Shown one piece after another: positions 1 through 64,000 of a stretch of 64,000 nt of DNA; position 1 is the stretch's first letter, and every line of letters begins with the position of its first letter. The notes under the pieces were generated by a model. It saw only the letters and a list, made by a program, of their open reading frames with translations. It ran no database searches and was not told the origin of the DNA. The stretch is from Phalacrocorax aristotelis (taxonomy: Eukaryota; Chordata; Aves; Suliformes; Phalacrocoracidae): the NCBI RefSeq assembly GCF_949628215.1, contig NC_134282.1, forward strand, positions 15,232,723-15,296,722. The letters run 5' to 3'. The position numbers and the translations under genes are program-made.

Positions 1-2479
1 TTGCTATGCGGCTTCTGAGAAGTGATAAGCATCCATGTACATGTCTTGCGTAAAGTCGCAGGCTGATTTCCAGCACTACTGACTGACTCCGTAGAGAAGA
101 AGAGCCACCGAAACTGGGCCGTGGGCTGGTCTGTGATCTGTGGCCTGTGCAGCGCAAAGTCTTCTGCCCTTCAAGTTTCAAAATACACACAGCACCCTCC
201 CATCTCCCCGGGATCTGCCACATCTTCATGCCTGTCAGTGCTGCTCTTGGTTTGTGCTGGATCAGGGACGAGCAGAGCCAGGCCAGGTCCCTCTGCCGCG
301 GCTTTGCCATCCCACCGGCTTCGTGGTGTGTGCAAAGCCCTGGCAGCAGTCGCTGTGGGCCAGACAGAAATGTCCCTTCCAGCCACTCTGTCCCCAGGAA
401 GAGGTGGCCGGTGGCAGAGGGCTGTTTAAGAGGGATGTGCCGAGGCTGGCACAGAGGGAAACGACCAGGAAGGGCAGCTGCCTGCTGGAAGGGATTAGAT
501 GCAGCTCTGAATGCAGAGCAGGGATCATGGGCAGCCCAGCCTGCCAAGCAGTCCTGATGTGGAGGATTGAGGGGAAAAGAGGAGTATGAATTAAATGATT
601 GCTGGGTAATTAATTTCTGGACACTACCTCTGCTGCCAAGTGTGCTGGGCTGAGGGACTCTTGCTCCATTGCCACAGCCTGGGTGCAGGGGCCAGCACAG
701 CCCTGCTCAGCTGTGGCCTTTGTGCATGGTGACGGTGGCACAGAGCTGCCCTGCCAGCAACCAGCTCCTCCGGCATCACTCCCAGGTACTTCAGAGTGAT
801 TTACAAGGAGCCGCCACGTCACCAGAGAGAGAAACAACCTGACATGATGTTCCACCATGCTCCTTAGGGTGAGCTCTGAGTAATTACTCCAATTATATGC
901 TGAATCACAGAGAAGTCGGTAGCCTCTGCACAGGGACAGACTGCAGGATCCATCTTTAATCATGGCTCAGGTGTTGTGCTCTGCTGCCTCCAATTTGACG
1001 TGCATGTTCATTTCCCCTTGTGGGTCTCTAATCATGCTGCTTATCATCACCTTTTTACCCACTCCTCTGTTTCTAGTATGCATGTCAAAGAAGTATATTA
1101 CCCAGCCAAGTTTTCTTTACTGCTTCTTGTCAGCAGCAAACTGTCTTCTAAAATGGAGCAAATAGGTGTCTTCACCTAGATTTGCCTAGGAGAGGTGTTC
1201 ATCAAAACCTGGCAAGTGACAAGTCCACAGGGACCATGATTTGTTGCTCCAGGTGAACGATGAAGGATGGGGCTAAGCCAAGCAGGGGGATGTCGGCTGT
1301 AAATCCAGATCCCTCCCTGAGGCTGTGTTTATACCGATATCTATGAAAGCCCATCAATAGCTTCTCCATCTGCCCAAACCCTGGTACATCCTGGCAGGTG
1401 AGGCTGGCATGGGGACACTGTGGCCTTCCCAGGGCGCCCAGTGACAGCGGCTGCACCCGCTTTGGCCGCAGTCCTGCCCTCCAGCCGTGTGCCCTCTATC
1501 ACCTGCCATGAGGAAGCAATGTGTCCCCATCTGTAAGGAAGCAGCTGTGTCCTCAGCAGGAAAATGACGGGCCTGAGTTTCTGTCCAAGCTGCAGTGCCT
1601 GAGCGTGGCCGAGTGGGACATCCCCTGAGGGCTGGGGCTGCTCAGGCACTGCAGGCTCCCTCTGAGGTGGAAATGGACCTGCTCCTGATTTCTCCATAAC
1701 ACATTTCTGGTGAAGACTTGTCTCATGCACAGGGACCTCACATGGCTTCAGAGACAAGCTGGCAGGACAGCCAGGTCAGGGGCACACAGGCTGAGCCTAC
1801 CCAAACCTCAGTTACAGCATTGCCAGGGATGGGGAACTCACCACAGGCTTCGACAGAGCATTTCAGGGGACAGCTACCCTCACACATCGAAATCCATGCC
1901 TTATTTCCACCCGCAGCCTTCTTGCATCCTTATCTGCCAAACAGAGGCACTGCCAAAGCTTTAATCACATCAGAAAGAGCTTTAATAAGCTGGGATCAAG
2001 TTAGCCCTTTAACCTTTTTTTCCTGGCCTGCATGGATAGTGTCCCAGGAATTTCTCTCCAGGAAAAGTCTGTCTTCCCATTCCTCTGTCACTCCTCAGCT
2101 TCCTCTTTGGGCTTTATCCAGCTTCCCTGCCTCATCCAGAAATGCTGACCCCATGCTGGGCACGGGTCTGCAGGGGGCTGCAAACCTCTCCTGGGCAGCT
2201 GTGTTCAGTCCCTTCCCTGGGGAGGCACCTTTTGGGGGGGGGTCCCCAGCCTCCCTGGGTGCAGCCCCCCCTCGCCCGGGTGTCGCGTGCTGTGCTACCA
2301 GTACAGCCTGCTCCTGGGGCCGTGTCTGTGCCAGGATCACTTCTCCAGAGCCTGGGCATCTTCTGCCTTCACTGAGAAACCAAGGTGTTAAATAATAGAG
2401 GGCTGTGAATTAATCCCCACCAGAGGCCTCTGGAAACACCCCAGCTGAGCTCAGTGGCTGGGCCATGTTTGTAGCAAGG
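1..2479. other. Intergenic DNA, no gene recognised
   Basis: No exon-like conserved peptide, RNA gene or clear repeat was recognised on either strand. Composition is moderately GC-rich, and the open frames are interrupted and lack recognisable domains. A run of nine G residues lies near 2234. The expected neighbour on this side from human synteny is XXYLT1, but none of its coding sequence was identified. Confidence 0.5.
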
Positions 2480-2765
2480 CTCTGGGACTTCTAAAGTGTC
2501 TGGATTTCCAATGTACTAAGTCGCACGCTTGCTCCAAGTAGCTGGATTTGCCAAGCGCCTTACGCAAGCTTCTTACATCAGCACCATCACAAGTTTGACT
2601 GATAGGGGCAACCTCAAGAACATAGATGTGCCAAGATCTGTTTTCCATAAAATCATGCTAATTGACACTAATGATATTTCCCCACTTCAAATCTTTATCG
2701 ATCGAACCGGGTCGTGGCCGTTTCACCCCTCAGCACAGGACTGATGTCAGCTGGACCGGCTTGGG
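2480..2765 (-). mobile_element. CR1 LINE fragment (reverse-transcriptase region)
   Basis: Read on the minus strand, the segment follows the CR1 ORF2 consensus as I remember it. An element-like 'agctgacatcagtcctg' is followed by a stretch equivalent to 'gtcaat-agcatg-ttttatggaaaacagatcttg', and then by one equivalent to 'gatgtaa-cttg-gtaaggcgctt'. In the family this encodes the HGFMENRS and VDVIYLDFSKAFD blocks of the reverse transcriptase. The frame is decayed: a 65-residue open piece keeps MENRSW but not the catalytic region. It is 5'- and 3'-truncated and not mobile. It retains an unusual number of CpGs (about 2697-2722). Confidence 0.8.
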
Positions 2766-5087
2766 ACATCCTGTTTACTCCGTGGAGGTACAGGCAGCAC
2801 GCCAGCGCTGGGACCCCAGGGGGAAGTCCCAGGGAGTCACAGGCGCTAATTAGGCAGCTCCTTACCCAGCTCCTTTGCACTCGCTGATGTGTCAGACCTG
2901 CTATTTTGAAAATCTAACCTCAGTAGCTATTGTTTAACATCTTCCCAAAGCCCTCATAGGATGGAAAGCGTTTTATAACAATTCTGTTTTATTTTATAAT
3001 TTGCTGTATTGTTTGGCTTTTGCCTCCCAAATGCTGAACTGAATTATTTATCAGATACCTCTCCTTTTCTGGGTTGCTGCCTACATGATTTGTCACCCTC
3101 TGCCTTTTTGGGCCAGGCAGAGATTTCTCCGTGTGCTCACTGCTTCTTTCATCAGTCTTGTAGGCTCCTGATGTACATGCAGTTTGTCATAAACTTAGGC
3201 TTTTTATTCTGGTCTTTATTTTTGCAGCTGCCTTCACCTCTCGCGAAGCTTGTGACACGCAGACCTGCGCCTTCTCCCAGTCGCAGCTTTGGGAAGCTGG
3301 CCCACATGTGCTGGGGCAGCTCTTGGCCACTGCTCCAGAGTTTCTATTTGCACACCCCATTCCTGGCCGATTGTTTCCAGATTTCACAGCGTGGAGCTTT
3401 CCAACCCACCGACTGCTCTGCTGGGCCGCAGCATCTGCGGTGCTGTCCTGCTCCCTTTCTTCTCTCTGCGGGCACCAACCTGGGGCTCTCCAGCCGTTGC
3501 ACCAAGGCACCACCTGGCAGAACAGAGATGGAGGTGTGCAGCTGGGCAGGTTTCTGCAGGGTGGGTGTGATGGCTGCCTTTCATCCCCAGGAGAGGCAGA
3601 TAAGCCTTTCGTGCTTCACACACACATGCTTAAAAGCAGAGGAGCCAACACCCAAAACCTGTCCTGCATGCAAAGCATGAGGAGGGGGCTCCTCTGGGAG
3701 TGGGAAGGTGGGTACCCTGTGAGGTGATGCTCCAAAGGAGCAGTCCCATGGCAGGGTGAGTGGCTCCTCGCTGCTCTGCTACACGGGGATGGGGCTCCTA
3801 CACACCCCTCCCCAGGGAGCACTGCTGCTGGGTTGCTAGGACTTTGCACAGATAACCTCTTTTGCTTCCAATAGCAATGAGAAAATAGAAAGAAACATGC
3901 TTTCAAAGATGTATTGTGGCAGCCTGAAGAGCCGAGACCTTAGCATGATCTCAAGCTGGGACCTGTTCCAGCTGCCTCCTGCCCCAAAAGAGAGCATGGT
4001 TGGCGCAGGCTGGTGGTTCCCTGACAGGGGCTGTGGTGGAGGAAGGGGCTTTCTGCATTCAGCATCTAGGAAGAGTCCTACCCTTGCTGCAGGGAACGGG
4101 CAGTATAACCCGAATATCTCTAACCGCGGTGTGCCCGATGCACACAAGTACGTAGCCCTGGCCGAGTCCATAGGGCGACCGGCACTTCTCATCGCCATGC
4201 TGGACTCCTGCAGTTCCCTCCCCCAGTAATTATCCTTCCCCAGGAGCTCCTGCACTGGCGTGTGCACCAGTCATCACAGCAGGCAGACCGGGGCAAGGTG
4301 CAGGTAGCAATTAATTTCTTCTCTACAAATTACCAAATTGCAAACTTACGTTTTGCACTCTCATGAACTTTGTACTCTCTTTGAAGGAGGCCGCTGCATG
4401 GCTGGGACATATTCCTGGCTATGTCTCACCAAAGAGCAGTGTGGCAGCTATTTTTCATGGCTGAGGAATGGAGAGCTCTCTAGACAGGCTAAACAGCAGT
4501 ACCCCCAGGCTGCTACCCAGCTCCATCCTCTCGCTCCTGCCTTCACCACCTTCACCCCCACGGATGCACGGATTGCTCTGCACCCCAAATGCCTCTTTCC
4601 ACCTCCCTGAGCAGAGGCAGAAGCCAGTGCAACCCATGGGCTGCCCATCCACAGAGTGGGGATCAAACTGCACAGCAGCCCCAGGGCTGTGCATCCAGCA
4701 TCACTTGTTTCCTGGCTTGCTCCTCTGCACCCCAAAAAGGCTTGCCACCCATCCCAGCCCCAAGGCACCTTCCACAGGGCTACAGGCCCTATGCAAGAGC
4801 TCACGTGCCTGGTTCACTGTCATCGCACTGGGCTTGTGCAGGGACTGACTCAGTCATAAGAAGGGGGAAGGAAATAGGAAGATGCCCATGGGAAGGGCAT
4901 AATCCCAGAGCACGGGGCACTGGTCCCTGGCCACTGTGCCACACACCCATACCCTAGGAGGCTGCAATGACAAATGCCTGTAGGTATAAGCAGGACAAAA
5001 AGGCTAACAGAGGTATGATGGAAGGCTGATCTAGCTGGTACAGGGGCTTCCTTCAGCTGCGCGTCAGCAGCTACCTTGGGAGAACTC
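2766..5087. other. Intergenic DNA, with a CpG-dense patch at 4095-4200
   Basis: No gene was recognised. Nearly all of this stretch is CpG-poor, but about 4095-4200 carries roughly ten CpG dinucleotides in just over 100 bp (for example around 4110-4135 and 4170-4200). A 110-codon frame at 3897-4229 passes through the patch but shows no recognisable domain. The patch is far too short to be a normal CpG island. Confidence 0.45.
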
Positions 5088-5121
5088 TGACAGCTGAGCA
5101 AGATTGACAGCTGAGCAAGAT
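5088..5121 (+). repeat. Perfect tandem duplication of 17 bp
   Basis: The 17-base unit TGACAGCTGAGCAAGAT occurs twice with no spacer (5088-5104 and 5105-5121) without mismatch. A perfect copy in unconstrained DNA suggests a recent replication slippage or microhomology event. Confidence 0.95.
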
Positions 5122-5564
5122 TGGCAGGTCTCCTGGCACCCAACCCAATGCCATTGCACAACACGCTTGTGTGTTGCTTTCACTTGCTTTTTTTTATTGG
5201 CCATCCACTGGCTTTGTGCACCCCAGCTGGTCCTGGTCAGGCTGTTTAGGCAATGCGGGGCGGGGAGGAGGACTTGCTCTTCCTTGTGCTCAAGACCTGC
5301 AGTGGCAGTCGGTCCCCCAGCTCCTGGTAAGCTGGTCAGCATTTGCTCTATCTCGTTGTGGAAAAACTGCTGGTGATATTGAGGTGGCATTTGTTGAGTG
5401 TCACGCTTCAGCCCTGAGGTGTGTTTGGTCTCCCCTTGCAGTGATGTAGGGCTGAGTTCCACTTCCCATGTGTCTGTGTCCATTAACTGTGCCTGCAATA
5501 TCTTGCCCTTCACACCATTCCCTTTGAAGGCTTGTTTTGCTGGTCAGACAGCTTTCCCCATCTT
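5122..5564. other. Intergenic DNA before the CR1 3' end
   Basis: No gene was recognised. A minus-strand open frame of 149 codons (5064-5513) has no recognisable domain and does not resemble CR1 ORF2. Part of this stretch may be a heavily decayed extension of the CR1 copy that follows, but I could not align it. Confidence 0.35.
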
Positions 5565-5755
5565 TTTGTGCCAGGAGGCTGGTGGTGTTGGGCCAGGTCG
5601 CTAGAGAAGTGGTTGTGAGAAGTCTCCATTCTTTGAGGTCTCCAAAACTCATATGTCTGGATCCAGTGTTTGCAACAGTCGTGCTGGGAGCAGAAGGTTG
5701 GACCAGAGACCTCCGGAGGTCCTGTCTAACCTGCATTTTACTTTTCTCTGGGTGC
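5565..5755 (+). mobile_element. CR1 LINE 3' terminal fragment
   Basis: The copy follows the CR1 3' end from the 'caggt-gc-tagagaagtggttgtg' stretch (about 5595-5620) through 'agtctccattctttgag' to the diagnostic 'ggttggacc-aga-gacctcc-gaggtcc' block near 5695-5725 and the 'ctaacct' that follows. The terminal short repeats of CR1 (attctgtg) are too decayed to recognise. The orientation is plus. It is an ancient, non-functional 5'-truncated insertion typical of bird genomes. Confidence 0.82.
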
Positions 5756-8700
5756 TGTGTCTAGCATAGGACAGTCATTTATCAATGGTCTCACCACCAC
5801 AGGGCAGCCTGGTTGCTTTCATCAGCAGTGCCCCCCAGGTCATGTCCTCAGCCATTGCTTCCCTGTACCAAGCCTCTCATCCTTCATAGCACCTGTGCCC
5901 TCAGGTCCCAGCCTGACCTGGTGTTCACAGTTTCAAGGTGTATTTGGGGCTGTGGCTGTTCCCTGGGTGATTCAGATCGCTGGCACTAGCAGCATGTGTT
6001 CCTTGCTGTTTATGGCATCATCAGCCTGTGTCATCTGCTTGTCTTACCAGGAAAGACTTTTCTAGTCATTTGGTTAATTGGTTAAAATATTAAATTATGC
6101 AACACCAGGAGCTGACCCCCTAGGAGCTGCTCGTAACAGCCAAATGGCATCTCTAATTCTCTCTTGCACTTCAAACTTGGTCAGAGTATCTGTTTGCATG
6201 CAATGTTTTTGCTCATTGTCAGGTGGCATTAAAAACCTCGAGGAAACTGGATTGGGAGGCAACAGCCCAGCTTGTCAGGCAGGGCTATAGTCTTCTCCAA
6301 ATAATAAAAAAGAATTGGACAACAGCTCTGTTTTGCAAATCTCTGTCAAAAGCCATGCTGTCAGAAAGTATAACACACTTAACTGTTTGGACATCACCTT
6401 GTACCTTGGTGCCTTGGCCGTTTGGCTATGGGAGGAATTGGTGGCACTGGGGTGTTCCTTGCTCTGTCCTTCTCCGAGCCAAGGTCCCAGGCTCTGCCTG
6501 GTGCTGGGTTTGCAGCTGCCCTTCCCACAGCTCCTGGGTACCACGCTGCATCAACTCCTCCATTGCACAGGCTTAGACACAGCAAAACTCAGTGGCAATC
6601 AATTAAAGATATTAATGGGACAATCAAGTTCCCTCTGGGGACAGCAAGGGCTGTTTGCTGTCTGCCATCAGTTCCTGGTGGTGCCTTGCTGAGCATCCCC
6701 GTCTTGTGAAGAGGTCTGGGGGTAGGCAGTGGTTACACGGCTGTGCCAGGGCTCATCAGTGGTGTGCGTGCACAGTGTCCCTGCTGTGGCGTTGGGAGAA
6801 ATGGCATGGGCAGTGACCATCAGCAGTGCAGTGCCTCTGCCCTGCCCATGGCTGGGTCTCCCCTCCCTGATGGGTAGGTCCTGTAGTTGTGCATGCTTTG
6901 CTGGGGTGAATGTTGGAGACTCCAGAACCGGCGCAGTGTCATCATTCCCAGGGCTGATAGACTCATTTCCAGATTAAAGAGCTGACTGGGTTGATGCGGG
7001 AAGTCCTGTGCCTGCAAAGCTCATCACCCGGCAGGCTGGGGAAGAGGTGAGAGATGCCTGCCGCCCCAGTGCAAGGGAGGATGCAGGCTGGAGCCAGCCG
7101 TCTTGCCGCTGGTGGGATGAGAGCGGTGGCTCAAAAGATGAGCTAAGTTATTGGATCTTGGTGAAATCCTATGTGTCAAGAACAGGGAGCTGTAGCTGGA
7201 AGTGCAGAGCAGGGCTCCAGGCAGGGGCTGAGCCAGGATGAGGCAGCGCATGTCCCAGGCCAGGCTGAGCCCCATCCTCCTGGTGGGTGGAGGATGCGGA
7301 AACATGGCGCACGTGCAGCTTATCCCGTGGGAGGTGCAGAGGCACCGTGGGGGTGCTGGCATCCAGAACCCCTGCTTGTGTTAGCACCTTCTAGGAAATG
7401 AGTCCTTGCACTGTAATTCCTGCTGCTCTGCACAGATGTTTTCTGGCTGGTTTAGTCTGACCGTGGCTGTGAGTGTGCAACCCTCCTCTGCAAGGATGCC
7501 GGTCCAGCAAATGCTGGCTTGCTTGGCTGTGCAGCCCATCCTGTGGGTACCGCAGGTGGGGCAGGCAGCAGCCAGGAGGGTTTTACCCCTTCGTGGCTGC
7601 CCCTTTCTTGTGTCCTTGGTTGGTACCTAAGGGAGCACTGGAAAAGCAGCAGGCTGTTTGGGGAAGCCTCTGCTGAGGTACTGGCATCCCTTCCGGCACC
7701 CCGTGGTTAGAGCAGCATACCAGGGAGCTGTGTGAGATCTGGCACGTGCATGGTGCTGGCAGGGGATGCCATCCCTGCACCCCTGTGGCAGACCAGGGTC
7801 TGCTCTGAACTTATGCCTTGGTCTCTGTGCAACTTACTTTGCTGGTGTGCAATGGGGTAGGGTCTCTTAGACTCTGTCCTCAACTCTAAAAGCTTTTTCT
7901 GAAGTAGTGGCTGTTTGCGAGCCTGCGGCACAGGGCCTCACAAAATCAGTACTCCAACAGAGAAAACCCCTTGCAAGCACTTCTTGCCTCTGCCCCGCCC
8001 CGCCAGCTTGAACACCCAGAGGAATAAGCTGCACAATGATGACCCCAATCTCGATGGAACATGATAAATTATGTAACATAATGTCACGATTATGCATTTA
8101 TGAAAGAGAAGTAGGGCAGGGAGCTGCCAGAGATGGCTCTGCTCTCCGGGTGAGCAACACCCACGGGGCACTGCTGAGTGAACCGTACTCTGTTGGGGTC
8201 ACCTCCCTCTGCATCCTTAATGCCACAGTTCAGAATTGGTGGGAGCTTTCAAGACCCTTTCTTTTTTTCCTTCAGAGGCAGTGGTGGGGGGAACTAACAA
8301 AGGGAATAAGCTGGTAACATCTGCAACCAGCAGCAGGCTGCCTTGCATGATGCTTGCACAGTCCCTTGGCAGCCCTCAGTAAGTCGCTTAACCAGGGCCC
8401 TGTGTTGGGTCAGGTCAGAGCTTTTCTGGATCCTCCGACCATCGTATTTGTAGACCCTCTCTTTGCATTTTCTGTAACAATACACTGAGCACTCATGTTT
8501 CATCTTCATCACTGCACTGTGAGAAGAGTAAATACATTGTGATCTTTGCTGAGCTTGTCAGCAGTGGGCAAAGAGATGCAGACACTGAACTGAGTCGACT
8601 GGTTTGGGTGATTCAGAGCCTGCAGGAAGAGTCAGCAGCCTGTGTTTCATCTCCGCTTCCTCTGCTCCAAACACAGATGGGAAAAACAGGAGGGGGAGGG

Positions 8701-11700
8701 AGGAGAGGTGATGAGAAAGTGAAAGACAGGAGGAGTAAGATCTGGTACAACACTAACAGTGTTGTTGGAGCAAGGTAAATATTTTAGAGCAAAACAGTGC
8801 TTTGGAGTAATACAGATTTAGGGAAACATTTTTTTGGTGTTCTGACTGTCTTGATCTGAAGGACTGGAGTCAGTTGCAAAGTAAATAATTCAAAAATTTT
8901 CTTTTTCTTCCTCTAAGAGCAAGGAATGAGTTCTCTGTCTGGCACTGGCTCCTGCAGTGGGGTGGCAGGGGAGGCTATGCTTCTGTGGGTGAGTGCCTGG
9001 CTGCATGGGGCTGTAGAGGTGCCAGGTGGCGGTGTGAAGGTATCTGGAAGCAAGTGGAGCCCAGGGCACACTGCAGCTGCCTGGTGTCCCTGCAGGCAGT
9101 GACATCCCCCATGTTGTGCTTCTGGATGGGCGTCTGGGCTATGGACCACAGAAAGTGCATTGCACAAGTGTGAGGTATCTGCTATGAGAAAGAAACCAGT
9201 ACCTGCACTGAGAAGCTGGATTTCCACTCCTTACTCCCAAGAGCAGAGACAAGCTCTTAGCAGTTCTGCCCCATACTTTCCTTTTGGATTCACCCAGGCC
9301 ATTCACATCCATGTCACTGTCTCTGGGAGCTGTGGGCTGGTCGTGCATACGTGCATGGAGCCAGAGGAGCAGGTCTGAGCACAGCACAGTCACACGCATC
9401 ACATACCTCCCCACGGCTCTCTGCATGCCTGGAGAGGAGGAAATCCTGCCAGAGCTCACCGGACACAGAGGGGAATGACCCAGACCCCCAGCAGGCATGA
9501 CCTGTTCCCATCCTGCAGAGGCACGCAGGGCTGTGCCGTGCACGTGAGCTCTTGTGTGATGCCAGTGGAAGAGCAGAGGCGGTCATGCGCATGGGTATGT
9601 CAGTTCAAGTCCTGAGAGCATTTGTTGAGAGTGGAAGAGCCTGAGCCATGCTGCTACTTTACTGACTCCTCCAAAGGCTATCAAAGTCCTCCAAGTAAAG
9701 CAGGGAAGCCAGGACGTGACAGCTCTAATGTAAAACTGCAGCAGGAGGAGATGGCTGTTTTCAAAAACAACCTTTGCAAGGTCATCTCTGAGCAAGGCGA
9801 AGCAGCAGCAGAGGGCTTGAGCACTTTTCTGCAATTCAGCTCAAAAAGACTGGATCTTGCCCTCTCTTTATGGGAAGGAAAGCATGTGATGACAGGTCTC
9901 CAGAGCTTTTATTTTGAAGCCAAATACTTAGAGTGCATGAAGACAGCAAAAGTATTTTCCTTCGGGCGATACAAATCAAATAAATGGAGACAGTGCACTG
10001 CAATTCAGTGCAACAGTCAACATGAGCTGCATTCGTATGTTGGTGTCGCAAAGGCATCAATGACAGGAGGTGCCTGGGACTGGTGGCGTCAGCAGCCCTT
10101 CTACCCCAGACGTTTCCTAACTGGTGGGTCGGCACCTCTGTCCTGATGTATTCTGTGCTGGCTGGAGCTTTAACAGCCAGGTTTTCCTACCTCCTTGTTA
10201 AAGATGGGTGCATGAACCTGGTGGTAGTGTTTAATTACACTATACAGAATAAGTTCAAGGAGAGACTGTCTGGTTTAATTGACTCCCCATTCAATATGCA
10301 AAGCTGAGTGGAGTTCCTGTGGGAGTATATACATATATATTTATTGTTCTTGTGGGACAGGAACTAGGATTAGGATGCGGCGCTGCCCCACTCTTCCCAT
10401 CCCCTGTGCTATCATAGCCATAGTCCAGGCTGCTGCCTCATAAAAGAGAGGAGCTGTAAAAGGACCTACCCTCAAAGGCTGGGTATTGCAAGGTGCTCTG
10501 AGCACTGTGGAGCGGGAGTTAAAGCCCAAAGGATTATGCTGGGGCTCTGCAGAGCTGCCACAGGCACCTACAAGCCTCCCTGCATGGGATTGGGCTGCAG
10601 AGGGAAGCTGCCTGGTGCAACCCAAGGGAGCTGCCAAGAGCCCAGCAAGCAGTGGCTGGGATCACGTGCACCAGTGCTTGCAGTGGGGAGAGACTGTGTG
10701 CTGGCCCTGTCCTGGCAGGGGGTGGTCACAGCTGCACGCCGTGGGTCATGCAGATGGGCTTTTGGGAGCACATGGTTGTGCCTTGGGAGTGCAGTGCTAG
10801 ATGCAGTGAACTCGTCTTTGCTGTACTAATGTTTGCTAAACAAATGATCCTGAGTGCAAGTTGAATTGTAAACAACACTAAAAGCAAGAAATGAGCCAGT
10901 GGATTTCATAACAGCTCTAGAGCTCTTATCCTCTCATTAATGGGGTTTTACAGCTGTCATAAGTGAGCCATCTCCCTGGAAATAAAACATTTTCTTTTCA
11001 AACAGTCCTTTAAGTGTTGTAGGCTATTTAATATATGAGGCTTGTTTCTAATTAAAAGAATCATTCCCTTAGCTTGTGTGGTTTGTGGCTGAACTACCTG
11101 CCACAGCTGCAAACTGGAATAGTCCAGTGGAGGCCACAGTGTCTTCTGCAATCCTGCTGGGTGAGGGGGACCGAAGGTCCCCTCCCATACTGGTTTGGAG
11201 CAGCTCACCCTGATCCCTTCCTTGTTTTGCAGAAGGTGATGCACAGCATAGGTGCTCAGTGCTGCCTTCCCCACCCCTCCAGCCAGGAGCTGGTGCTTTG
11301 TTTACTCACATCACAAACAGCGCATGGAAGCAGCTTTTATTTAAAGCCCCTGGAAATGAGAGTGATATGAAGCAAGGCTCGATGGCATTGGCATAATACC
11401 AGCAAGAAATCCATTTAATCCCACCATGATGAGTTTACTACATCTCCTCATTTGATTCACAGGGCCAGTGCAACGCAGGCTTTGAAACCACCAGCAGCTC
11501 TGCTCTCCATCCTGGCCAGCTCCTGGAGCTTCTGCCAAGAGTCTGTAAACCATTCCCCCGCATCTCCTGGCCCAGCTGGCTTTGCTGAAAGGGTCCATCT
11601 CCTGCCCGATCTCTGCTCCGCCTCATGCAGGGACGAGGACACCGCTGTCCCTCAGGTGGCTGTGACCATGCCATCTTGCCTGACTGTCTCTGGGTGTAAA

Positions 11701-14700
11701 GGCAAGGGGCAGCATACTCCAGGGTGGCCCCTGCCCAAGCTGGGGTCCTACAAGCCCATCTCAGTGTCTTGGGACTGAGAGCCATGGGTTTGTTTGTGAA
11801 CCTCTTGCTTCCTTAATGTGTCTCCCTTTGCACTGCGTTGGACAGTGTCCAAACAGACACTTATCTTCCTTCCAACTGGAAGCTGTGCAGGCTCATGCCG
11901 GCTGCTGTCTGAGGAACTGCTCTCCATTTCAAAAGAAATCAGTCCAGCTTTGTTTCCAAGCCTCTATTAATCATATTTTCCAACTCTTCTTGTCTTCTAG
12001 CAGTGGGCTCTTCTTGGCCATTTGAGCTGGAGAATACAGGAACCTTGGCTGGGTTTAGCCCTGGTCTAGACCTGCAGTTTAAGCTCCCTCTTCCTGACCC
12101 TGGTCCACTACAGAAAATCCTGCCAGGCGGGATGGGTGGCACTGGCCTGGGCAGCTTGCTGGTGGTAGGAGTGAGCACCGGATACTTGCTCTGCTTGAAA
12201 TATGCTTCTAGGCCAGAAGGTTTCCCCTGTATATTATCTTGCCAAATAAATCACCACCGCAGAAGGACCTGGGGTCACTCCAAATCATTCACAATGAGAG
12301 TTTAAAGGCTACAGTCAACCCCAAATCTGTACCTGGCTATGTGCCATAGCTGCCATGCCCCATCATGGGTGTGATCTGTTCCTATGTGGGGACCAGGGGA
12401 GTCTTTTAAAAAGCAGAAGTGAATGTCCTTCCCTTGTTTAGGCAGGCATGGCCTCCACAGCTGCTAGTGCTCATGGCAAGAGCTCATGTGGCACCTCTGC
12501 TTGTTGCTGGTGGTGCATCTGTGCCAGGAGTGCTCCAGGCTCAGAAAAGTCACTGGTGCTCCCTGGGAGCTGATGCACCAGAAAGGCTGATGCAGCTGTA
12601 AGAAACTGACGCTAATTATTGAAGGTGCTTGTGACTCAGCTGTACCTTGGGGACATGAGATCTGTTCAGCCCCCACAAGCTTGTTGGCTGCAGAACAACC
12701 CATGCCATGTCCCATCCTGTAGCAACACCTGCAATATATCTGCTTTCACTGAGAAATAGCCTTGCGCTCTGCACAGCCCTGTGACTCCACTCCTTGAAGC
12801 CCCTTCCCACATGCTGACAGATGTCCTGCCCTGCTCCAGCCTGCAACAGCAGTGTTGTTGGTCTGGCTCCCATGTGTCCTGGGACTGTCTGCAGCACCTT
12901 GCATGCCAATGGCATCCACATGCTGCTTTGTGCATCAGCTGTCACCATGCAGTAGACCATATACCCACTGTGAACAGTCCCAAGAAGGACCAAAAGGAGT
13001 CAGAGAGGATCCAGTGAAGGGTATCTGAAACAGCCCTAGAGGCTGTGGACTTGGCACGCTTGCCTGGAGTTGCCAGACCTGACATGCTTTGCACCATGGA
13101 GCAGGCAGGCATCCTTCAAAAAGGCCTGGCCCTGGATGTGAAGAGTTAAATCATGGTATACATCCAGTCCTGCTGTGATCTGTCAGCCTGGACACATGTA
13201 GTCTACAGAGAAAAACAGGCAGGGCAATTTCCTGATTTAAATGAATTTCAGAGACCACCACAGGAAGGAACTTGGGATGTGTCCAAAGGGTAACCAGGCC
13301 ATGGAAAAATACCAGGGAGGGGAAGGGGCCAATGGAATTGGGGCTTGAATTTTCCCCTTTGTCACTACAGAGGTGGTACCCACCATTGCATTTTCTAGTT
13401 AGGAGCCCAAGTTAACAAATTTAGGACACTTTAAATGTCAGATTGTTGAAGAATCAGCTTTTCCTAAGGGGAAGCTTCCCTGGGAGCCTGAGCCCTTCCC
13501 AGCTGGCATTTCATGTTATTTACTCAATTGCTTATTGTACCTGTGTCCTGAGTATAAATCAGAAAAGCTCTTTGCTTTTTTTGTCTACAGCCAAGACACT
13601 ATTTAGATGACGCTCTGTGCGAGTAACCTCTGCGCTCCTGCAGCAGTGCCAGGAACTCATCTACCCTGTTCCTCCTCTCCATGGCACACTACAGACACAG
13701 AGGACAGTGGCTTTCTTATCTCCTGTTGACCTGGTCTTGCAAGACATTGTTGCTAAGGCAATTCTCAGTCCTCACAGGGTCCCCCCATGTCTCCCCGTGC
13801 ACCTCTTTTGGAGGAGGATCGCTCTGCTTGGCAGAGATGAGCTGTAGATGAGACTTGTGCTTTTTTTTTCTAGGCAGATCATTTCCCACATCAGCATGTG
13901 GGGTTGGAGAAGCATCCCAGGAGCAGATGCGCTGCTGTGGCCTGTGCTGGGGGTGGGGAGTCCATGCCGTGCCCAGCTCCCATCCAGAGCTCGTCTAAAA
14001 CCATGTCTGTCTGTCTGCCTCAGCCTCTCAGTGCCTCACTGTAGTGTTGCTTGCTTACATGGGGATTGCATTCCTAGGGGAGCTTTGCAGTTTGCAGAAG
14101 ACACTTTGTGGGCAAAAGGACCTTGGCTGGTGTCCCTCACTGGGGCTGAATGCCAGGGTTGGGCAGCTGACACTGCTATCTGCTGGAGGCTACAAGACAT
14201 CACCTGGTTCAGGAAGTCCCAGGGCCACAAATTCTTGATGACTGGTGGCACATCCTGGGACATACTATTAAACTTACCCTCTTCTCGCACCCTTCTATGG
14301 GAGTCTGCTGTGTGCTACAGCTGGAGCTGGGATGCTGGGTGAGATGGGATCCTGAGCAAGGTAGCCCCTTGCTGTAGCCCAGGGCAGCTGCTCCTCTGCT
14401 AAGTAATTTTTATTTCACTGTAGCTCACAACAGTGAAGTCATTGTCTCTTTTTCCATAGTAATTTCCAAGGATTCCAGACACAGGAGGGTCCTCAAGATG
14501 CTGGTGGCTTTGCAAAGAAGTAGCATCTTGTGGTGCCTGCTTTCAGTGGCCCCACTTGTCAGCATATGTCCTTGTTACCCTTGCAGCGATCCTGGCACAA
14601 ACTTGGTGACAGACCAGGTGTGGGATAAAAATGACAGTTCAGGGGGTCAAGATATTCCTGAAAAATGTCTGAGCCTAGAGAGGAGAACTGAAGCTGAACC

Positions 14701-17700
14701 AGGTCACAGAGACCAGAGGGCTGGGCTTACAAATGTAGTGGTCCATGTATTGGGGACTTGGGTGGTATTTCTGTACAAAAAAGAACTGGCAGAGCACAGA
14801 GGAGAGAGACATAAAGGCATGTCCCATTTATTTTCATCCCAGGGACCAAAACTTCCCCAGCAGCAAAGCTTCTCAGTCATTAAAAGTCAGTTGAATAGAA
14901 AGCTTTTTTGCAGGTGCCCTCGGCACCAGCACAGACTGGATTGCAGAGATGGTATCTGCAGAAAATACAAGCTGTAAGAAAAGGTGCTAATTGATCACTA
15001 CTGAGTAAATTTATCATCCTACTCAAGATGCTGGAATTAATAGAATAAAAGCCTTGTAGACAGTATGGAGGTTATTATGTCTGGCTATCATCAACCTTAA
15101 TTCAAAATTCTCATTCCAAGGATGCCTGAGTGAACACTTGTGCAACATTAAAAGCTGAGTAAGCCTGGCTTTTTTTATAAATTCTCTCGCTATTTTCCTG
15201 TCTCATGATGTAATTTCATGGTTATTATTTTAATAGCATCCTAATCAATGCTTTTTTAGATTTAAAAATTTGTATGAAATTTAGTACCCTAGTAAAGGAT
15301 TCAATTTGCTGGTCGGGGCGTGGATTTTATTTAAAGAAACTGAAATACATGTGAGAATCCTTTTACACAAAAGGTACCTCAGCCTTAGGGAACTGTATCT
15401 CCCAGTGTTTGCTGTGCTGGGATCCTGGGGTCTCCCAGACTGTGACTGTGAGTTAGGAAGCAGGGTTGCATACAGTGGAACAGCAGGAATGGGTTGCGAG
15501 CAGTATGCCGCAAACCCCTCATGCCCCTTCCAGCAGTGCAAGTCATGGGGAGCAGTGTGTTTTGGGATGAGACCTGCAGGTGTGTCCCTCCCCATCTGCA
15601 GGGTCCAAGTCTCGTGGCAGCAGCACGGGAGCATCCTGAGCATGCCACTGCAGGTTTCTGTTGGAAGGGCCTGGAGCCCCTCTGGCAGTGCAGTACCAAG
15701 CTGGGACATGCAAGCATTCATCCTGCATGCAAAATAAATCTGCATTTGCAAAGTGTGGAAATGGGTGTTTATAGGCTCTCCTACAAAGCCCATATTCATG
15801 AGCATGCTTTTCATGTTAGCATCACTCTCTAGTCTTCCTATTTCTTCCCAAGTCGACTCCTCCTTTCATATGGAAATCCTTCACTCCCAATATATTTTCA
15901 CCCATGCCGGGCTCCTGGGGCTGGAGCAGAGTTTTCTCAGAGGTCTGGGCCCTTAGCTGGAGGAAGCAAATGTCCTCTGGTGACCTGAGGAGTCTGAGGT
16001 AGCTGCCCAAATGCTGGGAACTCTCTGTGCTGATCCACATCAAAGTGCTTGGTTGCCTTTTTTTATGGCTCCACGTAGAGATAAAACCTATGAAAGCCCC
16101 AACAGTAGATTCTCATGCCTGTCACAGGGCTGAAAGTGGTGATCCATCATCTGCCGGCCATCCCTCCCACCCATGGCCCAGGCCTGGGGATGTGGCTGCT
16201 AGGGCACTTCCCAGACTGAACTTCAGAGGGAGCAGTGTGTTACGGGTAGCACTGGTCACAAACGGTGGTTGTGTCATCTCACAGAAGCCGGGAAGCTCCC
16301 AAGAGGTCTTTTTGGGGATGTTGTAGGCTGGGAGCAGGAGCGGCAGCAGTGCCCTGCACTGGTTGGGGTGCCATGGTGGGAAGGTGGCTGGGGATGATGC
16401 TGAGAAGGATGTGTGCAGATGTTGAATCACTTGGCCGGGTATGATGTTTCTTGTGCCAAAATAAAACATTAATTTGCTTTGCTTTGACTTTGCAATGCCT
16501 GTGTGCTTCAGGTGGTGTGTATCTCAGCAAAGTCAGATAGAAAACTAAAGGTTGATGCTGCAGAAATAAATATTCCTAAAAGTAAAGAGGGAGTCTGAAA
16601 GCAAGCCCTGCTCCAAGGCAGGCAGCTCCAGGAAAGGACACAGTGTTCCTGCCCTGTGGGAGTATGTTTGGAAACACTATGCCTGCAGCACTTGCTGAGT
16701 AAACGGAGTCTGGGGAGGGAAACAACTGTGGGTGTGGGTGAAGCTCAGCTGGTGAGCATCCAGCACCCAGAGCCAGGTGAGCATCCCCTACTCAGGGTCC
16801 TCTCTCGGGCAGCTGCACAGCCTGAACTGGAGAGCTCAGTTTGTTCCCACACCAAAAATAAACGTGTAGGAACACAAGACCTGGAAAGGAGACAGGCAGC
16901 AAGGCTTTTCTCATGGTACCTCAGAGAAAAGAAAAGCAGATACCTGCAATAACTTGCCGTATTAAGCTTAAGGGCAGCTTCAGCATCTTGGAAGCAAGTG
17001 AAATAATTTGCGGTATCCTGTTACTGCAATTATGCTTCTCTGCAACCAGAAGGGACAAGTCATTAGTGACACTGAGAAACCACTTGAGGAAAATCTGTGT
17101 GGATTGATCTGCTGTTGTGAATAAGATATATGCTGCTGTCTTTTAGCAAGAGGGCATGTTTGTGATAGACTCCTATTTCGTGTGTATTAAAGATCCCACT
17201 GAAACCTCCAGATTTATTTATGAAAACACTCTTGGGGCACCAACTGCACTCTGTGTAATTTCATTCAGGCTTTACAGTGAGTAGAGCTTGAATTAAGTGT
17301 GTAACTGCCCACAAAACCCCATTTGTTTTATTGCTCTCCTGATGAGAGGGAGCAGAAGTTGCGGCTAGGGTTTGGAGGGCTGCATATCAAATCCACCAAT
17401 GTCTAGACAGAAAATAAATACAGTGCTGAGAGGGACGTGGTGGCCTGACCCTTTGCCGTGTGGACACGGTCTGAGGAGGACAGTCAGGATGGAGGGACAG
17501 GCTGGGGGGAGAAACGCATCCCTGGGAGTGGCTGAGGATGTGGGGGCCTGATGGCCATTGAGGGCTGCTCTGTCGGGACAGCTTTGCGCTGGGGACTTCC
17601 TTCTGGCCCAGCTGCAACACTGCGAGGGCTTAGAGCAGTTTAAACATTTACCTGCTTTAAGCTTTTAAGCCCTCTTTGATGGCCTCAAGTGTTCATCTGC

Positions 17701-20700
17701 ATGAAATGCTTAGGGTGTCCTAAGCAGCCTTGCATCCTTTGGGAGGCTCAGGGCTTGGAGCTGCCGCTCAGTGCTGTGGACCATGTAACAGGATTTGTGC
17801 TTGGTGTCATGGGTCTGCTGCCTCCCTGCCCTGCATGGGAGGGGACGCTGGAGGAGGTGCCCCCAGGACCCTCCCCGGCACAGCCTCCCTAAGATGGCTG
17901 GAGAGTGAGGGTGTGGGTGGTGCTGCCTGTCAGCTTGCCTTTGGGGTACATGAAGGTCCCCAGGAAGAGCCAGGGACCACCAGGAGCAAGGGCCAGGCGT
18001 GCTCCTGAAGGTTTGCATTGGCCTGGCATGGCTGGTCCAGGTTCAGCACAGCAGGGACCCAGCCCAGAGACTGCACAGCCCCAAACGCCCTGACTCCGTC
18101 TTTGCTGCCCACTGTTCTGGCAGTGCCCCTGCTAACACTGCATCCCTGCTGCCAGGGAAATAGTTAAGTAGCTGATAGGAAACAGCCAGAGCCTGGGCTG
18201 AGCTCTGTGTTCAAAAAGGCTTGCGAACAGTGAGGTTGGTGTGCATCGATCACCCACACAGGTGGCATGCCTGGAAGTGAGCAGGTCTGTGTCATGAGTT
18301 TCGCAGAAACCACAGCATTTCATGGCAGGTGTTTAACAAAATCCCCCCGCCACCCTCCAGCCCCCACTGCAGCCTCCCAGCCCCAGCCCAGCTGATGGTT
18401 CCTGGCAGCCTGGCCAGGTGTGTGTGACGTGGCCATGTGCCGGTGGCAGGACGTAGAAACCCGCTGTCCCTCCTGCCCTTTGCTCATCAGAGGTGTGAAG
18501 CTGGCCGGTGAGCAGCACATGCTGTGCCTAGTGCTTCCAGTTACCACCTGCTGCAGCCACCAGCAGCACTCTGGGGATGGGTAAATGAGCAGCAGAGCTG
18601 TTGGTACAAGCCAGCATTTACCGCTCCAGATGCTTTTGGGAAGAGCTGCCAGCCCCCTCCTTCCAGGCAGGGGTTTTGGTGCAGCACAGACATCCCCCAG
18701 CTGTGTTCACAGGGACTGATCCTGGCTAGTGCAAGCCTTCAGCCATTGCACAGCTGTCCTCTCCCAGTGGGACTGGGTGACTGTCTCTGGCACTGCTCCC
18801 CATCTCCTCTGGCAAGCCTCATCCCTACTTTCATCTGTTTGGGCAGAAATAGGGCTGCTGTTGTCCTGGTTTCCTAAGGAAACAAGGGTCGTGCAACCAT
18901 GGGTGTGTACCTGGTCATCTCCTTCCCTTCCAGGGATGTCTACTGGCATGTTTCATTTTGGGGCCCCAGATGTGAGCAGGAGCAGGCACTGCCTGACGGT
19001 CTCCCTGTCCAGCAGGGCTGCAGCAGGAGCTCGGCACTCACCCACCATGCACGGACTGCCTGGGGTGCCAACAGCCCCCCCACCCAGCCTGTGGTTTGCG
19101 GGGCAGGAGGCAGCTGAGAGTAGCGTGAAATGGGGCTTTTGTAGGTATTGCAGCAGTGAAGGGTCTGTGGGGAAGAGGTGTGGTTGTTGCAGTGGGATAA
19201 GATGTTTGTCAGACTCATTGGACTCATTGGACATACTTTGGGGCAGAACAAGCAAAACCATCCTTGGTTCTGCATGGAGACACCCTAGTGGTTAGCTGAT
19301 CCCCTGCTTCATGAGCCTGTAGTAATCCAGGGACCCTGGGGATTTTGGCAGTAAAATGAGAGAGGCAGGGTGCAGCCTGCTCGTCCCGGAGGCAGTGCTC
19401 ATGCAGCCTGCAGAGCCAGGAGCGTTTGCAGGAGCTTCACATGTCTTGGGGATAACAAGCACAGTGGAGAATGTCACTGTCTGCTCATGGGTGACTTATG
19501 CCTGGGAAGAGGCACGGCTCTGTTCCCAGGATACATTATCTACCCTTGGCCTTTTGTTTCACTGCAAGGGGTGTGTTTTGCCCACAGATTCTCCTGCAGC
19601 CTCAGTCACGCACAAGCTGGATATTTCCTGCTTTGGGTGCAGTCAGCATCTTTCCAGGAAGCTTTTAACTCCCAAATTTAGTTTAATAATGGATTAATAG
19701 ACTTATCAAACTCCTACAGTCCATGCGAAGATTTTGTGGGGCTCTCAGAAGTGCAGTAACACGTGAATGCAGGCAAGACTGGCAAAAGCAGGATCATCTC
19801 CTCCTCTTACTCTGCGTGTCCCTGCTCCACCCAGGACAGGGTGGGTACTGCTGGGAGGGGAGTGGGTCCAAGCTTCTCCCTGCCCAGCTGCACAGACATT
19901 GCAGGAGGGAAGGACACCTATGGCACAATGTATTGTCCAGGCCCTGCTTCCCTTCCCTGCTGCAGCCAGCACAGATTGCCTTCCCAGTTTGGCACTGATG
20001 TCTCCAAGGTCCAGAAGCCCCCATTGCCCCCAGATCAGCCTGTGCATGCTGAGTGCACCTGATGCAGGGAGCTCCCCACTCCTCCTGCCTCCATTGCTGC
20101 CTTGTTCCCAGGACTGCCCAACCATCTTCCAGACCACACTGACCTACAGAGACTGCCTTGGCTCTAATGGCACATCTGGGCTGATCAGCACTCAATAAAC
20201 ACCCCAGGGAAAAAGCCCTCCCTATAATTAGAGACAGCAACCTGCATCGCGTGCTCTTGCCACCCTGCATAAACAGGAGTCATGGCTAAAGTCAGCTTTT
20301 GAGCAACTGTGAGTTTTGGCTGTGCTGGAGCAGTCTGGCTTAGAAATTCTACTCTGGAGGGTGAAGACGCCAGTGTATTAATAGACGTGTCTCCATCTTT
20401 AGCCCTCGGGCTGAACGTTATTAGCATTTCTTTTTAGCAGTAAGGCTCAAACCTAATTTTACATTGTCTGAGTGTCTTAGACAAAACTAGAAAGGCCCTG
20501 AAACAGCCCTGGACAACAGCAAAGTGCCAGCTGTTGTCAGGGCTATTTGGGTGCCCCCATGCCGGCAGCCCATGCTGGCACTGGTGCTGCATGGTGGCAG
20601 AGCCTGGTGGAGGGGGCTGAGGGGCCACAGGGGAGAGGGGCTGGGGCAGTGGGCTGGGGTTTTGTGGGAGCAGCTTATCCCTCTTTGCTCTCAGGAGAAG

Positions 20701-23700
20701 TCACTGCCAGGGCTTTTCAAACCTCAGGCTTGCCGTGCAGAAGCCAGGGTCAGTGCTGATGCTGCCATTGCTTCTTGAAAACAAGGATTATCTGGTTAAA
20801 GACATTGGTTCCTGTGTCCCTTCCCAAGGGACCTTGTCCCTTCTGTCTGCTGTCTCTCCCTGCACCAGGGTATCCTCTAGGAGAAACCCAGCTTGGCTGC
20901 TCCGTGCTGGGGGGGCACCCTCCCCTTCCTCCACTCCCAGAAGAGGTCCTGACATTGCTCACAGCTTTTCCAGCAATGGCACACGATGCCAGCACAAGCA
21001 CGGCTGATCTGCCCCCTCACTAGCGCTGCCACAGATCCCAAAGGCACAACACCTCGCCTCATTAGCAGCTGTAGGTATGAAGCCAGTCTTGCCTGCCCAG
21101 ATTACTTGCCCAGTTGTTAGGATAAGACTGCTGGCAAAAGCACAGAGGAGAAATCACATCCCTGTGCTGGAAGTCAAAAACATTAATTAAACCTGCAGTA
21201 TCGCTGATTGCTATCTCAGGGGAGAGGCACAGGGTGAGAAAAAGCTCTGGGGAAGGAAACCCAGGGGAGGCTTTGTGAGGAGCCTTCCTATCCTTTAAAA
21301 ATGGGCTGGTTATTTCTCAGATACTGGTGTTTTCCTATGGGGAGGCTCTTGGAGTAGGCTGAGCTTGTGCCAGGGGTGAGCAGACATGCAGCCCCCGTAG
21401 GGCAGGGTCCATTGTCCCAGGACCCTCTCCAGCTAAATATATTTGATGCTGCCCAGGTAGGAGCCTTGCCCACACCAAAGGACCTGGCTGGCACTCCTGC
21501 AGCGGGCAGCCTGCCAGGGGCAGTCGGATGCCCACTGCTCAGTGCCCGGGGAAATCAGCCCTTTTTTTCTGGGTGTGGAAACTGGGCATCCCCTGAGAGC
21601 TGGGCCAGGAGCACCGTCACAGGGCACTGAGCTCTCTGCCCCCCTATAATGAGATAGTGACAGACCCGTTTAGGCTGCCTGTGTTATCAGGCAAAGCTGC
21701 AATTGCTCCAGAAATATTCATCCAGCTAAACTCCCTCATCATAAGCCATTTGCACCTTGTGGCTAAAGCACAATTAATCTAAGTATCTAAGCACAATTGC
21801 TTCAGCTGGATAAAGTCATGCCAGAGGCTTTCCTCTTAGACTGCAAATATCCAGCCCTCAAATGGCACCCAAAGTCTGCCGCCTGTGAGCCTTCAGCAGC
21901 CTCTCCTCTATGGACTCTGCCCGTCTCCCTGCTCACAAAGAGGGTGGCTGTGTGGGGGCAAAGTGCCCCTTCCCCCAGCACTCTGAGTGTGCCTGGCCTG
22001 GGGCTGTGGGCACAGCCCTGCCTACCTGCCTGTGCCCAGGACAAGGTCCTCCTTCACCAGCTGGGGCCAGCTAACACCCCCAGCCTCGCAGGGTCCCCCC
22101 GTGGTGACAGTGCTTGTGGGGAGGGGGTGCTGTCCCCATGCCCCAGCATGCTCTGAGGGACTGCCAGAGGGGACCTGGGCACTCCCACACCAGGGAGTTG
22201 TGGCGGTGGTCCCTTCCTGGTGCTTGTGGTGGCCACTTGTCATGCACCATGCCGTCCCCTGCGAGCTCTTTCGCTGGTGGTCCCGCTGCTGCTGTCCTGC
22301 TCCCTCCTGTTACCTGCTGCCTGCATGGGCAGGGGACCAACAGTCCCCAGGCCTTCCCCTCCCGGGGACCTGCTTATTCATCTGGCAGGGGCTGCAATGA
22401 GCTACTTGGGGCTGACTTTGCTCTTTTAGTGGAGAGGATGGAAACAGAGATGCAGGAGCAGGAGGAGGATATAGGACTGAGCATCAGGCTGTGGGGCAGG
22501 ATTAGGTGTTGAGCAACAGGCTGGGTGGCGGCTGGGTGCAGGGTTGCACAGCACCCGGGCAGTGCCAGCAGCTGCGGAGCCGGCTGGGCAGCATGTGCCA
22601 TGCTGGTGTCTGCTGCAGAAAGTCCTGTAATTAATGGGAATTTGTTCTGGTGGCACCAACAGATCAGGCAGCTAGGCAGGAGCCAGGCTGAGGGGTAAGG
22701 CAGGTTATCTGCCAGAGCAGCGTGGGGAAGAGCCCTGGCTTGCTCCAGCCCTGTGCCTGCGTGAGCATGATCAGCGCAAGAGCGGCAAAAGCGCAGTGGC
22801 ATTTGTAAGGAGCGGCTCCTGCCAGCCGGTCCTTTCATCCTGGCTTGTCTGACATTAAACGGTGTGAACAAACCTCCTTGCTTGCTTTGATTGCTTCCCA
22901 GGGATTCCCCCTTTTGCATGATAATGAAGTGATATTTTGCTGTATGAACAAACCTGAAAGTTGACATGGGAAGGACTTATCAGCTCTAAAGGTATTTGCA
23001 TGTTTACCAGAAAGAGGGAAAGAGCCACACAGGGATTAAATAGGGATAAATTTCAAGTGTTGGTGAGGACAGTGAAGATTTACAGCTCTCCTGGCGCTTT
23101 ATAAGAGAAGTTGTGCCCAGGGCTGTCATGGAGCAGCAAGATGGGATGAGTGTCTTAAATGCTTGCCTGAGTCACCCCTTTCAGTAGTGGTGCTCCTCTG
23201 GCTGGGTCTGCTCCTGCCTGCACCCAAGGGTGGGATAAGGCAGTGAAAAATGTGGTTTATTCTGAGTGGGCAGTGTCAAACAAGAGTTTTTCTCGTCACA
23301 CAATCTCCATTTCCCATTGACAACCCAGCTAGGTTTAGAGAGGGAAAATGTACAAAGCACTGACCACACCAGTGCCTGCTGTAGCAGACACTTTGCCATG
23401 GGTTGAGGTATGGTTTAGGTGCTCCAGGCAGGCATGTACCAATGTTTCTGGTTTTATTACTTAAGCTTTTTTTCCTTCAGCCAACACTAAGGAGAGCAGA
23501 GGAGCCAGACGGGATCAGGTCAAGCTGTGTTGCCTGGCGCAGGGGGGATGACACCACCCTCCCTTGCCTTGCAGATATGTGTGATCATCCCTCCTGCATC
23601 CCTAGTGCAGGTCAGGTTGGTGCTCGCTGGATGTGATGGCCACGCCAGCCTGCACTGGGACCCTTTTCAGGACCCTTGCCTGACTCCCACCAAGGAGTGA

Positions 23701-24344
23701 CACCAGTGGCTTTGTGGTCAGGTTAAGACAAAGTGGTACAGCTAACACCACAAATACCTGCGTGGTTGGCGCTTGCCTGTGCTGAATCACATCACCCAAG
23801 TGATATTTTTGAGCCTCTCTGCAAGGAAAGCAGTGTGCTGGGAATGATGTCTTATAGGCATGCAGTGCCGCAGCTCTGGCTGGTGTCTGCAAAAGCCACT
23901 TCCCTGACCCACTTACTCTGCCGCTATGCATCTCACCAGAGACCAGGTCCTGCTGGTGCTGATGAACACGTGTTTAATCCATGAAAAAGCTGAATCCAAC
24001 TTTTGCTAAAACACTTGACAGGACCATGGTATTGGAAAGTAATTTGCAAGCGAATCAGCAAAGTGCAACAGCACACCAGCTGCAAAATCAGGCACGTCAA
24101 CAGATCACAGGGTGAGGACATAGGCACAGCTGCCCTGGCACAGCCACAGGTCCAGCCCACCTGGGTCCTGCTGCTGCCATCCTGGCTGCTGGAGACCAGC
24201 CCATGCTCATTCTGTTGTTAATCTCATGGTTTTGTGGACAAGCGGTAGGGGAAAACGTCCCTCTGCAGAGCAGGGTGCAGTGGGGAGTGAGTGTCTCCTC
24301 TTCTGGGCTGCTCCTGGCCAGCTTTGGGCTCTCCAGCTCAGGAG
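5756..24344. other. Intergenic DNA with AT-rich candidate regulatory islands
   Basis: No exon, RNA gene or further clear repeat was recognised in this 18.6 kb. The background is GC-moderate and broken by short AT-rich islands: about 8030-8110 (contains TTATGTAA, a PAR-bZIP type site, and ATGCATTT), 10840-11090 and 15150-15300. These look like conserved non-coding elements in composition only; conservation cannot be tested here. A 174-codon open frame at 9622-10146 has no recognised domain. All other long frames look like chance products of stop-poor composition. Confidence 0.4.
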
Positions 24345-24590
24345 GAGACAGGGGAACTGGAGAGCATCCAGAGGAGAGCCGGCATACTGGTTGTGGCTGG
24401 AGCATGGGGAGGAGAGGCTGCAGGAGCTGGGCTGATCCGGGGAAGGGCAGGCTGGGGGAGTGTAGACACAGTACCAGTACTTTGCTGCAGATGGGTGGCA
24501 GAGGTCAGAGCCAGCTGCTCCAGGCAGCAAGGGGCAGCAGCCCCAAACTGGGGCTTGGGGGGGGTCCAGCCAGGCATTAGGAGAGTGTCT
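24345..24590 (+). mobile_element. Decayed CR1 LINE fragment
   Basis: The plus strand carries a degenerate version of the CR1 segment just upstream of the 3' end: 'ctggagagcatccagaggagagcc', then 'gaggagaggctgcaggagctgggct' near 24410-24435, and later 'ccccaaactggggct' followed by 'ggcattaggagag' near 24540-24588. In intact CR1 these correspond to the 'gaggagaggctgagggagctggg' and 'ggacattaggaaa' blocks. Divergence is high and the ends are approximate. It is non-functional. Confidence 0.6.
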
Positions 24591-27500
24591 AGGAAACCCC
24601 TCCTCTTCCCCAAGGACCACTGCCGCCTGGCCCCATGTTGGGCTGTGCCCAGGTGACCCACATCCCTGCAGCATCCCCACCATCCCTGGCTGTCGCAGTT
24701 ACACAACCCTTCTACAGCCCGCTGCCTGCACCCTACAATAGGCACTATTTTTATTTCCTTTCTGGTTGTCACAAGTAGCACAAAAGTCCTTGGGGTGGAG
24801 GCTCTCCTCCCCCGTGTTGTTATGTAGGACATTTCAGCCACTTGTCCTCGTGCCCTGCTTGTGCCTGTCCCCACCAGCCCAGCACACTGGGATCAGCAGG
24901 GGCAGGAGGCAGGGTCAATGTCCTGCAGGGAGTAAAGCCCCAGGCTTGGGCACCTCTCAGAGCCTGCCCTGCCTGCTCAGCCTGCAGACGTCAGCCCAAG
25001 AAGGCATGTATTTTTGGGGAGACAGTGCTTTCACCCCTACCCTACTCCTGTGATGGCATCACTCCCCAGAGCAGAAGGTAACAGGAGAGCACCAAGATAT
25101 AGTATTTCCCAGCCATGGGCCCTGCTGGTCCAGACCTGCAGGTGGTTTTCCCACCTTGACCTCAACCATGGGGTTGCCCGGGCTGGGGCTACCCCCAGTG
25201 CCCTGCTCGGGGCAGTGGGCTGGGCCCACTGCGAGGTCCTGCCCTGCTGCCCTGGCGGGTAAAGCCCCCGGCCCCCGCAGCTCCTTTACACTGCCTGATC
25301 TTCTGGGGAAACTGCTGTCAGTGGTGGGTCTGGGCACTGGTGACAGCCAGTTACTCAGAGCATAAATTCCTCATGGGCATGATGTGGATGGAGCAATTTT
25401 CTGCACAATTACTCCAGTTTATTCAGGGTGATAAACCAGTATTAAAGGAGGAGGCGATGAGGCACGGGAGCGATGTGTCTTCCTTGTGTACCTGTTTCTT
25501 GCCATATAACACAGCCTGGACATTTCCTAATGGGGCCGGAAGAAGTGGGGACCTGCAGCATAGGGATTAGATCAGACTAGAAATAACATTCCCGTACTTC
25601 TTACAGTAGAGGTCCATGTGTTATGGTTTCAGACTTGGGCTTAAAATTATGTCTCCCTGTGTGCTTCATGCAAGTACCTGATGGGGGAAAAGCAAAAGGT
25701 GCCACTACACAAATAGGTTTGCTAAGGAGGAGGATGGGGAAAATGAACCTCTCCTGGCAGACGGTAGTGATGCTATGCGGTAAGCGGGAGAAGGTGCCAG
25801 GGCATGAAGATGCAGTGTGAGCAGGGACAGCAGCACATGGCCAGAGTGAGCATGCAGGCAGGCAGGGTCAGTGAGGTACCCTCCTGTTGCATGGCAGTCG
25901 CAAAGCCTGCTCCCAGATCTCCCCTGAGGAAGAGCTGATGAGGCTGTAATTCCAGCTGGCTGACACGACATCAAAGCACTTCTCCCCACCAGCGCTGCCT
26001 GCCAAGTCATGTTTTGCACGGTGTGATCCTGCACCACCACATTCACATGGTCTGGGCAGATTCTGGGGTGCTTCTTGTATCCCCGGCACGCTGCCAGGCG
26101 TGTCCAAGGGGCGATGCAGTTTCCCAAACCTGGGGCTTCCAACACCACTTGGAATAGTCCTGCTCCCCCTGGGGCTTCCCTACTCCCTGTGGAATCTCAT
26201 GTTTCCCACCTCCTCTGGCTGAAAAATGGGGCCAACATGCGCCTTGGAGCGGGCAGTTTCCTGGGGGGAGCCCATGGTAAAATGCCCAGCAGGGCATGCT
26301 GAGGGAGATACGTGGCTATGATTTCATCACCAACTGGATGGACACCTTGTTGGCAAGGGAGCCAGGCGGATGTTGAGGATGAGGAGAAGGGCTGCTAAAG
26401 ACAAACCCGAGTGGCTTGGTTGTCTTGTGGCTGCAGAAGCTCAGAGGCACGCTGCCAGCCTCCTGCCTGGCTTTCCCACCACTGCCACCTTGCTCTGCTT
26501 CTCTCCATGGACACCCTTCCCTGGTTTTTCTCCTCAAGCCTGTATCTGCCCCGCAGCTCCTCAGAGCTGCTCAGAGCCTCCCCTCCATAGGGCAGCAGCC
26601 TCCTACGCCTTGCCCTTGCCGGGGGCCTGTTACAGTCTCCCGTGGCATGGAGCCTTGCTGCGCTCAGCAGGAGTTATTCCTCTTTGCCCTTTGATGTGCT
26701 GCACTCCACCACTTGGGACTGCTGATGTGGACAAGGCCTGGCCAATGATCAAAGTCTCCCTGCTGAGCTCTGCTGCTGCAGCCTGGCCTGGTCCCTGGGA
26801 TTTCCAGGGGGGAATCCCTCGGTGTTGCTCTGGGTGGTGGCACAGAGCACGGCACGGTGAGCTCTGGGAGCTGCCTGTGTGCCACTGGGTCCAGAGCCAG
26901 CATGGCACAGCACCTGGCTACTGATAACTGGGCACGGAACAGAAAAAAGGTTACTCAAAAAAATCATAAGCCAGAGCAGCCAAACCCAGCCACTGGAAGA
27001 AGTCCAAATATGTCAATATGTTACATCGGTGTCTACCAGGCAAACGAGCCAGGAACAGTGCGATCGGCACTTGGTTGTTTGCCGGCGTGTGCTGCTTGCT
27101 GAGGCTGGCTGCCTCTGTGCAAACCCGGCTGTGCTGCAGGCTGTTGCAGGGGCATCGGCACGGTGCAGTTCACAGCCCTCTCAGTGAAGGCCAAGTTAAA
27201 CAATGACCCTGCTAATTTGTTCTACTTCCAGCACTGCATTTGGAGCCAGCCAAGAGCAACCAGCTCTAGAAACCCAGCCCTGCTGCTGTTTTTCTGGGAA
27301 AAGCGATCCCTTCGCTTACCCTTGCTGCCAATGCTGGGCTGGTGGAGGCTGATGGTGCAGTATGGGTACTGGCCCTGAGCTGTGGGCTCTGGGGCTTCCC
27401 AAGCAGCAAGCCCTGAGGGCAGGTGTGCCCTGCGATCCCCATGGAGAGGGGTGCATTGCCCTGCAGGCTGCCTTCAAGCCCAGGAGGTCCCTGGGTCCCC

Positions 27501-30500
27501 ACAGGTCCCTGAGGCTGGCATAGGGAGCAGTACATGGCAGCTCCATGATGGTGGTGGGGCTGGTGGGACCAACGGATGTGCTCACATCCCGCTCAGCATC
27601 TCATGCTTTTCCAATGGGAGAAAACACCTGCCTAATTAAACAGCAGTAACGAGCTTGGCATCCCCAGCCGTGCCTGCACACGCTGCAAACTCCAATGACA
27701 CTTAGAAGAGGAAATGTGCTGCCTTCTGGGTCTCTCTGCTAATATTTAGAAGGCTGACAGCTGTGTCCCGAGCCCAGTCAGTACACGGTATAATTAGAAA
27801 AGCTGCTTGAATAGTGTTGTTATAAAAGTGATGTTAAAATAATGATGTGGAAGGAAAAGCCGAGGCCGTATGTTTCTGGGGTGTGCGTGCTACGCTAGGC
27901 ACTGTGCCCAGTACGCTGCAGTGATACATTCAAGGCAGCCTCTGCTGAGGGAAATTAGCATCTCTGTGCTGTACACAAGGTACACACTGTTCTTCAGATG
28001 CAAGCTGAGAGTCACATTTAAACCCATCCAATAGAACATTTTCCAATTTTTATTTATCAACAAGCATCTACGCATATTCCTGGAGAATGAAATATTTATC
28101 CATAGACATACGCATGCAGAATGTGAGAGTGCCAATGTATTATTTATCACTGCTTCCCTCCCATAGCTTATAAATAACTCATGAAGCCTGGTTGCCCAGC
28201 ACGGCCCATGGCCAGCTACCTAAAGCATCTCCACCTGCCACTGTGTGCCAGCTCCGGGCACCTCGCCCCAGGCAGAGCATTCCCTGCCTCCAGGCCCTGC
28301 CAGGGAGAGGGCTGGCAGAGAATGGCAATGCAGGGTAGCATTGGCCTTGCCATTGGACACCTCCGTGCACATCCCTGCAAGTCCTGCTGGCTCTGCCCAT
28401 GGTGGCTGGTGTGGGCCATGGTTCCCTGCCTGCAGCCGGGGTGATGGGACCCAGGAGCCAAAGGGAGAGTCTGGCAGGGTCTTTGCTGTCGTCCCGTGGA
28501 GGGAGCATGGAGGGATGTGGGTGTCAGCTCCTGGCTTAGCCACCAAGAAGGGAAACTGAGGCTGCACCAGCAGTGAGCCAAACACGCCATGCTAGGCTCT
28601 ATGGAAACGCTGTCATCTCACTGCAGATATAAGATGGTGAGAGCTGTTGTGTAAACAACAGCCTCCCAATATGAGATCCATCATTTGTAATGAAGCTATG
28701 AGAGCTGCCACCAAGCAAGACGTGCTGTCTGGGAGGGAGGAAACAGACAGGGGCAACTCAATTAACTCTCTGAATGGGAGGCTGAGGCAGGGAGCCCTGC
28801 CACGGGGCTGGAGCCTGGGTCAGAAGCCAGGCTGCTTGCACAAAGCCTTCGGCTCCCTGGCCTCCGGCAGCAGTGCAGTAGGCTTTGTGGACAGCAAACT
28901 GGGAAGGGGGAAAGCACCCAGAGCCTATTCTGGTTCTCTTGAGATCAACGGGTGCAAATTGGGCCCCAATGGTGCTGATCTGGGACCTTGTATTTGAAGA
29001 TACTGTTGGTGAACAAGAGCAGATGGGTGTCAGACACAGTTTATGGCTTCGCACATATAATTCCAGTTTCAATCACATTTAAAAAAAATTTACCCATCTG
29101 CTGAGCTCGAATAACACCTTTCTGCAGTGCTTAAGACGGACGCAGATAAAGCAGACACCAGGGAGCTTTTTGCTTCCACTGTAGAGTGACTGCATATGAA
29201 TCAGGGCTGCTGCATGAGCCCAGGGCCATGAGCTGGGGCAGGTTATGGAGGTCAGGCTGTTCCTACTGCACTGCAGGGGACAGGTCAGGGTTTGGTGCTG
29301 AAGGAAGAAGGGGAGAGGGTCCCCTTGGCAAGGCCAAGCAGTGGCTCGCAGTGTTAACAGAGTACACAGCTCCGACTAAATGACTTGATAAATGAATTAT
29401 CTTCCCTATGTTACCTGCTGACAGCAGGAGCATCCCTGTGTTCTCTGCAGAGAGAGGATGGATGGGTGGGAGCGCAGCTTTCTTGACTTTGAGCCTCCAG
29501 CGCTGCTGGTTGCTTGCTCCATGCAGAAACGCTTATGAACAGTGCTCACACAGGTGAGGACTCGCTTCGTTCATTGATAAATAGTGGCCGCTTGGGAAAT
29601 GAAGTGCAGCAGCCGTTTGGCTTTGCACAGCGATCCTGCACAGCAGCTGAGAGCATGGATCTGGCTGGGCTGGCAGGAGGAACTTGGTCGGCAGATTGCA
29701 ATTACCTTTGTTGTCCTCTCTCCAGGGCCGAGCAACCAGCCCACTCCTGGCAGTGGTCAGGGCTTCTCCAGCCAGTGCTGGGTGCAGGAGGACCTGGGGG
29801 TTTGGGGGCAGCTGCCCCACAGCCAGCTCAGGGCAGTGGCAGTAGCAAAGGGGGTATGTGGAGGGCTGGGAATGACACTGGAGTGGCCTCAGGTCTCATT
29901 GCTGGGGCATCGATGGAGCCCCACAGAGTCCTGTGGGGTGTGCAGCCCAAGGCTGGGCAGGACTCAGCAACACCAGGAAGGCACCAGCTGGCACTGCTAT
30001 GATGCTCCTGCCAAGCACTGGTGTTTTCCCAGCTGAAGGAGCTGCCAGAGCTCAGTCCTGTCCCAGGGTCACATCTCCAAAGAGAAACAGAAACACAACC
30101 CTGGCAGCTTGGCGTGCTGAACTTGCTTATGGAGGCAGAGCCCCCAGGGAGGCCAACACACCCGGAGCATTTGCAGGACCAGAGATGTTTGCCCTCCATC
30201 CCAGGAGAGGAGCTGCTTGCCTGGCCAGCAGCGAAAAGCTCAGTGCTCATCAGACATAGGTGCTGCCGGCCCTTGAGCCAGGCCCTTGGTGCTGGTGAGC
30301 TGGGCGGGGTGGTATGGCCAGGTGGGAGCCAGATGCTGGGCTGCTGCAGAAAGTCAGCAGCACCCATCAGGTTCCTAAGAGCATTGGGTAGCACGGAGTT
30401 ATTTCTAGGCCATGGCAGTTTTGGGGAAGGCATTACAGAGCTGTGAGGTACAGCATGGCTCTCAGCTGGAGGTACACTCATCGGCTTGGGAGCAGCACAC

Positions 30501-30790
30501 ACCAGCTGTCCTTTGGGGGCTTGCTGGCTTTTGACTTCACCCCACTTCAAAGCCCAGGCTCCTTATGTGTGTTTTTGCGATGTTCACACACTTCAGGTTT
30601 CTAGGCCAAGTGAGAGCTTTGATTCCATGCTGCACTCAGCAGCTCTGCGTGAAGGTAGCCTGCGGTTAAGTAAGGTGAGAGGCTGAAAGTGGTTCAATTT
30701 TGCAACAATAGCTGAGAACAAAGTACAGATTTTGCCATTTAAAACTGGGACAAAACAGAGCTGGAAGGTTTTTGCGGGTTTGTTGTTTTG

Positions 30791-30805
30791 TTTTTTTTTT
30801 TTTTT
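30791..30805 (+). repeat. Homopolymer T15
   Basis: Fifteen consecutive T residues within a longer T-rich tract (about 30780-30810). No retroposon body with matching flanking duplications was seen on the other side, so its origin is unknown. Confidence 0.9.
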
Positions 30806-33800
30806 CTTTTAACATCCAGTAGCCTTTTTTGAGTAGAATTAAATACTCAATGTCCGTGGCCTTTACCACGCTGTAGCATTCCCATTCGCATTCAAATGGT
30901 AAAGTCAGGATGGGGCAGCAACACCTGGGAAGGAAATGAAGCAGAAGAAGAGGAAGAGAGGGACCTCAGCTTGGGCTTGCTCTCCTGGCCAGGGCTCACC
31001 CTGGTCTCTGCCTACAGCTCCTCTCAGCCCTGTGTTTTTTTTTCTTTTGTTCTCCTTCCACCCTGGGCTGACCTGCAGAGCATCTCTTCACCTTGCCAAA
31101 GAGTATTTTTATGTTAAATGGCTAAAAGTCATCATCACTGTAATGGTTCTTATGGCAACCCAGCAAACTGAGCTCTTAAAAGCTCATCTTGCTTAATGCA
31201 TCTCTCTTATGTGGGCTGTTATGCTTACCTTACCCCTGGGAACACAGGCAAGCCCTGGGCTGAGCCAGCTCCTCTCTGAGCTGCCCCCCAAATGGGATAG
31301 GAGGGCTCACCCATGCCCACAGAGAGCATCCGAGTAGCAAAGCAAGCGCAATCACTGCCACCTCAGTCACCCACTGCTACATTCCTTATGGATGCCATTC
31401 GGTCCATAAGAGCCTCAGAATCATTTCCCTCCTTAAAATCTTAATTTTAAAACATCCCACAGCCTCCTCCTGAAAACCTGCCGAGCTGAAGGCGCTGCAG
31501 GTCACGTTGTGCAATTTGCTGTTGCAAGACAAAGAAAACAAGTTCTTCTTTTTCACAATTACCAAACCACTTCATCGAGCAATTTCCCTGCCTCTGCGCT
31601 TCGGTTTCAGTTAACAGTATTCCTCGGGGAGGGAAAGTCTAACTGCACCTCCGAGTGACTTACTGCTGGTTCTGCCATTACAGATGATTCTGAAAAGTTA
31701 CTTAAGTGCCATAACTGTCAGCAGCAGCTTTTCCATGCCTTGCACTAGAGCCGAACCCAGACGAGGCTTGCCTGGACTGCAGGCAGATGCTGGCCAGAGG
31801 GGCCTGCACAGCCTCGCCTCAGGCGCCAGCTCTCCAGCTTTCGGCTGCCTCTCCCCAGGGTTGAACCCCATCTGCCTGCCTCAGTGTGGCTTTTGCTGGG
31901 GGCTCTGCCCTTGCATGCAAAAGCCCTGGTCCTGAAGAAATGGCTCCCACTGGAGGTCCCAGCACAGTCCCAGGTGCTTTGGGGGGGTTTGGCCAGCCCA
32001 GGAGGGGGAATGTCACCCCTACTTAAGGCCTGAGGGCAGGGAGGGGGCTGTTCCAGCGTCACACAGCCGTTACGGGGAACTGCAAGCCTTTGTATGAAGC
32101 AACTCCCTGCGGCAGCTACTCACCACCCGGGGCGTCCCCATCACCCCATGCATGGCACAGCGGGAGGAGCACGGCTCCCCACACCGGAGCAGGCAGCAAT
32201 GCCAGCGGTGAAGCTTGGCTGCACTGAACCAGGGACACTGGTTTCCTCCCCATCGCCCCACAGCAGGAGCTGGCATTGGGGCTGTTCATGGCGGTGGCTA
32301 TTCCCGGGTGGGCTGCCGCTGTGCCAGGAGCAGGCAGGCCAGCCCGCTGCCACCAGCTTTTAGGACTGAGTTATGCCAGGGCGTGGGGTCCGTGTCTCTG
32401 CTGCTGCCTTTCCCACGCTTCAGGGCTGCCCCACTGCTGCTTAACTGGGGATGGGGCCAGCATCGGGGCCAGGCATGGGGACTGAGAGCCAGCACCCCCC
32501 ATATCAGTTCTTTTGCAGTGCGAGGGCAGCACCGCCATTTTGCGGAGGGCAGGACCATGGGTCTTGGCTCGCTGCAGCTCAGCTGCCAGCCCCCTGAAGC
32601 CCCAGCGGCCCGAGGAGCCCACGGGGGTGCCTGGGCTCCCAGCTCTGCTCCGACCCCTTCAAACTTCCTGCATTTGTTTCGCTCAAGCTATTTGGGGGAA
32701 GTAGGGTGTTGTTATGTCTTCAGCTCAGCGTCTGTTTAGAGAAGGATAATGCCGTTGTGGGGAAGGACAACAAGAAAATTAAATGCCTACAATTCTCTGT
32801 CTCTCACTATTTTGACTAATTTTTTTTTTCTAAATGGGTATTTCCTTGGAAAACTACAGTGAGATTTGATGAGGCCTGGTGCAGGGGGAAAGCATGAGTC
32901 AAGCCACCAAGATGAGCCCAGACTGATACCTGCTTTAGTCCTACTGCAGGCAGGTGAATCCTGTCTGCTGCACATTCAGAGGCAGAACAGAGGAAGGTCA
33001 GGTTATGAAAGAGAAGGGATGGCCAGTGCGGGAGCAGACTTCCCTGGGAGACCTCGGTGCAGAGGACTGCAGCCACCCCGTCCTGCCACTTTCCCAGGGC
33101 TAAGTTTAGCTCCTGGTTTGCTCAAGGAACCCAGATGAGCACCTGGGATATCTTAATGTCATTGTCCCACCAGAGCTGGCTTTAGGGGACTTTTTTACCT
33201 TGCGGGATATAACTAATTGGACCTGACATCAAGAAGAGTCATGTTGGGTTCTGAAATAGCTTTCTGCACAGTGTTACTCACAAAGGTGCCATGGGGAAGC
33301 GTGGGTGTAAGAGTCCACAGAGCCACTTCTGCAGGCACTGGGATGCTGCATGGCCATGGAGTGCACCTGAGCTCAGGTCATGTCTCACGTCCTGGCAGCC
33401 CAAACTGGGGAGCAGAACTAACGACCATCTATGTCCTGGCTGATGAACCCCAAGTCTGGCTTAGCCCAGAGGTGCAAATAGGACTCTCAAGTCATTCTAC
33501 CACTGCGCAGCAGGTCCTTGCAATACCCTGTGTCTGCAGTGGTCCTCACTCTTCTGCCTTGCTCACCAGCGGCAGCCTGAAGGGTCTCAGTTCCTCAGCA
33601 TTTCTCTCTTCAGTAACAGCAGTGAAAGCCAGGCAGAGGCAGTGGGTTCAACTCACTTAAAAGCAGCAGCAATCAAAAGGTGTCTATGGGCTTGGGCTGG
33701 GAGTCCAAAAAGGGAGAAGGCAGATCTTCCGGTGGCCTTTCCTAGCAATGGCTGTGTACCTCCTGGCCACCAGCTTCGGCAGATCTTGGTGGACCTTAGG

Positions 33801-33903
33801 GTCTCCTGCACAGCTGTACCATGCTGTATGCTCTGCTAGAAATCTGCTGAGACCTTGCTCCAGCCAGCGCTGGAGCCAGAGGTTCTTTGCAGCAAAGTCA
33901 TGC

Positions 33904-33955
33904 GTGGGGGATAACTGTTGTACTGGGGTGTGTGGGATAACTGCTGTGCTGGTGC
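33904..33955 (+). repeat. Imperfect tandem duplication, 26-bp period
   Basis: The block GGGATAACTGTTGTACTGG at 33908-33926 recurs at 33934-33952 as GGGATAACTGCTGTGCTGG, with two mismatches and a period of 26 bp. It is a small local duplication with no sign of function. Confidence 0.85.
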
Positions 33956-36900
33956 AGGGACCCCACTCCTTGACATGCAGAGCCTTTGCATTATGAGATG
34001 CTCTCTAAAGCCTGGACATTGCTTAAGAAAGTAAAATTAGACCAGAGCAGCACTAAAGATAAGCAGCTCAATTCTCATCCCACAACGTGCCGGAGGACTG
34101 TGGCAGGCAGGAGGGAGGATGGGACACAGTGTCACCTGCAAGGACAGTGGCAGACTGACCTGGGGCAGCTTGAGTTCATAGACCTGCCCCAGCCCTGCAT
34201 TGACCAGAGCTGGATGTGTGGAGTTATTGGCGACGCTGGGGGACAGATGGTGGTGCTGCAGCTGCTGAGCCAGGGCAGAGCAGGGCAGGGACCTGTGTGT
34301 TGTTCCTCACTGGTGATCCCTCCAGGCGGGTCAGGCTACGTCCCGGACAAGGTGGATGGTGGGGCGGGGAAGGGTTCCCCATGGCCCTGGCTGCTCCTCA
34401 GGGGTCTGTGCATGATGGAGATACAGCACGTAGCCTGCTCTGCAGCTGCATCCTCCCCTTGCTTATTTGCCTCCTGGCCACAGTACCTGTCACTGCTGGG
34501 GCCACGGCAAGCTGCTTTTGGTTCGGGCTCTCCTGGGAGCCCCAGAGAAGGTGGTGGGCAGGCCATGGACCCTAGGACCAGCCTCTGCTGCTGGGAAGCC
34601 TCCATTTTGTCCCAGGTGGGTGAAGGCAGAAGCAGGCTGCAGGGCAAACAGGGTCCTGTCTATGTTCAGAAGTCATCATCACTAACGCTCAGCTTTAATT
34701 AGCTGTTGCCAATGAACGCTCCTGCCAATAGCTGCCTGGGGCCGCCTCTCCACTCCCACCGGTCTCATCTTCTGGGCCACTGTAGATGTGGACAGAGCTG
34801 CTTCTGGGAGGGTCAGCAACCACAGTGTGCACCAAAAACTTGAACTGAAGCAAGCTGCTCTCACATGACCCCACTGCGGATCCTGGAGTACAAGTTAATA
34901 TCCCTGTGCCAGGCAGAGGGAATTAGGCTTCCCAATGTCCAGAACAAGGTGCTGTGGAAATACAGCCAACCCCATGGACCTGCTTCATACAGCCAAATGA
35001 GAAGTCACTTGGCTCTATTGTTTCATAATTATTAGCAGAGAGATTGAAAATATAATTATGATAATTAATCTAAATTGCAATCTTCCTACAGGAGCTATCG
35101 AATTATTTATACCAACTTTTCATCCTAATTCCCTTAACCGTTCCCTACCCAGAGGAGGAGGAACCCTTGCTGCTCCGAGCTGCCTGCACTGTGTGCCAGT
35201 GCCACCAGTCCTCTCCAGCACTTGCTGAAACAGCAGCGAGCAGCAGCTCTTACTCAGCAGGAAATTGGGATGGGAAAGGAGCTGTGAGAGACAGCAGCCC
35301 CGAGGGCTGGAGTGCTCTGGGGGCCAGGAGCCATAGCAAGAGGGAGAGCTGGAGGGGAGCATGCAGAGCTGGGAAAGGCAGTGCCTGGCTGCAGGCAGGG
35401 CTGGCTGGAAAGGGCCGAGTGATGCTGGGCAGATGTTCAGCAGGAGGTGGCTGCCAGGGCTGGATTTGGGCACTGCGTCTCCTGTCCCTCAGGACTGAGC
35501 ATGTACCTGCCACCCTGATTTTTGGAGCTGGAGTGAGCTCAGAGCTCAGCATAGCAGGGCTCGAGGGCCTCGGCATGCCCAGGCCAGGCTGCTGCGGAGC
35601 CTGGCTCTGCACACAGTGTGGGTGATCTCTGTCCCCCAGCAGCAGCGGTTTTGGTGCTGTCGCTCTGCCAGCTCCCTCCAGGAATACTGTCAGCTCTAAT
35701 TAATGTCACAGTTTAGCTTGCTCATGCATCCGAGCAGACCGCATGCAACTTCACCGGGCCACAGGAAGAGCAATTAATCCCATTGCACAGCCTTTTCCTT
35801 GCGTCCCCTGCGGTCTGCAGAGTGCCCGTGCCAGAGCAGCAGAGATTTCCAGATCTGGACGTGACACTGAGCGTGTCACCCCTCTGTGCAGGCTGGCAGC
35901 AGGATGAGCTGCAGGAGGCAGGCTGGGCAGCTGTCCCCCATTTCAGAGCAGGAGAGCATGGGAGGAGCTCTAAGCTCTATAGGCACAGCCCTTTGCAAGG
36001 GGCCAGTTCTCCACGACAGAGCTCACATCCTTCCCACAGAGCTGAGGACATGTTCGGGGCATGGGGACAGATTATGTGTACCATAATGTGCCACCACGGG
36101 GTCCAGGGCACCTGTGATGGAGCTGCAGGGCAGTAGCATGAAAGCCCAGATGCTTGTAGCAAGCAGTCCCTCGGCAGTCTTGCGCTATCCCATCCCAGAC
36201 CTTGCCCAGCTCCTGCCACAAATGGGGCTTGGTTTAAGCCTGTAGATCGGAGCTGTGCTCTGGCTTACTGACGCTGAGCATGCAGAGCATCTCCCAGCTC
36301 AGCAAAAAGCATTTAGCAGCCTTTCTCCTGCCTCCAACCTTGAGCAGCAGCATGGAGTGCGGTGACCAAGGCCAGATCCTGGATGGTGCTGGGCAGCTGC
36401 AGCCTGGAGCTCAGCTCCTTGCAGAGCTGCCGTGTCAAGCCAAGGGCAGGATTGGGCCCGTGTCCTTCATTATATAACTGTTTCTCCAAGTGTTTTTGTA
36501 GCACTCGGCCTTCCCACTGGGCAGAGCCCCCACTGGCAAGGGGGAACATCATGTTTTTTTGAATGCATAGCTTTGATTTCATTCCGAGCTGTAGCAGTGG
36601 CCAGTTCTGCCCCCCCAGCTCATGCACCTTGCAGGGCAATAACCAAGATGCACCCCCCCATGAGCCACCAGCCAGCAAGCTGTGGGTTGCTTGTTGGGGT
36701 GGGTGATGGAGCTGTGGGGAGAAGCCCTGCAGATGAACTGACCTAGCCTGACCTATAGGACCCCATGCTGTCCGTGCCCTGCCCCAGCTGCCTGCCCTCG
36801 CATTCCTGTCCCCGCACATCATCCCCCTCCAGCTGCTGGGGAAAACAGACCCTGCTGCCACCAGCAGCTGGGGTGCAGAGGGGGAGCCGCCTTCACAGCA

Positions 36901-39900
36901 AGCAGGCTCTGTGGGAGCTGCGGCTGCTGCTGGCCTTGGAAATGCAGATTTTTTTCCACCTGACTCCATGAGAAGCAGGAGGTGAGGCACAGCCGACCGG
37001 CACTGTGCACCGCTTGGAGCCCTGCAGATTTTTTTCCGTCACCGATGGGACCCTGACCACCCTAACCCAGGAAACAGGTCCTCACCAGGGGCTGTGCATT
37101 GCTGTCACCCACACCCCCTTGGAAGGTATGAAGGCAGAAGACCTGGCCCCGCGCCTGCTTTGCAGGCTGAGATTTGGGGGCTTTCCCCCTAATTAATGGG
37201 GAGTTTTCGTGTGATGGCTAAAAATTGGGCAATAGGACAGTTGTGATGTCTTGGGGATGACTAACAGCAGTGGGACAGGTCAGCCTCTCTTCTCCAACAC
37301 ATCACTGAGGAGGAAATCCTCATACTTTCCTGCTTCCCCATGAGTTGCAGTGAGTGTGCTGAAGGTGACTTGGAACCGCCCCAGGGACTGGAGCTGTACT
37401 TGATACTGGGTAGACCCCTAGACCTCTAGACCCCAAAAAGCAAGAGGTTTTCACCACTGGCCTGGTGACATGCAACCAGACCTTGCACTATCCCCTCAGC
37501 CAACAATTCTTGCAGCATTACCCCTGGCCAAACTGGATGTCACCCGTACAGGCATGTCACCAGACTGACTGCAAATAATTCTGGATCTAAATCAGTACTG
37601 CTGTCTGGGCTAAAAGTAATTTTGTGACCTGGCTCACTCCACTTGACCACTAGCTAATTTTTCTGGTTGTAAATGCTATTTTTTCCTGTTGTGGATGAGG
37701 AAGACCTAAGGACAGGAGAAGGGCATGCTAAGGGCTGAAAAAAACCAAGAAGCTGCTCGTGGGATCCTGCAAACAGTTCCGCATTTGGGTGGCCCCCTCA
37801 GCCTCATTACCTATGTGCAGGAGCAAGTCTGGAGTACACCAGCAAATACACAAAGTCAACAAATAGTATTAGTGGCAAGTGTTCTTTTTCCCTTAATTTC
37901 TTCATATCCAGGGAATGGAATTGTTGTTGCCTGGAATGATCACATACTCTGTTCAGCTGTAACATGCTCTGGAAATCTCAGGCCCCTGGTGGGGTACCTA
38001 AGCTGACTTGCCAAAGCATCAGACCCATGTGCTGGATTTGAACCAACAGCTGAAGCTTTTGGAGCAGGATCATTGTCCTTCCTAGTGTTGCAGCATGTTA
38101 TGGGTATTTTCTGGCCAACTCACCACATGCTGTCTGCTAGGTCAGTGCTGTGTGGAGCTCAGTGTTTAACCTTGCTGTGCTGGAAACCTCCAAGGGCTGC
38201 CCGAGCCGAGGCAGTAGCACAGCCCGCTGAGCTGTGGCTGATGTGTTGGTGAGGAGGGCAGTGATTTGCACCAGTGGCAGATAGCAATGCTTGACTTCTA
38301 ATTCTGCAAACATCTGCTCCCGCATTTGACTTCTCCCTACACAGTCCAAACCTCCCAGCAGAGCAATCAGGCTGCCTTTACTCTCCTTTGCAGCCCTGTC
38401 CCTGGAGCCAGGGGGGAAAGCAGCGGCAGGACGGAGCTGCTGACTGGAGCAGTGTTTCAGAGGCTGCACTGCTCTTTGTGCAGCCCGCGCGTCTCAGCTG
38501 CGTTGGGCTGATTCACCACTGTAGAGCTGAGTTAGCACTGATGGATGGAGCCCGATCAATGGGGGGCAACGCGTGTCTCTGCCAACAGCTGAGCAGATGC
38601 CATGCCGTGCTCAGTGGGACGCTGCACCTCAGCTGCGGGGAGCAGTCCTGGTGCAGGGGCTGGCATCAGCCCCAGTGCGGAGCAGAGACCACAGAACGGT
38701 TTGTTCTCTACCGATGGGAGCACAGCCAGAGACAGGAACAGGCTCAACTCAGTCAGCAGAGGCTGCATGTCCCACAGAGGCCTTTCCCAAAGCCCTGCTC
38801 TCCTCCCAGGCTGCCACCCCATCAGCCAGCAACAGGCTTTTCAGATCTGCAAGAAGCTACTTCTTTCAAAGGAATATCATGAGCACCTCAGCCCTTTACT
38901 TGAACCTATTGCAGAGAAGGTCTCACTCTCTCCTCCTTCTCTTATCCTAGGGAGATGCTCCTTCAAACTTGCTGTGCAGAAAATATAATGACCTTTTTCT
39001 CCTCACATGCACTTGTTCTCATTTGCAGGCCCATGCATGCTGCTACGGGGAGGACACAGCAGTTAAGCACACATGAATAACCTCGCACTACCACTGCAGA
39101 CATCTGTCTGAGTTTTTTTCCTATGGTTCCAGTACCAAAATATCCCAGGCACAAAGGGGTTTGGAACCTACATTTACAGCTAATGATCTGTACTGGCCTC
39201 TAAGGAAACTGCACAGTAGCTCTGCTAATGGCTTCAAGGGGAAATGCTTCAGCCCTGGCTGCTGCTGGTGCTGCTTGGGGAATTCTGCTTTCAGCTCCGG
39301 CATGCGATAAAAACCTTTCCTTTCTGCTGCAGACGTGATGGCTCTTCTGGAGCGAGGAAAGGCATTGACAGAGCTAATGCCATTAGCTGCCTTTAAGCAC
39401 ACACAGAGAATGTAAAAGCAAACACTGCCCGGTCATTCAGTGACTGGGGTTAGCTCAAACCAGCTGTGCATCCCCCGGCGTGCCCTGCTTTCTGGGTGTT
39501 GTACCACTGCCCTTCTCCAAGTGCTGCCTGCTCCCCCCGCCCCAGGAGAGAGCAGTAGCAGAGCATCCTGGGTCTAGACCTGCGGCACTCGCGATCTCCA
39601 GGTGCTGCAGGTCCCCCATGCAGGCAAGGCAGCCTCACAGCCCCCACCCTGGGGAAAGCCCTGCAGGATACACTTTCCTGGGTGTTTCATTTCCCCCTCA
39701 CCACCTGCCCTTCCCCTCCCCGGGAAAGGCGAGGGAAGAGCTGCAAGATGCGCTTTTTCTTTTGTGAGGTGTGTCACAGCAGTGCCAGCCTGAGCGTGCT
39801 CAAATCCAGCTGTGGCCACTGCCACCTGCTACATCTTGCTGCCCATCACGGCTGAGCGTGACCTGGGCAAGAAGGCGCCTGCTTCGAGGGGGGCTCCCTG

Positions 39901-40794
39901 CTCTCACCATTACCCCTTCCCAGGCAAAATGCCCCAGAGCGACTACCTCCTCAGCTTGACTCACGCTGAGGCAATGGTAGAAGATTCTCACTGGTTCGGT
40001 GGCAGATTTTGCAATCTGTTTTAATGAGATATTTGGAAGTCTGGAGGCTGGCTCCTTGCACAAGGAGCATGGCCTGGCCCTGGCAGCTGCTTGGGCTTTT
40101 CATTGACATTCCTGCAACTCACCTGATTGCAGCACAGGCACAGTGGAAGACATTTAGACATCAGAAATGCCAGATTAATTATCTCTTAATTGATACCTCC
40201 ACTTGGGGACAGATGAAACCGGAACATCTCTACTACCCTGGGAGCCTGCTCTTACAAACAGATTTACAGCTAAAAATACTGCAGCAGCCCCATGGCTAAT
40301 CAACTTCACTGCTTACCCCGGGTGAGGTTATGAATTTTTCTTGGGCTAATGCTGCAAGCAGTGATGGATCATCTGCAGCAGTGGTGCCACGAGGGCTGCA
40401 CAGCGCTCCCTGCACCCATAAGCATGCTAGCGAGGGGCAGCTTGCCCCGCGCGAGCCACACAGCAGCCTCAGAACCATGCCGTTAGGTTTCTTGAGCCTC
40501 CAATTTAGCCAAAGCGAGCCCTGACACAAGGCTTCTCGCATGTTCCTGTCCCCGTCATTACAGGCTGCAGAGAGAAAACCTCATCCCTGTGTCTTATAAG
40601 AGATCTCAAGTGCCTGGTGTGTATCCCCACAGCGTAAGATTTCCAGCTGGCTCAGGAATCCCACTTGGTGCTTGCAAGGGCCTTTCTGCGGGGTGCCCTC
40701 CTGCAGCTACAACACATCCCAAGGGATCTCCCCCCACCCCCATCTCCTTACAGTTAAGCACACGCAGACTGGCCAAATTGCCACAGCGAGCCGT

Positions 40795-41540
40795 TTCTTT
40801 TAAATTAGTCATCTTTATTTTCTTCACGTTATGTGCAAACAGAGGAGATCACAATGGTGGTGTTCTTAAAAATAACAAAATGTATTTGCATACATTTCCC
40901 TATGTACAGGTGAACAGCCACAAGTAGAGTCTTCTTTTGCACAGCAAAAGATCTAGAGCATTGAGACTGGGGACAGGGCCAGGGCCCAAAAAAGGGTCTA
41001 ACATAAAAATAATAATTAATAAAAAAAAAATTTCACAACAGTGCAAACCTCTCGGACACGACAGCACGATGGAGTGACTTTAATGGAGAAAACGGCGGGG
41101 GGGCCGTCTCGGATGTGAGATTTCTGTCTGTAAACAAGGCGCAACACCTCCCTCCCGCCGCCCTCCCCGGGGAAAGCTATTCCAGGAATTTGGCAGATCT
41201 TCAAGGGCTGAGCCGGAGGTAAACAGCCCGCGGCCGCCTCCCCTCCTCGGGCCACGGCGGGCTGGGGCCCGGCTCCGGCCGCCGCCGGCACCGGGAAGGG
41301 CGGCCGCTCCCCGGGATGCTGCGGGACGCGGTGGCGCCGCAGGGGTGCGATGCGCCCGGGGGGACCCTGCACGCCCGGAGGGCCCCGGTGCGACCCGGCG
41401 GGGCCGTGCATGCCCCGAGGGGACCGTGCACTCCGGGAGGGACCCGGTGCGCCGCGAAGGGAGCGTGCACGCCCGGAGGGACCCGAGCGCTGCCGGCGGG
41501 GCCGCAGCGGGGCCGCGCACGCCCGGAGGGGCCCGAGCGC
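40795..41540 (-). other. FAM43A: FAM43A 3' untranslated region (predicted)
   Basis: Lies between the FAM43A stop codon and the first AATAAA found downstream on the minus strand. The distal half is AT-rich (runs such as about 40998-41030), typical of a 3' UTR. The first 200 bases after the stop are an extremely GC-rich tandem repeat. The cleavage site is inferred about 15-20 bases past the AATAAA and is followed by a GT-rich stretch (minus-strand TGCGTGTG), as expected of a downstream element. The length is an inference. Confidence 0.65.
40814..40819 (-). terminator. FAM43A: Polyadenylation signal AATAAA of FAM43A
   Basis: Plus-strand TTTATT at 40814-40819 reads AATAAA on the minus strand, about 720 bases downstream of the FAM43A stop codon. 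A GT-rich element follows within about 50 bases. It is the first canonical hexamer I found downstream of the gene in the correct orientation. Confidence 0.65.
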
Positions 41541-41545
41541 TCAGC
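41345..41545 (-). repeat. GC-rich degenerate tandem repeat at the FAM43A stop codon
   Basis: Units built around TGCACGCCCGGAGGGACCCG (plus strand) recur at about 41368, 41407, 41425, 41468 and 41511 with variable spacers. The last unit ends across the FAM43A stop codon, so the C-terminal codon region and the start of the 3' UTR belong to the repeat tract. On the minus strand an alternative frame (284 codons, 41080-41934) reads through as Arg/Ala/Pro-rich sequence and is judged spurious. Confidence 0.75.
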
Positions 41546-42629
41546 CGGTCTCGGGGTCGCCGGGGGGCGGCTGCTCGGCGCCGTTGCAGGGCGGGGCGGC
41601 GCCCTCCGGGCCATTGCTCTCCAGAGAGGACTCGCTGCCCGTGCTCTCGCCGGAGAGCAGCCGGCGGACGCGGAGGTCGGCGCGCAGCGAGCGCAGGTCG
41701 TTCCCTAGGCTGAGCTCGCCCAGGTCGCGGAGGAGCTGGCCCAGCTCCGGGCCCTCGCCGCGGCCGGCGCCGGCGCGCAGCAGCTCGCCCTCGGGCTCGC
41801 CCAGCGCCTCCAGGATGTCCTCGCAGTCGCAGTGCATGGCCCGCTCCTCCTGCTCCTCGCCCAGCAGGTCCTCCGTGATGGAGCCCAGCTTGGGCGCGCT
41901 GCGGCTCCGCTCCACCGGCGGCTTGTAGCAGCACTGCCCGTTGAGCAGCTTGCGCAGCGGCACCAGCGGGATGCTCTGCTCGCCCACCAGCTGCTGCTGC
42001 TGGTGCCGGGCGTCGTCCCGCTTCTTCAGCCGGCGGAACTCGGCCAGCGCCGTGGCCGAGGTCTGGTAGAGCAGCAGGGCCATGGCCTTCGCCTTCTCGG
42101 GCTTGGAGACGAGCACGGCGTGGCAGCGCAGCATCACCGCTTTGTGCTTCAGCTCGTGGCGGTAGATCCAGGCGAAGACGCGGGGCAGGCGCGGGTCGGC
42201 CACGCAGTAGGTGACCCGGTGCAGCAGGTAGAGGTGGCCGGGCCGGCGCAGCCCCTTGTCCTCGGCGTGGGCCATGCGGATGCCCTGCGCGCTGATGGTC
42301 AGCTTCATCTTGGTGCCCTGTCGGCCCGCCTCGCTCTTGCTCCAGATCTTGCAGACGGCCAGGTCGGTGCAGCCCTCGCCCTTGGACTGGATGGTGGTGG
42401 CGTTGCCCAGGTAGAGCACGGTGTACGTGGGGTCCTCGCTGGTCACGCGGAATTTCCGCCGCTTGGAGCGGAACATGCTGCCCACGCGGTGCAGGGCGCT
42501 CTCGGGGCAGGCGCGGGCCAGCGAGGTGAGTGCCGAGTAGTGCACGCTGACCGCGTACCCCTTGGGCTTGCTCTGCCGCCGCGCCTCGCCCGCCACCAGC
42601 TCCACCTTGCTCCGCTTCCAGGGCAGCAT
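41541..42629 (-). CDS. FAM43A: FAM43A, PTB/PID-domain protein
   Basis: A single uninterrupted exon of 362 codons. The N-terminus (MLPWKRSK, then SKPKGYAVSVHYSAL) and the motif SEDPTYTVLYLGNATT near residues 64-79 are those of FAM43A as I know it in mammals. A phosphotyrosine-binding (PTB/PID) domain spans roughly residues 66-204 and ends in the helix SKPEKAKAMALLLYQTSATA. A conserved ERSRSAPKLGSITEDL block follows at 240-255. The C-terminal third has the LGELSLGNDLRSLRADLRV element (303-321) and a Ser/Glu/Pro-rich tail. The mammalian protein is about 420 residues. The difference is mostly a short acidic linker here (about 256-265), where mammals carry a long Glu-rich stretch. There is no signal peptide or membrane segment. 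PTB domains usually bind NPxY-type peptides, but the partner and role of FAM43A are little known. The start is fixed by the family N-terminus. The gene diverges from LSG1. Confidence 0.96.
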   Translation of the reverse strand: MLPWKRSKVELVAGEARRQSKPKGYAVSVHYSALTSLARACPESALHRVGSMFRSKRRKFRVTSEDPTYTVLYLGNATTIQSKGEGCTDLAVCKIWSKSEAGRQGTKMKLTISAQGIRMAHAEDKGLRRPGHLYLLHRVTYCVADPRLPRVFAWIYRHELKHKAVMLRCHAVLVSKPEKAKAMALLLYQTSATALAEFRRLKKRDDARHQQQQLVGEQSIPLVPLRKLLNGQCCYKPPVERSRSAPKLGSITEDLLGEEQEERAMHCDCEDILEALGEPEGELLRAGAGRGEGPELGQLLRDLGELSLGNDLRSLRADLRVRRLLSGESTGSESSLESNGPEGAAPPCNGAEQPPPGDPETG

Positions 42630-42757
42630 CGCCCCGCCGAGCCGCGGCTAGGCGCCGCGCCGACGGCTCCGGGCGCGGGGGGGCATGCCACGGCGGCGGC
42701 GGCGGCTGGGCTGCCCGCCCGCCTCACATCCTTGCGGGCGACGGGCCGCCGCGGCCG

Positions 42758-42765
42758 TAGATATA
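42758..42765 (-). promoter_or_regulatory. FAM43A: TATA-like box of FAM43A
   Basis: Minus-strand TATATCTA is an isolated AT-rich octamer inside very GC-rich DNA, about 130 bases upstream of the FAM43A start codon. A transcription start about 30 bases downstream (near 42730) would leave a 5' UTR of about 100 bases. Position and isolation support a core-promoter role; there is no direct evidence. Confidence 0.55.
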
Positions 42766-43110
42766 GGCGGGCGCCGGCGCTCCGCGGGCGCGGAGAGGGG
42801 AGGCTCCGCGCACCGAGGGCGGAGCGCCCGCTGCCCGCCGAGCCGCCGCCGAGCTGCTCGCCGCGGCTCCCCGCTCCCGCTCCCGGCCCCGCTCCTGCTC
42901 CCGGCCCCGCCGCGCCGCGCCGTGGGGCGGGCGGGGGGCGGGCACGGGGCGGTACCAGCCCGGACGGGGCGGACCCCCTCGGCCCCGCTCGCTCCGGTCC
43001 GTGGCGCGGCCACCGCGGGGGGGCACCGGCCGCCGCCGGGCCGCCGTGGGTCCCCTCCCGTGGCCCGCCTGCCTCCCAGCTGGCGGGGCACGGCGTGGGG
43101 AGGACCGGCA

Positions 43111-46100
43111 GCTCAAAACCTCCCAAACCGACGAAAATCCCGAGTCCCCACGCCCGGGAGAACGCAAACCCCAGCAGCCTTCCCGGCCAGGGCGTGCCGT
43201 GCAGGAGTCCCACTCTTGCAACATAATCTCTTCCCTTTGATTTGGTTAGGCCGGCTCTGAGAGCTGAAGGGCCTGCAGCAAATAAAAGCTATTATGGATG
43301 AGTAATGCTTTGCTCTTTATCTGAACGCAGCAGCCGAATAACAAGAAGCTGTCTTGTAATTTCTTGCTGGGGTTGCTCGAGTACAGTCACAGACATAATG
43401 AGAGCTTTGGAAAGTTGGTCTCTGTGTCGTTGCTATAGCTTCTCGTGTCATGTATCATATCCTCTGCCAGAAAGAAGAGAAATTCCATGGTTGCAGAGAA
43501 CAGCACTTCATCAGGGTTTTAGTAAACGCCCGACAAAAGGGGAGCGGTACGTACTCGTGCAGTGAAATACGTAAACACCTGCTTAAATTATTTGACAAAT
43601 CATTTCTAGAGTTTGGATCAATTAAAACAAACCCGTGTATCGGTATAGGTATTTCATTATTTTTATTATTACATTATGCCATCTAGCAGATTACTTGGGA
43701 ACTGCAAGTAACCACAGTGACTGGTGCCAAATTATTAAAAACACTTACCCATCTGCTTACATTTCAAAAATACCCCCTCATTGGAGGTCAGCGTCATCAA
43801 CACCATCTCCTGAGGCTTCTAAGCCACAGCTGGTACCGGGGACGCCTGACTACTTCTATGGTTTCCAGAGGCCGGTGGTGGGTGTGGAGCTGTAACACGC
43901 TGCATTTCCTGTCCTCGGCAGCTCCAGCACAGCAGTTTTGCAGCGTTAGGAAGGATGTTGTTGGCCCTGAGATGTTAACGCTCCTGCTTTCCTATGGAAA
44001 AACTGCAGTTGGCGAGCTGCATGGGCCGGGGGCGCACTGGCCAGCGCACACGAGCCCTTGCATGTCCGGGGCAAGCTGGCTGGGCCCCTTGGCATAAAGC
44101 CCAGCACCCATGGCGATGCTCGTCTGGGCTCAGCACCGAGCTCTCTGCCTCCTGGGCAAAGTCCCACTGGGACTCTGCAGGACGGCAGGTGAGGGGCTGA
44201 GGTCTGCCCCAGCTGGTGGTGCCCAGCAGCAGCCCACCCCAGCCAGGGGGTCCCTGCTTTCAGCCCTGGCCGGCCTGACACAGGCTGGGGGCTGGGAGCC
44301 CCCCCAGCACTGTCAGTGCGGTGGGCAGAAGGGGCTGTGCGTCGTGCTGCAGCCCACTGCAGATAGCTCCTGCCAGCCTGCAGGACCATCCCGCTGCATA
44401 ACAGGGAGAGAAAGACTTTGGTTTGTACGACTAATTGATTTCATCTCCAGAAGCATCCAATGTGCTTTTCCTTTGTCGTCTTTGTCTTGCAAGGTGAAAA
44501 CAGAAGACACTGCTGTGCACATAAAATAAATCCAACGGCTTAGGGTGACATGCAACACTCAGACATGGTGTGGCACTCCCACAGCGCCCACAGAGCTGCC
44601 TTCTCCCCTTGAGGCATCTTGCTGAACCACTGCACTGAGAGCCTGCAGCTCCTGGCTTGCACCCCCAGACCCACGTGTGCCCCGTGCTCAGTGGCTGCCA
44701 CCTCCCTGAACGGCGTATGTGAGCTGCGAGGCTGAGAGCAACCCCGACTGCTCCTCTGAGATGTGTGGGCGCAGCAGACACTTCACAGGAGTGGGACTTG
44801 CCTTGCCAAAGCCCTGCCTGCCTCTGCCTGTGGGCAGAGGAGTCTGTCCTGGGTCTCAGGCTGATGGGTCTGCAGGCGGGTGTTTGCTCCAGGTGGGATG
44901 GAGTGGGCAAGGAGCCCCCCACGCCTCCCTGCGGCACTGCCTCCAGAGGGAGGTTAGCGGCAGCCGGGGCTGGCACTACCACACGGACACTTGTGGTAAT
45001 TACTACCGCAGAGCTGTTTGCAGAGGCGTGCTGGGCAGGTGCCTCTGCCACCTCGATTAAAGTAACCCATGTTAGAAATGAAGACCTTAAATTTTCACAG
45101 CATGGCTCGCACAGGCTGCTGAGCCCCATGTGTCTCCAACAGCCCTTGGACATATCTGTCTGCAAACCCCAGCAGCATGAAAGGTGAGGAGCAGCTCCAG
45201 TCCCCTTGACCTCCCCACCACCTCCCCAGTCCCCAGGTGAGCAGCACTTCCATTTTGGCGTTGCCTTCTTGGGGCAGAGGTTTCCTCATCAGCCCCTCTG
45301 AGGCTCCCTGGGGACTCCAGGTGGTGGCTGGCAAGCAGCAGCACCCCCAGCATAGCTGCCTCTGCGCCAGCTGGAAGTGCAGCTGCAGGAGGGTGTCTTG
45401 TGGTTACAGCCCTGCTCGAGGATAGAAGCTGTCTCAGCTCAGTTCCTCACTGTGCTTGCTCACCAGCTGGTGTGCCAGAGACCACTGCAGCCTTCCTGGC
45501 TTCACTAGTGGGCCCCATTAGCTTCAGGATCATCTCTTTCCTGCTTCATAGCAGCTACTTCAGTTCTGGGCGTGGAGAACCCCCACATGCTTCAGCAACA
45601 GAAAAGCACATTGCAAATTGTGGCCTGTGGTGGCAATTCCCGAACAAAATGCTGACCCCTTCTAGTCCCGTGCTGGGCTGAGGAGCTGTGCCACAGTGTG
45701 TGCGTGATGTCTGGCAGCAGGGAGCAGCCCAGTTAAGCTTGCAGCACCTGCCCTAAGCGTGGGGCTATTCCTGGGATGCTGGATGTCCATCTTTTGCTGC
45801 CAGGAGGAGAAGCTGAGGCACAATGAGAGGGGAGCCTGCCCCGCAGGGCCAGGGCATGCTGCCTGGTTCCCAGCGAGCACGAGGCTCCCTCCCCACCTGT
45901 GAGGCCAGCAGCACCCATACTGTGTAGGACATGGGCGCTGCGGGGGGCTTATCTGCCCGGCGCTGTAGCCCGCGGGAAGTACAGCAGCCTGCTCTCTATT
46001 TATGCAATACACCAGCAGCTACTGAGCATCACCTGCCTGCATGCACCCGCCTGGAGAGCTTGTATGAGCCGTGGGAAAGTCTGTAAGATACCATCTCTCC

Positions 46101-47149
46101 CCTGTGGCCCAGCCTGCCCTGTGCTGATGGCGCAGCGAGTGCTGCACTTGGCCCTTGGCAGACCCCCTCCCTGCCCCGCTCCATCCTGCTCCTCCCCTGG
46201 CTGCTCTAGTCTGCGCTGGAGCCCATGGTTGCACCCCACCACAAGCCTGTAGGCTCCAGGGTGCATGCTGCCCCGCCGGGGTGCTCGCAGGCAGGCAGCT
46301 GCCCCCTGCCTCCGTTAGAGGGGGATGCCAGACTGCCTGTGCTGGCTGCTCTGCTGTGGCATGGGGGGATGTTGGGCCTGCCTGATGGGAGAGTGTAAAA
46401 CCCTGCAGAGAGCAGCCCTGTTTCAGGGATGGTTTTCACGCCCAGCAGCTGGAACTGGAGCTGATGCTGGTCCCTGGTTGGGGAGAGTAGTGGGAAAAAG
46501 GAACTGGGAAAAGCTGATATGACAAGAGCAAAATAATCAATGGGAATGTATTGATTTTGTCAGTGTATGGAAACATCCCAGCCTTTCTCCTCACAGATAG
46601 CAACAGAGCTCAGCATGCCACAGCAGCCAAAGTGACACAGTCAAAATGAAACATTTCATACCGGTGTTTCAGTGTTTTCCAAAACAGAGTATTTCAGAGG
46701 CTCTGTAAATATGCTAAACATTGAAGTTTCGACTCTTTGTTCTGAACCGGGACAAAGGAAACACTGAACTGTCAGGACTTTCCACAAAACGGAAAGGCTG
46801 AGTGGCACCTGGGCCCCATGGGCCATTGATGGGGGTAGGCAGAGTACCATGGGCCCCAGCCCCACCGGCTGCCAGCCAGGTAGGTCTCACAGGTAGAGTC
46901 TGCAGATGGCTGCCTGCTGCTGGGAGCTGGAGCAGCCTGAGAGGAGTTGGCAGGGCAGGGGACAGCATCTCCTGCTCAGGGAGAAGCATCCTAAACAGCC
47001 CTTAATGGATGCCTCATGCCAGCCCTGCTGCCATCCTGCCTCTCTGAAGGGGAGCAGCACGCCATCTTGCCGGTGGCCTGCCCTGGTGGGGCTCTGGCGG
47101 TCAGTGCTGGGGGCATAGGTGATGCCAGGATGCCCTGAGAACCACAGGG
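43111..47149. other. Intergenic DNA between divergent FAM43A and LSG1, left part
   Basis: No exon was recognised. The first 600 bases upstream of FAM43A change abruptly from CpG-island to AT-richer DNA (about 43215-43480 and 43555-43760) and are candidate FAM43A upstream regulatory DNA. About 45000-45110 and 46480-46780 are other AT-richer patches. No repeat family was identified. Confidence 0.4.
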
Positions 47150-47480
47150 GGTCTACATGGCAATGGTCATGGATCTCCCTGGGTGCACCGAGGGCGATGC
47201 CGTTGCCGCTCAGGGTGCCACGGCCCAAGGGCAGTCCCAGGGCCAGGGCTGTGCTGCTCAGCGGGGCCGTGGTGGTGGCGGCACACCTCTGCTGCAGTTG
47301 TTTTTCAGTCACTGAGGGTGGCACACCCCACTTCCTGCGCAGGCGGCCCCGGCGCTTCCTGCGCCTGCAGCTATAATTAGAAGGGCAGCCGGCGGCCAGG
47401 GGTGCAGAGCACTCCCTCGGGGGCCACGGCACCCTCGGGGGGGCTCGCCAGGCCAGCGGGGCTGAGCCAGGCGCCCATCC
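47150..47480. promoter_or_regulatory. GC-rich patch with MEF2-type site
   Basis: This short GC- and CpG-richer patch in the FAM43A-LSG1 gap contains CTATAATTAG at 47371-47380, which fits the MEF2 consensus CTA(A/T)4TAG exactly and could equally serve as a TATA-like element. Just upstream are two CTTCCTGCGC boxes (from about 47331 and 47355), which combine an ETS-like core with NRF1-like GCGC. The arrangement suggests an enhancer or the promoter of an unannotated transcript. A 103-codon frame starting at 47402 has no recognisable domain. Confidence 0.35.
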
Positions 47481-50400
47481 ACCCGCCATGCTGCCAGCCA
47501 AGGGGTGCAGAGGTGGTGTCAGGGCAGCATCCTCTGCTTGACACCCCATCCTGGGGGCTGCCACCGTGGGGCCATCCCTGCCAGTGCAGGCATCAGTGGG
47601 CAGCAGGGACAAGCCTGCCCAGGCAGAGCCAGCACGCCAGGAGCTGGAGAAATCCCCTGCCAGCTTCCCACCTGGCACTTTGCACCTTCAAAGGTGCAGG
47701 CAGCTCTCTCTAACCTTCCCCCACCCTGCCACACAGGGAGGTGATTTTATCTTCGTAGGGCTGGTGGAAGAAGTGGAGTCTAAAAAACTTGCCTAAGGGC
47801 CCCAGCGGAGTCGGTGCCTTCTCAGGGCTCAGCCTTGGCCAGGCAGCCCTGCTTCAGAACCTCCCCAGGGTGCTGCTCTTCCTAGAGGGGACCGAGACCT
47901 TCACCAAAAGGTGGGGGAGCTTGTGGAGTGGGCTCCCCTTTTCCCTACGGTGTCAGCATGCTTCTGAGCATGGCTGGAAAGAAGGGGGTTCAAGCAGCTG
48001 CAGTTGTACACAGAGCAAAACTGTCTTGGTGTTCTTGCAGGGGTGCTTTGTGGGGGGTTTCTTAGTGGGTCTGCTTGTCAGGCTGAGGCTGGCAGTACCG
48101 CTGAATTGAGCATTGTGAGCCGACATGAATAATGAATAGCTGTCACATGAATATTTTAGAGACACAGTCCTGAGATATCCCAGTGCTGCCTTAGAGGAAA
48201 ATGGAGGAAAAGTTGTCCAGAAAGAACAATGTTTCCTTTAGGCAAAAATGCACTGGTGTCATTGGCTTTTAAAAAAGAGCTGCTTGCTGCTGCTAAATAA
48301 TTCTCAGGATTTGCATCAAAATCTGGAGCAGTGGTTTGGCTCCAAGGCAGAAGAAGTTGGGAGGGAAGCCAGCCCTTTTGACACAAGTTGATGATTAAAA
48401 TTCTCTAGAAGGACAGCAGATTTTACTTCATCTATGCAATGGTTTTGCGAGAAGTCCCAAAGCCATGGCCACCCTCCAAAGAGCCGGCAGTGCTGGCACT
48501 CAGTTAACGCACTTCAAAGGAGCGGTGAGAGGTTCAGTGATGCACAGGGGTTGCTTGCTCTCCCAGGACAGCATTGCACTCCAGCCCGAGCACTGCTGTC
48601 AAAGAGCTGAGTTGTAAGAACAAGGCCCAGCAGCAAAAATTGTGCTCATTTTGCATGCCATGGTAACTGCTACATCGTACAGGAGCAGGCTGCAAATCAA
48701 CAGGTTTGTGCAACAGGAGAGCATGCCTCTCTCCTCCATGGTCTCCTTGGCTGTCCACGCTCTTGGCATGCACGCAGAGGTACCAAGCTGCCTCTGATAG
48801 CTCTTGTGACAGCATCTCCTCCTCGGTGGCCCTTTTCACTGTGTGCAATTAATCCACTCATAAATGTCTTCCAGGAGAAGCAGGTCGTTGTGTTTAGGTA
48901 AAACCAGAAGAAGCCTATCTTGGTCAGGTAGGCACAGCAGAGCAATAGAAGTGAGATGAGAGACACTGCAATTAGAAATAGGCAATTAAGACCCTAGCTG
49001 AGGCTCTGATGTCTCTGTTACTTGTATCACCCAATCTGTATCTCCTTCAGCATTGCTCTGTCTAAAGCTGTGCTGCTGGCATCAGCAGACAGAGATAATT
49101 CCTTAGTGTTCATGAAGCACCCAGAAATGTATCTGTTGCAAGAATGAGGGCAATTTGGGTATTTCTTCAGCAGCTCCCACAGAGGTGGCAGAAAATATCT
49201 GCAGTGGCTGTCCCTGGAGCGCTTCAGTCTGGAAATGGGGAATGGCTTGGGAAAAAAAGGACAACGTGTGGGGAAAACATCCCAATCAAAATGCACAGAT
49301 CTTTGCTCTTCAGGTTACTCTCAAACCTCACCGCCCCCAGGATGTGCAGAGGGTTGCAGGCAGTGGAGCAAGCCTGAGTCTCCTTTTCCCACCATGCCAG
49401 CACTTCTGCCTGTCCCTGACTGTCTGTTTCCAGTTCATGCCACTGGCCATGGCTGCCTCTGTCCCACGGAGGTCCGTTGAGCTCTGTGCTCCACTGGTGG
49501 CTGTGTCACCAGCCAAGGACACTGGCAGGGCCGAGGCCACGCTTCTGGGGCTGTGCCGATAGGATTATTAAAGTGTTTCACCCCTGGTTGGGGAGCCTGG
49601 GAATGGCATTGTGCATGCCTCGGCTGTGGGGTTAGAAGTGCTGCCAGACCCAAGATGTGCAGAAAGGCCGGGCTGGCTGGCTGCTCTGGTTGATGATTAT
49701 GCAGTGTAGAAGGAAGGTAACTTTTAACTGAAGTATAAAAGAAATACAATAATGAGTGCTTATATTGCTGCCTTGATGCCCACATAAAGACCTGAGATGG
49801 TTTTATTAAAGACTTGATTAAAAATGAATTTACTAAATCGCTGCGTGCTGTCTACAGCCCACCAGCCTTCCACTGAAGCACCTTTTGTAAATGAAAAGGT
49901 GAACACTGAGTCCCCTTTCATCTGTCTTATTTGCCTTTAGGAAGCAAAGGAGGGGCTAGGCCAGGCTGGCGGTGGTGGCAGAGCCTGGGATAAGCATGGC
50001 AAGGGTTCAGACGTACTTGGGAAATTATGGCGTATGGTTGCCGGCTTTGAAAAGGAGAAGAAGGGAAAAAACTGTGTCTTCCTAATGAGTGTTTATCATG
50101 GGGAGGTATCATGTAGTGCTGAGCGTGAGAAAAGACCCCTGCCCACAGGGTTTTGCACGCTGCCATGCTGCTGGCGGCCAGCACCTGAAGTTAAGCTTTG
50201 CCTACCTGTGTAGGCAGTGCCTGTGTTTTCCAGGGACTAGCTGGGTTATTCTCCGATTACAACTGATACATGTTACAGTTATGGTAAAAAATGTCTGGCC
50301 TTAACCCAACACCCATAAAGGAGAAATGGTTCATAAATCAGTTCACTGTGCAAGAACAGGTCGAGTTGTTTATTAATTTAACCTTCTCTCCCATCTTGAC

Positions 50401-51044
50401 CCAGACTGGCCACAGTGGCTGCTGCTGAAACCCGTTTGATGGTTCCCTAGCTGGGTGGGCAACGTCTTCCATGCTGCAGATGCCCAGGCTCTGGGTAGAT
50501 TTTGGCAGCTACCTCGCAGCACACCTTCCACCTCTGCATTCAGGATGCCTCTTTGTCTCCGTCATATGCACTATTTGCTGTGGCAGGATGATGGAGGCGG
50601 GGATCCTGCACTGGGCTGGGTGCCTTACAGGGTGCAGGGGCAATCTCAGCCCCCGGCAGCCAGCAGCTTCCCCCGGGGGGGATGCACAAAACCCCGGCCC
50701 CCATCACCAGCTGCCGGGACAGGGTTTCGCATGCCTCACTGCTGGCGTTGTTTGCTTCCTGGAGATAGCATCTGTGCCAGGCCGAACCGGCAAGCGAAAC
50801 CGGCCCCAGCAGCTGTCGGTGCTGCTGCCGTGGGCTCTGCCGGGGCTGCTCCGTGCAGCGCCATGCGTTGCCTCTCCACCAGGGCCTCCTGCAGCAGCAC
50901 AGGCCTCGGGGTGCAGCGTTCAGAGGTGTCCTGGGTTTATTGAGTGCCGTGTGTTAATGGTGGGGCTCGTGGCTGCTGTGGGAGTAAGAGGGCTGGAGCT
51001 GGGCTTGGGGAGCACTGGAGAGGCATGTGTCTGTGCTGAGAGCC
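47481..51044. other. Intergenic DNA between FAM43A and LSG1, right part
   Basis: No exon, RNA gene or clear repeat was recognised. Composition becomes AT-richer at about 48120-48420 and 49690-49830. Open frames here are short and without domains. Confidence 0.4.
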
Positions 51045-51200
51045 ATGGGGATGGATGGATGGATGGGTAGATGGATGGGTGGATGGAAGGATGGATGGAC
51101 AGATGGACAGGCAGGGCAGTATGGGGGTGGATGGACAAATGGGCAGGGCAGCGTAAGGAGGGATGGATGGATGGGCAGAGCAGCATAGGGAGGGAGGGAG

Positions 51201-51234
<34 letters not shown>

Positions 51235-51440
51235 ATGGATGGATGGATGGATGGATGGATGGACAGAAGGGCAGGGCAGTGTGGGGGTGGGTAGACAGAT
51301 GGGCAGGGCAGCATGGAGATGGAAAGAGGGACGTGCATGGGTGCAGGTGGACAGCTGGACAGGCATGCAGTGCGTGGATGGGTGCGGAGGGACGATCCGT
51401 GGGCGCACGGGGCGATGGAGAGGCAAGCGGGATACGGGCG
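51045..51440 (+). repeat. GGAT microsatellite within a GGAT-derived minisatellite
   Basis: A pure (GGAT) tract of 13 copies lies at 51209-51260. It is embedded in about 400 bp of longer degenerate units of about 30-40 bp, resembling GATGGACAGATGGGCAGGGC followed by AG-rich sequence (for example near 51095, 51137, 51170, 51270 and 51297). The tract ends about 250 bp before the LSG1 start codon. Read on the minus strand it yields long spurious Pro-Ser-Ile-His frames. It is probably length-polymorphic. Confidence 0.95.
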
Positions 51441-51660
51441 GCCCCGGGGCGGCCGGTCACGGAGGGGCCGGTCACGGGCGGCCCCGGTCACGGCGGGGGC
51501 GGTGCCGATGCCGCGGCGCCGCCCGGCGGCGGGCGTGGGGAGCGCGGGGCCGCCCCGGAACCCTCCTTCCCGGAACGCTGCTCCGCGGGCGCGGGGCGCG
51601 GCGGAAGAATCAGGACGGGGCCGCGGAAGTGGGGCGGCTGCCCCTGCCCCTTCCGTCTCG

Positions 51661-51690
51661 GGCGGCGGCGGCGGCGGCGGCGGCGGCGGC
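51661..51690 (+). repeat. (GGC)10 repeat directly before the LSG1 start codon
   Basis: Ten perfect GGC triplets are immediately followed by the LSG1 ATG, so the last triplet forms part of its Kozak context (G at -3, G at +4). The repeat is in frame with LSG1, and the frame upstream is open back to at least 51313. Upstream non-AUG initiation would therefore encode polyglycine fused to LSG1. Confidence 0.97.
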
Positions 51691-51771
51691 ATGGGCAAGA
51701 AGCGGGGCGTGGGGCTTGGCCGGTGCCTGCAGCGGCAGCGGGGCTTGCAGCGCCGCGGTACCTCCGCGTGG
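51691..51771 (+). CDS. LSG1: LSG1 coding exon 1
   Basis: Residues 1-27, a basic N-terminus starting [11 protein letters not shown] and ending in TSAW. The start is set by similarity to the human start (MGRRRAPAGG) and by a strong Kozak context. The donor is TGG/gtaggc, phase 0. Intron 1 is only 82 bases. Confidence 0.93.
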
Positions 51772-54700
51772 GTAGGCCGGGGGGCGGCGGGAGCGCGGGG
51801 CCGGGGGCCGGCGCGGCCCGGCCCGGGCTGACGGCGGCGTCTTGTCCCGGCAGCTGCATGCCAGCGAGGTGGAGGGCGAGCGCGGCCCGGAGCTGCGGTC
51901 TGCGCCGGAGCAGAGCCCGCTGGAGGAGTTCCTGGCCACGGCCGAGCTGGCCGGCACACGCTTCGAGGCCGGTGAGGGGCCTGCGACCGTGGGGCGGGGG
52001 TCCCGGGCAGGGGTCCCGGGGCTGGGGGGCCAGGACCGGCTCCCGGAGTGCCGGGGGCGGGAGTAGGGCTGGGGCTGGCAATGGGCTTGGTCAGGTGGGG
52101 GACCCCGGGAGCGGCCCTGGGGTCCTGAGCCAGGGCTGGGGGCCGCAGGGGCAAGGTAGTGGGGGGCAGCAGCGGCCAGCGGGGCTGGTGGGGATCGGGA
52201 CAGGGACAGGTGGCTTTGGGTAACCCTCTCTCCTTTCCTGCAGAGCGTCTGAACATCCAGATCGTGTCAGCGCAGAGCCGCACTGGCCTGCTGACGGCCC
52301 AGGAGGCCCACCACGTCCGACAGATGCAGGAGGAGAACCGGCAGTTCCTGCGCATCCCACGGAGGCAAGTCCTGCAGGGCCGGGCCTGGTTCCTCTTCTG
52401 CTGAGGGGGCCCGGCCCCTCGCTGGCTGCAAGCCTAGGGACAGCCCCCTGCTTTGTCAGTACCCTGTTTTTGGGAAGCCATGCCTAGCCTGCATGAGACT
52501 GCTGTAACATGCAGCACAGGCGCCTGCCTGCATGCGGGTGCTGCCAGCCCCAGTCCCTCTGTCCTGAGTGTGTGGGTTTCCTGCTCAAAGCCTGGTGCTG
52601 CTGGAGCATCCAGGCCACCTAGTAATCCTTTCCAGAGGTCTGTGTGTGGTGGACAGAGAGATGAGTCCTCCATCTTAAATGCCTTACGAATCTTATCTTG
52701 AAAAAACAGCTTTGTGAGATCTAGTGTGCATAGGGGAGCATCCTTTTAGTTTGTAGAGTTTAGAAGGAATGAGGGGAAGGGACACCCTTTTAGGTGTACT
52801 TAAAGCTGCTGAAAACAGGTGCACACACATCTGGAATATAACCATCTCAGTGTAGCTGAATATGTGGTGCTTGTGTTCTTTATGGATGTTTGCTGCAGTA
52901 GTGTAACAGGTCTAACTGCTGCTTCTGACCACTCAGTCCAAAATGTGCTTGTTACAGGCCACAGTGGAGTAGGACAACCAGTGCGGAGGACTTGAAGCAA
53001 GCTGAGAGGGAGAGCTTTCTTGAATGGAGGCGACAGCTTGCCCGGTGAGTATGCCACTTGTGTCTGGGTGAGTAGCTGGTGGTGTTTGGAGGCACAGGAA
53101 GCAGTGGGTTGTATTTATCCTTGCAGACTGATGAAACTAACGTCTTGTCAGTAGCTCCCTGTACTTGTTGTGGAAGGCTGGACATCCCAGCCACAGTTCA
53201 GACATGTCTTTGTGGTGAGCTCTGCAAAGCTGTTTTGTGTGTGCATGTTCTTGTATTGGTTACAGTTAAAATTCTTGAGGATGGAGTGTGATGCTCTGTT
53301 TTTACCTGTGAAGGTGAGGAGTGGTGAATGTCTTCTAAGAGCAACAGCGCTGCTCTGAATAGAGTGTGGTGCTGCCAGCCTGTGTACAGCAGCTTGTGCT
53401 GGTCTGGCACTGCATCTGCTGGCCTGGAGAGTTGGTGGTATCTGCTCGCACCCTGCGAACCCACGCTTGCCCTAGGTGAAGTCATTCAGGTGTGGTATAC
53501 GCAAGTCAAGGGTTGTACAGAGCCGCTTCAGGTACTATCTCCAAAGTCATGATTTTTTTTTCCAGGTGGTACTTGATTGAGTAATAATTGCTGGCATTTG
53601 GGATAACTTCTCTGGTCTATTCCTGCAGCTCTGAAATTTCACGGGCAGATATTTGATGAGTTTTTGCTCTTTCTATCGTTTACCACTTTTCCAGTGGTGC
53701 GGTCAGGAGTCACTGTGTCACTGCTGAACCAGTGTCACACCAGTTTACCCAGGCACTTGGTCTATTTCTAAAACTAGCAGAAATAGGACCTACTATATGA
53801 GTCTGATTTCGTAGCGCTCTCTGAAACTAAAGCCTTCTGGATCTAAGGAAGGGCTGGTGATGTACTTACTGTCTGACATGAGTCAAATATGTCTTTTTTT
53901 CTATTTTGCCTTAGCCTTGAGGAAGAAAAAAAGTTAATTCTAACTCCGTTTGAAAGAAACTTGGAATTTTGGCGTCAGCTTTGGAGAGTCATTGAAAGAA
54001 GGTAAAATATATTAATGTATGCTTTTTAAAAGTAACATTTAATATGTTTTCCTGAATTGAAAGGTTTTGAGCTTCAGGTCTCTGAACACAGGAAAAACAA
54101 TTACAGTCAATAATATTCTGTTATCAGCACTGAAGTGATTTTGAAGTGATCAAAATGTGACGTGAAGAAGGGCAGCTGCTTGGTGGTGCATGCTAGCTGT
54201 CAGCACTGTGATTCTGCAGATGGTTCGCTGTGAGACCCTGGTGATTCTTCAGATGCTGCTGCTCTTGGCTTCTTCCAGTAACTTTGTGTGGGAGGCCTCT
54301 TTTGAGAATGTGTCTCTCAGGTCTTTTGCCAAGATTTACCCTTTGCTGTCTTTGTCAACCACACAGCTGCAGCCTGATGTTCAGGGGCAGGAGGCAAGGG
54401 AGATCAACTAAATAACATTGGGAAAGAAAGAGCCTCTTGATCCTTGGCCTCTTGCCACACAGAGAAATTGCAGCAGTGCACAAAAGACAACAGCCTGTCA
54501 TATCACACAAATCATTTTGTTTGCTCTGCCAAGCTGTAATACAATAGGAGTGCTATCTGCTATGTTAATCTAACTGGGGCATTTAATTTCACTACTAATT
54601 AAGTTTGAGATCATCTCATCTGATTTTCCTAAAATTGAAAAATACTTCACCAGTGAGGTCATGGTGAGCTGGTACTTTAACAGAAGTGGCTTTGTGCTGG

Positions 54701-57700
54701 GTGCTGCTCAGCCTTTGGCTGGGAGAGGGCTGCATAGGGAGCATCCAGCAGAGTATCATGGTGTGCAATGTGAGTGTATTGTGTGTTTTGAGGTGGCTGG
54801 AATGTGTTATTAATGCCTTTCTACTCCTGTTGGAGCTTTTTATTTCATGTAGAATGAGGATGCTGTCTCAGAATTGAATGGAGAAGTTGTCCAGTCCCTT
54901 ACTTTGCCAGATAATTTGATCTGTTGCCAGCCTTTTCTTGTGTTTGCTTCAAACTAGCTCCCAGTGGTGGGGTTCAGTTACTTCTCTGTGTCCCATCCCA
55001 GCACCATGGTGTCAGCTTTCTCTTGTATTGATCTTTCAATTTCTGTAACTGTTCAGTACCTTTTTGTACCCATGTGGCTTTTAAATTAATCCCTTGGGGG
55101 GTTTATTGATCTTTTTTGTTGTTGTTCTGTTTATATGTAACCAACTGCCTAGTGAGGCATGAAATTCTTCCATTCAATTCATGGTGTTCTGAAGCTGTCC
55201 TGAGTTAACAGAAGTCCCTGTCAAACAAATAGAATCAGCACATGGCTACCAGTATTTTAAATTACCTGCCTGGAGAAATTCTAATGGAAGAGGCTGCAGT
55301 TAAATTTTCCCCTTCCTTTTGAAAAAAGAAGCATGGATGCATCTGGTGTCTGAAGCCAGTGCAGTTTAATTCACGTGTAGAACCGGTGGGCGTTGCTCAT
55401 ATATGTGGTAAGAGCCTGGTGTCTGGATTTGGAAAATGTTACCTAAAAGCACTCTTGCGAGGCCTTGCTTGCATGGGGGATCAACATATTTTACTGGAGT
55501 CTAAGAATATTCTTTCACTCTTCTATGCTTTTTGTGACAAGAAGAGCACAAAGGAAGTTCTGAAAATGCCTGATAGCAAACACTTATAATGTGCAGGTCA
55601 TTTGTGGGAGACTTTGTACGTCTTGCTCCATGCAAAGGGGGCAACAGTGTTCTAGAATATCTCGCTGTGCAGAAAAACCACCTCTTCTTCCTCTCTGTAG
55701 GCACCCCGCTGCAGTTTGGGGATGAGACTAGAAAGAATATCAGAAATAAAATCACAGTTTTTAGTAATGTTCTAAAGGATAGAATACCACTACTCTGGTT
55801 CTTGGCTGCTGAGCATTTCTGAAGGGTAGATGGGTTGGCAGAACTCATGTGCTTCCTTTCCCCTTGCCGGCTGTACGGGATAATTAGCCAACTGAGGCAG
55901 AAATTCTGTGCAGTAGTACTGTCTTGTAGCATGAGCGTTGCTCTGTTGGGGCATGTGGGATACTGAGGTGCTTCGTTAATTCAGTAAAGGTACTTAGTAG
56001 GATAATACAGTTAAAACCATTAAAATTCCAAGCAAAACCTAAAAGCAAGTAACGTGCCTTGCTGCTTTCTTTGAGGCAAGGTAAGGAAGAGTACTTTATG
56101 GGGCTTTTTTTTATTTTTGCAGTGATATCGTAGTCCAGATAGTAGATGCTAGAAATCCCCTTCTGTTTAGATGCCAAGATCTGGTAAGTAAACCACTTTC
56201 TTGAATGTTGTCTTCATTTTATTTCTTAGAGTTTATATGATTTCTTTTTTGTTTAACACGTTCAGCCACCTTGAAGCTGGTCTGCTGTTGTGCCTAACTG
56301 GATATCTTATTTATTTGTGCAAGTATTCTGGCATCAAGTTATTTTTCTTCAATGTTTTTTGATATTTCACGCAGAATGTTGTGGATTTAGAGGCGTTCTG
56401 CAGGCGTTGTATTGCAGATATTACATTGCTCTTTATTTCCCACCAGGAGTGTCTGCGCTTACAGGAATTGTTCTGTTTAAAAGCATAGTGGAATATGAAA
56501 ATGGATGAGGATTACTGCACTGAAAGTGAAGGATGAAAAGTTATTGAAATGACAACTTTCTAATGATAGACTATAGAACTCCGTGCATCAGTGAGATATG
56601 AAATCGCTCAAGTAGTTGATCTTAGGCGTTCCTGCTGTGAGGTCTGATGGATATCTTGTCGTAGCTCTAAGCAGACAAGGTGTTTGCACACATGGCCAGA
56701 AACAACCCCTGCAGCATGCTCTGATCAGTCCTTGTAGCTGTCTGCTGAGCACCAGTCCCATCTAGCCCAGGGGACAGCAGGCTTAGCTACACTTGTGTGG
56801 AGCTGGATGGGGTAACTTGTCTTGCTGCTCTTAGATCACCTTATGGGGAGGAGTTGTCCAAACCAGAGCACGAGCTGATCCTTCTCTTGTTTTCTTCAGG
56901 AAGGTTACGTTAAGGAAGTCAGCAATGACAAGGAGAACATGATCCTGATAAACAAAGCAGATTTGCTGACTGAGGAGCAGCGGGATGCTTGGGCACAGTT
57001 CTTTGAGAAAGAGGGCGTTAAGGTGGTGTTCTGGTCAGCTTTGGCAGAGTGCAAACGGCTGTCCGGAGAAGTAAAGGTATTGTACATGACCAAGTCCAAC
57101 TGGATATGTGCTGGCTGCCTCTGATAACTTGCTTTGTAGTTATGCTTGTGATATACACCTAAGCACCTTTCTAGGAAAGGCACAGTATTTGTCTCAAGGA
57201 AGGATTATTCTAAGGACCTATGTGACTGTAAAACAGCATTTTAATGATGGATTCAGAGAGAAAAGTGAGGAGAGTAAAATGGTGAACGAAGTTGTACTCC
57301 ATTCAGTTGCTGTTCGTAGTGCTTGCAGTTTCTGTTTCAAAGTTAACGATATTATAAATAATACTGAAGTAGAATGTAAATTTGTTCCTTAAGGCTATGA
57401 ATTCATAGCTACAGAAACAGCCCTTGTAGATATGTTTGCAAACTCTTAACTCATTGACAGAACTGGAGTCCTTTCCAAGAGGGATGGATGCTGTGAGGGA
57501 TGTGGTTATCTGTACAGAGGATTTTTTTCTCTCAGGGAGGGGAAGTGTTTCTTAGAGAACGTAAAGCATCTGCAAGCTTTCTTTGCCCAGTGGAACAAAC
57601 TCTGCTGCTGCCCTGAGTTATGTGTTATCAACAGGTGCCACACGCAGGTTTTACTGGATTAATCTGTTACAGCCATCGCTATTTGGCTATGGAATATCCC

Positions 57701-60700
57701 ATATCTCCTTCCAAAAATACCTCATCTACCCAGCTGGGTTACAGTCCTTGGATAAAATGTTTTTTACAGATTGGTTTAAAAGTGAGACTGAATTGTTGGC
57801 TCTGTTTTCTTTTTTGGAAAGAAATGTCAAAATACTGTTGTTATGAAAAGGTCTTCCTTTTTGAATGTGAACTGTTTGCAGGGAAGAAATGTAACGAGTT
57901 GGACTGAAAAGACAGCTTGAAATTATTTTAAAGAAATGTTTAGAACTAAAGCAAAATGGTTTTGTCTTTACATTTCACCTATGAAATACTGTTCACACAG
58001 GAACTAGACACTGAAGATGTGGCAGAGGACTTGAGTGATTCTGAGGATGAAAGCTCCAGCCAAGAAGAAGACGGCACAGCACAAGATAGCACAGAAAGCA
58101 TATCCACAGGCAGTGCTTTGCAAACTGTAAACCAAGTTCTGGTTAGTGATGATGATAGTAGTGATGAATATGAAGACTGTGAAGATGATGAAGAGGAGGC
58201 CTGGCAAACCTGTTCTGAAGATGAAGGTGGGGATAAAGTAAAGGTCCTTCACCCAGTGAGGATGGAAAGCAGGACTGATGGTGCTGCAGTGCAGCATGTA
58301 GTGTGGGAGCAGAACAGGAACATCAGGAACTTCAGCCATCTGGTAGAGAGACGTGAGCTGCTGGAGATATTCAAAACCATGCACAACGGACCAAGGGTGA
58401 AGGATGGGGAAGTAAATGTTGGGCTGGTGAGTTGGACTTTGTGCTTAAATGGAACTTGCTTAAACTAAATTTTAATTCCACATGCCTTCCTGTAGCTGGG
58501 CTTCCTATAAGGTTAAAAAAAACTAGGAAGCACAGATCACTGAGGGTTTTGTGCAAAGATGAATTCTGAAGGTCCTGGAGCTCAATGTTCCCCACTGCTT
58601 GCCTTAATTTTTTTAGTATGTTTTATTAAAGTATTTTTGTGTCAGAGCTCTGCCAGTCTTCTGGCATCGTCCTGCCTTATATCACTGTTACCATTCCACT
58701 TTTTTGTCATCTAGGTGGGTTACCCTAATGTTGGCAAAAGTTCAACCATCAACACAATCCTTGGAAATAAGAAGGTGTCAGTGTCTGCTACTCCTGGCCG
58801 TACGAAACACTTTCAGGTATTGCTAACAAAGAGCATTGATCTGTTGGGGGTTTTTTCCACCCCCTCAGTGAAAGAGAGTGTCATTATCAACGAATTGTAA
58901 CCAGGTGGACTCCAAGAACTCTATCTGCCAACCTGAACTCTGCCCAGCAGTTTAGGTTGGAGAGGGGTTCGGCTTGATATATATAATTTTGAAACTATAG
59001 TTCTTGTTTCCAAACTCTTGCTGCAGTTTGAGAATTGCTCATGAGAGCTGCTGTGCAGTGGGAGATATTTTCCACCTCCTGATTTTATATAGGTAGCTTG
59101 GCCCTTTTTTTTCCTCAGCATCAGTCATGAGGAAAGAACCTCTGAAAAGTGAGTGCTCCTCTCTGTAGTTTAAGGTCAAGCTTTCAAACCATCCTTCTTG
59201 TACGCAGTCATTGCTGTGAATAAGTCTATGCTGACGTTTTCGTATTGATCAAGCTCTTAATTTTGAGGTAGCAACTCCAGTGCTATAATGAGCCTTGTGG
59301 GACTTTTACTTGTGTAATCTCCTACCTTTTTCAAAAGGTCCAGCACAGTTAAAGGTTTCTGGAGTGCTTTCTGCTCTCCCATCAGTTTGGAGAGCTGAAG
59401 ATCTTGCTGCCCCTATCTGGACACCTTATTTATGAACCTTGGAAGCGCTGCTGTCTTCTACATCGCATTGCCTTAATTCATTGGCTGGGGCTAGCAGGGC
59501 AGATGTCCATGTTAGTAGAATTTTTGCTTATTCTCATTTGCATCCTTGTTCCATGTGTATGTTTGATATTTTGGTTTTTTTGTTCATTCCTTTTTCCTCC
59601 ATGGACACTGACTTGCCTTGGTGAACTCATCGGTTATTTATTGTGTAGACCCTGTATGTGGAGCCTGGCCTGTGCCTATGTGATTGCCCTGGTCTGGTGA
59701 TGCCATCTTTCATCTCTACCAAGGCAGAAATGATTTGTTCTGGAATTCTGCCTATAGACCAGATGAGGGACCATGTCCCACCCATTTCTCTAATATCCTT
59801 TGCGTGGGGTTTGTGAGAGAGTCTGCAAGCGCTGGATCTGGAGTACGCAATGTTGCGTGTTCCAGCCCTGCTAGGGGCACATGTGCTCTTCTGATGAGGG
59901 TGGTGGGGACTCATATTGGATAAAACAGCACTGCTGTGTTGGTCTTTACCCATCCCATTTCAGGTTTGTCTTGTTGTCAGCTTTGCGTCATTTTTCTAGT
60001 GTGCAACAAAATCCAGAAGTCAATGTGTGCTCTTGGAGTGACTAGGGCAAGGTTAGTTCTGTAGCTGAAAATCACCAGGTGGTTTCCTTCACTAGCTTAC
60101 GTTTGCCAGCATATCCCACGAAACATTTTGGAAGCAACCTATGGAATAAATATCATAAGGCCAAGGGAAGATGAAGATCCAGATCGAAAGCCAACAGCTG
60201 AAGAGCTGCTAACAGCATACGGATGTGAGTGATGATCCCTTTAAAACCTGTCACCTACACTGTGTGCACAGTCCTGAACATGGAGAACTTTTTAAAGTTA
60301 GGCCCAGCTTGGGTTTGTCATGCATTGAACTTCCCCATTAGAACTTGCCCTCTGCTCAGGAAGGGCCTTTGTTAAAAGCTGATCTCATGTGTTTGTTGCA
60401 GTGTGCTTTGCCAGTTTTGTCCAATAGATGTAGTGATTGTGTTGAGGATGTTGGTGAAGTGCCTTGCCAGTCTGTGTAGTGTGGTGCTCTCATCCTTTTA
60501 GATAGCCTCCCATCAACTGTGTCTTGAATTAGGCTTCAAAGAATGCCGTGAAGGTTTATCTCCCTTGTCAGATTCTCTGATCCAATTAATCTTCTCTGGC
60601 CTTAAAACAAAAATAAAAGATCACCAGAAAAACTGCTGGTAGGGAGATGTCAGGTCTCATTCCTTTCAGGTTAGGATGTTTCTGCAGTACCTCTACAATC

Positions 60701-61980
60701 AGCAATGTTCCCTTTTTTCCCTGCTTTCCCCAACAGAAGCCTCTTTCTAAGGGAGCTTTTTGAGAAGGGATACAGATGTGCAGTTAGGCAGCAGAGATTA
60801 GCGTATTAATTCTCTTGTTGTACTGACACAGAATGTGCTTTGGAATTGTTTTCCAGACATGAGAGGCTTTATGACAGCTCATGGACAGCCAGACCAGCCA
60901 AGATCAGCTCGATATGTGTTAAAAGACTATGTCAGCGTAAGTGCTTCCTACATCTGGGTTTTCTTTCCTGCTAGGAGGTGAATTAAATGTTTCACTGGAG
61001 CAGGAAGGAGCACGAGAAAGTGAATCAGTGTATGTTAAAGTACTCATTACATCAGGCTATTTTTATGTTTTAAAGGAATAAATGAAATTCTCCTGCTGCT
61101 TACTCTTAAAAAGATGATTGCTTAAAAATAAGGTGCTAGCTAAATAAATTATCATATCCCTAAAACAGGCAGCAGATATTCAGGAAACAAACCCACTTTG
61201 TACAGTTGGATCAGTTTTTGGTGCGAAGGACTGCAGTTACAAGTACTGTAATACTTCAAGCTACTCCAGCCCCTCTCAGCAACTTATTTTTGAGTATTTC
61301 TTAATAGGATCCTTCAGTACTTCTGAGAGTTTTGCACTGCATTTTTTGCACTGCATTGTTTGCAGCTGGATGTCGCGGCTGGAAATGGTCATTTGAAGTA
61401 GAGGTAGAATGGTGCTTTAACTTAGAAGTCAAGCCACTTGTTGCCTGGGAGGAGGAATAAAATGTACTGATAGTCTGCCAGCCTGAGGCCCTGGACTTCC
61501 AGGGCCCTTCTTAGGTCTGGACTTGTTTTCTTTCCTCTCTAGGTCTCTCTCTGAGTTTTTTTTTGTAATAACTGTATCCCATTGCTTTCACAGGGGAAGC
61601 TGTTATATTGCCATCCACCTCCTGGCATTGACCCAAATGATTTTCAGCACCAGCATCAAGGATGCCCAGAGAGCAGAACTGTGCAAGCCAGTGGACACGT
61701 GAAGCCTGAGAAGAATACCAAAGCAAAACAAATTGAAAATGTGGTGGACAAAACATTTTTCCACCAGGTAAATTCTGGAGGAGATTTATTCTAGGAGTTT
61801 TTACAGCAGCACATCTGTTTCATAGTTACTGTAAAAAATAACTCTGAGGGTTGTTAATGGGGTTATATGCTGTTGGCATCTCCATGTAATTTCTACCCAA
61901 GAGCTCTCCGTTCTTTTTATCTCCTAAATCACTGGGAATGTCCTAGGTGACTGAAAGATAGCTAATGAAGGGCGCATAGT

Positions 61981-62011
<31 letters not shown>

Positions 62012-63297
62012 TCAGTGAAGTAACCCTCATCTTTATGGGCCTAACATCAATCCTGAGCAAACAGGAGAGTGGCTGGGAAGAAAGACAAGGGAGGGTGGTG
62101 TGAAACAGCAACTGACCAGGAACATGGGTTTGGACTAACAGGTCCTTCAAACTAACTTTCCTTTCATCTCAGTGACTTATTTAGGGGACATGATAAGATT
62201 CTATAAGACAATTGATTTAGTACTCCCTGATTGTTTTGATTCAGAACCTGAAATCAGATGAAAAGAACACAGATTTAAAATCTAATTGAGAAATCTCAAA
62301 ATTAAGTGGAAAATGGGAATTTCACTTGTATGCTTCTTATTAGGTCCACAGGGATCTGTTTTGCCCCTATGCTACTGAAAAGATTTATTAATGACTCGTC
62401 AGATCCATAACTGATTATGTCTGCATACCTGACAAAGATCAGAACAGGGTGTTTAGCAGTGAAGAGGATGGGTCACAGATAGTGTGGTGCTTGATGTTCT
62501 GCTTCGTTAGCTGGATATGAACAGTATTTGTTTCAGCACAGCTAAAGATAGTCATGCATATTGAAAACAAGAACTCAGGCCCTTTTCAAAAAGCAGTGAG
62601 CTGTTTCGGTAAGCTACAACCTGAAAAGAATTTTTGGGATTGCCAGACTCTTCCTCTGGCTGCCCCAAATGCTGGAATGAGCTGTGAGCCCCAGCAGTGC
62701 TACCCACGCTCCAGACTTGAGCAAGCTATTTTAGTCTCTGGCTTTCACAGACGCCAGATTTATTTGCAAAGACAATTTGTTGTGTGCAAAGCAGAGACTG
62801 TGAGAATCAGAGAATCAGTCCTAGTGCCGTAGCTAATGTCTGTCAGAGCTCAGTGTCTCTTGACGCTCTGCCCCTGCTTGCAGTGGTAGACGCCGAGGAC
62901 CTGGCACAGCGAGGCATGGCTGCAGACAGAACTGGAGCGTGCTGGCAGGCTTTGACTCATCTGTCTGGTGTGACCTGCTCAGCCCCCAGCTCCAGAGCTG
63001 CAGGAAAGGTCTTTGCAAGGTTTGAGCTTGCCTGTGTCTGGTTGTAGTCATATATCGCAGTTCCTTGTGGTTAAATACCTTCTCATCAGTCACTGGTGAT
63101 TATGTCTCTTCTTCCAGGAGAACGTTCGTGCCCTGATGAAAGGGGTCCGGGCTGCAATGGGATACCGCCCTGGCAGCGGCCTCCTCCCTGTGACTGCGCC
63201 CAATTCTGGGAATGTGGTAGGAAAGCCCTGGAAAAAACATGGAAACAGGAACAAGAAGGAGAAAATTCGCAGGATCACTAAGCACCTAGAGGCTTAG
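51691..63297 (+). CDS. LSG1: LSG1, large 60S subunit nuclear export GTPase 1 (14 coding exons)
   Basis: Joined exons 51691-51771, 51854-51971, 52244-52364, 52958-53044, 53915-54001, 56123-56183, 56900-57076, 58001-58426, 58715-58816, 59649-59792, 60101-60224, 60857-60936, 61594-61767 and 63118-63297 give 653 codons plus TAG, without a frame break; human LSG1 is 658. It is a circularly permuted GTPase of the YlqF/YRG family: NKAD (G4) at 203-206, SAL (G5) at 231-233, an acidic linker at about 245-330, GYPNVGKS (G1) at 388-395, a G2 threonine in TPGRT (412-416), and DCPG (G3) at 432-435. In the family it acts in the cytoplasm and ER-associated pool, hydrolysing GTP to release NMD3 from late pre-60S subunits. 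The C-terminus is basic ([14 protein letters not shown]). Introns 3 (GC-AG) and 10 (AT-AC) are non-standard. Introns 4, 6, 7, 9, 11 and 12 hold nothing I recognise. It diverges from FAM43A. Confidence 0.97.
51854..51971 (+). CDS. LSG1: LSG1 coding exon 2
   Basis: Follows acceptor cag at 51851-51853. Starts LHASEVEG and contains [14 protein letters not shown], the highly conserved N-terminal segment. The donor is G/gtgagg, phase 1. Confidence 0.95.
52244..52364 (+). CDS. LSG1: LSG1 coding exon 3 (GC donor)
   Basis: Encodes [17 protein letters not shown] through [10 protein letters not shown]. It ends AG/GCAAGT, a GC-type donor with otherwise consensus context, phase 2. Only this junction joins exon 4 in frame to give [11 protein letters not shown], matching IPRRPNWNQNT in human. 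Confidence 0.94.
52365..52957 (+). other. LSG1: LSG1 intron 3, GC-AG type
   Basis: The donor GCAAGT is preceded by exonic AG, and the acceptor is TTGTTACAG. GC-AG introns are a small minority of U2-type introns and typically have this strong AG/GCAAGT context. A GT four bases further in (GCAA/GT) would leave phase 0 against the phase 2 acceptor and break the frame. The intron is 593 bases with no repeat recognised. Confidence 0.9.
52958..53044 (+). CDS. LSG1: LSG1 coding exon 4
   Basis: Encodes [16 protein letters not shown] to FLEWRRQLA, a conserved helical segment before the permuted GTPase core. The donor is CG/gtgagt, phase 2. Confidence 0.95.
53915..54001 (+). CDS. LSG1: LSG1 coding exon 5
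   Basis: Encodes [19 protein letters not shown] to LWRVIER, nearly identical to the human protein. The acceptor is tttgccttag and the donor AG/gtaaaa, phase 2. Confidence 0.96.
54002..56122 (+). other. LSG1: LSG1 intron 5
   Basis: At 2,121 bases this is the longest intron. It is AT-rich relative to the DNA left of 51 kb. No repeat family, RNA gene or alternative exon could be identified. A 143-codon frame on the minus strand (55501-55932) has no recognisable domain. Confidence 0.7.
56123..56183 (+). CDS. LSG1: LSG1 coding exon 6
   Basis: Encodes [21 protein letters not shown]. The VDARNPL block is characteristic of the start of the circularly permuted GTPase domain in the YlqF/LSG1/NOG families. 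The donor is CTG/gtaagt, phase 0. Confidence 0.97.
56900..57076 (+). CDS. LSG1: LSG1 coding exon 7 (G4 and G5 motifs)
   Basis: Residues 186-244. NKAD at 203-206 is the G4 guanine-specificity motif and SAL at 231-233 is G5. Here they precede the P-loop, the hallmark of circular permutation. The acceptor is tttcttcag and the donor AAG/gtattg, phase 0. Confidence 0.96.
58001..58426 (+). CDS. LSG1: LSG1 coding exon 8 (acidic linker)
   Basis: Residues 245-386. The first half is very acidic and serine-rich (runs such as [18 protein letters not shown]), a poorly conserved, probably disordered insert with many casein-kinase-2-like S/T-D/E sites. The second half ([15 protein letters not shown] to KDGEVNVGL) is conserved and leads into the P-loop. 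The donor is CTG/gtgagt, phase 0. Confidence 0.95.
58715..58816 (+). CDS. LSG1: LSG1 coding exon 9 (P-loop and switch I)
   Basis: Residues 387-420. GYPNVGKS is the G1 phosphate-binding loop. [15 protein letters not shown] carries the G2 threonine. Intron 8 before it is 288 bases with acceptor ttttgtcatctag. The donor is CAG/gtattg, phase 0. Confidence 0.97.
59649..59792 (+). CDS. LSG1: LSG1 coding exon 10 (G3 motif; AT-type donor)
   Basis: Residues 421-468, [17 protein letters not shown] to DHVPPISL, containing the G3 DCPG motif at 432-435. The exon ends CTA directly before ATATCCTTT, the U12-type AT-AC donor consensus, in phase 0. The joined peptide PPISL-VCQHIPR matches human PPVSL-VCQNIPR without gap. 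Confidence 0.95.
59793..60100 (+). other. LSG1: LSG1 intron 10, U12-type AT-AC intron
   Basis: The 308-base intron begins ATATCCTTT (59793-59801), a full match to the U12 AT-AC donor consensus, and ends TTAC at 60097-60100. TTCCTTCAC at 60084-60092 fits the U12 branch-site consensus TTCCTTRAY at eight of nine positions, and its branch A (60091) lies about 10 bases from the 3' end, the short spacing the minor spliceosome needs. There is no long polypyrimidine tract. A possible alternative U2 pairing exists (see findings). Confidence 0.92.
60101..60224 (+). CDS. LSG1: LSG1 coding exon 11
   Basis: Residues 469-509, [19 protein letters not shown] then [21 protein letters not shown]. It follows the AC acceptor of the U12 intron. 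The donor is T/gtgagt, phase 1. Confidence 0.95.
60857..60936 (+). CDS. LSG1: LSG1 coding exon 12
   Basis: Encodes [19 protein letters not shown] and VLKDYVS, almost unchanged from the human protein. The acceptor is gttttccag and the donor AGC/gtaagt, phase 0. Confidence 0.97.
61594..61767 (+). CDS. LSG1: LSG1 coding exon 13
   Basis: Residues 537-594, [17 protein letters not shown], then a variable hydrophilic stretch, then [16 protein letters not shown]. The acceptor is ctttcacag and the donor CAG/gtaaat, phase 0. Confidence 0.96.
61960..62560 (+). mobile_element. Decayed CR1 LINE fragment in LSG1 intron 13
   Basis: Plus-strand blocks match the CR1 ORF2 region as I remember it: 'cctaacatcaatcctgagcaaa' near 62040, 'aacatgggttt...aggtccttcaaactaac' near 62122-62158, and 'aggtccacagggatctgttttgcccctatgctactgaaaag-tttattaatgac' near 62343-62394. 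It is the same reverse-transcriptase region as the copy near 2.5 kb, in opposite orientation. It is degenerate and non-functional; the ends are approximate. Confidence 0.7.
61987..62011 (+). repeat. Homopolymer A25
   Basis: Twenty-five A residues in intron 13 at the left part of the CR1 remnant. CR1 elements do not end in poly(A), so this run is either expansion of an internal A-rich site or a separate event. Likely length-variable. Confidence 0.95.
62561..63117 (+). other. LSG1: Right part of LSG1 intron 13
   Basis: Nothing specific was recognised. It may include further decayed CR1 sequence. It ends with acceptor cttcttccag at 63108-63117. Confidence 0.5.
63118..63297 (+). CDS. LSG1: LSG1 last coding exon 14
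   Basis: Residues 595-653 and the TAG stop. [21 protein letters not shown] is conserved. It is followed by a variable linker and the basic tail [17 protein letters not shown], ending KHLEA (human KHLDM). The basic tail is a candidate rRNA or 60S contact. Confidence 0.97.
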   Translation, partial: ENVRALMKGVRAAMGYRPGSGLLPVTAPNSGNVVGKPWKKHGNRNKKEKIRRITKHLEA

Positions 63298-64000
63298 CTG
63301 TGGCACCGGTATCTGGCGTTTACAGGGCAGGGACTGCACTGTCCTGCGAGCCTGAACTGAGGGGAAAAAGGATAAGTGGGCACTGCTAGCTCACCTGGGA
63401 GCTCTGTGCTGTGGATTGGCCTGGGCAGGGGATAAGAGTGGGGTCTGATTGCTGGAGCTCATCCCTTCCAAGAACAAAAGAGACCTGGCTGTTCCTGTTA
63501 TCTGGAAGCCAGCCCAGACATTTGACTGCTGCTGAAACATCCTTTCAATGGGAGCAGATGGAGCCATCCAAGAGTGTGTTTTCCTTCCATAAAGGATGTA
63601 TTTTATAGCTGTTGGGATCAGAGTAAGCCCTGTAAAACTGGCTAAAAATCTTTAAACAGTTGAATCTCAATGAGTGATGTTTGTTATGTTTTGAGATGCT
63701 ATTGCTCATCTTTTTTTTAACATACATTTGTTGATTTGACAGAACATCTTAGCGTGATGAAAATTGAGGTAAAAGGATCTTCATTTCCCTCTTCCTTCTC
63801 TGCTATACCAGCCCTATTCTGTAGAACCTGGTGCTGAAACTACTCCCTGTCTCCCAGCTTAAGGCAGGGCAGAGCACAGCACACCATGCAAGGAAAATGC
63901 TGCTTTTACCTCCTTTACATTGAGCTGGCATCAGTTGTTTTTCTGTGTGACTTCCCGTTGGTATTTTAAAACATTAGCTCTGTGTGATTAGCCAAAAATC
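63298..64000 (+). other. LSG1: LSG1 3' untranslated region, partial
   Basis: Follows the LSG1 stop codon to the window edge. I found no AATAAA in it, so the poly(A) site is probably beyond the window. There is a T8 run near 63711. TMEM44 would be the next gene by human synteny but is not reached. Confidence 0.65.

Follow-up and report, generated by a model that had tools for sequence, protein, structure and literature searches.

Sequence evidence for a U12-type AT-AC intron in the LSG1 gene of Phalacrocorax aristotelis

The LSG1 gene of Phalacrocorax aristotelis raises the question of which spliceosome removes its tenth intron, and with which end dinucleotides. LSG1 (formerly FLJ11301) is needed late in the maturation of the large ribosomal subunit. 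The gene was analyzed within a 64,000-nucleotide stretch of contig NC_134282.1 (assembly GCF_949628215.1, positions 15,232,723 to 15,296,722), here called the window. Coordinates are those of the window and features lie on the + strand unless stated otherwise. Spliced alignment of the human LSG1 protein placed a coding part of 14 exons from start codon to stop codon at 51691..63297. The resulting translation of 653 residues scored 934 bits against human LSG1 (PDB chain 6lsr, residues 6-652). Exon 10 (59649..59792) contains the DCPG motif and has the C-terminal end ...VPPISL, and exon 11 (60101..60224) starts with VCQHIPR; both were placed by protein match and by the spliced alignment. The intron between them, intron 10, occupies 59793..60100, is 308 nt long and lies in phase 0. 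The remaining 12 LSG1 introns comprise 11 with GT-AG ends and one with GC-AG ends.

Several other features of the gene and its surroundings were recorded. The GC-AG intron is intron 3 (52365-52957), modelled with the ends GCAAGTCCT, a U2-type variant that is less common but ordinary. Upstream of LSG1, and in the opposite orientation, is an open frame encoding a PID_2 domain (41544-42647, - strand), presumably FAM43A. A tandem repeat at about 51070-51290, which reads MDGWMDGW on the + strand and PSIHPSIH on the - strand, lies a few hundred bases 5' of the LSG1 start. One scan each of viral and prokaryote collections found no relatives. A retrocopy of LSG1, which would keep the spliced junction, was also considered and none was seen: a search of the whole genome with the protein sequence of exons 10-13 returned four matches, every one of them inside the LSG1 gene itself. 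An 18-base junction pattern was found with up to two mismatches at 122 places, with no exact match and seven one-mismatch places among the matches listed; its reversed control was found at 7 places.

The position of the intron was defined by protein comparison. Human LSG1 (6lsr) and yeast Lsg1 (6n8n) both align without gaps through the exon 10/11 junction, with exon 11 beginning GTTTGCCAG at 60101. All combinations of a left end at 59740-59899 and a right end at 60040-60124 were enumerated (160 x 85 = 13,600 pairs). Open in-frame joins that retained the downstream frame were given by 1,537 of these pairs, and 60 had the length of human LSG1. The top identity, 79/89, was tied between two joins, 59793-60100 with AT..AC ends and 59792-60099 with AA..TA ends, the latter a one-base slide of the former with non-canonical ends. 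AT-AC is the sole canonical-end join among the 13,600 pairs that has both the human LSG1 length and the best identity. When AT-AC ends were forbidden in the spliced alignment, a GC-AG join was chosen instead, which changed VCQ to ISF and scored 24 units lower in the scoring used here. The first-pass annotation had held that the junction can be matched to the known protein only by removal of an AT-AC intron, and the enumeration against human LSG1 bears this out for canonical ends.

The 5' end of the intron carries the predicted U12 5' splice site ATATCCTTT (59793..59801). Within it, an exact ATATCCTT at 59793-59800 (intron positions +1 to +8) falls precisely at the exon edge defined by the protein and is the only copy on either strand of the 64-kb window; the earlier description of a complete U12 AT-AC donor consensus was correct. 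ATATCCTT is the published consensus for U12 AT-AC donors (PMC2831892). The chance per base was 1.1e-5 for ATATCCTT and 3.5e-6 for ATATCCTTT under a first-order Markov model of positions 50001-64000 (2,000 runs, one strand). Against the U12 consensus at donor positions +3 to +8, intron 10 has 0 mismatches and the other 12 LSG1 introns have 3-6. The computed duplex between ATATCCTTT and the U11 snRNA of the same genome, taken over the first 12 bases of the snRNA, had an energy of -5.3 kcal/mol.

The 3' end of the intron contains a candidate U12 branch-site sequence, TTCCTTCAC (60084..60092), with A60091 as the proposed branch adenosine. The intron thus reads ATATCCTTT...TTCCTTCAC, followed by a spacer of 8 nt (60093-60100) and then the exon, which agrees with the motif one mismatch from consensus and eight bases from the exon that had been annotated previously. 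The single mismatch to TTCCTTRAY is a C in place of R (A/G) at position 7, beside the branch adenosine, compared with 3-5 mismatches in the other 12 LSG1 introns. Of 20,000 Markov tails of intron 10, 0.5% contained a branch motif that departs from the consensus at no more than one position and has the A 8-20 nt before the end. Pairing energies were computed between the genome's own U12 snRNA and 297 of the 298 windows of 11 bases in intron 10; the best duplex was at 60084 (-8.2 kcal/mol), and the next separate site reached -7.1 kcal/mol. For the bare 9-mers, pairing with U12 was -5.9 kcal/mol for TTCCTTCAC versus -7.4 kcal/mol for the consensus. The lowest-energy duplex has the position-7 C bulged and the branch A paired; in the usual U12 branch helix the branch adenosine is left unpaired, as described in PMC3584512. 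The acceptor AC (60099..60100), which is required by the protein match, has its last base 9 nt past A60091, a distance shorter than the 11-13 nt given as the optimum in the same paper (PMC3584512).

The genome also encodes the RNAs on which removal of such an intron would depend. Matches to all four minor-spliceosome RNAs were found, each over its Rfam cut-off: U12 at 149.6 bits, U11 at 102.1 bits, U4atac at 80.3 bits and U6atac at 134.4 bits. There were three U6atac matches above the cut-off, of which one, on C17, was strong. The other two, U6atac-like and weaker, scored 43.8 bits (C9:1971800-1971914) and 35.2 bits (C3:95242904-95243031); both lie outside the window and are perhaps pseudogenes.

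An intron of PHB2 was examined for comparison. Its ends in this genome are ATATCCTGC and AC, with TTCCTTAAC in between, and it is the sixth intron of the coding part by our count. Joining the exons across this AT-AC intron gives AAKMLGEALS, the reading of human PHB2. The PHB2 intron and LSG1 intron 10 share an ATATCC donor, a U12 branch motif and an AC end. The PHB2 donor ATATCCTGC is weaker than that of LSG1, with ATATCCTT absent from the PHB2 stretch examined, whereas its branch sequence TTCCTTAAC is perfect and lies 17 nt from the acceptor, compared with one mismatch and 9 nt in LSG1 intron 10. A PHB2 intron of the fly is listed as U12 AT-AC in PMC2831892, and its human counterpart is also U12 and of that subtype; the table there gives fly intron numbers only, and the intron described here may or may not share the human position. 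P. aristotelis thus has genes for the minor-spliceosome RNAs and, besides LSG1 intron 10, one or more introns bearing AT-AC signals.

Taken with the protein match, the donor, the branch motif, the acceptor and the genome's own minor snRNA genes support the reading proposed in the first-pass annotation. From these sequence signals, LSG1 intron 10 is very probably (roughly 95%) a U12-type AT-AC intron removed by the minor spliceosome.

Three other readings were weighed against this one. AT-AC ends alone do not prove the U12 type, a point made in PMC2831892, and a class of U2-type AT-AC introns, found in sodium-channel genes, is removed by the major spliceosome. The same paper gives U2-type AT-AC introns a G at +5, where intron 10 has a C; judged by a U2 donor matrix that, like the U12 donor weights used, is an approximation, the intron 10 donor comes to -11.2 bits; and a U12 branch motif is present. 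Removal of an AT-AC intron by the major spliceosome is very improbable here. The major spliceosome could instead use GT-AG ends nested within intron 10. The pair at 59809..60095 is free of stops and in frame, would insert the seven residues ISFAWAY, and has at its 60095 acceptor a fair pyrimidine run (10/15). This pair had been annotated as an in-frame U2-type alternative; its presence, open frame and added residues were all upheld, but its donor starts at 59809 and not at 59810. The donor is weak, scoring 2.5 of 12.6 bits, below the other 12 LSG1 donors (4.2-10.4 bits, approximate matrix). The ISFAWAY insert is missing from both human and yeast LSG1, and a reading with GT-AG ends only leaves the exact U12 donor without explanation. 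When 5,000 random introns matching intron 10 in composition were examined, 30% offered an open pair in frame whose donor equalled or exceeded this one, and 69% offered any open in-frame pair. Because 30% of random introns offer an equal one, the existence of the ISFAWAY pair on paper is no evidence of its use, and its exclusive use by the major spliceosome is hardly to be credited.

A third reading overlaps with the U12 assignment. In a twintron-like arrangement, the U12 and U2 spliceosomes would compete for this region and LSG1 would be made with or without the seven residues. There is precedent in the fly genes prospero and dUrp, where a U12 intron overlaps a U2 intron (PMC3584512, PMC2831892), and a few human acceptors serve both machines (PMC10853781). 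In the Drosophila twintrons, as in LSG1 intron 10, a U2-type pair overlaps a U12-type pair; there, however, both pairs are reported to be used, whereas the U2-type pair of LSG1 is weak and putative. The human cases are a less close precedent than the fly twintrons because in them one acceptor serves both machines. Such shared acceptors are expected with GU-AG ends (PMC10853781), whereas the two acceptors of intron 10 differ. Also against a twintron, the GT-AG donor is weak and occurs at the level of chance, and it has rivals nearby: the enumeration held five open in-frame GT-AG pairs, changing the protein by -9, +6, +7, +11 and +14 residues, and the donor of the +14 pair, at 59813, scores better (3.5 versus 2.5 bits, approximate matrix). 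Competition between the two spliceosomes is unlikely, if somewhat less so than the two preceding readings. It is similarly doubtful that this is a vertebrate twintron in which the nested GT-AG pair would be used when the minor spliceosome is limiting, yielding LSG1 with seven more residues after the G3 region. The GT-AG donor sits just before an in-frame TGA at 59814, so such a reserve route is conceivable; if it existed, the cell would have a fallback for making this ribosome-maturation GTPase in a form either working or altered.

Under the favored assignment to the U12 AT-AC class, intron 10 shares with vertebrate U12-type AT-AC introns a ATATCCTT donor, a TTCCTTNAC branch motif near the acceptor and an AC end, and differs from them in the C at branch position 7, the short branch-to-acceptor distance and phase 0. 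Phase 0 is under-represented among U12 introns, according to PMC7367187. The branch C, the 9-nt distance and the phase weigh against the U12 reading but are compatible with it, and the acceptor side may be slow. One survey counted 204 AT-AC clusters and found intron type to be strongly conserved in vertebrates, with losses in eight and conversions in five of 180 clusters (PMC2831892). Among the open-access PMC papers covered by a search, none was seen to name LSG1 as a minor-intron gene; in two of them the string U12 came from rRNA coordinates like U1248, and one that has both LSG1 and ZRSR2 holds a gene panel. Intron 10 looks like an ordinary case of a well-described class and is quite possibly already listed in intron databases.

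In the proposed mechanism, the minor (U12) spliceosome would excise LSG1 intron 10. If the intron were kept, the reading frame would meet the TGA at 59814..59816 after seven intron codons, with three exon junctions still downstream. Transcripts with such an early stop are subject to decay. Since the stop would lie upstream of three exon junctions, LSG1 transcripts that retain the intron should be degraded, and with retention leading to a stop and to decay, LSG1 output would depend on the activity of the minor spliceosome. Minor introns are removed slowly, and their removal is a proposed limit on the output of genes (PMC3584512). If the U12 reading is true, minor splicing would be tied to a late step in the maturation of the large ribosomal subunit; NOP2 also has a U12-type intron (PMC10853781). 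LSG1 would then be a candidate readout for disorders of the minor spliceosome.
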